Shown here piece by piece: positions 1 to 42,437 of a stretch of 42,437 bases of DNA (the first letter of the stretch is position 1; each line of letters begins with the position of its first letter). The notes below the pieces were generated by a model. That model did not search any database. It saw only the letters and a program-made list of their open reading frames with translations, and had not been told where the DNA came from. The DNA comes from a virus. Position numbers and translations under genes: made by a program. The stretch is taken from the IMG/VR virus record IMGVR_UViG_3300020183_000166, positions 1 through 42,437 of that record; one strand, 5' to 3'.

Positions 1-397
1 TATGAATGTACAGATTTTCTCCTGAAACATTCAGCACCATTACATGTGTTTCTTGCACGTAATCCCAATCAATGACGCCTTCAGCATTAGCCATCACCAG
101 CCCTTGCTTTAGTGCAAGACCGGAACGAGCGTGAATACGCACAGAATGATCTGGAGGAATATCTAAAATTAATCCTGTAGGAATAAGAACACGCTGGCCT
201 GGTTCTATGCGAACGTAGCGGTCTTCAGATGTCACAAAAATATTGGTGTTACATTCCCGATTATTTTTACAGTAACCACGAACCTGATGAATTCCTGGTC
301 CAAGATACGCCTTTAGATCAAAGCAAGCCGATCCGGGAGTAGCAAAAAGGGGTGGCTGTGCGTCTGGATGTACTTTGTAGTACTTTAACATAACCAT
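1..397 (-). CDS. dut: dUTPase, C-terminally truncated by the window edge
   Basis: Hydrolyses dUTP to dUMP and pyrophosphate, keeping uracil out of phage DNA and feeding dTMP synthesis. I translated this open frame by hand. It shows trimeric dUTPase motif I (PGSACFDLKA), motif II (RSGLALKQGL), motif III (NAEGVIDWDY, with the catalytic Asp) and the start of motif IV (VLNVSGENLYI). The Gly-rich motif V lies beyond the left edge. A longer than usual loop with two Cys (around CKNNREC) separates motif I from the RIEPGQRVLIPTGL strand. Two in-frame ATGs exist, at 397 and 391. Neither has a Shine-Dalgarno, and 391 fits the family N-terminus and the candidate promoter better. This is the ordinary dUTPase family, not the T4 gp56 dCTPase-dUTPase family. 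Confidence 0.9.
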   Translation of the reverse strand, partial: MVMLKYYKVHPDAQPPLFATPGSACFDLKAYLGPGIHQVRGYCKNNRECNTNIFVTSEDRYVRIEPGQRVLIPTGLILDIPPDHSVRIHARSGLALKQGLVMANAEGVIDWDYVQETHVMVLNVSGENLYIH

Positions 398-425
398 AAT
401 ATACAATAAAAAATAAAGAAGTCAA
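398..425 (-). promoter_or_regulatory. Candidate host-type (sigma70-like) promoter for dut
   Basis: On the minus strand TTGACT (425-420) and TATATT (403-398) are separated by 16 bases. Transcription would start near base 391, on the second in-frame ATG of dut. It sits between late-type virion genes and a nucleotide-metabolism gene, where a separate early promoter would make sense. The -35 element overlaps the stop codon of the preceding small gene, and AT-rich sequence gives such matches by chance. Confidence 0.35.
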
Positions 426-595
426 GAATTATTCGGAGTTTCCCATGTGTCTCCGTTTTTTATCCACCCTTCACTAACAAGACTGTTTTCATCTAATTGA
501 ACCGGAGTTAGCCCATAAAATGGTATAGCCTCATTTGCAACAAAAATTATTTTTACTTCGTTAGTGTTAGGATCAACCAAAGCGTATTTTGCCAT
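422..595 (-). CDS. Small hypothetical protein (57 aa) after the adhesin-like gene
   Basis: A 57-residue open frame running from MAKYALVDPNTNEVK to WETPNNS. A good Shine-Dalgarno (AAGGA) lies about 10 bases before the ATG, and the gene fills the gap between the Gly-rich gene and dut. The layout (start strand, 'V-DP-TN-V', then 'GLTPVQLDE...GWIKNGDTWE') resembles short proteins often found beside phage tail-fibre genes, with a Trp-containing end like that of fibre proteins. There is no signal peptide or membrane segment. The function is unknown; a small virion-associated protein or fibre accessory is an inference from position only. Confidence 0.7.
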   Translation of the reverse strand: MAKYALVDPNTNEVKIIFVANEAIPFYGLTPVQLDENSLVSEGWIKNGDTWETPNNS

Positions 596-608
596 ATTAA
601 TTTATTCC

Positions 609-1637
609 TTATAATAATGTAATAATTTTACAGAATCCGTCACCACCACGACCACCGGTACCACCAACACCGGTACCAGTCCCGTCTGAACATACTCCTG
701 CTCCTCCGCCGCCTCCTCCGCCGCCTCTCCATCCATTTCCACCATCACCACCAGTTATTGTACCACCACCAGCAGATTGTCGTCTTGCTCCACCACCTCC
801 ACCGCCATGGCCAGCAGCTTCAGGAAAAGCGTATAGCAATTCGTTATTTGTAAAACCAACGCTTGCGTAATAATTAGTTTCAGCCATATCGTATGGAGGA
901 GTACCACCATTAATATAAGTTAATGTAGGATTTGGAAATTGTGGTGTTCCAGCTGTTCCATTTAATGCTCCTGCTCGGCCTCCACCTCCACCACCAGAAG
1001 TATCTGGATTTGATCCTAGTGCTCCTTGAGCACCAGTAAATCCTGCTGTTGTGCTGCAACCCCCACCTCCACCACCGCCAACGCCTCCATTAACAATTCC
1101 TGGATTTGTGGGAGTTGCAGTAATACTGGAACCACCACCAGCACCACCGCCGACAATACCATTAAAACCTAAAGTAGAAGTAGCGGCAGCAGCAGTAGTT
1201 GAACCTAAATTTCCCGCAAGACCACCACGTGCCCAAAATCCGTAAACTAGAGGAGGATTTGATGCTGATACGAATCCCGGAGGTCTTCCGAATAAACTAC
1301 GAGTTCCTGCAGTTCCTGCATTGCCATTGCCGTTTGTTCCACCCGCACCTCCTGATCCTCCTGCACCAATAACTATTTCTACAGTATCTGGTAGAAAACT
1401 AGCAGGGTAAAATACCCAACCTCCACATCCACCACCACCACCTCCACCACCAGAAGCAGCAGAAGCTGTGCTGTTTATACCACGACCTCCACCTCCACCA
1501 CCAGCACCGCCGACGAGAAAAACCCAGACCATTTTAGCACCTTTAGGTTTTCTCCAAAACCCACTGGTTTCAAACTCTTGTATGTTTACTCCTTCATTAG
1601 AATCTTGTGAAGGAAATCCAAAAAAACCTTGATTCAT
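609..1637 (-). CDS. Poly-glycine-rich adhesin-like tail protein (342 aa)
   Basis: Probably a virion surface protein, perhaps a fibre-tip adhesin. The N-terminus has a short ordered part (FETSGFWRKPKGAKMVWVFL). Nearly all the rest consists of runs of 4-9 Gly broken by short variable segments, ending in a Lys/Ile/Leu tail (FCKIITLL). Multiple poly-Gly motifs separated by hypervariable loops are the hallmark of the T-even gp38 adhesin, whose glycines form a polyglycine-II sandwich. Similar Gly-rich proteins are common in marine T4-like phages. The start overlaps the stop of the upstream gene by 4 bases (ATGA), so the two are probably translationally coupled. Homology to gp38 itself is not shown. 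Confidence 0.7.
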   Translation of the reverse strand: MNQGFFGFPSQDSNEGVNIQEFETSGFWRKPKGAKMVWVFLVGGAGGGGGGRGINSTASAASGGGGGGGGCGGWVFYPASFLPDTVEIVIGAGGSGGAGGTNGNGNAGTAGTRSLFGRPPGFVSASNPPLVYGFWARGGLAGNLGSTTAAAATSTLGFNGIVGGGAGGGSSITATPTNPGIVNGGVGGGGGGGCSTTAGFTGAQGALGSNPDTSGGGGGGRAGALNGTAGTPQFPNPTLTYINGGTPPYDMAETNYYASVGFTNNELLYAFPEAAGHGGGGGGARRQSAGGGTITGGDGGNGWRGGGGGGGGAGVCSDGTGTGVGGTGGRGGDGFCKIITLL

Positions 1638-2059
1638 AGAGTACCGCTCTCCACCATAAAGTTAAAAGTTTCATTATTATTTGTTGTTGCGTATAAATTA
1701 GTAGCGTTACCACCAACTGTTCCTGGAAGAACTAATCCAACAAGTTCTGTTATTTCTGCTCTCCATGGAGGAGTAGTTCCTGTAGTTACTGTTATTGCAG
1801 GAACAGATCTCTCAACAATTAGTCTATAGGTTGTTCCACCGTCTGTAGAAATCCAGAAACGAATTGCTCCTGCAGTTGTGGTAGCGGTTGCAGAAACCAC
1901 AACTCTATTAATACGTTTACCAACGCCAGGTCCTGATGTTGTTGCAGGACCTGCTGCTACTAACACCGTATTAGTTGGTGCAGTTCTAGAAGTATCTGCC
2001 GTTAATCCTTGAGAAACTTCAATAACGGGGGTTTGTACAAATTGAGCTGTTGTTGCCAT
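1634..2059 (-). CDS. Putative virion structural protein (141 aa)
   Basis: A Thr/Ala/Val-rich protein with no charged clusters, no Cys and an all-beta look (RVVVSATATTTAGAIRFWIS, then TDGGTTYRLIVE). This is typical of small decoration or fibre-associated phage proteins. A strong Shine-Dalgarno (AAGGAG) precedes the ATG. It lies 9 bases after the tail-fibre gene and overlaps the poly-Gly gene by 4 bases, so it belongs to the same late unit. I do not recognise a named family. A fibre connector or receptor-binding accessory is possible. Confidence 0.65.
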   Translation of the reverse strand: MATTAQFVQTPVIEVSQGLTADTSRTAPTNTVLVAAGPATTSGPGVGKRINRVVVSATATTTAGAIRFWISTDGGTTYRLIVERSVPAITVTTGTTPPWRAEITELVGLVLPGTVGGNATNLYATTNNNETFNFMVESGTL

Positions 2060-2068
2060 TGTGTCTCC

Positions 2069-3409
2069 TTAAATAATTCCTATACTAAACATATATAGCG
2101 TGGTTGCAGGATGGTCCACAGTTCCTGTTAGACCGTTCACAGAATTTACCAGATTTGGAGCATACACATTGGTACTGAATGTGGCTCCTGCAAATCCCAT
2201 CTGTAAAACCGTAGTTTCGTCTAATATACTGTCAAAATCTCCATCAGTGTCTGTGGCAGCATTAAACGTGAATACTGGTGGTGGATCAGTGTCAGATGTT
2301 TCTGGTGTATCAAAAACTGCCGTGGTAATTTTATTTCCGTTTGCTGCGTTAACAGAACCGTTTAAAGTTCCAGTAAATGATGTGGCGGTTACGATTCCTC
2401 CGGTTTGTATTCCGGTAGTTGTAATTCGTGTGCTATACGTTGCTCCTGTTGCGTCGTATAAACCTATAAGAACATCTGGTGCTGCAGCCGTAGGGTCTGT
2501 GGTGTACGAAATTGTTAGAGGAATTTTATTTTGAGTATTGGGTCCTGGTTCTGCTCCTACTGGAGGGGTCGCGACTGCCGGATTATCCAGATACGTTTTA
2601 TATAATGTTACAGGAACAGTGAATGCGGGTTGACCGAATGTAACTGTTCCTGTAGTCCCGGAAATAGATCCATTAAAAGTTGCACCGGCAGCAGAGAGTC
2701 CCGCAGTGAATCTTGTGAGTGCACTGAAGGTTCCTCCTGCGGAACTGATGCCTGCACCAAAGTTTGTCAGAGTGTTGAAGGTGTTTGTTCCCGTGAAGGT
2801 TTGAGTTCCCGCAAGTCCTGCAAGAGTTGTGGTATAATCTGGTAAAGCAACGGTTATGGTGCTTGCTGCTGGAATAGTTGGTTGAAAGAATACTTCTCCA
2901 CCTGAAATATCGTTGTAGAAATAAAGTCTTTGATTTTCACCATCAATTAATACTTCATTGAGTAATGATGTTCTAACTGTTAAGGATGCATTTGCCGTAG
3001 ATATTGTTTGACTTGCACCAAAAACATTGTCTACATTTGTCCTAGCAACATTCGTAATTGCACCAGTGCCACCGTTAATGCTCAACACCCCAGTATTTGA
3101 AACCGTCAGAGTGTTTCCAGACACACTCAGTCCGATTCCGCTGCCATTGGTGAGTCCTACGGCACCTGTTAGACCTCTCAAAGAAATTACATAATCTCCA
3201 ACGGGTCCTGTGGCTCCTGTAGCTCCTGTATTTCCTTGAGGACCAGTTGGGCCGGTTGGACCTGTAGCTCCGGTAGTACCTGTTACTCCGTTTACTCCAC
3301 CGCTAAAAATACGTTCCCACGCACCCACACTGTCGTTCCAAGACCACAGTATACTGTTATAAGTATAGGTCTGACCGGCTATAGGACTTGAAGGAAAATT
3401 AATTGCCAT
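2069..3409 (-). CDS. Tail fibre protein with a short collagen-like segment (446 aa)
   Basis: The N-terminus ([14 protein letters not shown], then [13 protein letters not shown]) is the short Trp-rich module seen at the head of many phage fibre proteins. Residues about 42-70 are Gly-X-Y triplets ([20 protein letters not shown]). A long Ser/Thr/Gly/Asn-rich beta region follows, with repeated TFxGx[15 protein letters not shown]-like segments as in trimeric fibre shafts. No C-terminal chaperone domain is obvious. The ATG has no Shine-Dalgarno but lies 6 bases after an AATAAATA late-promoter-like motif. This is likely a long-fibre or side-fibre subunit; the exact T4 counterpart is unclear. Confidence 0.75.
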
Positions 3410-3415
3410 ATGTAA

Positions 3416-3423
3416 TATTTATT
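3416..3423 (-). promoter_or_regulatory. Candidate late promoter AATAAATA, 6 bases before a start codon
   Basis: The minus-strand octamer matches the NATAAATA late-promoter form known for T4-like cyanophages (T4: TATAAATA). It overlaps the stop codon of the collagen-like gene. With normal T4 spacing the transcript would start at or within a base or two of the ATG at 3409. Confidence 0.45.
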
Positions 3424-4468
3424 AAAATTCTACCCATGCTCCAACCCATGTAAACACTTTTCCAATATCTTCATTATACCAACGATCTCCGTTTATTAGG
3501 GCTTGTTCTAGGCCCGGATCAGTTAATGATACAAAGAATGCAGTTATAGTTCTTGGAGTTTCTGGTGGTCCTCCACCAGTATTAATTTCCACATCAACCT
3601 GTTTGCCTTTTCGTGTAACAGTAACTCCGGTACCTTTAAAATTAATATCGTTTACCGATTTAATTACACGAGCACCATTTTTATAGATGCCTACTGCACC
3701 GCCACCAACAGAGCCTGTATTCAGCCACTGAAAGTTTTGAGCTACAGTTTGTGCGTCTAATTTTGTTTTAACAAGTTTGGTTAACTCTTCTTTAAATTTA
3801 GTTCCGTCAAACGAAAGAGTTTGGTCTTTTAATACCAGTGGGTAATTGGCAGAAACAATACCAGGAGAACCGGGGTCACCTTTGGGTCCTTGCAAACCCT
3901 GAATTCCTTGAGGGCCGCGATCTCCTTGAGGTCCGATCGGACCTTCGGGGCCTTCGGAGCCGGGTTCGCCTTGAGGTCCCTGAGGACCTGGTTTCCCTTG
4001 AGGGCCAGGTTCGCCTTGTGGACCAACAGGGCCAACAGGTCCTTGTGGACCAGCAGTGCCTTCTGGACCGGGTTCACCTTGAGGGCCAGGTTCGCCTTGT
4101 GGACCAACAGGGCCAACAGGTCCTTGTGGACCAACAGTGCCTTCTGGACCGGGTTCACCTTGAGGGCCAGGTTCGCCTTGTGGACCGACAGGACCTGTAT
4201 CTCCTCTTTCTCCTTGTGCACCAGGTTCTCCTTTATCTCCGGGCCAACCAGGAAATCCATCGTCTCCTCGGTCTCCTTTAGGGCCTTGAGGGCCCCGTTC
4301 GCCACGGAGTCCTTGTGGACCGGGGAGACCGTCTTGGCCCGGTTCTCCTCGATCTCCTTTAGGTCCCTGAGCTCCTTGAGGGCCGTTAACGTAAATCACC
4401 TTTTCTTCTGTTTTAGGTTGCGACAGAGACTCTTGATTTGGTTTAAAATATTTTGAAAAAGCGTCCAT
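3422..4468 (-). CDS. Collagen-like fibre protein (348 aa)
   Basis: Likely a trimeric virion fibre. After a short polar N-terminus ([19 protein letters not shown]), residues about 30-205 are nearly uninterrupted Gly-X-Y triplets rich in Pro, Gln, Glu, Lys and Asp ([16 protein letters not shown]). This is a collagen triple-helix pattern. A non-collagen C-terminal domain follows, ending in [15 protein letters not shown] and WVEF. I take the ATG at 4468. The frame also has an upstream TTG, but nothing supports it. Upstream there is no Shine-Dalgarno, only an ACTAAATA late-promoter variant. The central repeat is duplicated at the DNA level. Many phages use collagen-like segments in fibres, and the C-terminal part is the likely trimerisation or tip domain. 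Confidence 0.85.
3996..4192 (-). repeat. 81-bp tandem repeat inside the collagen-like gene (about 2.4 copies)
   Basis: Copies begin at 3996, 4077 and 4158. The first two differ at one noticed position, and the third is partial. Each unit is 27 codons, or nine Gly-X-Y triplets, so gain or loss of a unit keeps the frame and changes fibre length. This points to recent duplication or slippage rather than old divergence. Confidence 0.9.
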
Positions 4469-4477
4469 TATATACAA

Positions 4478-4485
4478 TATTTAGT
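4478..4485 (-). promoter_or_regulatory. Weak late-promoter-like motif ACTAAATA before the collagen-like gene
   Basis: One base off NATAAATA, overlapping the stop codon of the preceding gene and 9 bases before the ATG at 4468, which lacks a Shine-Dalgarno. Support comes mainly from the same arrangement at other virion genes. Confidence 0.25.
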
Positions 4486-6127
4486 TTTCATTATTAATGT
4501 GTATGGACGTTATACTGAGTGGATTTTGTTCTGTAGCTGTACCTTTTTCCGGAACAGTAATATAACACCAAGCCCAATTTGATTTGATTGAAGATAATGG
4601 TTCAAAATTCCAGATAGGATCGGGCATTCCAGTATCATTTACAAAATCAAAAGTTCCTGCCCAACATCCAGACGCGTCTATTCCTCCATTAAAGGCTGTC
4701 GGAAAATCTATGGCGTCTCCTAATATATTTGTATAAATTCTTATACTTCGTTTATAACAAGAAGCTCGGCACAATAAAACTAATTTCATTCCTGGTTGAA
4801 TATATTGACTATACGATTGATCTGGTAAACCAAACACAGTATTTTGTAAATTTTCCCAAAATATTTCTCCCGCTTGATTCCATAATGCGGTGAATTTTGT
4901 CATATTTTTGGTTACAGGATCTATACTGAATACAGCCCAATCATAATATAAGAAATCATATTTTGGCCACGGAAATCCTTCTAATCCTTCGTTGACAGGT
5001 TCTACACCATAAATACAATCTCTATCTGTTCCTGATGCACTGACATCAAAATATAAAGAATTACTATTCCAATAAATATTACCAGTAAAAGAAACATCTA
5101 AAGTGGTTCCGTCTGGCATAGGTCCATGACAATAATCGCATGTTGTGCCGTATGCCGAAGTTTTTTGCCAAAGAAGTCTAGTTCTTTTAGGAATCTGAAA
5201 TCCAGATTCTGTACTGGTATTTAAATCCCAACCAGATCCAACTAAAAAGTCAGGAATGTCACTATTCATTTTTTGATAATCCGTTGTATCGGTCCATACA
5301 AAAAATTTATCTTGAATTTGTATTAAAAAATTATTTGTAAGTCTGTGATCTGGAATTTGGTAATTTGAAACGTTTCCTATATCTCCGAACAAGGTACCAT
5401 ATGCTCTTTTTACCCATGTAGTATTTACGTTTTTAAACCAACTGTCCAATAAAGGAATGTAAATGCTACCTACATTTTCTGTATTTTGCCATGTAGACGG
5501 ATAATCTGCTTCATATTTAAATTTTATTGGTCTTATATCTAAAGCAAGTATAGTATAATTGTTTAGTATTGAATTTTGTAAAACGTTAGAATAGTATAAA
5601 GTGTTTGAATTTACGTCTATGATGTTACTTAATTCTGGATGTACTCCAGAAACCGTCCAAAAATTATTTCCATATTGTGCATTTTCTATTCCTTTGTTTA
5701 CTGTTCCAAAAGTTTGTCCGTTCATCCATATTTCTTGCTCTTCATGATAAACAGTATAATAAGTGTCTAATGTAGCCCCAGTATTGGTTGTTATTATGGG
5801 TTCAAATATTGAAAGATCTGCTCCGTTACCAACATCATTGGTTGTAAAATCACAACCAAGAAATCCACATTTAGCTCCAATATAAGAATATTCTAGACCA
5901 GTAAAAGGAAAATGATCATAAAAAGTAAAATTTGTAATTTGTGTCTCTACTGGAGGTGGGGGTGGAGGTTCTGGTGGCACATAAACGGGAGTATCACCAT
6001 TTTCTCCAGCAGGAACCACAACAAAAGAAGTTTTATTTTTTACTGTTAATGCTGTTGTTAAATTAATAATATTTCCTGTGTCGATAGGAATTACTGTTTT
6101 ACTTTTTTGTAAAATTTTTAGTTTCAT
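4481..6127 (-). CDS. Putative virion or tail-fibre-associated protein with a CxxCH motif (548 aa)
   Basis: I do not recognise the family. The N-terminal 45 residues are followed by a Pro-rich hinge (PPEPPPPPPVE, about residues 50-60) and then a long aromatic-rich, Asn/Thr-rich beta-type region. About residue 330 there is a CDYCHGPMPDGTTLD segment, a CxxCH sequence of the kind that binds haem c covalently. Other Cys occur as KCGFLGCDF (about 87) and LLCRASCYKR. No signal peptide is seen. The gene lies between a baseplate-type small protein and the collagen fibre, with 4-base overlap (ATGA) to the gene upstream. A structural role is inferred from context; haem binding is only a possibility. Confidence 0.6.
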   Translation of the reverse strand: MKLKILQKSKTVIPIDTGNIINLTTALTVKNKTSFVVVPAGENGDTPVYVPPEPPPPPPVETQITNFTFYDHFPFTGLEYSYIGAKCGFLGCDFTTNDVGNGADLSIFEPIITTNTGATLDTYYTVYHEEQEIWMNGQTFGTVNKGIENAQYGNNFWTVSGVHPELSNIIDVNSNTLYYSNVLQNSILNNYTILALDIRPIKFKYEADYPSTWQNTENVGSIYIPLLDSWFKNVNTTWVKRAYGTLFGDIGNVSNYQIPDHRLTNNFLIQIQDKFFVWTDTTDYQKMNSDIPDFLVGSGWDLNTSTESGFQIPKRTRLLWQKTSAYGTTCDYCHGPMPDGTTLDVSFTGNIYWNSNSLYFDVSASGTDRDCIYGVEPVNEGLEGFPWPKYDFLYYDWAVFSIDPVTKNMTKFTALWNQAGEIFWENLQNTVFGLPDQSYSQYIQPGMKLVLLCRASCYKRSIRIYTNILGDAIDFPTAFNGGIDASGCWAGTFDFVNDTGMPDPIWNFEPLSSIKSNWAWCYITVPEKGTATEQNPLSITSIHINNEN

Positions 6128-6261
6128 ACCTTTTTTATCTTTACTGGAAAGACTTTATATTTAATGATTTGTTTTACTATTAAAGATAAAAAAGAAGCTA
6201 CACCTACGTTTTGTAACGTAGGTACCACAGTTTTTGTGATTTCTTGTATTTTTACTTTCAT
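6124..6261 (-). CDS. Small protein (45 aa) coupled on both sides
   Basis: A 45-codon open frame (MKVKIQEITKTVVPTLQNVG ... FPVKIKKV). Its ATG overlaps the stop of the upstream gene by 4 bases (ATGA), and its own stop overlaps the ATG of the next gene by 4 bases (ATGA). This tight chaining on both ends makes it very likely real. A modest hydrophobic stretch (VGVASFLSLIV) sits in the middle between basic ends, so membrane contact is possible. Its first 14 residues match the start of the following protein at 8 positions. Function unknown. Confidence 0.7.
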   Translation of the reverse strand: MKVKIQEITKTVVPTLQNVGVASFLSLIVKQIIKYKVFPVKIKKV

Positions 6262-6656
6262 TCAAATGTTATTCGGCCTTCTAACAGTTTTTCGTTGTAT
6301 GTAGTACCAATAGTTAAATTTACATCATAGAAATATTTACCGTAATCAAAATAATCTGTGGCTACGGACCCTAGAGTTATTTTAATTCCCCCGGTTAATG
6401 CAGATCCATCGTAATTTCTATTTAAAGTTACACCACCAGAACCAAACAGTCCATTGGTATTTGGACCAGTATAACCGTAAGTCAATCCCTGTATATTGGT
6501 GTATAGGAGAGAGTAGTCCTGATCCTTATATCTTTTTATGGTCATGTTTGCACCATATGATGCAAGATTAACTGCAGTATTGCCGTCTGTTAAGTACTGC
6601 ACCCACAAATCGTAATTAGAACCTTTAATTATTGAAAAATCGTATTTTGCTGTCAT
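6258..6656 (-). CDS. Small baseplate/fibre-type structural protein (132 aa)
   Basis: The pattern is that of a widespread small phage virion protein: an initial strand YDFSIIKGSNYDLWVQY, a middle GGVTLNRNYDGS and a final GKYFYDVNLTIG...EKLLEGRITFE. Such proteins, often next to tail-fibre genes, have a beta-sandwich similar to the N-terminal part of BppU-type baseplate proteins. No Cys or membrane segment is present. A CATAAATA late-promoter-like motif lies 5 bases before the ATG and there is no Shine-Dalgarno. It is the first gene of the virion surface block after the glycan island. The specific position in the particle is unknown. Confidence 0.65.
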   Translation of the reverse strand: MTAKYDFSIIKGSNYDLWVQYLTDGNTAVNLASYGANMTIKRYKDQDYSLLYTNIQGLTYGYTGPNTNGLFGSGGVTLNRNYDGSALTGGIKITLGSVATDYFDYGKYFYDVNLTIGTTYNEKLLEGRITFE

Positions 6657-6661
6657 ACAAT

Positions 6662-6669
6662 TATTTATG
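6662..6669 (-). promoter_or_regulatory. Candidate late promoter CATAAATA, 5 bases before a start codon
   Basis: An exact NATAAATA match on the minus strand just after the glycosyltransferase-TPR gene ... in transcription order it lies between that gene's stop at 6672 and the ATG at 6656. T4-type spacing would put the first transcribed base on the ATG. It would allow the fibre block to be transcribed late, independent of the glycan island. Confidence 0.5.
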
Positions 6670-6671
6670 TT

Positions 6672-7922
6672 TTATCTACTTACGGATTTTGGACGTTCTT
6701 TAAACTTTTTGGGTTTGTGGGCTGGAAAATTAGCGGGTTTATGGTCTTTTCTTTCGCTTTGTTTCTTAGCTTGTTCGTCCATTTGTTCTAATATGTGCAT
6801 CTGGTTTGTTTGTTGGAAAAACCGAATATACTCGTTGTAGTTATTTTTAACTCGTTCTACTTGTTCTTTTGGTAACAGATTTTCTGTTAACAGTTTCTTA
6901 CAAGCAGCATATCCTAAATGTGGTTTTCCAGCATAAAAAGCAGTAGATCCTAGTTCATCTAATATTCCAAATTTATATACATCTTCTTGAACGAATAGAA
7001 TGTCTTCTGCAGGATACGGAATTTCTATAGCCATCTTTGCGAAAAGGAAAGCTAGTCTAGGATGGCCCATCAAACGATAAACACGGGCAATCTGATACAG
7101 TGGTTCTGCTCTATTGGGTTTAATTTCCCATGCTTCTAAAAATGCTTGTTGGATCTCGTGCCATTCTTTGTTCATTAAACCACGACACATGCCTATACGA
7201 TACGCTGCATAGAATTGTTCTTCTTCCCATCCGCCCATCTGAACGCGTTTAGCGTATTCGGTTTCTGCTTTATCCCATTGTTGAGAATCAAAATAACTTT
7301 GAGCAAGATAGAACTGATAACGAATATTATCTGGTTCAGTCTTTAAAGCTTCCTCTAAAACTTCTGCATCCTTTTTATATTTTTCTACAGGAGTTATATC
7401 CTTATTACGTGCACCTAGTGTTCTAGCTACAATTTTATATGGGCAATGTTCTACTTTGCCTATTACTGGTCTTTCTTTTCCTTGTATTGTTGGGTATTCG
7501 TGGAGCACACCAACGTATTTCCATCCTCTGCCTGTTCTGAAAATTTGAGTTCGCCACCAGCTGAAATCTTCTCGACCAAACTTTAATGCAAATCCATCAA
7601 CCTCATCAGGGACATTTAAAGGAAATTCAAACTTTCCTTCTACATAATCATCAGCGTCAATCATCCATGCCCATTCTGCTTTACTGTCACATAACTCTAA
7701 AGCTTCAGAGCGATTGTGACCAAATCCAACCCAAGGACGTTCGTGAAGTTCGCCAGGAATTCCTTTTTCGGCAAAGTATTGTTTAATAAGTTCTTGTGTT
7801 CCATCTGTCGAACCTGTATCGACTATAACCCAATAGTTGATGTGCTTTGAAATAGAATCTAAACATTCTTTAATAATATGAGTTTCATTTTTTACGATCA
7901 TTGACAGACATAGTTTAGGCAT
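6672..7922 (-). CDS. Family 2 glycosyltransferase with C-terminal TPR-like repeats (416 aa)
   Basis: Transfers a sugar from a nucleotide-sugar donor. The N-terminal GT-A domain has LCLSMIVKNE at the start, DTGSTDGT (about 35-42) and the metal-binding MIDADDYVEG (about 86-95), then an SWWRTQIFR-RGWKYVGVLHE acceptor-side segment typical of this subgroup. Residues about 195-320 form helical TPR-like repeats (AEVLEEALKTEPDNIRYQFY, LAQSYFDSQQWDKAETEY). The C-terminus is Lys/Arg-rich and disordered. The GT2-TPR fusion is frequent in T4-like marine phages and capsule loci. It is the last gene of the glycan island, next to the fibre genes, so virion fibre glycosylation is one possible job. Confidence 0.85.
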   Translation of the reverse strand: MPKLCLSMIVKNETHIIKECLDSISKHINYWVIVDTGSTDGTQELIKQYFAEKGIPGELHERPWVGFGHNRSEALELCDSKAEWAWMIDADDYVEGKFEFPLNVPDEVDGFALKFGREDFSWWRTQIFRTGRGWKYVGVLHEYPTIQGKERPVIGKVEHCPYKIVARTLGARNKDITPVEKYKKDAEVLEEALKTEPDNIRYQFYLAQSYFDSQQWDKAETEYAKRVQMGGWEEEQFYAAYRIGMCRGLMNKEWHEIQQAFLEAWEIKPNRAEPLYQIARVYRLMGHPRLAFLFAKMAIEIPYPAEDILFVQEDVYKFGILDELGSTAFYAGKPHLGYAACKKLLTENLLPKEQVERVKNNYNEYIRFFQQTNQMHILEQMDEQAKKQSERKDHKPANFPAHKPKKFKERPKSVSR

Positions 7923-7925
7923 AAT

Positions 7926-8291
7926 TTAGTGCTCCATGAAAAATTGCAGATCATTAGTATTTATACCTGCATTACGTATTGCGTTAAAAGAATGTGCTGT
8001 TTTATATCCTGATGGTTTTGTATCATTGATAACAATACGTGCTCCTGTGCCTGCATTAAAAATGATATGATCGTATCGTATTCCTAAATTTTTAAGATTT
8101 TTTAAAGTAACTTCTTGATGATCATAAGGACGCCCGGTGATAATAACAATCATATCGTCTTTTGGTATTTGTGAGAATAATTCTGCGATTCCAGGCAATA
8201 ATAATTCTTCTCCGGTTTCATATGCTCGGTGCTGAACTATTGTACCATCCAGATCGAATATCCAAGTTTTTTTTAGTTTAGGGTAATTCAT
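7926..8291 (-). CDS. HAD-family sugar-phosphate phosphatase (121 aa)
   Basis: A compact haloacid-dehalogenase fold without a cap domain. Motif I is IFDLDGT (about 11-17, nucleophile Asp and acid/base Asp), motif II is IITGRP (about 50-55), and motif IV/III-like residues lie in ARIVINDTKPSGYK (about 84-97). Capless HADs of this size act on phosphorylated sugars or small phosphomonoesters. Its neighbours are the nucleotidyltransferase-kinase fusion upstream and a glycosyltransferase downstream (3-base gap), so it probably acts in the same sugar pathway. The substrate cannot be read from the sequence. Confidence 0.8.
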   Translation of the reverse strand: MNYPKLKKTWIFDLDGTIVQHRAYETGEELLLPGIAELFSQIPKDDMIVIITGRPYDHQEVTLKNLKNLGIRYDHIIFNAGTGARIVINDTKPSGYKTAHSFNAIRNAGINTNDLQFFMEH

Positions 8292-8324
8292 TTAAAATTA
8301 TTATTAATAAAAATACAATTTGTT

Positions 8325-9803
8325 TCATAAATTTATATTGTTATATAACAATACTCCATTATAAAATGCTAAAAGTATAGAACTATAATCTTCTTTTACA
8401 TATCCACATAAAGAAAACCAAATTAATACATGAAGTAATTTTATTTCTTCCTTATTAAAGGGAATAGAATTAAAGAATAAATCTTCATATTTTTCCCAAC
8501 CATTTGTATCTATGCTATATCTGATACTGTTATCTAAAACCTCTAATGAGTATTTTTTAGAATTTACATTATCATAATTTCCTATAAATGAATAATATAA
8601 TTTTGCCCAGTCGTATCTGGGATCACCATATAATTTATTTTTTCCAAAATAACCACGAGGATCTATCAGATAACATCTATTGTCCAAATTTATCATATTT
8701 GAAAATGTACAATCTCCGTGTATTAAAGTAAAATGTTTTACATCATATAATGATTCAATTTTTTGTTTAAATTCTTCTATATGTTTAGTATGAAATGGAT
8801 TAATATATCTTTTTTCATTTATCTGTATAGTTTCATCATTAAAAAATGGTATAAGATCTGCTACTTCATAAACTCGTTCTAAAGTTTTTGTTAGATATAC
8901 TATTTTTAATTCTTCTAAATCCGTATTAATAAATTCTAAATTATGTATAGATTTTATTGTTTGTATTGTGTCCTGTAAAAAGGTTTCCGAGGGTTCACAA
9001 TTAAATGGATTTTTACCTTTTATTCTTTCTATTATAAATGGATCTTTAGATATCAGTTTAGGTATTCTTTCAAAATTGTGAATAGATACGTACTCGTACC
9101 ATCCTATTTCGTCTTTTATAAGTTTTTTATATTCATCTATTATTGCTTCTTTTTGTACTGTGTTTTCATTAAATTGCAATCTATTAAAAAATCTATTTGT
9201 TTTATTTAATTTGTAAAATCGTTCTTCTGTGCCAACATCATCCATATCTTCAATATTAAAAGATTGAGTATATCTACTATTTAAAAATGAAGTTAATGAT
9301 TGAGTTTCATCCAAATTATTTAATAATTCTTTATTTTTAAAATAAAAAATTCCAGCTACTCCATTTATTTTACTACTTTCTTTGATTAATTTTTCGTGCC
9401 TGAATGACCATCGACACGGAAATTGATTTTGTGTAGTTGTTATGCCTATACCTATTCCATTGATCTGTGGTTCTTTTATTTCACTTTTTACTAAAAGATC
9501 AGACCAAATGATAAAGAAAGAACCATTTAAATCTTGTATTGCTTGTGGAATACCAGCAGATGTTGACTTTTCTTTAGAAATAACAAATTTTATATCAGCA
9601 TCTGGCCTATATTTTTTAATATACTGTTCTAAAACATTTGCTTTATAATCAGCAATAATAATAAACTTACTATTAGGATTATTATCGATTAAATGAAATA
9701 TAATAGGTTTTCCATCTATTGGTATTAGAGCTTTAGGCTTTGTAGCAGTTAATCGGCCCATTCTAGAACCGTAACCGCCACATTGTACTATAAAAGTTTT
9801 CAT
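8325..9803 (-). CDS. Bifunctional sugar-1-phosphate nucleotidyltransferase and APH-fold sugar kinase (492 aa)
   Basis: Residues 1 to about 200 are an RmlA/MurU/LicC-type nucleotidyltransferase: the signature GGYGSRMG at 9-16, then KPKALIPIDGKPII (22-35). The C-terminal half (about 205-492) is an aminoglycoside-phosphotransferase/choline-kinase fold with the catalytic loop LIHGDCTFSN (about 357-366) and metal-binding LIDPRG (about 379-384), then YGDPRYDWAKLYYS. The same two functions occur together in MurU (uridylyltransferase) plus AmgK (anomeric sugar kinase) and in fused capsule-locus proteins. The predicted work is sugar to sugar-1-phosphate to NDP-sugar; choline activation as in LicA/LicC is an alternative. 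It lies between the HAD gene and a gene 2 bases upstream. Confidence 0.85.
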   Translation of the reverse strand: MKTFIVQCGGYGSRMGRLTATKPKALIPIDGKPIIFHLIDNNPNSKFIIIADYKANVLEQYIKKYRPDADIKFVISKEKSTSAGIPQAIQDLNGSFFIIWSDLLVKSEIKEPQINGIGIGITTTQNQFPCRWSFRHEKLIKESSKINGVAGIFYFKNKELLNNLDETQSLTSFLNSRYTQSFNIEDMDDVGTEERFYKLNKTNRFFNRLQFNENTVQKEAIIDEYKKLIKDEIGWYEYVSIHNFERIPKLISKDPFIIERIKGKNPFNCEPSETFLQDTIQTIKSIHNLEFINTDLEELKIVYLTKTLERVYEVADLIPFFNDETIQINEKRYINPFHTKHIEEFKQKIESLYDVKHFTLIHGDCTFSNMINLDNRCYLIDPRGYFGKNKLYGDPRYDWAKLYYSFIGNYDNVNSKKYSLEVLDNSIRYSIDTNGWEKYEDLFFNSIPFNKEEIKLLHVLIWFSLCGYVKEDYSSILLAFYNGVLLYNNINL

Positions 9804-9805
9804 AC

Positions 9806-10483
9806 TTAAAAAGAATATTTAATTACTTCAGGTTGAATAATAAAAGGTTCACCATTATGTATAAGAGAATCTTCACTAACTTCAATAGCTCCCCATGTGT
9901 GATTTACTGTTGCATTTTTTACTATAAAAGTCTTTAAATTAAGCATTTTTAATTCTCTTAATTCGGACATTCTCCAATCCATATTCCAACCATTTGCATA
10001 TATTTTATTAAAAATTAATTTTAAAATATCGGGCTGTTGTTTTAAAAATGCCATACCAAATGTCCAATGTTTAATCATGTCTTTGAATTTGACACCTGGT
10101 TCTGGTCCTATTTTTTCTTCTCCTGCTAATATGGACAGATACATGTCATATGAAATACCATCATAATTGTTAGTCATACAATCTTCTTCTATTTTTTTAA
10201 ATAAATCTTTAATTTGTTGTATTGTTATATTGTCTTCAAATTTTATATCTTCTGAATCAATTGCCCAATGGTATTGAGTATTTGTAGTTAAAAATGGTGT
10301 TATATGTGCAGCAAATAAACCACCATTATTTTGTTTAATTACAGGATGTGCATGCACACAATTTGGTCTATTTTCTTCTGTTAATTCATAAACAATATAT
10401 CGTTCAGTGTCTGAAAAAACTTGTTTCCAATAATCAGTAAATCCTGGTTTCCCTGGTCTATGTTTTAGAAATACATCTATCAT
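9806..10483 (-). CDS. Possible glycosyltransferase-like protein (225 aa)
   Basis: No family recognised with certainty. The sequence has a mixed alpha/beta look, with an acidic WAIDSEDIKFED segment (about 93-104) that could serve as a DxD-type metal site. An aromatic, Trp-containing region follows (IKHWTFGMAFLKQQ; ANGWNMDWRMSELREL). The end reads TVNHTWGAIEVSEDS. Its place in the glycan island, with 4-base overlap (ATGA) to the isomerase gene, argues for a role in sugar transfer or synthesis. It could also be a sugar-modifying enzyme of another type. Confidence 0.4.
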   Translation of the reverse strand: MIDVFLKHRPGKPGFTDYWKQVFSDTERYIVYELTEENRPNCVHAHPVIKQNNGGLFAAHITPFLTTNTQYHWAIDSEDIKFEDNITIQQIKDLFKKIEEDCMTNNYDGISYDMYLSILAGEEKIGPEPGVKFKDMIKHWTFGMAFLKQQPDILKLIFNKIYANGWNMDWRMSELRELKMLNLKTFIVKNATVNHTWGAIEVSEDSLIHNGEPFIIQPEVIKYSF

Positions 10484-11061
10484 TTTTGTTTTCCTATATC
10501 TCCACCTGGATGGTTTTTATAAAATTGTTCAACAGTAACATCTTTATATTTAACTATTCTCATACCAATACAGTGTAATAATGCCAAATAGCATATAAGC
10601 GAGCAAGTAGGCACACGATTCCACGGATCACATTCTCTTCCAATTGGAACATACAGATCTATATCAGAATATTTTTTTAATTTACAATCATGATTAGAAT
10701 GAATTAAACATATTTTTGAATTGCAATTTCTTGATTTTAATTTTTCACAAAAAAATATTAATTCGTCTGTGTTACCACTTTTAGATATTAATATGATTTT
10801 AGATCCATCTTCTATTAAACCCATATCTCCATGAACCGCATGGACAGGATCAAAAAATATTGATCGTATAGTTAATGAATTATAAGTAGATGATATTATA
10901 CTTGCAATATGCGAGTTTTTGCCCACTCCTGAAAAATAGACACATTTTTCATCTTTAATAAAATCAAAAATTTGATTAAATTGATCATTGTTTATATGAT
11001 CGCGTGTGTGTTCTAAAGAATCTATATTTTGTTCAAATAAAGAATAAATATCACCATTCAT
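10480..11061 (-). CDS. SIS-domain arabinose-5-phosphate isomerase, KdsD/KpsF/GutQ type (193 aa)
   Basis: Interconverts ribulose-5-phosphate and arabinose-5-phosphate if it keeps the family activity. Family motifs are all present: FSGVGKNSHIAS (about 43-54, catalytic Lys48), HAVHGDMGLI (74-83), LISKSGNTDE (91-100), RVPTCS (149-154) and NHPGGDIGK (183-191) with the conserved late His. It is a single SIS domain. Full-length KdsD is about 330 residues with two CBS domains, which are absent here, but single-domain A5P isomerases are known. In Gram-negative hosts the product feeds Kdo; in T4-like phage RB69 a comparable enzyme has been linked to DNA arabinosylation. It overlaps the genes on both sides. 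Confidence 0.85.
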   Translation of the reverse strand: MNGDIYSLFEQNIDSLEHTRDHINNDQFNQIFDFIKDEKCVYFSGVGKNSHIASIISSTYNSLTIRSIFFDPVHAVHGDMGLIEDGSKIILISKSGNTDELIFFCEKLKSRNCNSKICLIHSNHDCKLKKYSDIDLYVPIGRECDPWNRVPTCSLICYLALLHCIGMRIVKYKDVTVEQFYKNHPGGDIGKQK

Positions 11062-11770
11062 GGTTTATATTCTCTTCATAAATTTCTTTAACATTAGAAC
11101 AACGAACTGTTTTATAATCTAAAAAAGTATTACATAATTTTGCTTCTCGTAACCATTCTGGGGCTTTTGTTAAGCTTGGATAAATTACTGTTAAATCGTT
11201 TTTACATGCTAAGAAAAAATAATCACATAATCCATTTCTATAACAAATACATGGTTTATTTGTTTTAAATATTGTATACAACACATCCTGTAATGGGTAT
11301 TTGATGAGCGTCTCTTCGTTTAATATCCCATTAGTTTTATTTAAAATATATTGAGTGTGTTCATCACTTAATGCTAGCTTACCCATCCATTTGCCCATTT
11401 CTTTAAATACCACATAAGAAGCTTCTTCAATTTCTTTAATATATTTTCCTGTAATATTTACAGGTATTAAATCTTCATATGTTAATTTATGATTTTTAAA
11501 ATAACCCCAAGGACAATCTTTTGAATTATCTAAAAATTGAGTACTATGTAAATGTATATCCACATGATATGGTTGTGGTTGATTGATAAAATGAACTTCT
11601 TTTAATTCTGGAAACCATTCCTTTAAAAATAAGAAATTTTTATCTCTAACAAATAAAATTAATTCTGGATCTTTTAAATAATTATGTTTTTTCATTCCGC
11701 TAAGAAATGTCCATACACCTAAAAATGTATCACCAAAACTTATACTTCTATTTGTTCCAAGAATAATCAT
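11051..11770 (-). CDS. Unknown protein in the glycan island, possibly a GT-B-type glycosyltransferase (239 aa)
   Basis: Begins MIILGTNRSISFGDTFLGVW, a strand-loop-helix start that recalls GT-B glycosyltransferases such as the heptosyltransferase family ('GD..' after the first strand). A middle part reads LILFVRDKNFLFLKEWFPEL, and a late segment KPCICYRNGLCDYFFLACKN looks like the second Rossmann-like half. No definitive donor-binding motif is visible. The gene overlaps the isomerase by 11 bases and the upstream gene by 4, so it is co-translated with sugar enzymes. The assignment rests on context and weak fold resemblance. Confidence 0.4.
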   Translation of the reverse strand: MIILGTNRSISFGDTFLGVWTFLSGMKKHNYLKDPELILFVRDKNFLFLKEWFPELKEVHFINQPQPYHVDIHLHSTQFLDNSKDCPWGYFKNHKLTYEDLIPVNITGKYIKEIEEASYVVFKEMGKWMGKLALSDEHTQYILNKTNGILNEETLIKYPLQDVLYTIFKTNKPCICYRNGLCDYFFLACKNDLTVIYPSLTKAPEWLREAKLCNTFLDYKTVRCSNVKEIYEENINHEW

Positions 11771-12438
11771 GCTAATAATGCTACCGTTTCTTTTAGTTTG
11801 GTTTTTTCAAAATTAGAATAAACCTGATGATCACTATTATTATATCTCATGGTCCTTTGATATGTTACATCATATTTCGTATTAGGATTTATTGTGTAAT
11901 GGTCATGCTTTATAATAACATTAGGAAAATATGTAAGTTTATTGGCATTACCAGCCACTAATCTCCAAAATGTATCCACAAATACATGATTTAATTCTGG
12001 ATACGCCATATATCCTATTTTATCTAAAAATTTATGGCCTATGAAAAAACTAGTGAGTAAACAATCTCCCCTTAACATATCATTCCCATAAACAACGCGA
12101 TCAAAATTATTATGATCTAAATAATCATAAAATATTTTATCCCAACCTTGTGTATGAAAAGATACATCATCTCCCATAAATCCATAAACAGTATATAAAT
12201 CTTTAAATTGTTTATATGCCATATTTAGCGGATAAACTAATCCTGGCTTTTCATTTTTTATAATTAATATTTTTAATCCTGAAGTGATGTATTCTTGTAA
12301 TTGTGGATCATCATCGTCTAAAATAAAAACTACATCTACCAAATCTTTTGTTTTAGTTGCTTCAATATTTTGTGTTAGACTTAAACAAGTTTTTAGTCTT
12401 GATCTAGTGGGACAAAATAAAATTATTTTATTATGCAT
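11767..12438 (-). CDS. GT-A-type glycosyltransferase (223 aa)
   Basis: Starts with IILFCPTRSRLKTCLSLTQN, the usual first strand of a family 2-like transferase. It has VVFILDDDDPQLQEY (about 35-50), which may bind nucleotide, and YGFMGDDVSFHTQGWDKIF (about 90-108), which matches the 'GDD...GWD' metal-binding segment of a group of phage and capsule glycosyltransferases. An HVFVDTFWRLV segment follows at about residue 147. Short for a GT2 but complete. It overlaps its neighbours at both ends. Donor and acceptor are unknown. Confidence 0.65.
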   Translation of the reverse strand: MHNKIILFCPTRSRLKTCLSLTQNIEATKTKDLVDVVFILDDDDPQLQEYITSGLKILIIKNEKPGLVYPLNMAYKQFKDLYTVYGFMGDDVSFHTQGWDKIFYDYLDHNNFDRVVYGNDMLRGDCLLTSFFIGHKFLDKIGYMAYPELNHVFVDTFWRLVAGNANKLTYFPNVIIKHDHYTINPNTKYDVTYQRTMRYNNSDHQVYSNFEKTKLKETVALLA

Positions 12439-13294
12439 TTACTGTTCTCCAACTTTCATCTACTTTAAATTCTCGATGCATATAATGATATACAAAATCC
12501 GAAACTAATACTTCTTTCTTTATTAAACCAGAATCGTATATTTTTCTGGCCCATGGCAAATCCTCATTAAAAAATTTATCATCAAATATAAATTCTTTAA
12601 TTATATTTGTTCGTATAGGGCAGAGATGGGTTATTATAGAACAATGTGCCCATGTATTTTGTAATTTTGGATTAATATCTTTTATATTTTTATGCAGTGC
12701 ACAATCAACAAATTCTCCGGTTTTATCGCCGCTTAAAAAAGGAGCTGCTATTTGATTACAATGTATAAATGGTACAGTTCTATTTAATTTATTTTCTTTA
12801 TCATTTATATAATAGATTACTCCCAGCAAACCAACGGCATCTGGTTTTTCTTGAAAAGCTTTACTCAACAATGAGAAATAATTTTCAGAAATCATATCAT
12901 CATCATCAACAAAACACAAATATTCACTATTACTATAGTTTACTATTGCATTTCTTTTTGCACCTACTGAAATATTTTTAAAAGACATATTAACAATAAT
13001 ATGAAATTGTTTTGCCATTTCTGGTGTTATGACTTCTCTAATTCTTGTTAATAGTCTTAGAAGATAATGAACTCTGTCATAAGTTGATAAAATACCAATA
13101 CTGCATATTTTCTTTTCTATATTTGGTGTAGAATTTATTTTTATTGGTTCTGTAGTATCATCAAATGAAAATTCAATTTTAGTTAAAATATTTTGATCAT
13201 TTGCGTGATTACTTATCCATTGAAAACGTTCTTTTATGTTTTCTATATCTCTGGATGTGTTACTTTTAGATATTACATAAGTGTCATTAACCAT
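12431..13294 (-). CDS. Family 2-like glycosyltransferase (287 aa)
   Basis: The recognisable GT-A core starts about residue 65 (CSIGILSTYDRVHYLLRLL), continues with VGAKRNAIVNYSNSEYLCFV and reaches the metal-binding DDDDMISENYFSLL (about 133-146). The first 60 residues are unrelated polar sequence. Later segments (AHCSIITHLCPIRTNII, DEDLPWARKIYDSG-like NEDLPWARKIY) match the acceptor side of GT2 enzymes, where 'ED..W' carries the catalytic base. One-base junction with the next upstream gene and 8-base overlap downstream. Probably cytoplasmic; no membrane segment. Confidence 0.75.
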   Translation of the reverse strand: MVNDTYVISKSNTSRDIENIKERFQWISNHANDQNILTKIEFSFDDTTEPIKINSTPNIEKKICSIGILSTYDRVHYLLRLLTRIREVITPEMAKQFHIIVNMSFKNISVGAKRNAIVNYSNSEYLCFVDDDDMISENYFSLLSKAFQEKPDAVGLLGVIYYINDKENKLNRTVPFIHCNQIAAPFLSGDKTGEFVDCALHKNIKDINPKLQNTWAHCSIITHLCPIRTNIIKEFIFDDKFFNEDLPWARKIYDSGLIKKEVLVSDFVYHYMHREFKVDESWRTVNA

Positions 13295-14157
13295 TATCTA
13301 CCCCACATCATATTATAAAGATCATCATCAGCTAATTTTAATTGTTTTAATGCATTCCAATTATTAATAACAGCATTCTTTTTACTTATATAGGTGCTCT
13401 CATTCAAAAAATCAAGTATTTCTTTTTCTTTTCCAATTTCTAATCTAATTATTCCTGATTCATCAAATATTTTTGGTAACTGTTTTGTGCCCAAATAAAT
13501 TGGTACAGTTCCTGTAGCAAAACAATCTGTTAATTTTTCAGTATAATATGAATCATATACACCATTTTCAATAACAACACTAAACATATAAGGAATCAGT
13601 CCTTCGCCTTTTGTATCCCATGGTGTTGATGGATTTTTTACTGTTCTTTTTGTTCCATGAGCTCCGCCAAATACATCAAATTCACAATCTAATGCTAATC
13701 TTGCTATTTGATGGCGATACACATGTCCTTCTGTCATTTTTTTAGGAGAACAAAACATAGAACATAATTTATTTTTATTGTATATCGACCAATCATCTTT
13801 TTTTATCCATGGATAATTACTACCATTTTGGCAATACACAAAATTAGAATCTAATTCTAATAGATTAGAATCGCATGTAAATATTTTATTATAAAAATTA
13901 TTAAATAAAATTTTATAATTATGAATTAAAAATGAATAAACATCTGGAATTATAAATCTTGATTCGCATACCCAACCATAAATTTTATCTTTATTTATGT
14001 GTGTTGGTTTTACCATCAAACCACGATCAATATGAACTTCAATGTCTCCTTCATCTAAACTCCAATCAAAATTTGTTGGTTTTAGGTTTGAACAAGACGA
14101 ATGATTTAAATCAAAAGGGGCACCTATTGCTTTTATTTTGTACCTGGACTCTGCCAT
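13294..14157 (-). CDS. Glycosyltransferase resembling family 10 (alpha-1,3-fucosyltransferase-like) (287 aa)
   Basis: The C-terminal half carries the GT10 donor-binding pattern: YMFSVVIENG, then YYTEKLTDCFATGTVPIYLG (about 206-225). It corresponds to the family's 'FSLVIENS...DYVTEKLWDAFLAGTVPIYLG'. An upstream FDVFGGAHG matches the 'vDvyG' element. The N-terminal half (about 1-130) is divergent. GT10 enzymes normally use GDP-fucose, but relatives with other donors exist. No transmembrane anchor, as in bacterial and phage forms. It overlaps the gene upstream by 25 bases. Confidence 0.75.
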   Translation of the reverse strand: MAESRYKIKAIGAPFDLNHSSCSNLKPTNFDWSLDEGDIEVHIDRGLMVKPTHINKDKIYGWVCESRFIIPDVYSFLIHNYKILFNNFYNKIFTCDSNLLELDSNFVYCQNGSNYPWIKKDDWSIYNKNKLCSMFCSPKKMTEGHVYRHQIARLALDCEFDVFGGAHGTKRTVKNPSTPWDTKGEGLIPYMFSVVIENGVYDSYYTEKLTDCFATGTVPIYLGTKQLPKIFDESGIIRLEIGKEKEILDFLNESTYISKKNAVINNWNALKQLKLADDDLYNMMWGR

Positions 14158-14771
14158 GCTATTAATTCCTCACTCATTCCTAATTTCTTTAAAGCTTCTT
14201 TTTTAGAATTTACATCTGCTAAACCCATTACTATAATAGAATCTTCTTTCTCTTCTCCAGGCCAAACACAAAATTGTGGGCCCAAGAATTTCATAACAAA
14301 ACCATCTTTTTGATAAAAATGGTGTAGTATTCCTATTAGGGCTTCATGGTCAAACCATTTACCATCATTCATCATTTTTTTAGTTATAAAAATCCAATGT
14401 TGCAAAAACTCTAAAACTTTAGAATTAAAATTAAAGAAAATGGGGGATGCTTTAGCTGCAACTAATCTTGTATCTGAACAACTAACAACTAGATCTGTAT
14501 TGGGGACAAATGTATCAAATATTCCTAATGGTCTTCGCACATCAGAGTCTATATCTAGCCAGATTACAGGCTTTTGTTTTTGAATTAACATTTTGTAAAT
14601 AAAATCAGGTTTACTTAAACAGTTTTTTTGATACGAACCTAACGATATTTTTTCTCGTATATCATAGGGAATATTTAAACCATCTAATTGTTTTTTAATT
14701 CTATTAGCGTGGTCACTATAGTAAGTCGAATTGTCTATATCACTATAAAAAGAAATCACTTCAGTTTGCAT
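14133..14771 (-). CDS. Putative nucleotide-sugar-dependent glycosyltransferase (212 aa)
   Basis: GT-A-like layout: EVISFYSDIDNSTYYSDHAN at the start, KPDFIYKMLIQKQKPVIWLD, then the DxD-type site LDIDSDVRR (about 72-80). It continues as VSCSDTRLVAAKASPIFFNF, the 'mfN..' strand seen in small glycosyltransferases with a DxD motif. The end carries FDHEALIGILHHF and FCVWPGEE. Its ATG lies only 2 bases after the regA stop, so the glycan island begins in the same transcript as the replication genes. The substrate is unknown. Confidence 0.65.
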   Translation of the reverse strand: MQTEVISFYSDIDNSTYYSDHANRIKKQLDGLNIPYDIREKISLGSYQKNCLSKPDFIYKMLIQKQKPVIWLDIDSDVRRPLGIFDTFVPNTDLVVSCSDTRLVAAKASPIFFNFNSKVLEFLQHWIFITKKMMNDGKWFDHEALIGILHHFYQKDGFVMKFLGPQFCVWPGEEKEDSIIVMGLADVNSKKEALKKLGMSEELIAWQSPGTK

Positions 14772-14773
14772 AA

Positions 14774-15178
14774 TTAAGAGTTTCCTATATGATATTTAGG
14801 CACGAGTTGCCAATCTTTCTTTTCTTTATGAGGAATAATTTTTAACTGTGCTAAAGATAGTTGTGGTTCTAAATATTCTTCTGGGTCAACCGCTTCTAAA
14901 AGACCCCAATCATTTAATAATTTAACTATTAAATTTCGTCTACCAATATCATTGTCAGATATGTCTGTTTCTAATCCATCTAGTTCCAAAAGTTCTTTAA
15001 AATGCATTATAGCGTATCTACCGCGTTTATGAAGTATATGGCAACTTTGATATAATTTTTTTTCTTTTTTAGACGATACGCCCATTCTGGTAAGGGTTTC
15101 ACATACTTTTAAAAAATCTTCTTTTGATTTTAGTTTTACTTCTACACCCAAACCATCAAAAATATCTTCGTTTTCCAT
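14774..15178 (-). CDS. regA: RegA translational repressor (134 aa)
   Basis: Binds the start regions of many early phage mRNAs, including those of clamp and clamp-loader genes in T4, and blocks translation. The protein aligns with T4 RegA (122 aa) almost throughout: EDFLKVCETLTRMGV, LYQSCHILHKRGRYAIMHFK, LNDWGLLE and the C-terminal WQLVPKYHIGN. A 12-residue-longer total length comes from the N-terminus and the region before the C-terminus. It stands right after the clamp-loader genes, as in T4 and cyanophages. Its own start has only a weak Shine-Dalgarno (GCGGAT), and in T4 RegA represses its own message. Confidence 0.95.
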   Translation of the reverse strand: MENEDIFDGLGVEVKLKSKEDFLKVCETLTRMGVSSKKEKKLYQSCHILHKRGRYAIMHFKELLELDGLETDISDNDIGRRNLIVKLLNDWGLLEAVDPEEYLEPQLSLAQLKIIPHKEKKDWQLVPKYHIGNS

Positions 15179-15216
15179 AATAATCCGCTTTCATTTATTT
15201 TTTTAGTAACACGGAA

Positions 15217-15612
15217 TTATTTAGGAATTTTAGTATTTGTGCCACCTTGATCTAAAAGGCTAAAAATTGTTTTCCAATCCTGTTCAGAAATTAGGTCTAT
15301 TGCTTGTTTAGCTTTGATATGAGAATACCCATATAAAGTCTTCAAAGCATCTATACGCTCGTTGGACTCATCCTTGATCCATTTGCTGTATCGTTTACGT
15401 GCTCGAACAGACACCAGAAGAAAGTCGTATTGAAGCTTTTTACCCAGACCGGGTAGGCGGTTCATTTCGTTTGCCAGAAAGATGGTATCAGAAAAGTACG
15501 AAAGACCGCGATTGGCTAGAAACGGATTGTACTCCCGTTCACACCCGGGGTCTTCGTCCATAAGTGAAATTTTTGTTTGATTTATGGAATTTAAGAAGTC
15601 AAAAGGGTTCAT
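15217..15612 (-). CDS. 62: Clamp loader small subunit gp62 (131 aa)
   Basis: Partner of gp44 in the ATP-driven loader that opens and closes the gp45 clamp. Recognised from NPFDFLNSINQTK at the start, the middle NPFLANRGLSYFSDTIFLAN (about 28-47), and position between 44 and regA. It is shorter than T4 gp62 (187 aa), lacking much of the C-terminal part. The start overlaps the gp44 stop by 4 bases (ATGA); in T4 the 44-62 junction is also translationally coupled, which sets the 4:1 subunit ratio. Confidence 0.85.
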   Translation of the reverse strand: MNPFDFLNSINQTKISLMDEDPGCEREYNPFLANRGLSYFSDTIFLANEMNRLPGLGKKLQYDFLLVSVRARKRYSKWIKDESNERIDALKTLYGYSHIKAKQAIDLISEQDWKTIFSLLDQGGTNTKIPK

Positions 15613-16568
15613 TCTTTAAACTCGCAGTTCATCATTAGTTCCACCATAAACGCACACAGATTGATCTCTTGATCGGCCACAAATGCCGTCTTGTATTGAT
15701 ACTCGCCAATAACCACAACCGCCTGAGGAATACTCTTAGGGTCTAAATGCTCGTATAAGCCATCGTAGACCTTCCTAAACACATCCTGAGGGCTGTTGTC
15801 AAGGTTGTTGGCTACCCACTTACGGATCTCTGTAAAGTTTTTAGTCTTCAGGAATCCCATCAGTTCCTTGATGTTGAGTTCTCCTGCCGTGCTCAAAATT
15901 CCAATATCAATAACACCAGCAGAAGAGTATCGCTGGAGCTCATTTAATGTACGACGAAAATCCGGAAAATATTTAGCAACAACTTTAGACAATACTTTAA
16001 GATCGTATTCAATGCCTTCCAGTTCCAGAATAGCCTGACAACGGGCTAGGAATTCCTTGGCTAGTTCTGGACGTTCTTTGGACGGGAAGTTAAAGTCAAT
16101 AACCGTACAACGAGAATGGATAGGCTCAATGATACGGTTCTTGTAGTTACAGGTCAAGATAAACCGACACGTCTTGGCAAACTCCTCAATAGCTCCTCGA
16201 AGGGCAGGCTGAATGCTCTGGGCATTAGAGTAGTCAAACTCGTCCAGAATCACAATCTTCTGCTTGGCTCCTTCAGACAGTGACACGGTACTGGCAAACT
16301 GACGAATCTTGGTTCGCAGAGTGTCGATATTACCATCCTCAGAGCAATTGATTAGGATATGATCTGCACCTAGTTGTGTACACAGAGCCTTAGCCACCGT
16401 GGTCTTGCCCATACCGGGCTTGCCTGCTAGGAGCAGATTAGGACACTCTCCAGACTCCACAATAGCATTAAACGTGTCCTTGAGATCTTGAGGAAGCACA
16501 CAGTGATCAATGATTGCTGGTCGATACTTTTCTACCAGCAGTCCAATAGCGTCGTTTGCTGTAATCAT
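15609..16568 (-). CDS. 44: Clamp loader ATPase subunit gp44 (319 aa)
   Basis: AAA+ ATPase that loads the sliding clamp. Walker A is AGKPGMGKTT (about 48-57), Walker B is VILDEFDYSN (about 105-115), and the SRC arginine-finger motif is HSRCTVIDF. I place the start at the ATG at 16568, one base after the gp45 stop, with a perfect AAGGAG Shine-Dalgarno inside the end of gp45. This gives 319 residues, the same length as T4 gp44. An upstream extension of the frame into gp45 has no support. Confidence 0.95.
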   Translation of the reverse strand: MITANDAIGLLVEKYRPAIIDHCVLPQDLKDTFNAIVESGECPNLLLAGKPGMGKTTVAKALCTQLGADHILINCSEDGNIDTLRTKIRQFASTVSLSEGAKQKIVILDEFDYSNAQSIQPALRGAIEEFAKTCRFILTCNYKNRIIEPIHSRCTVIDFNFPSKERPELAKEFLARCQAILELEGIEYDLKVLSKVVAKYFPDFRRTLNELQRYSSAGVIDIGILSTAGELNIKELMGFLKTKNFTEIRKWVANNLDNSPQDVFRKVYDGLYEHLDPKSIPQAVVVIGEYQYKTAFVADQEINLCAFMVELMMNCEFKE

Positions 16569-16569
16569 T

Positions 16570-17256
16570 TTACTCCTTGTAAGTGCTGGTTGCGTCCATA
16601 GCAATCCAATAAGTTAGAGGACGGCTGGCGTGACTAAACTGACCGATAACACTCTTAGAGAGTGCCACGTGATAATCACCATCAAGCATCTTCATGTTTT
16701 CCATCTTGAAGTTAAAGGTAAAGTCTGCTTCATTAGTATTTTCACCTACTTCAATACTAAATGTGTTACAAGTAGGATCTTTCAGATCACGAATAATAGC
16801 AACTACCTTGTCATCCTTGGAAACAAAAGACAGATCTGGATTTCCTAGAACTGCTGATGCTCGTTGTAGTTCACGAATATCATCGCTGGTTAGATCAAAC
16901 TCCACAGCGGCATCAACTTTCTTGATGCTCTTTGTGGGATATGATAACAGCTTAGGATCTGAATAATAATACTTTACAGTGGAACCACTGCTGCCAGTGA
17001 TTGTGACATACTTCTCATGAAACTGTAGTTCTGGATCTTGAAACAAAGAAATAACACCCAGAAGTTTGTTTAGATCCCAGATACCAAACTCGGTATCAAA
17101 TGTTTCTTCCACAGTGGTTTCTGCCATGATATTCTTTGTGGGAGACATGGTAGTAAGTTTAGATCCAGCCTTTACGTACAGGTTAGAATTAATACCACTG
17201 AAATTCTTAAGAATGTTCAGTGTGTCTTTAGAAATTGTTGTTGTCGCTTGTGTCAT
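16570..17256 (-). CDS. 45: Sliding clamp gp45 (228 aa)
   Basis: Trimeric processivity ring for the DNA polymerase and, in T4-like phages, the mobile activator of late transcription through gp55 and gp33. Length equals T4 gp45 (228 aa). Matching segments are ISKDTLNILKNFSGINS near the start, WDLNKLLGVISLF, and the C-terminal FTFNFKMENMKMLDGDYHVAL. An AAAGGA Shine-Dalgarno precedes the ATG. It heads the 45-44-62-regA cluster. Codon use looks richer in G/C-ending codons than in the glycan island. Confidence 0.95.
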   Translation of the reverse strand: MTQATTTISKDTLNILKNFSGINSNLYVKAGSKLTTMSPTKNIMAETTVEETFDTEFGIWDLNKLLGVISLFQDPELQFHEKYVTITGSSGSTVKYYYSDPKLLSYPTKSIKKVDAAVEFDLTSDDIRELQRASAVLGNPDLSFVSKDDKVVAIIRDLKDPTCNTFSIEVGENTNEADFTFNFKMENMKMLDGDYHVALSKSVIGQFSHASRPLTYWIAMDATSTYKE

Positions 17257-17270
17257 AATATAAAAATCCT

Positions 17271-17453
17271 TTATTTGTTAAATCGTTCAAAGTTCTCAAA
17301 ATCTTCCCCTTCAGATGTGTAACCGTGTCGCAAGTCATTCAACCAACCTTGTTGATTGGGTTTGCGGCCACGCTTTTTCTTTCGTCGGGCTGCTGCTTCT
17401 TTTTGTTCTCGTCGCCAACGTTCGTATTCTGATTCAGGTTCTGGAGTATACAT
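17271..17453 (-). CDS. Small basic protein with an AT-hook-like motif (60 aa)
   Basis: Sixty residues: an acidic/aromatic start (MYTPEPESEYERWRREQKE), a basic centre KKKRGRKPNQ that resembles the AT-hook core (RGRxP), and an acidic aromatic end (EGEDFENFERFNK). Its ATG shares one base with the rnh stop and it lies directly before gp45. Small charged proteins with an acidic aromatic tail are known clamp partners in T4 (gp33, gp55), so a clamp- or DNA-binding role is conceivable. I see no real similarity to gp33. Confidence 0.65.
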   Translation of the reverse strand: MYTPEPESEYERWRREQKEAAARRKKKRGRKPNQQGWLNDLRHGYTSEGEDFENFERFNK

Positions 17454-18289
17454 TAAAATTCCTCTAAGTGTGGCATAAGGCTCTTCAGTCGATGATCAAT
17501 AAAATACTGAAGCAGCTTGTCTCTGCCTTTTCCTTTCTGGCTATTGTATGTGTTTAAGATGCGTTGTTGTAAATCTTGTGGTACATTACTCATGTCAATC
17601 AATCTGCTGTTCCTGATATATTTAGCATTTTCATAAAATTCAGAGCTTTCAGCATCTTTCTTTAGTTGTGCAATACGCTTCTGCGTCATCGGCGTTTGTC
17701 GCTTACCGTCTGCCACAAAAGTATCATCGTCACTAAGCATATTAGGCACACCATCACTAGAATCACCACCTATAATATGTTCAAAAAGGAATCCGCGAGG
17801 ATCTGAACACACAAGATATTTATCTGTGGTAGGGCTATATTGTTCCACATTTGGAAAGATTTGTAGTTGTTGAAAATCTTTGTCGTTAGACACAATAAGC
17901 ACCTTTTCAGTTTGATAATGTGTTTTGCACAGAGTGTAGATAATATCGTCGGCCTCGGCTCCTTGAAGCCGAATACTAGGATACGGAAATACTTCCTTTA
18001 CCTCATCACGAATGGTGTCTAGTACTTCAAATACCGCTTTCCATTCATCCTTCTTAAGTTCTTGTTGCTTCTTGCGATTAGCCTTGTAATATGGAAATAC
18101 GTTCTTACGCCAATAGTTATTTCCATCATTACAAAGAATCATTTCTCCGTACTGACGAAACTTGGTGTGATATTTACGATACGAATTCAGCACAGTGTGA
18201 CGAACATAATCCTCGTTTAGAGGTTCGCCGTCTTTTGCTGCTTGAAAAATATTAGCCAGAATAATCTGGTTGTTGTCAATAAGTAACAT
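17453..18289 (-). CDS. rnh: RNase H, FEN-like 5' nuclease (278 aa)
   Basis: Removes RNA primers from lagging-strand fragments by 5'-to-3' exonuclease and flap activity. FEN-family acidic residues are seen in MLLIDNNQI (Asp5), LQGAEADDIIYTL (about 107-119), VSNDKDFQQL and GGDSSDGVPNM (about 174-184, helix-hairpin-helix entry). T4 RNase H is 305 residues, so this is a little shorter. It lies upstream of the clamp genes; in T4 it interacts functionally with gp32 and the replisome. No clear Shine-Dalgarno is seen. Confidence 0.9.
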   Translation of the reverse strand: MLLIDNNQIILANIFQAAKDGEPLNEDYVRHTVLNSYRKYHTKFRQYGEMILCNDGNNYWRKNVFPYYKANRKKQQELKKDEWKAVFEVLDTIRDEVKEVFPYPSIRLQGAEADDIIYTLCKTHYQTEKVLIVSNDKDFQQLQIFPNVEQYSPTTDKYLVCSDPRGFLFEHIIGGDSSDGVPNMLSDDDTFVADGKRQTPMTQKRIAQLKKDAESSEFYENAKYIRNSRLIDMSNVPQDLQQRILNTYNSQKGKGRDKLLQYFIDHRLKSLMPHLEEF

Positions 18290-18319
18290 GATTTAAATAT
18301 ACCACATAAAAACTAAAAG

Positions 18320-18640
18320 TCAAAAGATTTGTACCCATTGTTCAGAATCATTGTCTTTAATATATTTGTATAATTTTCCCGTATCTGGATTAAACCACTC
18401 ATCCCCTTGAATTATTCGTGCAGGAGGCGTCGTCGAATTAAAAAATGTAACAGCTGTTCCGTTTCTTTCGTTTTGAAGAGGCTCCCAACCAGAATTTTTA
18501 TGCTCAGGAGATTTGCAAATATCCGGATCACGACTTGCAATATATGCCTCTCCATTTTTATATACAATATCTCCTTTCGAGTATTGTATGCACTTTCCGG
18601 TAGCGTCTACTACTTTAAAAATTGTTCCGTAATTAGCCAT
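18320..18640 (-). CDS. Small protein with a fibre-type C-terminal module (106 aa)
   Basis: The first half (QYSKGDIVYKNGEAYIAS) looks like the aromatic 'y..Gd.V..ng..y.a' module of carbohydrate-binding and tail proteins. The second half, AVTFFNSTTPP then GDEWFNPDTGKLYKYIKD and WVQIF, matches the C-terminus of the collagen-like fibre in this window ([27 protein letters not shown]). That makes a virion or glycan-binding role plausible even though the gene lies among replication genes. It overlaps the preceding gene by 8 bases. Function not established. Confidence 0.65.
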   Translation of the reverse strand: MANYGTIFKVVDATGKCIQYSKGDIVYKNGEAYIASRDPDICKSPEHKNSGWEPLQNERNGTAVTFFNSTTPPARIIQGDEWFNPDTGKLYKYIKDNDSEQWVQIF

Positions 18641-19373
18641 TTAAAATGTCTTTAAATTCCTCTAAAGTAGTTATCATTTGTTTGATCTTACGCTTACCGA
18701 GAAAATCAAATCCTTGTTTTAGATCTGGATCTTGACCTTTATATGCAACCTTTAGTTCTTTGATGTGGGGCTCTAGTACTTTGGCCAATTTCTTAAAGTG
18801 TACAGGTTTTATACCTTCACCACGCAACCATTCTTCGTGATCCGTATTCTTTAATTGATCCTTAACAGCCAAACCGTAAAGTTGATCAACCCGTCCTTCA
18901 ATAACCGCCATGTATTCAATACTTTTCTTGGCAATACGTTCTTGGACATTCACTTTCTCTTTGTTAGGATCTTCGATTTTGGCTGGACGAGTCAGCCCTT
19001 GGTGAATGATTTGATCCACATTCTTTTTTACCATGTCTACGGTTTCTGGACGAAGCGTACCACCAAGATTCATGATACGACAGCGACTGCCAATATAGAT
19101 AAATTCCATGGCATTAATATCACATGCTGCTGCAGCCTTGATATCTTTCTTGGAATATCCGTTCTTCATCATCCAGTCAATAACCCATGGCTTGCACATG
19201 TTATTATCGCATGAATAACTGTACCAGTTGATTGCTCGTAGAATCTTGGTATCCAGTTCTTCTGGTGTTAGTTTATCTGCATCCTTCCACACAGGCTCAC
19301 TGCCCATGATTAGAGAGTCTACAGAATCACCACGACCAATACGGCGTGACACTTTTTTCTTTTTCTTTTTCAC
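18633..19373 (-). CDS. Conserved-looking phage protein of unknown function (246 aa)
   Basis: A Lys-rich N-terminus (KKKKKKVSRRIGRG) is followed by a helical domain with Cys-containing WYSYSCDNNMCKPWVIDWMM (about 55-75), YSKKDIKAAAACD, and a C-terminal helical part (VHFKKLAKVLEPHIKELKVA). I choose GTG at 19373, which gives a 4-base GTGA overlap with the previous stop. The frame stays open 24 bases further upstream to another GTG. No catalytic motif is recognised. Its place behind gp46 and before RNase H suggests a DNA-metabolism role, but that is only context. Confidence 0.7.
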   Translation of the reverse strand: MKKKKKKVSRRIGRGDSVDSLIMGSEPVWKDADKLTPEELDTKILRAINWYSYSCDNNMCKPWVIDWMMKNGYSKKDIKAAAACDINAMEFIYIGSRCRIMNLGGTLRPETVDMVKKNVDQIIHQGLTRPAKIEDPNKEKVNVQERIAKKSIEYMAVIEGRVDQLYGLAVKDQLKNTDHEEWLRGEGIKPVHFKKLAKVLEPHIKELKVAYKGQDPDLKQGFDFLGKRKIKQMITTLEEFKDILNG

Positions 19374-19915
19374 AGTTTTCTTGCCCAAGCGGCCCACTTC
19401 TTAGTGTCTACCTTTAGTGGTTCTTGTTTTGGTTCTTCTGGACATTGATACAGTTCATTGATGGGAAGAGGCAATGGTTCACGAACCGCTTCATGTAAAT
19501 TCAACCAATCCACATTTTCTTTATTTATTAGTTCTGGAGGAAGAACGCTGATATAATGACCATAATATGTTGATTTCATATTACGTATTCCTCGTTTTGA
19601 TCCTTCTTCGCGTATCTTTCTGATGTTTCTTCGGGTTGGAAATGAAACACGCAGTCCATTAACAGGAAGATTATTTTCGTCTAACACATACTTTTTATAC
19701 AGTTGTTTTTTTATCATGGGCTGTTTTCCTATATTTTTAGATACCTTGTATCCCTTTCTTTTCATTTCTTGCTTGTACCAATACAAGAATTTTTTATCTT
19801 GTTCTGTTTTCTTTTTATCTTCTGCTTGGGCACGTTGTTCTAATAATTTTGGATTGTCTTTATAACATTCCGGAAACTTAAAAATTACAGAAGATCGTTT
19901 AGATAAGTTTTTCAT
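19370..19915 (-). CDS. Basic hypothetical protein downstream of gp46 (181 aa)
   Basis: Strongly basic and helical at the N-terminus (QAEDKKKTEQDKKFLYWYKQ; PMIKKQLYKKYVLDENN), then an Arg-rich stretch (FPTRRNIRKIREEGSKRG) and a Pro-rich acidic end (PLPLPINELYQCPEEPKQEP). No known domain recognised. The start overlaps the gp46 stop by 4 bases (ATGA), and its own stop overlaps the next gene by 4 bases, so it is co-translated with the recombination nuclease genes. Nucleic-acid binding is plausible from charge but unproven. Confidence 0.65.
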   Translation of the reverse strand: MKNLSKRSSVIFKFPECYKDNPKLLEQRAQAEDKKKTEQDKKFLYWYKQEMKRKGYKVSKNIGKQPMIKKQLYKKYVLDENNLPVNGLRVSFPTRRNIRKIREEGSKRGIRNMKSTYYGHYISVLPPELINKENVDWLNLHEAVREPLPLPINELYQCPEEPKQEPLKVDTKKWAAWARKL

Positions 19916-21636
19916 ACAAGTCGGCTAAAGTTCTTTTTCTTTTCTAGTTGAATCACATTGTTAAATCGGTCTAGTAGTTGATCAGTCTTATGGCTGATCA
20001 CGAACACGTTTGTTCGTACTCCAAAACTAGATAGTAGTTTCATCAGTTCATCCACTCCACCACTGTCCAAACTGGAATCAAAAACTTCATCCAGAATAAG
20101 CAGATTAGTATTGACACTGTTCTTCAACTTTGCGATCTCTCGCCATGTCAGAAGCAATGCCAGATCGATTCTCATTTTCTCGCCTTCGCTAAACGATTCA
20201 TAACAAAACTCGTCACGATGGCGGCTCTTAATAACTTCATTAAACTCTTCATCCAGATGGAAGTTAGCGTAGAAATCCATACTATTCAGATACTTGTTTA
20301 CATACTTGTTAATAAGCGGAATATAGTATTTTACAATCTTGGCTTTGATTCCGCTATCTTTAAATAAGAACACCAGTTTATCATATGAACGAAGCGTGTC
20401 AAGTGCTTTCTGTTTCTTTTCCAAAAGTTTTCCTTGTTTAGATAGAAGATCAGAAAGACGATCTTGTGCATCTTGAATTTTGGATTGAGTGTCTGCGGTC
20501 TCTACAACGGTCATCATCTCTTGATCCAACTTTTCGTTTAGTTTTATCAGAGACTCTACCGTTTGTTCTTTGGCAGAAGCCTTGATAATTAAGTCGTTAA
20601 GTTTATTCTGAACACTTATAATCTTGTTCAGATTATTCTTAGACATGTTTATAGCTTCTTTTATGCGGTCCAGCGAGCGATGGTGCTCTTTGGCCTTCTC
20701 AGACTTTTCGGCAATGACTGTCTCTTTGTGTTCTTTACTGATGGTTTGCTTGCAAGTCGGACAACTGTGGTTCTTTTCGAAGAACTGGATATCCGTTTGT
20801 ACGCTTTCAAGGGTGCTTTCGAGTTTAAAGAGAACGATCTGCTGTTTCTTAAGTTCCGCATTTATTTGATCTCCTGGTTCTATCTCTGTTTCCAGTTCCT
20901 TCATGCTCTTCTGGAGTGTTTTAATTTCTTTAGATAGAGTTTTGATTGTTTCTGTGTTTTCTTCTAAGGTTTTTTTACGATCAGCCACGCGATCTGATGT
21001 ATTGCGTTGGTACGACTCTAATACCTCTTTGGTTGCAGAAACTTTCTCATTTACCAATAATAGCTCAGACTCCACGGCTTGCAAGTTACCTTTAGCAGTG
21101 CCGATCTTGGTTTTTAACACGCCGTTCATCTCTGAAAAAATACCAATATCTAGAATGTTTTCTATAACAAGACGGCGATCTGCAGGTGTTAACTGCATGA
21201 ACGGAATAAACGAAGACGAGCCAAGCACGACCACCTGAGAGAACGTTTTATGGTTCATGCCCACAATTTGTTCTTCTAGGATTTTTTGGTAGTCTTTACT
21301 CTTAGCGTCTTCATTTACCAGCTCATCATCTTTATAAATTTTAAATACTTTGGGTGCTAGACCACGAACAACTTTATATTCTGTTTTTCCGATACTAAAC
21401 TCTAATTCAACAACACAATTTTTCTTGTTAATGCTGTTTACCAGTTGAGGAATGTTCATGTTACGGAACGGTTTTCCGAACAGTGCAAAGCTAATAGAGT
21501 CTAGAAACGCAAACGACTTACCGTTACCGTTAGAGCCACACACTAAAGTTGTGTTGTTTTTATTTAACTGAAGTTCAGTAAATGTATTACCAAAAGAACC
21601 AAAGTTTTTAAAACGAACAGTCTTGAATGTTATCAA
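19912..21636 (-). CDS. 46: Recombination endonuclease ATPase subunit gp46, Rad50/SbcC-like (574 aa)
   Basis: Works with gp47 to resect DNA ends for recombination-dependent replication. N-terminal Walker A is CGSNGNGKS (33-41). A long coiled coil (about 170-440) carries a zinc-hook CPTCKQ near residue 290. The ABC signature FSEGEKMRIDLALL lies at about 478-491 and Walker B LLILDEVFDSS at about 505-515. The start is a TTG at 21636, overlapping the gp47 stop by 4 bases (TTGA) and preceded by GGAGAG 6-7 bases upstream. T4 gp46 is 560 residues, so the length fits. Confidence 0.95.
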   Translation of the reverse strand: MITFKTVRFKNFGSFGNTFTELQLNKNNTTLVCGSNGNGKSFAFLDSISFALFGKPFRNMNIPQLVNSINKKNCVVELEFSIGKTEYKVVRGLAPKVFKIYKDDELVNEDAKSKDYQKILEEQIVGMNHKTFSQVVVLGSSSFIPFMQLTPADRRLVIENILDIGIFSEMNGVLKTKIGTAKGNLQAVESELLLVNEKVSATKEVLESYQRNTSDRVADRKKTLEENTETIKTLSKEIKTLQKSMKELETEIEPGDQINAELKKQQIVLFKLESTLESVQTDIQFFEKNHSCPTCKQTISKEHKETVIAEKSEKAKEHHRSLDRIKEAINMSKNNLNKIISVQNKLNDLIIKASAKEQTVESLIKLNEKLDQEMMTVVETADTQSKIQDAQDRLSDLLSKQGKLLEKKQKALDTLRSYDKLVFLFKDSGIKAKIVKYYIPLINKYVNKYLNSMDFYANFHLDEEFNEVIKSRHRDEFCYESFSEGEKMRIDLALLLTWREIAKLKNSVNTNLLILDEVFDSSLDSGGVDELMKLLSSFGVRTNVFVISHKTDQLLDRFNNVIQLEKKKNFSRLV

Positions 21637-22670
21637 TCCAGACTCTCCATATAGATTTCACGAACAATATTTTTAAGTTCTTCTTTATTCTCGGCTTCCA
21701 TATTGTCGATTTCTCTATTAATTAAACTAAGAGTATCTTCTGAAATATCCAGATCGGTCTCTTCTTTATTTTTATCACTAAGGTCTTCGATAATACTAAC
21801 ACTAGCTGGTTCTGCAGCATACAACATATCTATGAATTGGTCAAATTTTGTTTCACTCTTTTTTTCATAGACAATTACCTTTACATAAGTTCCCTTATAT
21901 TTTAAAGGATCAAAGTCTTGAATAAGTGTTCCGTTTCTCCATTCTACATTATAGAACATTTTCATAGAATTTGGAATAAATTTTAATTCACGATTTTCTG
22001 TGTCTAAGGTATGAAATCCTTTGATTTCATTGGTATCAATACTAGTCATCTGGTATTGTGTGCCCAAATAATGCACATTGCCTTTAGAACTCTTTTTGTG
22101 AAAATGACCAGATAAAACTAAATCAAACTTTTCTAAGAACTTGTCGTCCATACCTTCACCAAACTTTACACCGGGCATAACTTCATAACCACTTAATTCT
22201 AGGTGGCCTGCCAGAATAGTTGCTTTGGTGTCTTTAATCTTTTGCATGAATCGGTCTTTATTTTCTTCGTTAATCCACGGAACCATCAGAATGGTTGCAC
22301 CATTAAAACACACTTCTTCTGCGTCTTCATACAGATGAAACGATGCATGACACTCTGCCAGCACTTCTTTGGGAGAATTTAACCGGTTTGTATTCTTGTA
22401 AAACACGTCATGATTACCAAGAATACAGTGAAGCTCTACACCGTTAGCATCAAACCAATCAATAAATCGTTTCTTGGTGTGGTGTAAAGTATTAAAATTT
22501 ACAAACTTTCGACGGTCAAACAGATCACCCAAATGAAGAACCTTGGTAATACCGTGCTCTTTAAGATACGGAAAAAACTGTTCTTCAAAGAACTTAAGGA
22601 AATGATTTAGAAAAAGAGGAGAATCTCCTCGTGCCCCAAAGTGGGTATCGCCAATAATTGCAATTTTCAT
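21633..22670 (-). CDS. 47: Recombination endonuclease subunit gp47, Mre11/SbcD-like (345 aa)
   Basis: Metal-dependent nuclease of the gp46-gp47 complex. Phosphoesterase motifs in order: IGDTHFGARG (about 6-15), HLGDLFDRR (about 46-54), LGNHDVFY (about 82-89), AGHLELSGYE (about 152-161) and LSGHFHKKS (about 183-191). T4 gp47 has 339 residues. It lies 2 bases after the small unknown gene and overlaps gp46. Position behind gp55 is typical of the cyanophage-type arrangement. Confidence 0.95.
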   Translation of the reverse strand: MKIAIIGDTHFGARGDSPLFLNHFLKFFEEQFFPYLKEHGITKVLHLGDLFDRRKFVNFNTLHHTKKRFIDWFDANGVELHCILGNHDVFYKNTNRLNSPKEVLAECHASFHLYEDAEEVCFNGATILMVPWINEENKDRFMQKIKDTKATILAGHLELSGYEVMPGVKFGEGMDDKFLEKFDLVLSGHFHKKSSKGNVHYLGTQYQMTSIDTNEIKGFHTLDTENRELKFIPNSMKMFYNVEWRNGTLIQDFDPLKYKGTYVKVIVYEKKSETKFDQFIDMLYAAEPASVSIIEDLSDKNKEETDLDISEDTLSLINREIDNMEAENKEELKNIVREIYMESLD

Positions 22671-22672
22671 AA

Positions 22673-22945
22673 TTAATAATTTAAAGGATTTCTTGTTATC
22701 GCTGTTATCTTAGATATTTGTGTTTTAATTGCTGCTTCTCTGTTTGGCCATTTTATGGTTTCTACTGTAGAATTTTTCATCAAATTATTTAACAGAGGAA
22801 GAATTAATTTTTCTATAGTAGACATTTGTTTTTTATAAGCAGTCTGTATAGTATCATCAACAGCTTCTAGATCGTGTTCTTCTACTGCTTCAAATTCAAA
22901 TTCTTCATTATTGAAAGGATCGGATGGATTAAAGTCCTGTATCAT
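22673..22945 (-). CDS. Small acidic unknown protein between gp55 and gp47 (90 aa)
   Basis: The first 35 residues are acidic (FNNEEFEFEAVEEHDLEAVDD). The rest contains LEKLILP-like TIEKLILPLLNNLMKN and IKWPNREAAIKTQISKI, a pattern I associate with uncharacterised small proteins in T4-like marine phages. It overlaps the gp55 stop by 4 bases (ATGA). Being beside the late sigma factor raises the question of a gp33-type late co-activator, but I see no sequence support for that and T4 gp33 is longer (112 aa). Confidence 0.7.
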   Translation of the reverse strand: MIQDFNPSDPFNNEEFEFEAVEEHDLEAVDDTIQTAYKKQMSTIEKLILPLLNNLMKNSTVETIKWPNREAAIKTQISKITAITRNPLNY

Positions 22946-23532
22946 GTTTTCTTTCTACGCTTCTTTCGTTTCTTTGGTTCGTACTTTTCTATATCTCGTT
23001 CTGATATTTGAAATAATTCGCTTAGTGCTTCTCGTGGTGATTCTTTTTCAAAGTAGTTTTCTTTAAACCATTTATGTATTGTTCCATCATCCATATTTTC
23101 TGTCATTTTCAATTTTACGTATGCTTGTTTCTTTTCTCTTTCTATTCTTCGTAAAAAAGCATAGTATATTATTTGTGTAAAATACGAAAATGGATTTTTA
23201 GATTTTCTGGGATTAAAATTGTGAGCGTACATCAAACAATTTTCTATACCATCACCTATCATTTCTTCTTTATACGGATAATTTATAAAATTAGATTTTG
23301 AAGATAGTCGTTCTGCTATTTTTAAAAAACAAGTTGCGATGTAATCTGATACTGGTGGTTTAGGATCATCACTTTCTTCTGCTTCTCGTATTGCCTTTTT
23401 CCATTTTATCATTTCTGATAAAAATTCTTTGTTGTTTACGTAATGGTCTTCGTTAACTTCTTTTTCTATTACTTGTTGTAAATTTTCTTCTTTTTTGCTT
23501 TCTTTAGATTTTTTAGATTTTCTATTTGACAT
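22942..23532 (-). CDS. 55: Late-transcription sigma factor gp55 (196 aa)
   Basis: Binds host RNA polymerase core and recognises the late promoter element, working with the gp45 clamp. A Lys/Ser/Glu-rich N-terminus (about 1-30) precedes the sigma region 2-like part: DYIATCFLKIAERLSSKSNF, EEMIGDGIENCLMYAHNFNP and NPFSYFTQIIYYAFLRRIER (about 107-135). The C-terminus is very basic (YEPKKRKKRRKKT), unlike the hydrophobic acidic clamp-binding tail of T4 gp55. The preceding AGGAAA serves as Shine-Dalgarno. Length fits T4 gp55 (185 aa). Its target motif NATAAATA is seen at many virion genes here. Confidence 0.92.
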   Translation of the reverse strand: MSNRKSKKSKESKKEENLQQVIEKEVNEDHYVNNKEFLSEMIKWKKAIREAEESDDPKPPVSDYIATCFLKIAERLSSKSNFINYPYKEEMIGDGIENCLMYAHNFNPRKSKNPFSYFTQIIYYAFLRRIEREKKQAYVKLKMTENMDDGTIHKWFKENYFEKESPREALSELFQISERDIEKYEPKKRKKRRKKT

Positions 23533-23582
23533 GATGTAAATTTCCTGTTATAATATATTGTCTGAGTAAAAAGAAGAATAGG

Positions 23583-24263
23583 TTATTTGTAGTCTTCAGA
23601 GTTAGGATCAGCGGGCCAATCCGTCCAATCATTTCCTAAATCCTTCTTATCTGTCTTATCACCAGTAAATTTGTCAGGATTCATACCTTCGCCATTTTCA
23701 TTGGTGATTTCATTAATCATTTCGCCTAATTCTTTTCGGTCTAATAGTCCAGATCGAAGTAACTCAATAATAACATCAGGCGAAAATACTAGGTTCATAA
23801 ACACCATTTTATCACCTTTTTTGGGTTTTGCAAGATCTTTTAAGTTAGATTCTTCTTCCGCCATCTTTTCTGATCTTGCTATCATCTCTTCTAGATGTCT
23901 CTGTATATCGTTTATTGGATTTGGCCCAAGATCGGGTAATTCTGGCATTACTTGTGATCTTTTTGGCTTTAATGGAGAAGCATCATCTTTAAGTTTTTCT
24001 GCATCATAAAGACTGCTTATTTCTTTAGAAGCATTAACTATAGTATTAATTGATGCTTTATCTAACACAGCAATTTTATCTTCTGATAATAAAAGCCAAT
24101 CTTTTAACATAAACACTTCACGCATACCACCCCAAAGATCTTGTGTAACCATCGACTTAAAAACCATGGGTCTATGAATTTTAATTGTTCCGTCTTTTGT
24201 TAGACGAACAGTTCCAATTAAATCTTCCCCTGATTTTAGTTTTAAAATTTTATAATGTTTCAT
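23583..24263 (-). CDS. Unknown protein with a possible Sm-like N-terminal domain (226 aa)
   Basis: The N-terminus MKHYKILKLKSGEDLIGTVR, then IKIHRPMVFKSM and REVFMLKDWLLLSE, has the strand pattern of an Sm/LSm or SH3-like barrel ('L.sGe.liG.v...I..P'). A helical linker follows (DIQRHLEEMIARSEKMAEEE). The C-terminal half holds VFMNLVFSPDVIIELLRSGLLD and an acidic tail. It overlaps uvsW by 14 bases. Proteins of this kind sit between uvsW and gene 55 in several marine T4-like phages, as far as I recall. RNA binding is a guess from fold only. Confidence 0.65.
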   Translation of the reverse strand: MKHYKILKLKSGEDLIGTVRLTKDGTIKIHRPMVFKSMVTQDLWGGMREVFMLKDWLLLSEDKIAVLDKASINTIVNASKEISSLYDAEKLKDDASPLKPKRSQVMPELPDLGPNPINDIQRHLEEMIARSEKMAEEESNLKDLAKPKKGDKMVFMNLVFSPDVIIELLRSGLLDRKELGEMINEITNENGEGMNPDKFTGDKTDKKDLGNDWTDWPADPNSEDYK

Positions 24264-25752
24264 GAGACTCCTTTGGTAGTTGTATACTTATCAATTTGTA
24301 TGGAAACCCTTCATTAGTATATATTTTTAATCGTTCATACAAGTGATTCATTCCATGGTTGACTTGTTTCTTGTAACGAAGATCATCAGCTATATCAACC
24401 AACTTCATTTGAACTTTTGATTCACTCTTTCGTAATCCTCTTCCTATAGATTGTAAAATACGTATTACTGATTTAGAAGGAGAGGCAAAAACAATATTAT
24501 GAATGTTTCTTATATTTATGCCTGTAGAGCAGGTACCATAAGATGCAATAAGTATAGCATCTGTTCCTGAATCCATAATCTTTCTGATCTGTTCTCTTTC
24601 TTCTACTTCAGTTTGTCCGTGTATGAAATACACAGGTTTATTTGTAGAATTTTTTATCATTTCGTAGAGTGGTTTTCCTTGCAGTTCAACAAAATTAAAA
24701 AGAACTAAAGTATTTCCATTAAGTTTACTACAAAGATTTTGAATAAATTTGTTTCTTTTAGAATTACTGACTACCCATCGAATTTCGTCAGAATATAACA
24801 TTTTTTTTGTTGTTTCTATATCTTCTTGCGAATATTGAAGTTGTAAACAATCAATACTAATACTTGATAACAGATCTTGATCTATTAATTTTTTTGTAGT
24901 TGTTGTGTGATATGTTGGACCAAACAATCCTTCAATCACCAATTTGTGAGTTTGTGTGCCGTCTAGAGTGCCTGTTGTTCCTATTCTGTACTTGGTTTTT
25001 TTGGCTTTACTCATAATCGATGAAAGTGATTTTGCTTTAAACAAATGGCACTCGTCACCAAAAACTCCAATAAAATCATCAAAATAATCGTATGGCTGAT
25101 TGTATATACTTTGCCAAGTGGATATTATAATTCTTTTGCTGGATACTTTATCTTTTCCAGCCATAATTGTATGAATATTTCTGTCTGCTTTCCAAGTATC
25201 TTGTTTAGAGTATTCTCTAAAATCTGCTAACATCTGTGCTACAAGACTGGTTGTTGGTACAATAATTAAAATTTTACCGGTTGAATTTTGATCTAACATC
25301 CATCTACACAGAAGGTATATCATCATAGACTTACCAGACCCCGTAGGAGACACGAGAAGGGCCCTAGAATGCTCTAGGGCGTGTTGTACGGCCTCTACCT
25401 GATAATCGTAGGGGGTTATAGCTTTGCCACCCACAGATAGAGGTAATTTGGCTATAAAAGAGTTGACATCTTCTGGTTTTGGTTTATCATAAACAGATAA
25501 AGATAAATCCCATGTGTAACCACGGTCTTTGGCAAATTTAATTACATGATCCGTCAATCCTGCAAATATAGTTTGAGTATACAGATTAAAAAGACGTATT
25601 TTACCGTCCCATAGTTTCTTCTTGAATGCAGGAGTGTACTGAAAATTTGGAACACTGAACGTAAAATATCCGTTCAGTTCTCTAGCAAGAGAACGATCAC
25701 AATCAACTTTTATCATAACAGAATCTGGTTGAGTGATCTTTAAATCTGCCAT
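24250..25752 (-). CDS. uvsW: UvsW DNA/RNA helicase (500 aa)
   Basis: Superfamily 2 helicase that unwinds branched DNA and R-loops, switching replication from origin- to recombination-dependent starts. An N-terminal substrate-recognition domain (about 1-110) is followed by motif I VSPTGSGKSMM (about 134-144), motif II GDECHLF (about 230-236), motif III GTTGTLDG and motif VI LQSIGRGLRKS (about 440-450). Length fits T4 UvsW (503 aa). The start overlaps the uvsY stop by one base. Confidence 0.95.
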   Translation of the reverse strand: MADLKITQPDSVMIKVDCDRSLARELNGYFTFSVPNFQYTPAFKKKLWDGKIRLFNLYTQTIFAGLTDHVIKFAKDRGYTWDLSLSVYDKPKPEDVNSFIAKLPLSVGGKAITPYDYQVEAVQHALEHSRALLVSPTGSGKSMMIYLLCRWMLDQNSTGKILIIVPTTSLVAQMLADFREYSKQDTWKADRNIHTIMAGKDKVSSKRIIISTWQSIYNQPYDYFDDFIGVFGDECHLFKAKSLSSIMSKAKKTKYRIGTTGTLDGTQTHKLVIEGLFGPTYHTTTTKKLIDQDLLSSISIDCLQLQYSQEDIETTKKMLYSDEIRWVVSNSKRNKFIQNLCSKLNGNTLVLFNFVELQGKPLYEMIKNSTNKPVYFIHGQTEVEEREQIRKIMDSGTDAILIASYGTCSTGINIRNIHNIVFASPSKSVIRILQSIGRGLRKSESKVQMKLVDIADDLRYKKQVNHGMNHLYERLKIYTNEGFPYKLISIQLPKESHETL

Positions 25753-26186
25753 TAAACTCCTTGAGTAAATTTATGCCAATCAATCATAGCACGTATTTGC
25801 CATTGACGATTGTTTATAATTTTAACTACATTTTCTAGATAATTTACTTTTTCTTTTTGAAAAGAAACGCGTTCATCCAGTTTGATCCAATCTGGATCTG
25901 ATGTTATTAAATCGTCTGCTTCAGTTTTTAATACATTTAATTCAAATGGTTCCCAGCCTAGCTGAGTCAATTCTTCTTGGCTCATACGTCCAGTATAGTA
26001 TAACCATTTGTTGCGTCGAAGAACTGCTTGTTCGCTTTCTAATTTCTTAAGACGTAATTTTTCATCCATAAAAAAATTAAGATACTTATTGTGTAGTTGA
26101 GGGGTTCTTGAAGATTCTCGATCTAATTCGGTGTCGTTTATACCGATATCTTCTTTTATCATATTTTTAAGGTCTTCAAAATTCAT
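25752..26186 (-). CDS. uvsY: UvsY recombination mediator (144 aa)
   Basis: Loads UvsX recombinase onto gp32-covered single-stranded DNA. The protein follows T4 UvsY (137 aa): MNFEDLKNMIKEDIGINDTE at the N-terminus, KYLNFFMDEKLRLKKLESEQ, LYYTGRMSQEE (T4 'LDYYSGRGD') and a C-terminal helix ending RAMIDWHKFTQG. I choose the ATG at 26186 because it matches the T4 N-terminus. The frame stays open 18 bases further to a TTG, without support. A TATAAT box lies 6 bases before the ATG and no Shine-Dalgarno is seen. Confidence 0.93.
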   Translation of the reverse strand: MNFEDLKNMIKEDIGINDTELDRESSRTPQLHNKYLNFFMDEKLRLKKLESEQAVLRRNKWLYYTGRMSQEELTQLGWEPFELNVLKTEADDLITSDPDWIKLDERVSFQKEKVNYLENVVKIINNRQWQIRAMIDWHKFTQGV

Positions 26187-26192
26187 AATTAT

Positions 26193-26220
26193 ATTATACA
26201 CCAATATTAAGGATTTACAA
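26193..26220 (-). promoter_or_regulatory. Candidate host-type promoter for uvsY-uvsW
   Basis: On the minus strand TTGTAA (26220-26215), a 16-base spacer ending in TG, and a perfect TATAAT (26198-26193). Initiation about 7 bases downstream would fall on the uvsY ATG itself. It lies between a late virion-type gene and recombination genes, which fits a switch of expression class. An AT-rich background weakens the case. Confidence 0.45.
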
Positions 26221-26707
26221 GTCTTTCAATAGAATAATTAGAATATGCAAATTTAACGGTTGCAATTGCTTCTACTGAATCTGGAGAAACTGACGTAAAA
26301 TTTATTCCACTTAATTCTATAGGAAACATTTTTCTAAATTCTACTTTAATTTTTGGTTTATAACTGCTGTTTGTTATTAGTAGTCTTCCATTACTTCTTT
26401 GAGTATCCCAACGCGTAATGGTGCTGTAATCGTCTTCATAATGACTCATTTGAGTTATCCATGTATGAATTTCCAACCAATTGGTTAAATCTTCATCAAC
26501 TTTAAATGCCATTATAAGATCGTCAAATCTGATAGCTCCTACAGGACTTCTTATAGGATGACTTAAAACTGTTGGTTGGTCAAATTCAAATTTTTTGATG
26601 CCGGGTAAATTTACAGCCTGACAAAAATAAACTATATTAGGTACTCGCTCTAATTGAAATTGAAAATAATTAGTTAAAATACCGTTATGTGATTCTGGAC
26701 TTGACAT
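26207..26707 (-). CDS. Tail-tube-fold-like protein after gene 23 (166 aa)
   Basis: Similar in length and pattern to T4 gp19 (163 aa): a first strand with YFCQAVNLPGIKKFEF, a middle IRFDDLIMAFKVDEDLTNWL (gp19 'rtFDDWTVTVMND'), and a final MFPIELSGINFTS plus IATVKFAYSNYSIERL (gp19 'lWPTNVGELQLDW...FEVTLALDY'). The residues that make the beta-barrel of tube proteins therefore seem to be kept. It is isolated from the other tail genes, behind the capsid terminator. It could be a tube initiator or terminator (the gp54 or gp3 role; cyanophages are described with gene 3 in this position) or an extra tube subunit. Confidence 0.6.
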   Translation of the reverse strand: MSSPESHNGILTNYFQFQLERVPNIVYFCQAVNLPGIKKFEFDQPTVLSHPIRSPVGAIRFDDLIMAFKVDEDLTNWLEIHTWITQMSHYEDDYSTITRWDTQRSNGRLLITNSSYKPKIKVEFRKMFPIELSGINFTSVSPDSVEAIATVKFAYSNYSIERLVNP

Positions 26708-26712
26708 AATAT

Positions 26713-26720
26713 TATTTAGG
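26713..26720 (-). promoter_or_regulatory. Weak late-promoter-like motif CCTAAATA after the gene 23 terminator
   Basis: A relaxed match to NATAAATA, 5 bases before the ATG at 26707 and just downstream of the terminator. The gene needs its own promoter if the terminator is efficient, and no Shine-Dalgarno is seen. The same relaxed octamer also occurs at the end of gene 62, so chance is possible. Confidence 0.3.
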
Positions 26721-26728
26721 TAAACGAA

Positions 26729-26756
26729 AAGGGCTCCCTTTTTAGGGGGAGCCCTT
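26729..26756 (-). terminator. Intrinsic terminator downstream of gene 23
   Basis: On the minus strand GGGCTCCC, an 8-base loop, then GGGAGCCC and TTTT. The 8-bp GC-rich stem can be extended by two A-T pairs. It starts 27 bases after the gene 23 stop and would end or attenuate the very abundant capsid transcript. It is the only clear intrinsic terminator I see in the window. Confidence 0.92.
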
Positions 26757-26782
26757 AGCGTTAGATTTAGTTAAACTTCAGA

Positions 26783-28246
26783 TCAGAGACCGAAACCAGT
26801 GTTACCATGAAGGTTCTTAACTCTGAAGATACGGTAGTATTGGTTACCGCCAAGAGCATTGATATCAGTGCTTTCAGCGAAGGGGTTAGCAACCATACCG
26901 TAACGAGTCTTGAATCCAATCTTGGGTTGGAAAGTGTTTTGGTCAACTGCACGTACCATTTGTAGCGGAACGTATGGGCAGTAGAAGAGACCAGCATCGT
27001 AGGGGCTTGCACCGCGGTAGCCTACTACAGCAAAGTCTGCACCTAGTTGAGCATAAGGATCGATATAGACCTTAAACTTGCCGTTAAGAACACCAGCAAA
27101 AGTGTTGCCGGTATCATCAACTTCTAGTTGAGTTTGAACAGCTGGGGTGAGGTTTAGGAAACCGCCCATGACGAGAGCCGAAGCTACGTCACTACTGCAA
27201 ACTAGGAAGTTACCCTTGCCGCGACGAGTATCCTTGGCAATGGTGTTGGCTTCACGTTCAATTTGGAACATGAGACCACGGAAGCGTTCTGCACTCCAAC
27301 GACCGTCAGAGTCGGTGTTGAGATCGTATACACCTGGAGTGGTAAGATCGCTGTGTTGAGCACCTGCTTTAGCTACACGATAGATGGTGTATATCATTTC
27401 ACGATTAATTTCGTGAAGAATTTCGGTGCTAAGTAGATTAGCGAGTTCGCTCTCAGCATCGAGACCGTGAACGGCCTTGAGGTCTTGAGCTAGCTCAGTG
27501 GTGTACTCTGCCTTTAGAGCACGAGTTTTAGCTTCTACAGCAGTTCTTTCGATGCTGAATGCCATTTGTTGGAAAGCGTATGAACCACCAGCTTCGCCTA
27601 GTTGTTCAGCACGATCTGTTAGAATACCACGGAAATCGTTCATGTCGAATCCGCTGTTACGAATACCATCAGATACGCCATCAGCACCGTTGAAACCGAA
27701 TGAACCGCTGGCACCTACTGGGTTGATACCACCGGTAGCTGAGAATGCAGCACCGTTAGCAGTACCACCCGAACCACCGAACTTGGCAAATGCTTCACCG
27801 AATAAAGCTTCGCGGCCAAGACCACCAGGACCACCCTTTTGACGATCTAAACCAGTCCAAGTCTTATCGCCTTGGGTGCTATAACGGCTACGCATAGCAA
27901 AGATAAGGCCGGTTGGAGCATTCATTGGTTGAACGCCAGCTAGATCGTAGGCCATGAGGTTTGGCATGCTACGACGAACTAGGCTGATTAGAATTGGATC
28001 GTAACCAGCTAGTTGACCTTGAGTGCCTGAGCCTGCTGGAGTTACTGAGAAACCACCACCGCCCATGTTGTTGGCTGGGGTTTCGGTGAGATATTGCTCA
28101 CGAAGAGCCTTCTCTTGGTTTTCGAGTAGAACAGCAGTAACTTTCTTACGATATGAGTCTTTAATTTCTGGAAGTGCCTCGTGACTTAGTAGAGGATTCC
28201 ATTTTTCTACGAGTGTGTCGTAGGGGGTTGTACTATTAAAATCCAT
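26783..28246 (-). CDS. 23: Major capsid protein gp23 (487 aa)
   Basis: HK97-fold hexamer subunit of the head. The C-terminal part QPKIGFKTRYGMVANPF (about 446-462) and the middle RFRGLMFQIEREANTIAKDT are diagnostic. N-terminal REQYLTETPANNMGGGG (about 51-67) contains an LTE site where the gp21 protease probably cuts. T4 gp23 is 521 residues, so the insertion domain may be reduced. AAGGAG before the ATG and a TATAAATA late promoter 23 bases upstream predict high late expression. Codon use is visibly less AT-rich than in the glycan island. No gene 24 (vertex) paralogue is in the window. Confidence 0.96.
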   Translation of the reverse strand: MDFNSTTPYDTLVEKWNPLLSHEALPEIKDSYRKKVTAVLLENQEKALREQYLTETPANNMGGGGFSVTPAGSGTQGQLAGYDPILISLVRRSMPNLMAYDLAGVQPMNAPTGLIFAMRSRYSTQGDKTWTGLDRQKGGPGGLGREALFGEAFAKFGGSGGTANGAAFSATGGINPVGASGSFGFNGADGVSDGIRNSGFDMNDFRGILTDRAEQLGEAGGSYAFQQMAFSIERTAVEAKTRALKAEYTTELAQDLKAVHGLDAESELANLLSTEILHEINREMIYTIYRVAKAGAQHSDLTTPGVYDLNTDSDGRWSAERFRGLMFQIEREANTIAKDTRRGKGNFLVCSSDVASALVMGGFLNLTPAVQTQLEVDDTGNTFAGVLNGKFKVYIDPYAQLGADFAVVGYRGASPYDAGLFYCPYVPLQMVRAVDQNTFQPKIGFKTRYGMVANPFAESTDINALGGNQYYRIFRVKNLHGNTGFGL

Positions 28247-28269
28247 TTGTTTTCTCCTTGGTTTAGATT

Positions 28270-28277
28270 TATTTATA
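28270..28277 (-). promoter_or_regulatory. Late promoter TATAAATA for gene 23
   Basis: A perfect T4-type late octamer, 23 bases before the gene 23 ATG, leaving a leader of about 18 bases with AAGGAG. T4 gene 23 also has its own strong late promoter. Confidence 0.85.
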
Positions 28278-28279
28278 AA

Positions 28280-29188
28280 TTAGACTTTTTTAAGTTGACG
28301 TGAAAGGGCAGTAACGTACGCAGACATGGGGCCGGTAGATGCTACTTGAGCCCTTTGTTCGGTTAATACTTCTGGCTCTTTAGCAGCAACTGGAGCAGCC
28401 TTTAAGTAGTTCTCTTTGAGAATTGTTAACTTGTTGGCAAACTCATCAATATTGCTGTAATTGACATTATCAACTAAAGAAGCAAGACGTTCAGCGTCCA
28501 CTCTTGAAAGATCTGCAGTGGCTTCTAAGAAAACAGACTTAGCAGCACTTTCTAGAATATCTTTCTTTAGTGAAACGTTGTTTTTAATTTGTTCGTTTAG
28601 AGATTCTTCAAGCTTTTGATTTTCTGCAAAAAGATCTTCAAGAATATCGTGTTTGTTTTCTGGAACTTCAACGTAGTGAGCTTCAAACAGAGACTTTAGT
28701 CCCTTCATAAAGCTCTCGGTGATTTCTGTGCGAATACCACCTTCTACAGCTAGTTTATTTTCTTCCATCCATTCTTCTACAACGTATGAAAGGTATTCGT
28801 CTAGTTTGGTAGCAAGTTCATTTACTACTTTAACTACTTCTTCTTCCATTAGAGCAGAAGTTTCTTGTAGGAGTTGTTCACGAATGGTTTCAACTCTCTC
28901 AGAAACAGCGGCTTCAAAAATTACTGAAGCCTTGTTCTTAAATTCTTCTGTTAAATCAGCTTCACCAAAGAGAGATTCGATTGCATTCTCTCCTAGTTGT
29001 TTAGCTTCTCCGCCTGGACCTGGTGGTACGCTGGCTGGACGTAATGAACCCATGTTTGCTACAGGAGTAGCATTAGGATTTCCAGCATCAAGAGTGCCTA
29101 ACATAGATCCTTTACCGGTAGTATCAAAATCGCCTTTTCCAGTTGCGTCCATAACGACAGGTCTTACTTGTTTTGTTTGTTTTGCCAT
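28280..29188 (-). CDS. 22: Prohead scaffold protein gp22 (302 aa)
   Basis: Main internal core protein around which gp23 assembles, later degraded by gp21. It is acidic, helical and coiled-coil-like (VSERVETIREQLLQETSALM; LFAENQKLEESLNEQIKNNV), with Gly/Pro-rich first 60 residues. Several LxE/IxE sites followed by Ala are present (VIFEAAV, SLFEAHY, VFLEATA), as expected of a gp21 substrate. T4 gp22 is 269 residues. The position just before gene 23 is the T4 order. Shine-Dalgarno GAGGAA. Confidence 0.9.
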   Translation of the reverse strand: MAKQTKQVRPVVMDATGKGDFDTTGKGSMLGTLDAGNPNATPVANMGSLRPASVPPGPGGEAKQLGENAIESLFGEADLTEEFKNKASVIFEAAVSERVETIREQLLQETSALMEEEVVKVVNELATKLDEYLSYVVEEWMEENKLAVEGGIRTEITESFMKGLKSLFEAHYVEVPENKHDILEDLFAENQKLEESLNEQIKNNVSLKKDILESAAKSVFLEATADLSRVDAERLASLVDNVNYSNIDEFANKLTILKENYLKAAPVAAKEPEVLTEQRAQVASTGPMSAYVTALSRQLKKV

Positions 29189-29209
29189 AGGTTTTCCTCT
29201 ATACTGTAT

Positions 29210-29217
29210 TATTTATA
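29210..29217 (-). promoter_or_regulatory. Late promoter TATAAATA for gene 22
   Basis: A perfect octamer 21 bases before the gene 22 ATG, followed by a short leader with GAGGAA. It lies in the 49-base gap after the Gly/Pro-rich gene. Confidence 0.8.
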
Positions 29218-29237
29218 AAATTATTTTTTTACGTTTA

Positions 29238-29894
29238 TTAAGGAGTAGTTCTAGGTGTGGGTGGTTTAATAACATCCATTGGATCAAATGTTCCAGGAGC
29301 ACCAGACAAACCAGACATATTTTCTGTATATCCCAGCTCTCCTGCTGCTCTAGGATCGTATAAAGCAGCTGTCATAACTGTTGCAAATTCATCACCAAAT
29401 TTTCCACTCTTACCTAAAATTCCAGATATTGCTCCGCCCGCCCCACCCATCAATTGACCAAATTTTTCAATTGCAGGTCTGGCAGAAGAAGAAACCATAC
29501 CAGATAGACCAGCTACTATATTTCCTCCCGAAGAGAGAATATTTCCTAAATTTTTATAAGTATTAAATCGGTTAACTACACCTTGAGTGCTATACCCCAG
29601 ACCAGACAGCCTGCCTGTTGTTTCTGCAGCATACTCTGATGCGGGCTTGATGAGTCCTAATCCTGCTCCAGCAAGACGTAACGGACTAAAATTTGGATCT
29701 TGGGATGGGCCTCTAGGAATTGAAGATGGTGTACCACCTCCAAGATTGCTTAAACCAGTAGGAGCAGGGCCTGCTGTGGCACCTGAAGTTGGGGTAAATG
29801 ATGCTGGAGGCGGAGGTGGTGTTGCAGTAGCACCTGTCACGCCACTTTGCTCATACAGAAGAGATAAGGTTATATACTGCTTATACGATAACAT
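29238..29894 (-). CDS. Gly/Pro-rich protein inserted between genes 21 and 22 (218 aa)
   Basis: Not recognised. After MLSYKQYITLSLLYEQSG comes a Pro/Thr/Gly-rich linker with PPPPPAS and TPTSGATAGPAP. A Gly/Ala/Ser-rich hydrophobic part (GNILSSGGNIVAGLSGMVSS; GGAGGAISGILGKSGK) and a Pro-rich C-terminus follow. Its ATG lies directly after the gp21 stop. In T4 nothing separates 21 from 22. The location in the prohead core block, and a short N-terminal LLYE segment that looks like the leader of core proteins, suggest an internal head protein or minor capsid component. That is inference. Confidence 0.65.
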   Translation of the reverse strand: MLSYKQYITLSLLYEQSGVTGATATPPPPPASFTPTSGATAGPAPTGLSNLGGGTPSSIPRGPSQDPNFSPLRLAGAGLGLIKPASEYAAETTGRLSGLGYSTQGVVNRFNTYKNLGNILSSGGNIVAGLSGMVSSSARPAIEKFGQLMGGAGGAISGILGKSGKFGDEFATVMTAALYDPRAAGELGYTENMSGLSGAPGTFDPMDVIKPPTPRTTP

Positions 29895-30539
29895 TCAAAG
29901 TCTCTTTAAGAAATTTTCAAAAAGCTTGATGCCCTTTTCTTCCAAATTTTTAGAAGATGTTCTTTTAATTTCTTTTTTATATTCTTCAATGTACATTTCT
30001 TCTAAAATACCATTGTTCCAAACCCATTCTTTGCCTTCCATGATTCCGTTTACGAACGCATTAGGAGCAGATGGATCTGCTACAATATCTACAGCCGATA
30101 ACATAAAGTCTGGTTGAACTTCGTTGTAGCCGTTTCTGGCCTTTAACGAACCCATACCACGAGTTGAAACGCCAAGACGAGCACCTTCATTGATAAGGTT
30201 TTTAACAATCTCGCCCATTGGGGTACTCATAACTTTTGCTTTTCCTTGTACATCCACACCATTGCAGTTTAATTCTTTAATAATTATTGCAACACGATCT
30301 AAATTTACGGTGGGGCCCGATGGATGGTTTAGTTCACCAAAAGCACGATTATTTTCTACATATTCTTTGCTGTAACGGTTAACCTCGTTTAGCAAAATGT
30401 GTTTAGGATATACTCTTTTATTTCTATTGAGTGTATCTGCTTGCATGAAGGTGCCTTCAATGAAATAATTTTTGCCACCTTCTGGAGCAGCTTCAGTTAA
30501 AAAGTTTACTTGTTCAATTGTTTCTGTTATTAACTTCAT
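29895..30539 (-). CDS. 21: Prohead core protease gp21 (214 aa)
   Basis: Serine protease that processes core and capsid proteins after prohead assembly. Herpes-protease-like/ClpP-like phage fold: the conserved core KNYFIEGTFMQADTLNRN (about 22-39), catalytic His in FGELNHPSGP (about 66-75) and catalytic Ser in LGVSTRGMGSL (about 119-129). Length equals T4 gp21 (212). N-terminal NFLTEAAPEG (about 12-21) contains an LTE-A autocleavage site, and the acidic/Lys C-terminus resembles the self-processed tail. Confidence 0.94.
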   Translation of the reverse strand: MKLITETIEQVNFLTEAAPEGGKNYFIEGTFMQADTLNRNKRVYPKHILLNEVNRYSKEYVENNRAFGELNHPSGPTVNLDRVAIIIKELNCNGVDVQGKAKVMSTPMGEIVKNLINEGARLGVSTRGMGSLKARNGYNEVQPDFMLSAVDIVADPSAPNAFVNGIMEGKEWVWNNGILEEMYIEEYKKEIKRTSSKNLEEKGIKLFENFLKRL

Positions 30540-31000
30540 CAGTCTTCCTCTTCTTCGTCTTCTTCATCCATCTTCTTTGATTTCTTACCGCCTTTTTTGT
30601 CGGACTTACTTTCTTCTTCTTCTTCGTATTGCTCCTCACTCTCTTCCACATCTTCTGAATCCTCCATCTCTTCTGAGTCTTCTTTTTCTTCACATTCGCC
30701 GTCTTCGCAATACGTTTCTTCTTTTAACCAACGGCCTTCAGCATTAGCGGCTTTCTTTCTGCTGCCCCATACTTCATCTTTTGCACTTTCTACTTTTCCA
30801 TCGCCATCATAATCTTTATCTGCCATCTTTTCTTTTTTCTTGTGCTTGCTTTCAAATATGGTTGAAGCAAATTCTTCAAATTTAGCATCTAATAGAGATG
30901 AAAGTCTATTTGTTAGTTCTTGCTTTATTTCTGTTTGTGCAGCCGCAACGTTATCTTCAGATATTAGGTTGAAAATCTTTTTTGCTGAGTCGTTTATCAT
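30539..31000 (-). CDS. Acidic prohead core protein with an EF-hand-like loop (153 aa)
   Basis: In T4 the slots between genes 20 and 21 hold core proteins gp67 and gp68. This one has a helical N-terminus with protease-type sites (NLISEDN; TIFESKH), a KDYDGDGKVESAKDEVW segment (about 59-75) that follows the DxDxDG calcium loop pattern, and a C-terminal 70 residues of almost pure Glu/Asp/Lys/Ser. Extreme acidity resembles T4 gp67, whose peptides end up in the head. It overlaps both neighbours (1 and 4 bases). Calcium binding is not proven; the twelfth loop position is Lys. Confidence 0.7.
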   Translation of the reverse strand: MINDSAKKIFNLISEDNVAAAQTEIKQELTNRLSSLLDAKFEEFASTIFESKHKKKEKMADKDYDGDGKVESAKDEVWGSRKKAANAEGRWLKEETYCEDGECEEKEDSEEMEDSEDVEESEEQYEEEEESKSDKKGGKKSKKMDEEDEEEED

Positions 31001-31401
31001 TTTTTGTTCCTCTCAAATTTTGCTAAATTTATTATTCTGTTTATAGAATCTTCAGATTCTGACAATAGTTTTAAAAGTCTTTCTTTACTGGAATTATTTA
31101 GACTTTTGTATAGTTTAGTGATGGAATTTACTTGTTCTTCTGTTAAAGTTATGGTTTTACCGTCTTTAGTATGATGAACAGAAGGAACCGTAAATTCTTG
31201 TGTTTCTTTGATCTCTAAAATAGGATTTTTCAGATTTTCTTTTATTATTTCAATATTTTTAAGAATATTTTCACTTTCTTCTTTGTACGCTGCTTCTAAA
31301 AACAAAGCAGCTCGATCCCTTAAAGCTTCTTCTAAAATATTTTTAAACTTATTTACATCACCACGAAGAATCATATTTATTGCTTTACTTAAATGGTTCA
31401 T
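30997..31401 (-). CDS. Putative prohead core protein (gp68/gp67 position) (134 aa)
   Basis: Helical charged protein beginning MNHLSKAINMILRGDVNKFK, with ALFLEAAYKEE, an LE-A type site for gp21 near residue 38. The second half (ITLTEEQVNSITKLYKSLN; RLLKLLSESEDSINRIINLA) is also helical. The small size and position between portal and protease are those of T4 prohead core proteins 67 and 68. It overlaps the portal gene by 4 bases (ATGA) and the next gene by 4 bases. Assignment is by position and by the cleavage site. Confidence 0.6.
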   Translation of the reverse strand: MNHLSKAINMILRGDVNKFKNILEEALRDRAALFLEAAYKEESENILKNIEIIKENLKNPILEIKETQEFTVPSVHHTKDGKTITLTEEQVNSITKLYKSLNNSSKERLLKLLSESEDSINRIINLAKFERNKK

Positions 31402-32966
31402 TGTGGTGGTGCCTCTTCTTGATTTTCTTGGTCAGTTGGTTGTTGACCGGTTAGCATTTGTTGATACGCTTGCTGTTCTTGTGCTTCTAACTGTCTCTGT
31501 GCTTCTCTATTTATTTGTGCGTCGATTTCTAAAATATCTTCTTCTGACTGTTTCAAGAAGTTTTTACGAACAAATTCTTCAGAAAAGAATTTACCGATAT
31601 AAGGTGTAACAGCAGCAATGATGTTTAGACGTTCTGCAAGAATATCGTTATTTTTTAGTTCAGTAAAATAGGAATCTTGATTAAATCTAAAGGTTATATC
31701 AGGACTGATTCTGTTCCAATCTTCTTCAGTCATTAATCCTTTTAATACAACTTGAGTTTTTAGTAGATCCAAGAAAAGAGAACTAAATTTTTGTCGAAGT
31801 CGATCTATAAATTTATTAAATTTAACTTCGTCTCTTGTGATTTCAGCTGAACGGCCCATATTGAACCCGCTATCTGGCATCATACGAGAAATAGGAACGC
31901 TAAGAGAACGATACAATTTTTGTAACAAATATTGCACGTCTTCCATCTGTCCTAAATTTTGACCACCATCAAGCGTACTAATTTCGGTTCCACGACCGCC
32001 TTCACGACGTGGCATCCAAAAATCTTCCAACATACTCATGTGATTTCTGTCGTCTTTGATTTCGCCTGTTTTTGGATCGTATATAACTTTATTACGATAA
32101 CGATTCATAATTTCACGTAAATATTGTTCTGCTTTTTGTTTAGGAAGATTACCTACGTCTACGTAAAATATACGACGTTCGGGTGCACGAGAGATTCGAT
32201 AGATGGCCACTGCATCTTCTATTTGACGTAACAGATTTAAAGGTCTTACAGCTTTTTGTAAATAGCCAACAACTCTACGTGTTGTTTGGTCTATTATACC
32301 TGAATGGTTGTACGCAATAGTATCTGGTGAAATTTTCCAACCAGATGTAGAAGTTGGAAATGCTGCGTCTTTATCAGTGTCTGCGTATATAAAATATTCT
32401 TCTATATTTTTTACTGGAGAAAAAGGAACCATACCAGAATGTAATTGACGATCCTTTTCTACTTTTCGTATTTTCTTTATTTTTAAAGGATCGATAGGAA
32501 CTAGTTCTACTATGCCTTTTCTTAAATCATTTTTATCAACTTTTTTATAGAAAAATACTTTAGAATCAATATACCAACGTCTAAAAATATCTGGAGCTTT
32601 ATTAGAAAAATCTAATAATCTAAGAATATAATTATATTCAGCATATATTTTTGTTTTTATGGTATCTGAAAGATTTACATGATCTAAATTTAGTTTAACC
32701 GGCTTTCGGTCTTGATCCATTACAATGGCTTCGTTGGTTATATCCTCAATGGCAGCATCGACCTCCGGGTACAACGACATTGCACGATAATGTTGAACCA
32801 TCTGGTTTTCGTCACGCATTGCACCAGAAAAATCAACATAAGTACCAAATACGCCACCGGTCTCAAGGACGTATGAACCGTCGTACGGTTCAGGTGTAAT
32901 AACGTCTTTAATTACCGGTTCTTGTTTTCTTTTGCCTAATTTAAATCCAAATAATTCTATGTCCAT
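31398..32966 (-). CDS. 20: Portal vertex protein gp20 (522 aa)
   Basis: Dodecameric ring through which DNA enters the head and to which neck and terminase bind. Length matches T4 gp20 (524). Characteristic parts: YPEVDAAIEDITNEAIVMD (about 67-85), VELVPIDPLKIKKIRKV, RISRAPERRIFYVDVGNLPK (about 254-273), MLEDFWMPRREGGRGTEIST and DEVKFNKFIDRLRQKFSSLF. The C-terminus is Gln/Glu-rich. The start codon has no Shine-Dalgarno but a perfect TATAAATA 7 bases before it. Confidence 0.95.
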   Translation of the reverse strand: MDIELFGFKLGKRKQEPVIKDVITPEPYDGSYVLETGGVFGTYVDFSGAMRDENQMVQHYRAMSLYPEVDAAIEDITNEAIVMDQDRKPVKLNLDHVNLSDTIKTKIYAEYNYILRLLDFSNKAPDIFRRWYIDSKVFFYKKVDKNDLRKGIVELVPIDPLKIKKIRKVEKDRQLHSGMVPFSPVKNIEEYFIYADTDKDAAFPTSTSGWKISPDTIAYNHSGIIDQTTRRVVGYLQKAVRPLNLLRQIEDAVAIYRISRAPERRIFYVDVGNLPKQKAEQYLREIMNRYRNKVIYDPKTGEIKDDRNHMSMLEDFWMPRREGGRGTEISTLDGGQNLGQMEDVQYLLQKLYRSLSVPISRMMPDSGFNMGRSAEITRDEVKFNKFIDRLRQKFSSLFLDLLKTQVVLKGLMTEEDWNRISPDITFRFNQDSYFTELKNNDILAERLNIIAAVTPYIGKFFSEEFVRKNFLKQSEEDILEIDAQINREAQRQLEAQEQQAYQQMLTGQQPTDQENQEEAPPQ

Positions 32967-32973
32967 AATATAA

Positions 32974-32981
32974 TATTTATA
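32974..32981 (-). promoter_or_regulatory. Late promoter TATAAATA only 7 bases before gene 20
   Basis: A perfect late octamer on the minus strand. With T4 spacing the first base of the message lies about 2 bases before the ATG, giving an almost leaderless mRNA. Confidence 0.65.
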
Positions 32982-32989
32982 CCTTTTTA

Positions 32990-33727
32990 TTATCCCTGAC
33001 CAGCAGTACTGGTGCCGTCCCAGCTACCAGAACCATTGCCAGTATCAAATCCGTCCATATGGGTATACGCCATAACAACTCGGAAAGAATTTATAGAATT
33101 GTCAGAAGCCATATCTAGCTGAATAGGTCCTACTTCTTTTGGCCAACAATTATACATTTTAAAAGTTCTAACAATATTACTTCCTGGTGATCTACTGCTT
33201 TCACCAGTAACCGGCCAAGTATCTAATTGATTTATCGTCCACACATTACCGCCGGATAAAGACCATCTTGTTGCACCGTAAAAGTCTTGAACTCCGTATC
33301 GGCTGTCTGTTGGTACTATAGAATTAGACCAGTCCATAAACGCTCTATGTAAATGTTCATTAAAACTTGATTCATTTCCTGGAGTGTCACTATGATCATC
33401 TAAAATAATTATTTCCCAGTTAGAAATAACACGATCTCCAGGAAAAAGAACAGTTTTTCCTCTATAATTTACAGGTATAGTTCCTATAGTAAGGTCTGGT
33501 ATTTTTGTTGCTCTAAAATGAATTGGTAATCCTCGATTACTGCCATTAGCAACAGATAATGCTTGTAATCTACCTTTAGCATCGGAATTAAGACCGCCAT
33601 TAGTTCCTGCATCAATTTCTGTTGCAGGACCAACAGATCCTGCCAAAAATGAAGTAACAAATCTGTTTGTTCTGTTTCCGCCATTAAAATTATTTAAGAA
33701 AGAATCTACTGTTTTTGAAATTTGCAT
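32990..33727 (-). CDS. Second tail-tube-like protein, gp19 paralogue (245 aa)
   Basis: Shares several blocks with its upstream neighbour. FLNNFNGGNRTNRFVTSF parallels FINGFHGGTRLNRFMVTS. IPVNYRGKTVLFPGDRVI matches IGLNWFGRTIELPGERVY, followed in both by a W-x-I-x-ILDD segment. MYNCWPKEVGPIQLDMASDN matches LYNAWPVQIGPIELDQSKDN, and both then have a V.MAY/VTLAY.H strand. Longer than gp19 because of an insertion around residues 20-60 and a Gly/Ser-rich end (GNGSGSWDGTSTAGQG). Shine-Dalgarno AGAAGG. It may form part of the tube, cap it, or decorate it. Confidence 0.75.
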   Translation of the reverse strand: MQISKTVDSFLNNFNGGNRTNRFVTSFLAGSVGPATEIDAGTNGGLNSDAKGRLQALSVANGSNRGLPIHFRATKIPDLTIGTIPVNYRGKTVLFPGDRVISNWEIIILDDHSDTPGNESSFNEHLHRAFMDWSNSIVPTDSRYGVQDFYGATRWSLSGGNVWTINQLDTWPVTGESSRSPGSNIVRTFKMYNCWPKEVGPIQLDMASDNSINSFRVVMAYTHMDGFDTGNGSGSWDGTSTAGQG

Positions 33728-33745
33728 TTTTAATGCCTTCTATCG

Positions 33746-34282
33746 TTAAACAAAATGAGAGTATGCTAAAGTTACCGAAAATTGAACAAGTTGATTGTCT
33801 TTACTTTGATCTAATTCTATTGGTCCTATTTGAACAGGCCAAGCATTGTATAGGATAAAATCTTTTTCTACACGATCACTGTCTGTTCTGAATTGTTCTA
33901 CTAAAAATTGGCATCCAAGACCATTAGGAGCAGCTCCAGCCTGAAATGCGTTTTGTAAACCCACCAGTGTGTGTGTATTTTTATTTGCTATTGAATGACT
34001 CCAAGACTCAAATTTGCTGTGCACTTCGTAACCCGTTCCATAATCGTCCAGTATGGTTATAGTCCATGGTTGATATACTCTTTCTCCGGGAAGTTCTATG
34101 GTTCTACCAAACCAATTTAAACCTATAGAACTTATAACTGCACCTGGAATTTGAGCAGATCTTACGTGGTATGGCCGATTTATACCCAGACAAGATGAAG
34201 TAACCATAAACCTATTAAGTCTGGTTCCACCATGAAATCCGTTTATAAATCCGTGTATACTAGTTGCTTTATTTACTGGCAT
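33746..34282 (-). CDS. 19: Tail tube protein gp19 (178 aa)
   Basis: Stacked hexamers form the tube through which DNA leaves the head. Segments matching T4 gp19 (163 aa) are FGRTIELPGERVYQPWTITI (about 68-87), where T4 has 'gRKINVAGDRTFDDWTVTV', and the C-terminal WPVQIGPIELDQSKDNQLVQ. T4's counterpart there is 'WPTNVGELQLDWDSNNEIQT'. The end is FSVTLAYSHFV. It follows the sheath gene by 22 bases, as in T4. Upstream only a weak AAAGAAAT could serve for ribosome binding. Confidence 0.85.
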   Translation of the reverse strand: MPVNKATSIHGFINGFHGGTRLNRFMVTSSCLGINRPYHVRSAQIPGAVISSIGLNWFGRTIELPGERVYQPWTITILDDYGTGYEVHSKFESWSHSIANKNTHTLVGLQNAFQAGAAPNGLGCQFLVEQFRTDSDRVEKDFILYNAWPVQIGPIELDQSKDNQLVQFSVTLAYSHFV

Positions 34283-34304
34283 ATATTTCTTTTTTTAACT
34301 TAAA

Positions 34305-35474
34305 TTATAGAGAAAAAGATTCGTTTACATTGCCGTTTGTTACGGTTAGTGTTACTGTTTCGATGGCGTCTACTGGATTTATTATTATCTGTGCAACCAA
34401 GTTAGACGATTCTGTAGGATTATTGCTAGCATCGCATATAACGCTAAAGTTAGATATGGATCCAGAGTCTCGGATAAAACTTAGAACATTTTCTGACTGA
34501 GCAGTGAATGAAGCCCTAGTAGAAGCATTATTTGGTTCAAATGTAAGAGCCAGAGCAATATCTAAAAGTTTCTTTCTTAGATAATTTAAAATTCCTTGGA
34601 AACTAATATTAGAGTTGCTCTTGGTTGGGTCTGCCGCTGTGGTATTTCCGAAGAAGAATGACCCTCTACCAGGAAGAGTAATAACTGGACTAATTCGAAT
34701 ATCATCAAACACTGCTAAATTATCGTTTGTATAATTTGTTTTGAGTGTAATTGAGTTTAATATTCGGCCTTTAATTACACCAGCAGGAACGGTCCATTCA
34801 TTGTACCCTAGATAGGCTCTACCAAAACAACCAGCAACGTCTGCAGCAAGATTTGCTTCTCCTATGCTGCTACCACCACTAATAGTGTTATTCCAGTTTC
34901 TGATATATTTCTTTTGATTTCCAACAAAGATAATATTTCCTGCAGTTACACCTGATTGATCCCAATCTCCTGATGCAGTGATACCGAAATCGTTAAACCA
35001 ATCAGCATATGCAGCAGTAACGTCTGTTGAAGGAATGTTATCTGCATTGCCCACGAGAGCAAAACAGTCTTTTCTGGTGGTTGCTACACTTACAGCAGCT
35101 CGGGCACTAGAAGTTGTTCCTTTAGCAATAGCAATATCATTAGCTCCAGAATTAAATATAACATGAAAATCATTGTCTGTTGCGTGTAGTGGAGTATTAG
35201 TTACGCTTATGCTTGTCCAGCCATCAGAACCAGTACCGCCCACGATGCAAGCTCCAATGCCATATTGTAAATAATTCCATACTGACCACCAATCCTCATA
35301 CCAGCTTCCAGTAGGACCAGATGCGTTAGCTATGCTGGTTCTTTTTACAAGATCAGCACTGTCTTGAACAAACATAATTCCAGTGCTTTTTTCATTTATT
35401 CCATTTGAACTAGTAGTCCCAAGGGCTTTTACTAGGCCACCAAAGGAAATAGTTGCTGCTGTGAATTGGGCCAT
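34305..35474 (-). CDS. 18: Tail sheath protein gp18, short form (389 aa)
   Basis: Contractile sheath around the tube. Recognised by position and by the C-terminal core: AVFDDIRISPVITLPGRGSF, FQGILNYLRKKLLDIALALT (about 294-313), FIRDSGSISNFSVICDASNN and a final AIETVTLTVTNG that makes the handshake strand. T4 gp18 is 659 residues; at 389 this version seems to lack much of the protruding outer domains. Shine-Dalgarno GAGG and a TATAAATA promoter lie upstream. The N-terminal linker strand (MAQFTAATISFGG) is present, so the gene looks complete rather than broken. Confidence 0.82.
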   Translation of the reverse strand: MAQFTAATISFGGLVKALGTTSSNGINEKSTGIMFVQDSADLVKRTSIANASGPTGSWYEDWWSVWNYLQYGIGACIVGGTGSDGWTSISVTNTPLHATDNDFHVIFNSGANDIAIAKGTTSSARAAVSVATTRKDCFALVGNADNIPSTDVTAAYADWFNDFGITASGDWDQSGVTAGNIIFVGNQKKYIRNWNNTISGGSSIGEANLAADVAGCFGRAYLGYNEWTVPAGVIKGRILNSITLKTNYTNDNLAVFDDIRISPVITLPGRGSFFFGNTTAADPTKSNSNISFQGILNYLRKKLLDIALALTFEPNNASTRASFTAQSENVLSFIRDSGSISNFSVICDASNNPTESSNLVAQIIINPVDAIETVTLTVTNGNVNESFSL

Positions 35475-35501
35475 AATTGTTTCCTCTTATAATTTCACTT
35501 T

Positions 35502-35509
35502 TATTTATA
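35502..35509 (-). promoter_or_regulatory. Late promoter TATAAATA for genes 18-19
   Basis: A perfect octamer in the 40-base gap between genes 17 and 18, 27 bases before the gene 18 ATG, with AAGAGG in the leader. Confidence 0.8.
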
Positions 35510-35514
35510 TATTT

Positions 35515-37164
35515 TCATAGTTTAGTCTGGTCTTCCTCAGAATCATATGTAGATATAAAACCGAAGCTAAACCAATCTTCTTCTTCTATTTTTTTAATTT
35601 CTCCGTCAAAAAGCTCTTTTCGGATGTCAATATTTGTAATTTCTTTAAAATACGATTGTTTGGTTAACCAAGAAAACAAAACCAAGCACATAACCAGATC
35701 ATCGGTATGGCCGTCATCAGCAGCAAAGGTATTGTACTTTGCAATAAAAGATAAAAGCTCTTTTATAATATCTTCATCTTCTATAATTAATTTATCTTGT
35801 TCCACTAGACTTTTTAATATAGAACATCCTAACTTTTTAACAGTTACGGTAGTTCTTACACCAAACAGCGATTCGCCTCTACCAAATCCGCCATTTAAAA
35901 CCATTCCAGAACGGCCTTTGTTCATACTCATAAGAATATTATCGTATTCCAAATCGTGATGTAATATATCCGCAACCTGACCACCAATATCGTTTACTTC
36001 CACAAGAATATATGCATTATTATATTTTTTTCCAAAAGCGGCAATAATGGTCGGCAAAAGCATGGGAGAAACAATATTATTTCTATATTTTGCAACAATA
36101 CGATACGGTGCTTCGGTAATATCAAACATTACAGCCGCACTGTAATCGTTTCCTTGTCCTCTGGACGTGTCCACAGTCATTACGTATATTCTTCCGTCTT
36201 TAGGTTCTTCGTAAACTGTTAGACCTTCTTTGGTTCTGTATTGTGGTGCTTTAGCAGACAGCACGTGGAGTTTAGCAGAAGATATAAGAGTATTGGAAGA
36301 ACCTATAAAATCACAATCGTATTCGCTTTGGAATTTGTGTTCTCCGCCAGCACCTCCACCAAGTTGTTTAATAGTTCTTTGTTTCCATTTGTAGTCTCGA
36401 AGTGGCCCACCTGGATACAAGGGCACTTGACTCCAGTGTACTTCAATAGGAACGTATTCGTTTTTTCCTTCTTGACCTGATGGTTTTGTTGCCCCTTGCC
36501 ACAGATTATAAAACATATTTAAACCATTAGGAGTTGACACAATTAAAACTTTGGTTGTTTGACCAGAAGTAATAGTTGGATAAACTGATGTGAAAAATTC
36601 ATCAGCAACATTTGATGGAACGTGAGCAAACTCGTCCAAGAAAATTACGTTATAAGAACCACCACGGACAGCAGAAGCAGAGGTAGCAGATGCCATAACA
36701 CGCGATCCGTTTTCAAGAGCAATAGATGTTTTATTCCATTCTATTACTCCTTGTTGTAGCCATTTAGGCAAATACTCATACGCTTCCTTTAAGCGTTTCA
36801 TAATCTCGGTTGCAGTTTTTAATTTATTTGCTAGAATTGCTACGTTTACATTTTGGTTAAAAACAACATAATGAACAAGCCAAGCAACAATAGTTGTAGT
36901 TTTTCCTGTCTGTCGTGGAAGTTTTGCTATAACATATCTGTTGTTTTGTATTTTAGTTACAATATCTTCTTGATAATCGTAAAGCTGAAATGGCTCTAGA
37001 CCTTTATCTAGAGTAACAATTTTAATATATTTTTTAATAAAATAAACAGGATCTTGAGAGCATTTTATATACTCTTCCACCTGTTCTTTTGTAAATTCTA
37101 TCTGTGTTCCAATTTCTTTGAGATTGGGATTACCCAGATAACCGTTTTTCTTTTTATACCCCAT
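35515..37164 (-). CDS. 17: Terminase large subunit gp17 (549 aa)
   Basis: ATP-driven DNA packaging motor and headful nuclease. Arg-containing Walker A KLPRQTGKTTT (about 81-91) of the T4 gp17 type, Walker B VIFLDEFAHVP (about 170-180), coupling motif VSTPNG, and the RNase H-like nuclease domain starting VMTVDTSRGQGNDYSAAVMF (about 328-347) with further acidic residues near VEVNDIGGQVAD and DDGHTDDLVMCL. T4 gp17 is 610 residues. It overlaps gene 16 by 11 bases. Confidence 0.96.
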   Translation of the reverse strand: MGYKKKNGYLGNPNLKEIGTQIEFTKEQVEEYIKCSQDPVYFIKKYIKIVTLDKGLEPFQLYDYQEDIVTKIQNNRYVIAKLPRQTGKTTTIVAWLVHYVVFNQNVNVAILANKLKTATEIMKRLKEAYEYLPKWLQQGVIEWNKTSIALENGSRVMASATSASAVRGGSYNVIFLDEFAHVPSNVADEFFTSVYPTITSGQTTKVLIVSTPNGLNMFYNLWQGATKPSGQEGKNEYVPIEVHWSQVPLYPGGPLRDYKWKQRTIKQLGGGAGGEHKFQSEYDCDFIGSSNTLISSAKLHVLSAKAPQYRTKEGLTVYEEPKDGRIYVMTVDTSRGQGNDYSAAVMFDITEAPYRIVAKYRNNIVSPMLLPTIIAAFGKKYNNAYILVEVNDIGGQVADILHHDLEYDNILMSMNKGRSGMVLNGGFGRGESLFGVRTTVTVKKLGCSILKSLVEQDKLIIEDEDIIKELLSFIAKYNTFAADDGHTDDLVMCLVLFSWLTKQSYFKEITNIDIRKELFDGEIKKIEEEDWFSFGFISTYDSEEDQTKL

Positions 37165-37594
37165 TGTTATTATCTAAAAATGTTTGACTGTCTAAAGCCT
37201 TAGAACGACTACGATCTTTATTAATCAAATCTTGTAATTCACTGGTAGAACCAACGTATATGGAGTTGTTGGTTGTATTTTTTACGTTTATATTTTCTTT
37301 TTTAACAGCTTTTGCTCGTTGATGTAGCTCTAAAAGATCTTTATTCATATCCGCAACAGTTTTTAGTAGTTGAGATACTACTTCGTATGCTCTAGGCGAG
37401 TCTCCTGCTTTTGCTACTTTTAATATTTCTTCTATTGCTTCAGAACCATTAGATATTAACATCTTTATGTTATCTTTAGCGTATTCAAAATCTTTATCTA
37501 AATTTTTTTCTTTAGATACGTCTGATTGTTGTACTGGCTGTATATTACCGGTAAAATCTATACCCAATGATTTAGAAATAATATCGTCACTCAT
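37154..37594 (-). CDS. 16: Terminase small subunit gp16 (146 aa)
   Basis: Ring-forming regulator of gp17 that recognises DNA for packaging. The central helical coiled-coil (FEYAKDNIKMLISNGSEAIE; EILKVAKAGDSPRAYEVVSQ; DMNKDLLELHQRAKAVKKEN) matches the oligomerisation core of T4 gp16 (164 aa), including the 'SPRAYEV' segment. A short acidic N-terminus and a polar C-terminal tail with Asn-rich NVKNTTNNS follow. It sits directly before the large subunit, overlapping it. Confidence 0.88.
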   Translation of the reverse strand: MSDDIISKSLGIDFTGNIQPVQQSDVSKEKNLDKDFEYAKDNIKMLISNGSEAIEEILKVAKAGDSPRAYEVVSQLLKTVADMNKDLLELHQRAKAVKKENINVKNTTNNSIYVGSTSELQDLINKDRSRSKALDSQTFLDNNNGV

Positions 37595-37599
37595 AATGT

Positions 37600-38259
37600 T
37601 TATTGTATATTGAATGTAATACCAGCAGGATCTAAAACGTCTAAGTCGAAAGTATTTATGGTTTGTACGCCGGTCTTTACTCGGTTGTAGACGTAGGATT
37701 TTACTAAAAATTGGTATGTGCTAATAATAGATCTTCTAGAAGCAAAATCCCCCTCATATTCTTGACTTAATATTACTTTTTGTAAAACTATAGGAATATC
37801 TACTTTTTGGTGTAAAGGGGTCAAATTCAAACTAACCACAAATTCGGGATTAAATTGTGGTAATATTTGTTCTACTATTTGTAGATTTTCTTCTATATTT
37901 CTAGTGTATGCGTATAGACCGAACGTAAAATTATAGGGAGCTTCAGAGAAGGACGAATTTCCACTAACACCATCTAGTCTTAAATTTGTTTTATTTAATT
38001 TTCTACTAGGATCATAAACAACATCCATTATTTCAAACGCCATTTGAGGCACCGAAATTTCAACACGAGTTCTGTCACTAATCGAGCTGGGATGTGTTAA
38101 ACGCTTTATAAATTTTTCTTTTGGTGCATATGTTAATGGAACTTTAAAATCTACGTTTTGATTGTCTTTATCTTTTTGATAAACGTGAATATTGTTAAAT
38201 ACCGTTCCAACGGCTATAACTAATTTTCTAATAGATTCGTTGTTATAATACGTAAACAT
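37600..38259 (-). CDS. 15: Tail completion and sheath stabiliser gp15 (219 aa)
   Basis: Hexameric cap at the head-proximal end of the tail that joins the neck. Typical start MFTYYNNESIRKLVIAVGTV and FNNIHVYQ, then YAPKEKFIKRLTH, VEISVPQMAFEIMDVVYDPS (about 78-97) and FGLYAYTRNIEENLQIVEQI. The C-terminal VLSQEYEGDFASRRSIISTY is also conserved in the family. T4 gp15 has 272 residues. The gene shares one base with the gene 14 stop. Confidence 0.92.
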   Translation of the reverse strand: MFTYYNNESIRKLVIAVGTVFNNIHVYQKDKDNQNVDFKVPLTYAPKEKFIKRLTHPSSISDRTRVEISVPQMAFEIMDVVYDPSRKLNKTNLRLDGVSGNSSFSEAPYNFTFGLYAYTRNIEENLQIVEQILPQFNPEFVVSLNLTPLHQKVDIPIVLQKVILSQEYEGDFASRRSIISTYQFLVKSYVYNRVKTGVQTINTFDLDVLDPAGITFNIQ

Positions 38260-38885
38260 TAGTAGTTACCTTCCGAGAACGGATCCGTTTCTGTGAAATC
38301 AATCAAGCTGTTATCTAGAGTATCTAACAAAGTATTCTCATCTGTTAGATCTGCAGGAAGATGTTCAGTTACGATAGCATCCACATCAGTATTGCCTGTG
38401 GTAAACGATTCTTGATTGTAGTTGTAAAGTTCGCAAGTTAATCTGTAAGAGTACAGTTTTCCTAGTTGATAAAAAGGATTTTCGTGCTCTACAAAGTTTA
38501 TTTCAAATAGTGCACGAGCTAAAGGAAAAAATATCAGATCGCCTTCTTTTGGTCTGGTTATATCCGGAAAACGTGTTTGTACTTCTTGAACAAATCGTTT
38601 TCTTGATACCGTTAAAAGTACGTTATCACGAATTTCAATACCAAACTTGGTTGCAATATCTCCTTGACCTTCAAATCCAGACACAGAATCTATATACATT
38701 TCGATAGGAATACCGTCTTTGAAGTAATTTCCTTTTTGTTCACCAAATAATTCATCTTGTGTTACATACTTTTTAGGTATGTACAGCATGTCCCGTCCCA
38801 TTGTTTTAATAATTTCAATGGTAAGATCTTCAACCAGATCTTGCTCTTCTTTAAAATTCTTATTAAAATGGGGATTGGTTGCCAT
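38259..38885 (-). CDS. 14: Neck protein gp14 (208 aa)
   Basis: Part of the head-completion neck that attaches the tail. Start HFNKNFKEEQDLVEDLTIEI then KTMGRDMLYIPKKYVTQDEL (about 29-48) is the family hallmark. Later KFGIEIRDNVLLTVSRKRFV and EGDLIFFPLARALFEINFVE (about 115-134) with NPFYQLGKLYSYRLTCELYN (about 137-156). T4 gp14 is 256 residues. One base separates it from the gene 13 stop, as expected for a neck operon. Confidence 0.92.
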   Translation of the reverse strand: MATNPHFNKNFKEEQDLVEDLTIEIIKTMGRDMLYIPKKYVTQDELFGEQKGNYFKDGIPIEMYIDSVSGFEGQGDIATKFGIEIRDNVLLTVSRKRFVQEVQTRFPDITRPKEGDLIFFPLARALFEINFVEHENPFYQLGKLYSYRLTCELYNYNQESFTTGNTDVDAIVTEHLPADLTDENTLLDTLDNSLIDFTETDPFSEGNY

Positions 38886-38886
38886 A

Positions 38887-39684
38887 TTAACCTGTCATGA
38901 AATCTATTGGTAGCTCGTAGCTAGACATCATTTCTTGCTCAATTTGAGCAACTTCTGCGTTTCCTTCTGCCCAAATTTGAGCACCACGCATAGTTACACC
39001 ACCTGGAAGCTGAACACCATCAAATTTAGACATGTTAGCTCCCCATTGTCTTTTTATTAAAGCCTTTACATAACGTTTTAGATAACGATCGCTATAAATT
39101 TCTGTAAACGTTTCTGGATCCAATGCAGCATATGCTAAAATACAAATCCAATCTCCAACTTTAAATTCAGCCCAATCCATGTCTAAGTTTAGTCGATTAG
39201 TTACTTTACTAAATCGTATAGCTTTTTCGGGTTGGAATAAATCTTCTATTAATTTTATATAACGTTTAGTTGAATCGTAATTGGCAAGACCCATGGAATA
39301 AACACCACTAAGATTTCTGTTTATTCCAAAGTAATCTGTTAAAGCCATCTGATAACGAATATCAAACATGTTCATGCTGGCAAAATTACCGAACTGATGA
39401 ACACGAACTACAGAAAGTATATCCTTTCCAGTAGGACCGTCTATACCATTAGGAGATGCTATATCTTCTGTAGAAATATACTTGTTAGTAATATCTTCTT
39501 GGGTTATTTGGTACTTAAACCAAACCTTTTCAACACCATCAAAATGGCGTTCTTTAAAGTAAGATAATGCTTCATCTAAACGATCCTCGCATTGCTGCCA
39601 GTCTACGTTTATTTCTATAATGGGAGAACCTAGTTCTCTAAGACAATAATTTATTAAATCTTCTCGTGATGTTATTGAGGCCAT
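38887..39684 (-). CDS. 13: Neck protein gp13 (265 aa)
   Basis: Head-completion adaptor below the portal. Family start SREDLINYCLRELGSPIIEI then VDWQQCEDRLDEALSYFKER and HFDGVEKVWFKYQITQEDIT is very characteristic. IWAEGNAEVAQIEQEMMSSY lies near the C-terminus. T4 gp13 is 309 residues. A CATAAATA late-type motif lies 7 bases before the ATG and no Shine-Dalgarno is visible. It starts the block 13-14-15-16-17. Confidence 0.92.
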   Translation of the reverse strand: MASITSREDLINYCLRELGSPIIEINVDWQQCEDRLDEALSYFKERHFDGVEKVWFKYQITQEDITNKYISTEDIASPNGIDGPTGKDILSVVRVHQFGNFASMNMFDIRYQMALTDYFGINRNLSGVYSMGLANYDSTKRYIKLIEDLFQPEKAIRFSKVTNRLNLDMDWAEFKVGDWICILAYAALDPETFTEIYSDRYLKRYVKALIKRQWGANMSKFDGVQLPGGVTMRGAQIWAEGNAEVAQIEQEMMSSYELPIDFMTG

Positions 39685-39691
39685 ATAGTAT

Positions 39692-39699
39692 TATTTATG
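39692..39699 (-). promoter_or_regulatory. Candidate late promoter CATAAATA, 7 bases before gene 13
   Basis: An exact NATAAATA match in the 34-base gap before gene 13. T4 spacing predicts a start within 2 bases of the ATG. Confidence 0.5.
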
Positions 39700-39718
39700 G
39701 CCAAATATATTTCACATT

Positions 39719-40447
39719 TTACTTTTGTTCACTGCTACTCGCAGGTGGCTTTTCCATTTGAGGCAAAGATACTGAAATCTTTTCTACCTCAGAATAGTTT
39801 ATATTTTCAATATAATGCCGCCTTGTTGGTGGAGGACCTGCTTCTTCAGGTTTGCTTGCCTCGTAGTTGGTAAAACCAGGCATCTTGAGAGGACAGCTTA
39901 AACGGGGGTAATCTAGTTTGCTGTATTCTTGTCCTTCAGCAACAAGCCATGTGTGTGGCTTATCACCACATCCACAGCCACCACAAAAATGCTTACCTGC
40001 TAAAACTGTGCTCTTTCTAAGGTATTCGCATGGAGGAAGTTCTCCACCCTGTTCTTTATTACCAAAACAACTTAAAACTCGTAGTTGTTTTGTTGGTTTA
40101 TTTATTTTAGCATTAGAAATACCACGGGAAGCAAGAGCACTGGCAAAGCTTTGTACCATACCAATTTTCTTACCAATTTGTTCTTTTAAATTACTTGCAG
40201 ACTCTACTTGTCGTTCTTGAAACTTGACTTCTTTATTTTCTCCAGAAACTTCTGCAGTTCGTTTTTGTGGTGCTGGCTGGACTACTCCAGTTTTAATTGG
40301 ATATTTCATGTATCCTATATTTGGAACCGATGGAGCAATTTCTCCCGGTGAAGGCATACCTGCTGTTTCTGCTGTAGCTTGAGTTGGTGGGGACTGAACT
40401 GTGCCAGCTTTTTTTGCGGAACAACCACAACCTTTTTTGTTTTGCAT
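39719..40447 (-). CDS. Cysteine-cluster protein of unknown function (242 aa)
   Basis: Begins with a CGCSAKKAG segment and a Pro/Ala/Thr-rich low-complexity region (about 15-75). The centre is helical (FASALASRGISNAKINKP). Residues about 125-200 hold a compact Cys cluster: LSCFGNKEQGGELPPCEYLR, HFCGGCGCGDKPHTWL and YSKLDYPRLSCPLKMPGFTN. Nine or more Cys with a CGGCGCG core suggest a metal or Fe-S site, or disulphides. The Pro-rich C-terminus ends with SSSEQK. It has a good TTAGGAG Shine-Dalgarno and lies just before gene 13, a slot used in T4 for fibritin. Not a fibritin by sequence. Function unknown. Confidence 0.65.
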   Translation of the reverse strand: MQNKKGCGCSAKKAGTVQSPPTQATAETAGMPSPGEIAPSVPNIGYMKYPIKTGVVQPAPQKRTAEVSGENKEVKFQERQVESASNLKEQIGKKIGMVQSFASALASRGISNAKINKPTKQLRVLSCFGNKEQGGELPPCEYLRKSTVLAGKHFCGGCGCGDKPHTWLVAEGQEYSKLDYPRLSCPLKMPGFTNYEASKPEEAGPPPTRRHYIENINYSEVEKISVSLPQMEKPPASSSEQK

Positions 40448-40473
40448 AATAAAAACTCCTAATAGTATATATG

Positions 40474-41865
40474 TTATGTACCCAATTCAATTCGTCTAAT
40501 TAAACGAATATTTTGTTCTGCAGTATTTTCAGGAACAACAAATATATCTCCATAATTCTCTTGTGTTGTTCTTTGAGCGTAAACTAATTTTGCATTACTT
40601 AATGCACTACCAGAAGATACATTAAAAAATGTGGAAGTCAAATAATAATCTTTATTCAACGGTTCAAATCCTGTAGTACTATAATTATAATCAAGATTTT
40701 GTGAAATAAATTCCAATTCTGATTTACTGGGAATATACCAATCTGTAAATCCATTTATACTTAGATTAGAAATATTACTAATCATTTTTTGTGTTAGATT
40801 ATGATAGCCATCATATGACGATGTGCTTGTGTTTGCCATGTAAAATTTTAAAGTTTCAAGATCTGTTGGGGCAACTATTATAATCCATCTTCGTTTGTTT
40901 GTTCCGTAGTTATTTTTTATAGACTTGTAGGTTTGAGCTCTGCCTGATGTGTTATTTCCTAAAACTGTAGAAACTCCTGGTTCAAAAATACCAGCAAATA
41001 ATCCGCCTTGATATAGTTCACCAATTGACGGTATTTTTTCTAAAATATTAGTAGAAGTGTTTAGTGTAGTAAAGCTAGCAGTAGGTGGACTTGATATTCC
41101 ATTTTCTACCTGTTGAAAATATACTCCAGAACACAGAGAACCAGATGTACAAGATTTAACATACCCAAAATAATTCCAAAATCCTGAACATGCTTCTTTA
41201 GTTGTTATGTTACACAATATACTGCCATCGTCTTGTCGTGTACAGCAATTTCCGAGTAGATTTTCTTGTTTAAAGCATTCTTGATCTGTATCAGGCACAC
41301 ACTCTGGCCCCAGTTCTTCTTGTTGGGCCTTTGTGCCCTTATATGTTCCATGACATATTACGTCTCCGTCTTGAGACGCACAAAATTTTCCAGGATAGAA
41401 AGAATATTTTAGTCCCTCAGCAGCACCATCATGCAAGTTCTTACAGTCTAATTCCGAATTTACCTGTTCGCATTTGTTGATGTAATCGTTGCCGTCTTGA
41501 TACCAGTGACAACATGCTCCTCCACCAACCAGTCCCGTAAATAAATCAGGACATTGACCGGCACTAGTTATTGTTGTTTCGACCCATATAGGATTGTCTA
41601 CATTTTTTACGCATTGACACTCTGTAATATTTGTTGTTAAAGTTTTTACTCCGCCAGGATATGTACAACAATTTTTTCGTGTTTGTTTAGGGCAAAGAGT
41701 TTCACTTCCTGTAGGAACCCAATATCCTCCAATATTAAAACAATCTACTTTTACAACTGAACCGGTATAACCACCACTACCATCCATTTTACAACAGCTA
41801 CCAGTATCATTTATTTCTTTTACAACAAGTTGTTGATTTAGTGGTATTTTTTGAAATTGAAACAT
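40474..41865 (-). CDS. Cys-Cys repeat protein with a C-terminal DUF1566/Lcl-like domain (463 aa)
   Basis: Residues about 20-260 carry several degenerate Cys-rich repeats, each opening with a GxCC or NCC pair (GSCCKMDGS, KNCCTYPGG, GACCHWYQDGN, GNCCTRQDDGS) and ending in spaced single Cys. One unit (CCTRQDDGSILCNITTKE, then GFWNYFG and C) closely follows the 'GACC..DG.C...T...C...GG.W.G..C' repeat common in planctomycete proteins. The C-terminal 190 residues include GFTDWYIPSKSELEFI, YYLTSTFF and the final IRLIRRIE, matching the DUF1566/Lcl C-terminal fold, a C-type-lectin-like receptor-binding module. Likely a virion adhesin. A secreted or neck-attached role is unproven. Confidence 0.65.
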   Translation of the reverse strand: MFQFQKIPLNQQLVVKEINDTGSCCKMDGSGGYTGSVVKVDCFNIGGYWVPTGSETLCPKQTRKNCCTYPGGVKTLTTNITECQCVKNVDNPIWVETTITSAGQCPDLFTGLVGGGACCHWYQDGNDYINKCEQVNSELDCKNLHDGAAEGLKYSFYPGKFCASQDGDVICHGTYKGTKAQQEELGPECVPDTDQECFKQENLLGNCCTRQDDGSILCNITTKEACSGFWNYFGYVKSCTSGSLCSGVYFQQVENGISSPPTASFTTLNTSTNILEKIPSIGELYQGGLFAGIFEPGVSTVLGNNTSGRAQTYKSIKNNYGTNKRRWIIIVAPTDLETLKFYMANTSTSSYDGYHNLTQKMISNISNLSINGFTDWYIPSKSELEFISQNLDYNYSTTGFEPLNKDYYLTSTFFNVSSGSALSNAKLVYAQRTTQENYGDIFVVPENTAEQNIRLIRRIELGT

Positions 41866-41866
41866 G

Positions 41867-42437
41867 TTAGCAACTTTCTAGTTCATTACAAATATCATTT
41901 ATTTCTGAGCAATCTATATGAGTGCAAAGACCATCAATTCTTTTTGTCTTGATTCCGCCTGTTAAAGTTTCTCGAAGTCCTGTGGAAGTTACATTAGATA
42001 AAGCATAATCTGTTAGAGCTATATTAATATATTCATAATAATTGAATGAATATTTATTACTAAAACCAAAAATAAATCCAATATAATTTCCAGAAGCATC
42101 AGTTGTTGGTTTTGGCACTATTCCTGTGTTTTCCCATGCAGTGTAAATACCAGACAATAAATTAGAGAATGCTATATCTTCGCCGCTAGGTTGATACTCT
42201 TCTTTAAGTAACACGTATATTTGCCCATTTTCAAATGCAGTTGCAAGAGGGGACTTTTCACCACAAGGATGATCATATGGATCGAGATATGGTTGATTTT
42301 CACAGTTACCCGAATCATCACACAACAATTGTACCTCAGGATCTTCTAAATACGATCTTAAATTTGCATTATTTATGCCAATAAAATTAATTGGGAATCC
42401 TCTACTATCATAGGTTTGGTGATATTCATACGGATCG
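41867..42437 (-). CDS. Unknown structural-type protein, N-terminus beyond the right edge
   Basis: The frame stays open from the stop at 41867 to the last base of the window, so the real start lies outside. An internal TTG at 42328 is not a credible start, because coding-like sequence (GFPINFIGINNANLRSYLED) continues upstream. Visible parts include CDDSGNCENQPYLDPYDHPC, a YVLLKEEYQPSGED strand, an aromatic YIGFIFGFSNKYSFNYYEYI, and a Cys-rich end (LCTHIDCSEINDICNELESC). There is one base between it and the next gene. Probably part of the same virion surface group as the Cys-Cys repeat protein. Family not recognised. Confidence 0.6.
   Translation of the reverse strand, partial: DPYEYHQTYDSRGFPINFIGINNANLRSYLEDPEVQLLCDDSGNCENQPYLDPYDHPCGEKSPLATAFENGQIYVLLKEEYQPSGEDIAFSNLLSGIYTAWENTGIVPKPTTDASGNYIGFIFGFSNKYSFNYYEYINIALTDYALSNVTSTGLRETLTGGIKTKRIDGLCTHIDCSEINDICNELESC

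Follow-up and report, generated by a model that had tools for sequence, protein, structure and literature searches.

In some T-even phages, the gp38 adhesin docks on gp37, and the whisker protein of T4, fibritin (the product of wac), is a long trimeric coiled coil. The Lcl domain is a glycosaminoglycan-binding trimer situated beyond a collagen stalk (PMC11162425); no domain was more frequent than DUF1566 among the targets of retroelements in human microbiomes, and both 4EPS and DUF1566 are linked to retroelement-diversified proteins (PMC4159848); and eight disulfides staple the iRhom homology domain, whose structure has been called unprecedented.

The DNA analyzed here (the window) is the whole of a 42,437-base virus record, IMGVR_UViG_3300020183_000166, and represents a fragment of a T4-like phage. 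Its minus strand carries matches to the head-tail adaptor (in the place of gp13), the T4 neck protein (gp14), the sheath stabilizer (gp15), the large terminase, the sheath, and the portal. Within this block lies a complete gene for a 463-aa protein composed of a short N-terminal segment, Cys units, and a lectin-like domain; its start is separated by a single base from the stop of the preceding gene. The features relevant to this gene are as follows:

40474..41865, minus strand: gene for the 463-aa protein (open reading frame [ORF]; 33-row family alignment A2; model)
41116..41802, minus strand: Cys region, residues 22 to 250, with CC at 24, 66, 118, and 207 heading units (repeat-profile matches, per-Cys conservation)
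40477..41082, minus strand: DUF1566/Lcl-like domain, predicted to be C-type-lectin-like, residues 262 to 463 (Lcl_C below cut-off; 4eps at Z 9.3)
41867..42436, minus strand: last 189 aa of the gene that precedes it, running off the window edge (ORF)
41870..41926, minus strand: Cys-rich tail at the C terminus of the preceding gene, for which a docking role is proposed (tail pattern found at the stop)
39719..40447, minus strand: 8-Cys gene, 242 aa, lying between gp13 and the 463-aa gene (76 of 80 loci have a match)
38887..39684, minus strand: gp13-like head-tail adaptor, used as bait (phrog_211, E = 4e-39)
38259..38885, minus strand: gp14-like neck protein (PF11649, E = 1.6e-33)

The gene thus lies beside the neck genes, as an earlier note on this DNA had said; it is two genes upstream of the gp13-like adaptor, with the gp14-like neck protein next. 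The sequence TATAAATA, which we take to resemble T4 late promoters, occurs at window positions 35509, 32981, 29217, and 28277, shortly 5′ of structural genes, and CATAAATA occurs 5′ of gp13; none was seen 5′ of the 463-aa gene. A cyanophage identity was considered and rejected: the psbA/psbD family is present in 0 of 14 records, though the best listed matches of the portal are cyanophages at ~52%.

The 463-aa protein contains 23 Cys (5.0%, versus 0.99% over 48 other window genes, a baseline that leaves out two neighboring Cys-rich genes; binomial P = 6e-10) and four CC pairs, three of them GxCC, versus none in the 50 other window genes counted. Shuffled versions of the protein had at least four CC pairs in 225 of 20,000 cases and at least three [GN]xCC in 9 of 20,000. 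A repeat profile drawn from related contigs, with the window left out, matches the protein at E = 6e-8 (best of 200 shuffles, 0.59): there are clear units at residues 116 to 162 (E = 2e-7) and 205 to 239 (E = 3e-4), a marginal unit at residues 22 to 52 (E = 0.08), and a nonsignificant unit headed by C66. The GxCC pairs and spaced Cys repeats pointed out in the earlier note are therefore borne out by a profile independent of the window. The tandem unit, GxCC-x-C-x-C-x-G[FWY]-x-C, is a CC repeat of the Phycisphaerae type, matched by the profile at three units (the marginal one included) and also present in cellular loci. In the 33-row alignment, C24, C25, C42, C118, C132, C141, C162, C207, C226, and C239 are invariant in all nongap rows; C58, C105, C119, C218, and C245 are kept in all except one to three rows; and conservation is lower at C171, C189, C197, C208, and the Cys of the second unit. 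The N-terminal segment reads MxIQFRxR in most relatives. Modeled alone, the Cys part reaches a mean pLDDT of 84; its comparison with known folds gave a best Foldseek E of 0.57 and no VIA-align Z of ≥2 among 330 chains, with iRhom absent from the listed matches; these results do not indicate a new fold.

As to whether such Cys form disulfides after release or bind metal, alternatives that the earlier note had set side by side, the former is favored. Profile A4, whose units were chosen by hand, finds its best PDB matches in iRhom1 (E = 0.0012) and iRhom2 (E = 0.022 to 0.025), each through one clear and one weak unit (entries 9xy4, 9q7y, 9o58, and 8snl), and the reversed profile has no match at an E of 10. 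The matched stretch is short and could reflect convergence. The domain concerned is stapled by disulfides, which argues for disulfides over metal; by analogy, the Cys of the 463-aa protein would pair after release. We regard it as unlikely that the Cys units are instead metal sites of a Zn-stabilized stem that folds in the cytoplasm. Virion proteins are synthesized in the cytoplasm, and the Erv1-type oxidase family is found in 0 of 14 records (the control genomes are silent too, so this has little weight), but the best solved matches of the repeat are to iRhom1 and iRhom2, with a domain of eight disulfides, and many cellular ORFs bearing the repeat have signal-peptide-like starts, as judged by eye on 25 of the 55.

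Beyond the Cys units, Pfam family Lcl_C/DUF1566 (PF07603) matches the 463-aa protein at E = 2.8e-4 and 21.6 bits (23.7 bits for the domain alone), under the gathering cut-off of 34.9, and 23 of 33 relatives match it at an E of 0.01. The protein also matches phrog_4245, a family of unknown function (E = 4e-5). An AlphaFold2 model built with 33 sequences has a mean pLDDT of 77.8; residues 1 to 14 and 61 to 113 are poorly predicted, and the model is mostly confident past residue 262. When the predicted domain (model residues 262 to 459) was searched with VIA-align, the best solved match was 4eps (Z 9.3 over 167 residues, 17% identity); nearly all others among the matches listed are C-type lectins at Z 4 to 5, plus two EgtB entries, but a Z of 4 to 5 counts as common by the standards of the tool, and 4eps alone stands out. 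C-type lectins also rank top in a Foldseek search with the whole model, yet at an E of 0.3 or worse, and the search against viral models returned no convincing match. In sequence searches of the PDB, the window protein has no match, and the family profile and the two-unit profile A5 have no convincing one. The C-terminal domain is, on the predicted model, a C-type-lectin-like fold; the DUF1566/Lcl-like C terminus proposed in the earlier note holds, both through the sub-cut-off Lcl_C match and through the structure prediction that the note had suggested as a check. The reverse transcriptase family RVT_1, which would be expected in the genome of a diversity-generating retroelement target, occurs in 0 of 14 records, mostly fragments, with control genomes matched.

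Relatives were gathered with gp13 as the bait, keeping the best 80 of 362 loci; this worked better than the 463-aa protein as bait, which retrieved only contig L002. Four tblastn searches of 50,697 phage records disclosed no convincing relative: the sole match of the 463-aa protein, Pseudomonas phage PMBT3 (33% over residues 279 to 394, E = 0.03), was rejected, and the 8-Cys gene and two relatives had no match. Nine of the 80 loci are without a usable upstream gene, and some ORFs in the slot (the position held by the 463-aa gene) are cut by contig ends. Among the 71 informative loci, the slot is filled by an Lcl-type gene in 54, so the 463-aa gene is no orphan, and by another gene in 17. Mapped on a 72-row gp13 tree, the slot label requires 5 changes, of which supported branches force no fewer than 3, versus 15.2 with shuffled labels, which indicates that the slot gene is largely inherited and sometimes replaced. 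Seven relatives (L014, L022, L027, L031, L049, L050, and L051) carry extra sequence past the lectin domain. Identity to L002 is 74% for the 463-aa protein, versus 90% for gp13 and 91% for gp17 (part); it is 81% for gp15, 76% for the 8-Cys gene, and 54% over 136 aa for the fragment of the preceding fiber gene. Since gp15 and the 8-Cys gene diverge almost as fast as the 463-aa protein, and the fiber fragment faster, host range may lie there. Three side observations concern the slot and its surroundings: the 8-Cys gene (39719 to 40447) may bind metal; L085 has at 8178 to 16061, on the minus strand, a slot protein of 2,628 aa with 251 Cys, 34 CC pairs, and an Lcl-like domain at its end; and L037, from a lineage with a different gene in the slot, has a 102-aa ORF with a canonical CC repeat (2259 to 2564).

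The proximity to gp13, two genes downstream, and the regularity with which the 8-Cys gene and the slot gene accompany gp13 across many loci would also suit a decoration of the neck or collar at the wac position, whose lectin domain would serve loose attachment to surfaces or mucus rather than receptor recognition. We think this quite improbable, since the slot gene is swapped between lineages, fiber-like genes precede the slot in larger contigs, and the long helix is absent from the predicted model. Direct homology to either of the T4 proteins suggested by the position is not supported: the model has no helix of more than about ten residues, unlike the coiled-coil rod of fibritin, and, as regards gp12, the protein has no match to any tail-fiber or Collar family (none to Collar, PF07484, at an E of 1, nor to a tail-fiber PHROG).

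Upstream DNA was examined in six records, one of which, L088, ends short of the region. In the others, the slot is preceded by two or three genes that encode a short anchor and 5 to 11 uninterrupted collagen triplets followed by Cys-rich sequence, some of them terminating in an Lcl-like domain and others not; the window shows no collagen stalk of its own. The family profile matches 13 of 16 records, 10 of which hold further Lcl-like copies beyond the slot gene. In the window, the fragment of the preceding gene is 29% identical to the C terminus of an L003 protein of 926 aa with 36 Cys, and it carries a Cys-rich tail at its stop, which makes it probably the end of a long Cys-rich fiber that starts beyond the window. 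A tail of the type C-V-x-I-D-C...C...C, a pattern defined after inspection of the tails, stands at the stop of the preceding ORF in 26 of 42 loci with an Lcl-type gene and in 0 of 11 others; among the 16 Lcl loci without the strict tail, seven have a similar one by eye, one a degenerate one, and eight none. Two fibers of other contigs deserve separate mention. In L084 (8033 to 11281), one phage fiber unites a collagen run, Dockerin_1 (23.8 bits, just above the Pfam cut-off of 22.9, plus a sub-threshold match to a GC-type dockerin), CC repeats, and an Lcl-like domain, and in L087 (13177 to 15585), a collagen-led fiber of 803 aa ends in RCC1-type repeats.

In the reading that we consider fairly likely, the product of the 463-aa gene is an adhesin of the virion that forms the receptor-binding end of a fiber. 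This reading is based on the C-type-lectin-like predicted fold, together with the ligand binding of DUF1566 relatives; on a slot that is kept yet replaced through at least three supported changes; on a block that holds collagen-stalked, Cys-rich proteins, with the tail confined to loci with the Lcl-type gene; and on the extension of seven relatives past the lectin domain, along with divergence faster than that of gp13 and gp17. Against it stand the Pfam score under the cut-off, the commonness of lectin matches at Z 4 to 5, the 16 of 42 loci without a strict tail, the comparable or greater divergence of gp15, the 8-Cys gene, and the fiber fragment, and the lack of a collagen stalk in the window. 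The gene and its domains, the predicted fold, the conservation and replacement in the slot, and the co-occurrence with tail-bearing genes are directly established. The receptor-binding role proposed in the earlier note thus gains support from the predicted fold, the slot, its change of gene between lineages, and the link to collagen-stalked fiber genes; presence in virions, docking, ligand binding, and disulfides are inferred.

As an adhesin, the 463-aa protein would be made directly after the long Cys-rich fiber protein and, with its Cys still reduced in the host cytoplasm, would dock on the Cys-rich C-terminal tail of that fiber, in the manner of gp38 on gp37 in some T-even phages; disulfides would form after lysis. 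The N-terminal segment and the Cys units would make up a small rigid stem, from which the C-type-lectin-like domain would face outward to bind a cell-surface glycan or protein. The result would be a two-part fiber present in the virion: a collagen-stalked, Cys-rich shaft with a docking tail and, on it, the 463-aa adhesin.

The repeat itself is mostly known from exported-looking cellular proteins, as might be expected if the protein were a nonstructural factor, secreted or released by lysis, for example a binder of host debris or matrix. However, the gene sits inside the late structural block, with fiber-like and neck genes on either side and one base from the preceding gene, and we hold such a role to be very unlikely. 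Searching bacterial and archaeal genomes with a degenerate DNA pattern for GACCxxDGxC gave at least 118 loci, and 75 of the 118 among the matches listed belong to Planctomycetota. The phage repeat profile is also positive in 50 loci among those listed: 43 from Planctomycetota, 2 from Myxococcota, 1 each from Bacteroidota and Actinomycetota, and 3 from unnamed bacteria, with 32 of the 50 labeled Phycisphaerae. At an E of 1e-5, it is found in 3 of 99 genomes of Planctomycetota (including the center genome, picked for carrying the repeat), 0 of 99 of Bacteroidota, and 0 of 100 of Pseudomonadota. The label "planctomycete-like" given to these repeats therefore stands for most of the listed profile-positive loci but applies to only part of the phylum, chiefly Phycisphaerae. 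Of the 55 cellular repeat ORFs among the matches listed, 12 have a dockerin-like motif, written after the L084 fiber had been seen, versus 0 of 1,761 other ORFs of at least 150 aa from these loci; the Lcl-domain profile has no match at an E of 10 among the ORFs of the cellular repeat loci listed. One contig, L091, comes from a bin named Micrococcales and has two CC-repeat ORFs with signal-like starts; it is planctomycete-like by eye and may be misbinned.

The shared repeat and the L084 dockerin suggest gene flow with planctomycetes, perhaps as hosts, and a planctomycete host for the phage is possible, if unproven. Against the link are the GC content (35% in the phage loci versus 62% in the planctomycete loci, measured on 25 of these 43), the presence of the repeat in so few of the planctomycete genomes, and the occurrence of the phage family in 0 of 294 planctomycete genomes, a search without any positive to validate it. 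We offer it as a doubtful conjecture that a large uncultured T4-like clade infects Phycisphaerae-like planctomycetes with an attachment apparatus built from exported parts of the host (collagen, CC arrays, dockerin, and lectin-like tips). On this conjecture, its fibers would be made reduced in the cytoplasm and become disulfide-armored on lysis, and a lectin adhesin able to detach would dock on their Cys-rich tail. If the link is true, these proteins provide a handle on phages of that phylum, of which few are known. The fiber architecture itself (a collagen stalk, Cys repeats of the disulfide type, and a lectin-like tip) is present in many environmental T4-like contigs and in 0 of 50,697 phage records at the sensitivity of four tblastn searches, and no paper among those listed describes such a phage protein in its title or abstract opening. 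The architecture also opens to testing the question of how a virion protein containing dozens of Cys matures after being assembled in the cytoplasm.

Among known systems, Legionella Lcl is similar in uniting a collagen stalk and a C-terminal DUF1566 lectin-like domain but differs in being a bacterial surface adhesin whose domain has no disulfides (PMC11162425). The phage counterpart of its stalk is in neighboring proteins of the relatives, some of which bear an Lcl-like domain themselves; in the slot protein, CC repeats precede the domain and there is no collagen run. The Bacteroides ovatus protein 4EPS (BACOVA_04982), the best fold match of the C-terminal domain, is itself bacterial and fimbrial, and we know of no CC repeats in it. 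Phycisphaerae CC-repeat proteins have the repeat profile in common with the phage protein and, in some cases, a dockerin-like motif, as in one phage fiber; they differ in that they look secreted and have no Lcl-domain match in the loci listed. The iRhom homology domain shares, by profile only, the CC-x-C-x-C-x-G-x-F unit (one clear and one weaker) but is the extracellular domain of an animal membrane pseudoprotease. T-even gp37/gp38 are alike in gene order only, with an adhesin directly after a fiber gene, whereas the phage gene is located at the neck genes. For this phage group, in which no cultured member was found, the slot protein and its fibers are made of known kinds of parts in a new combination.
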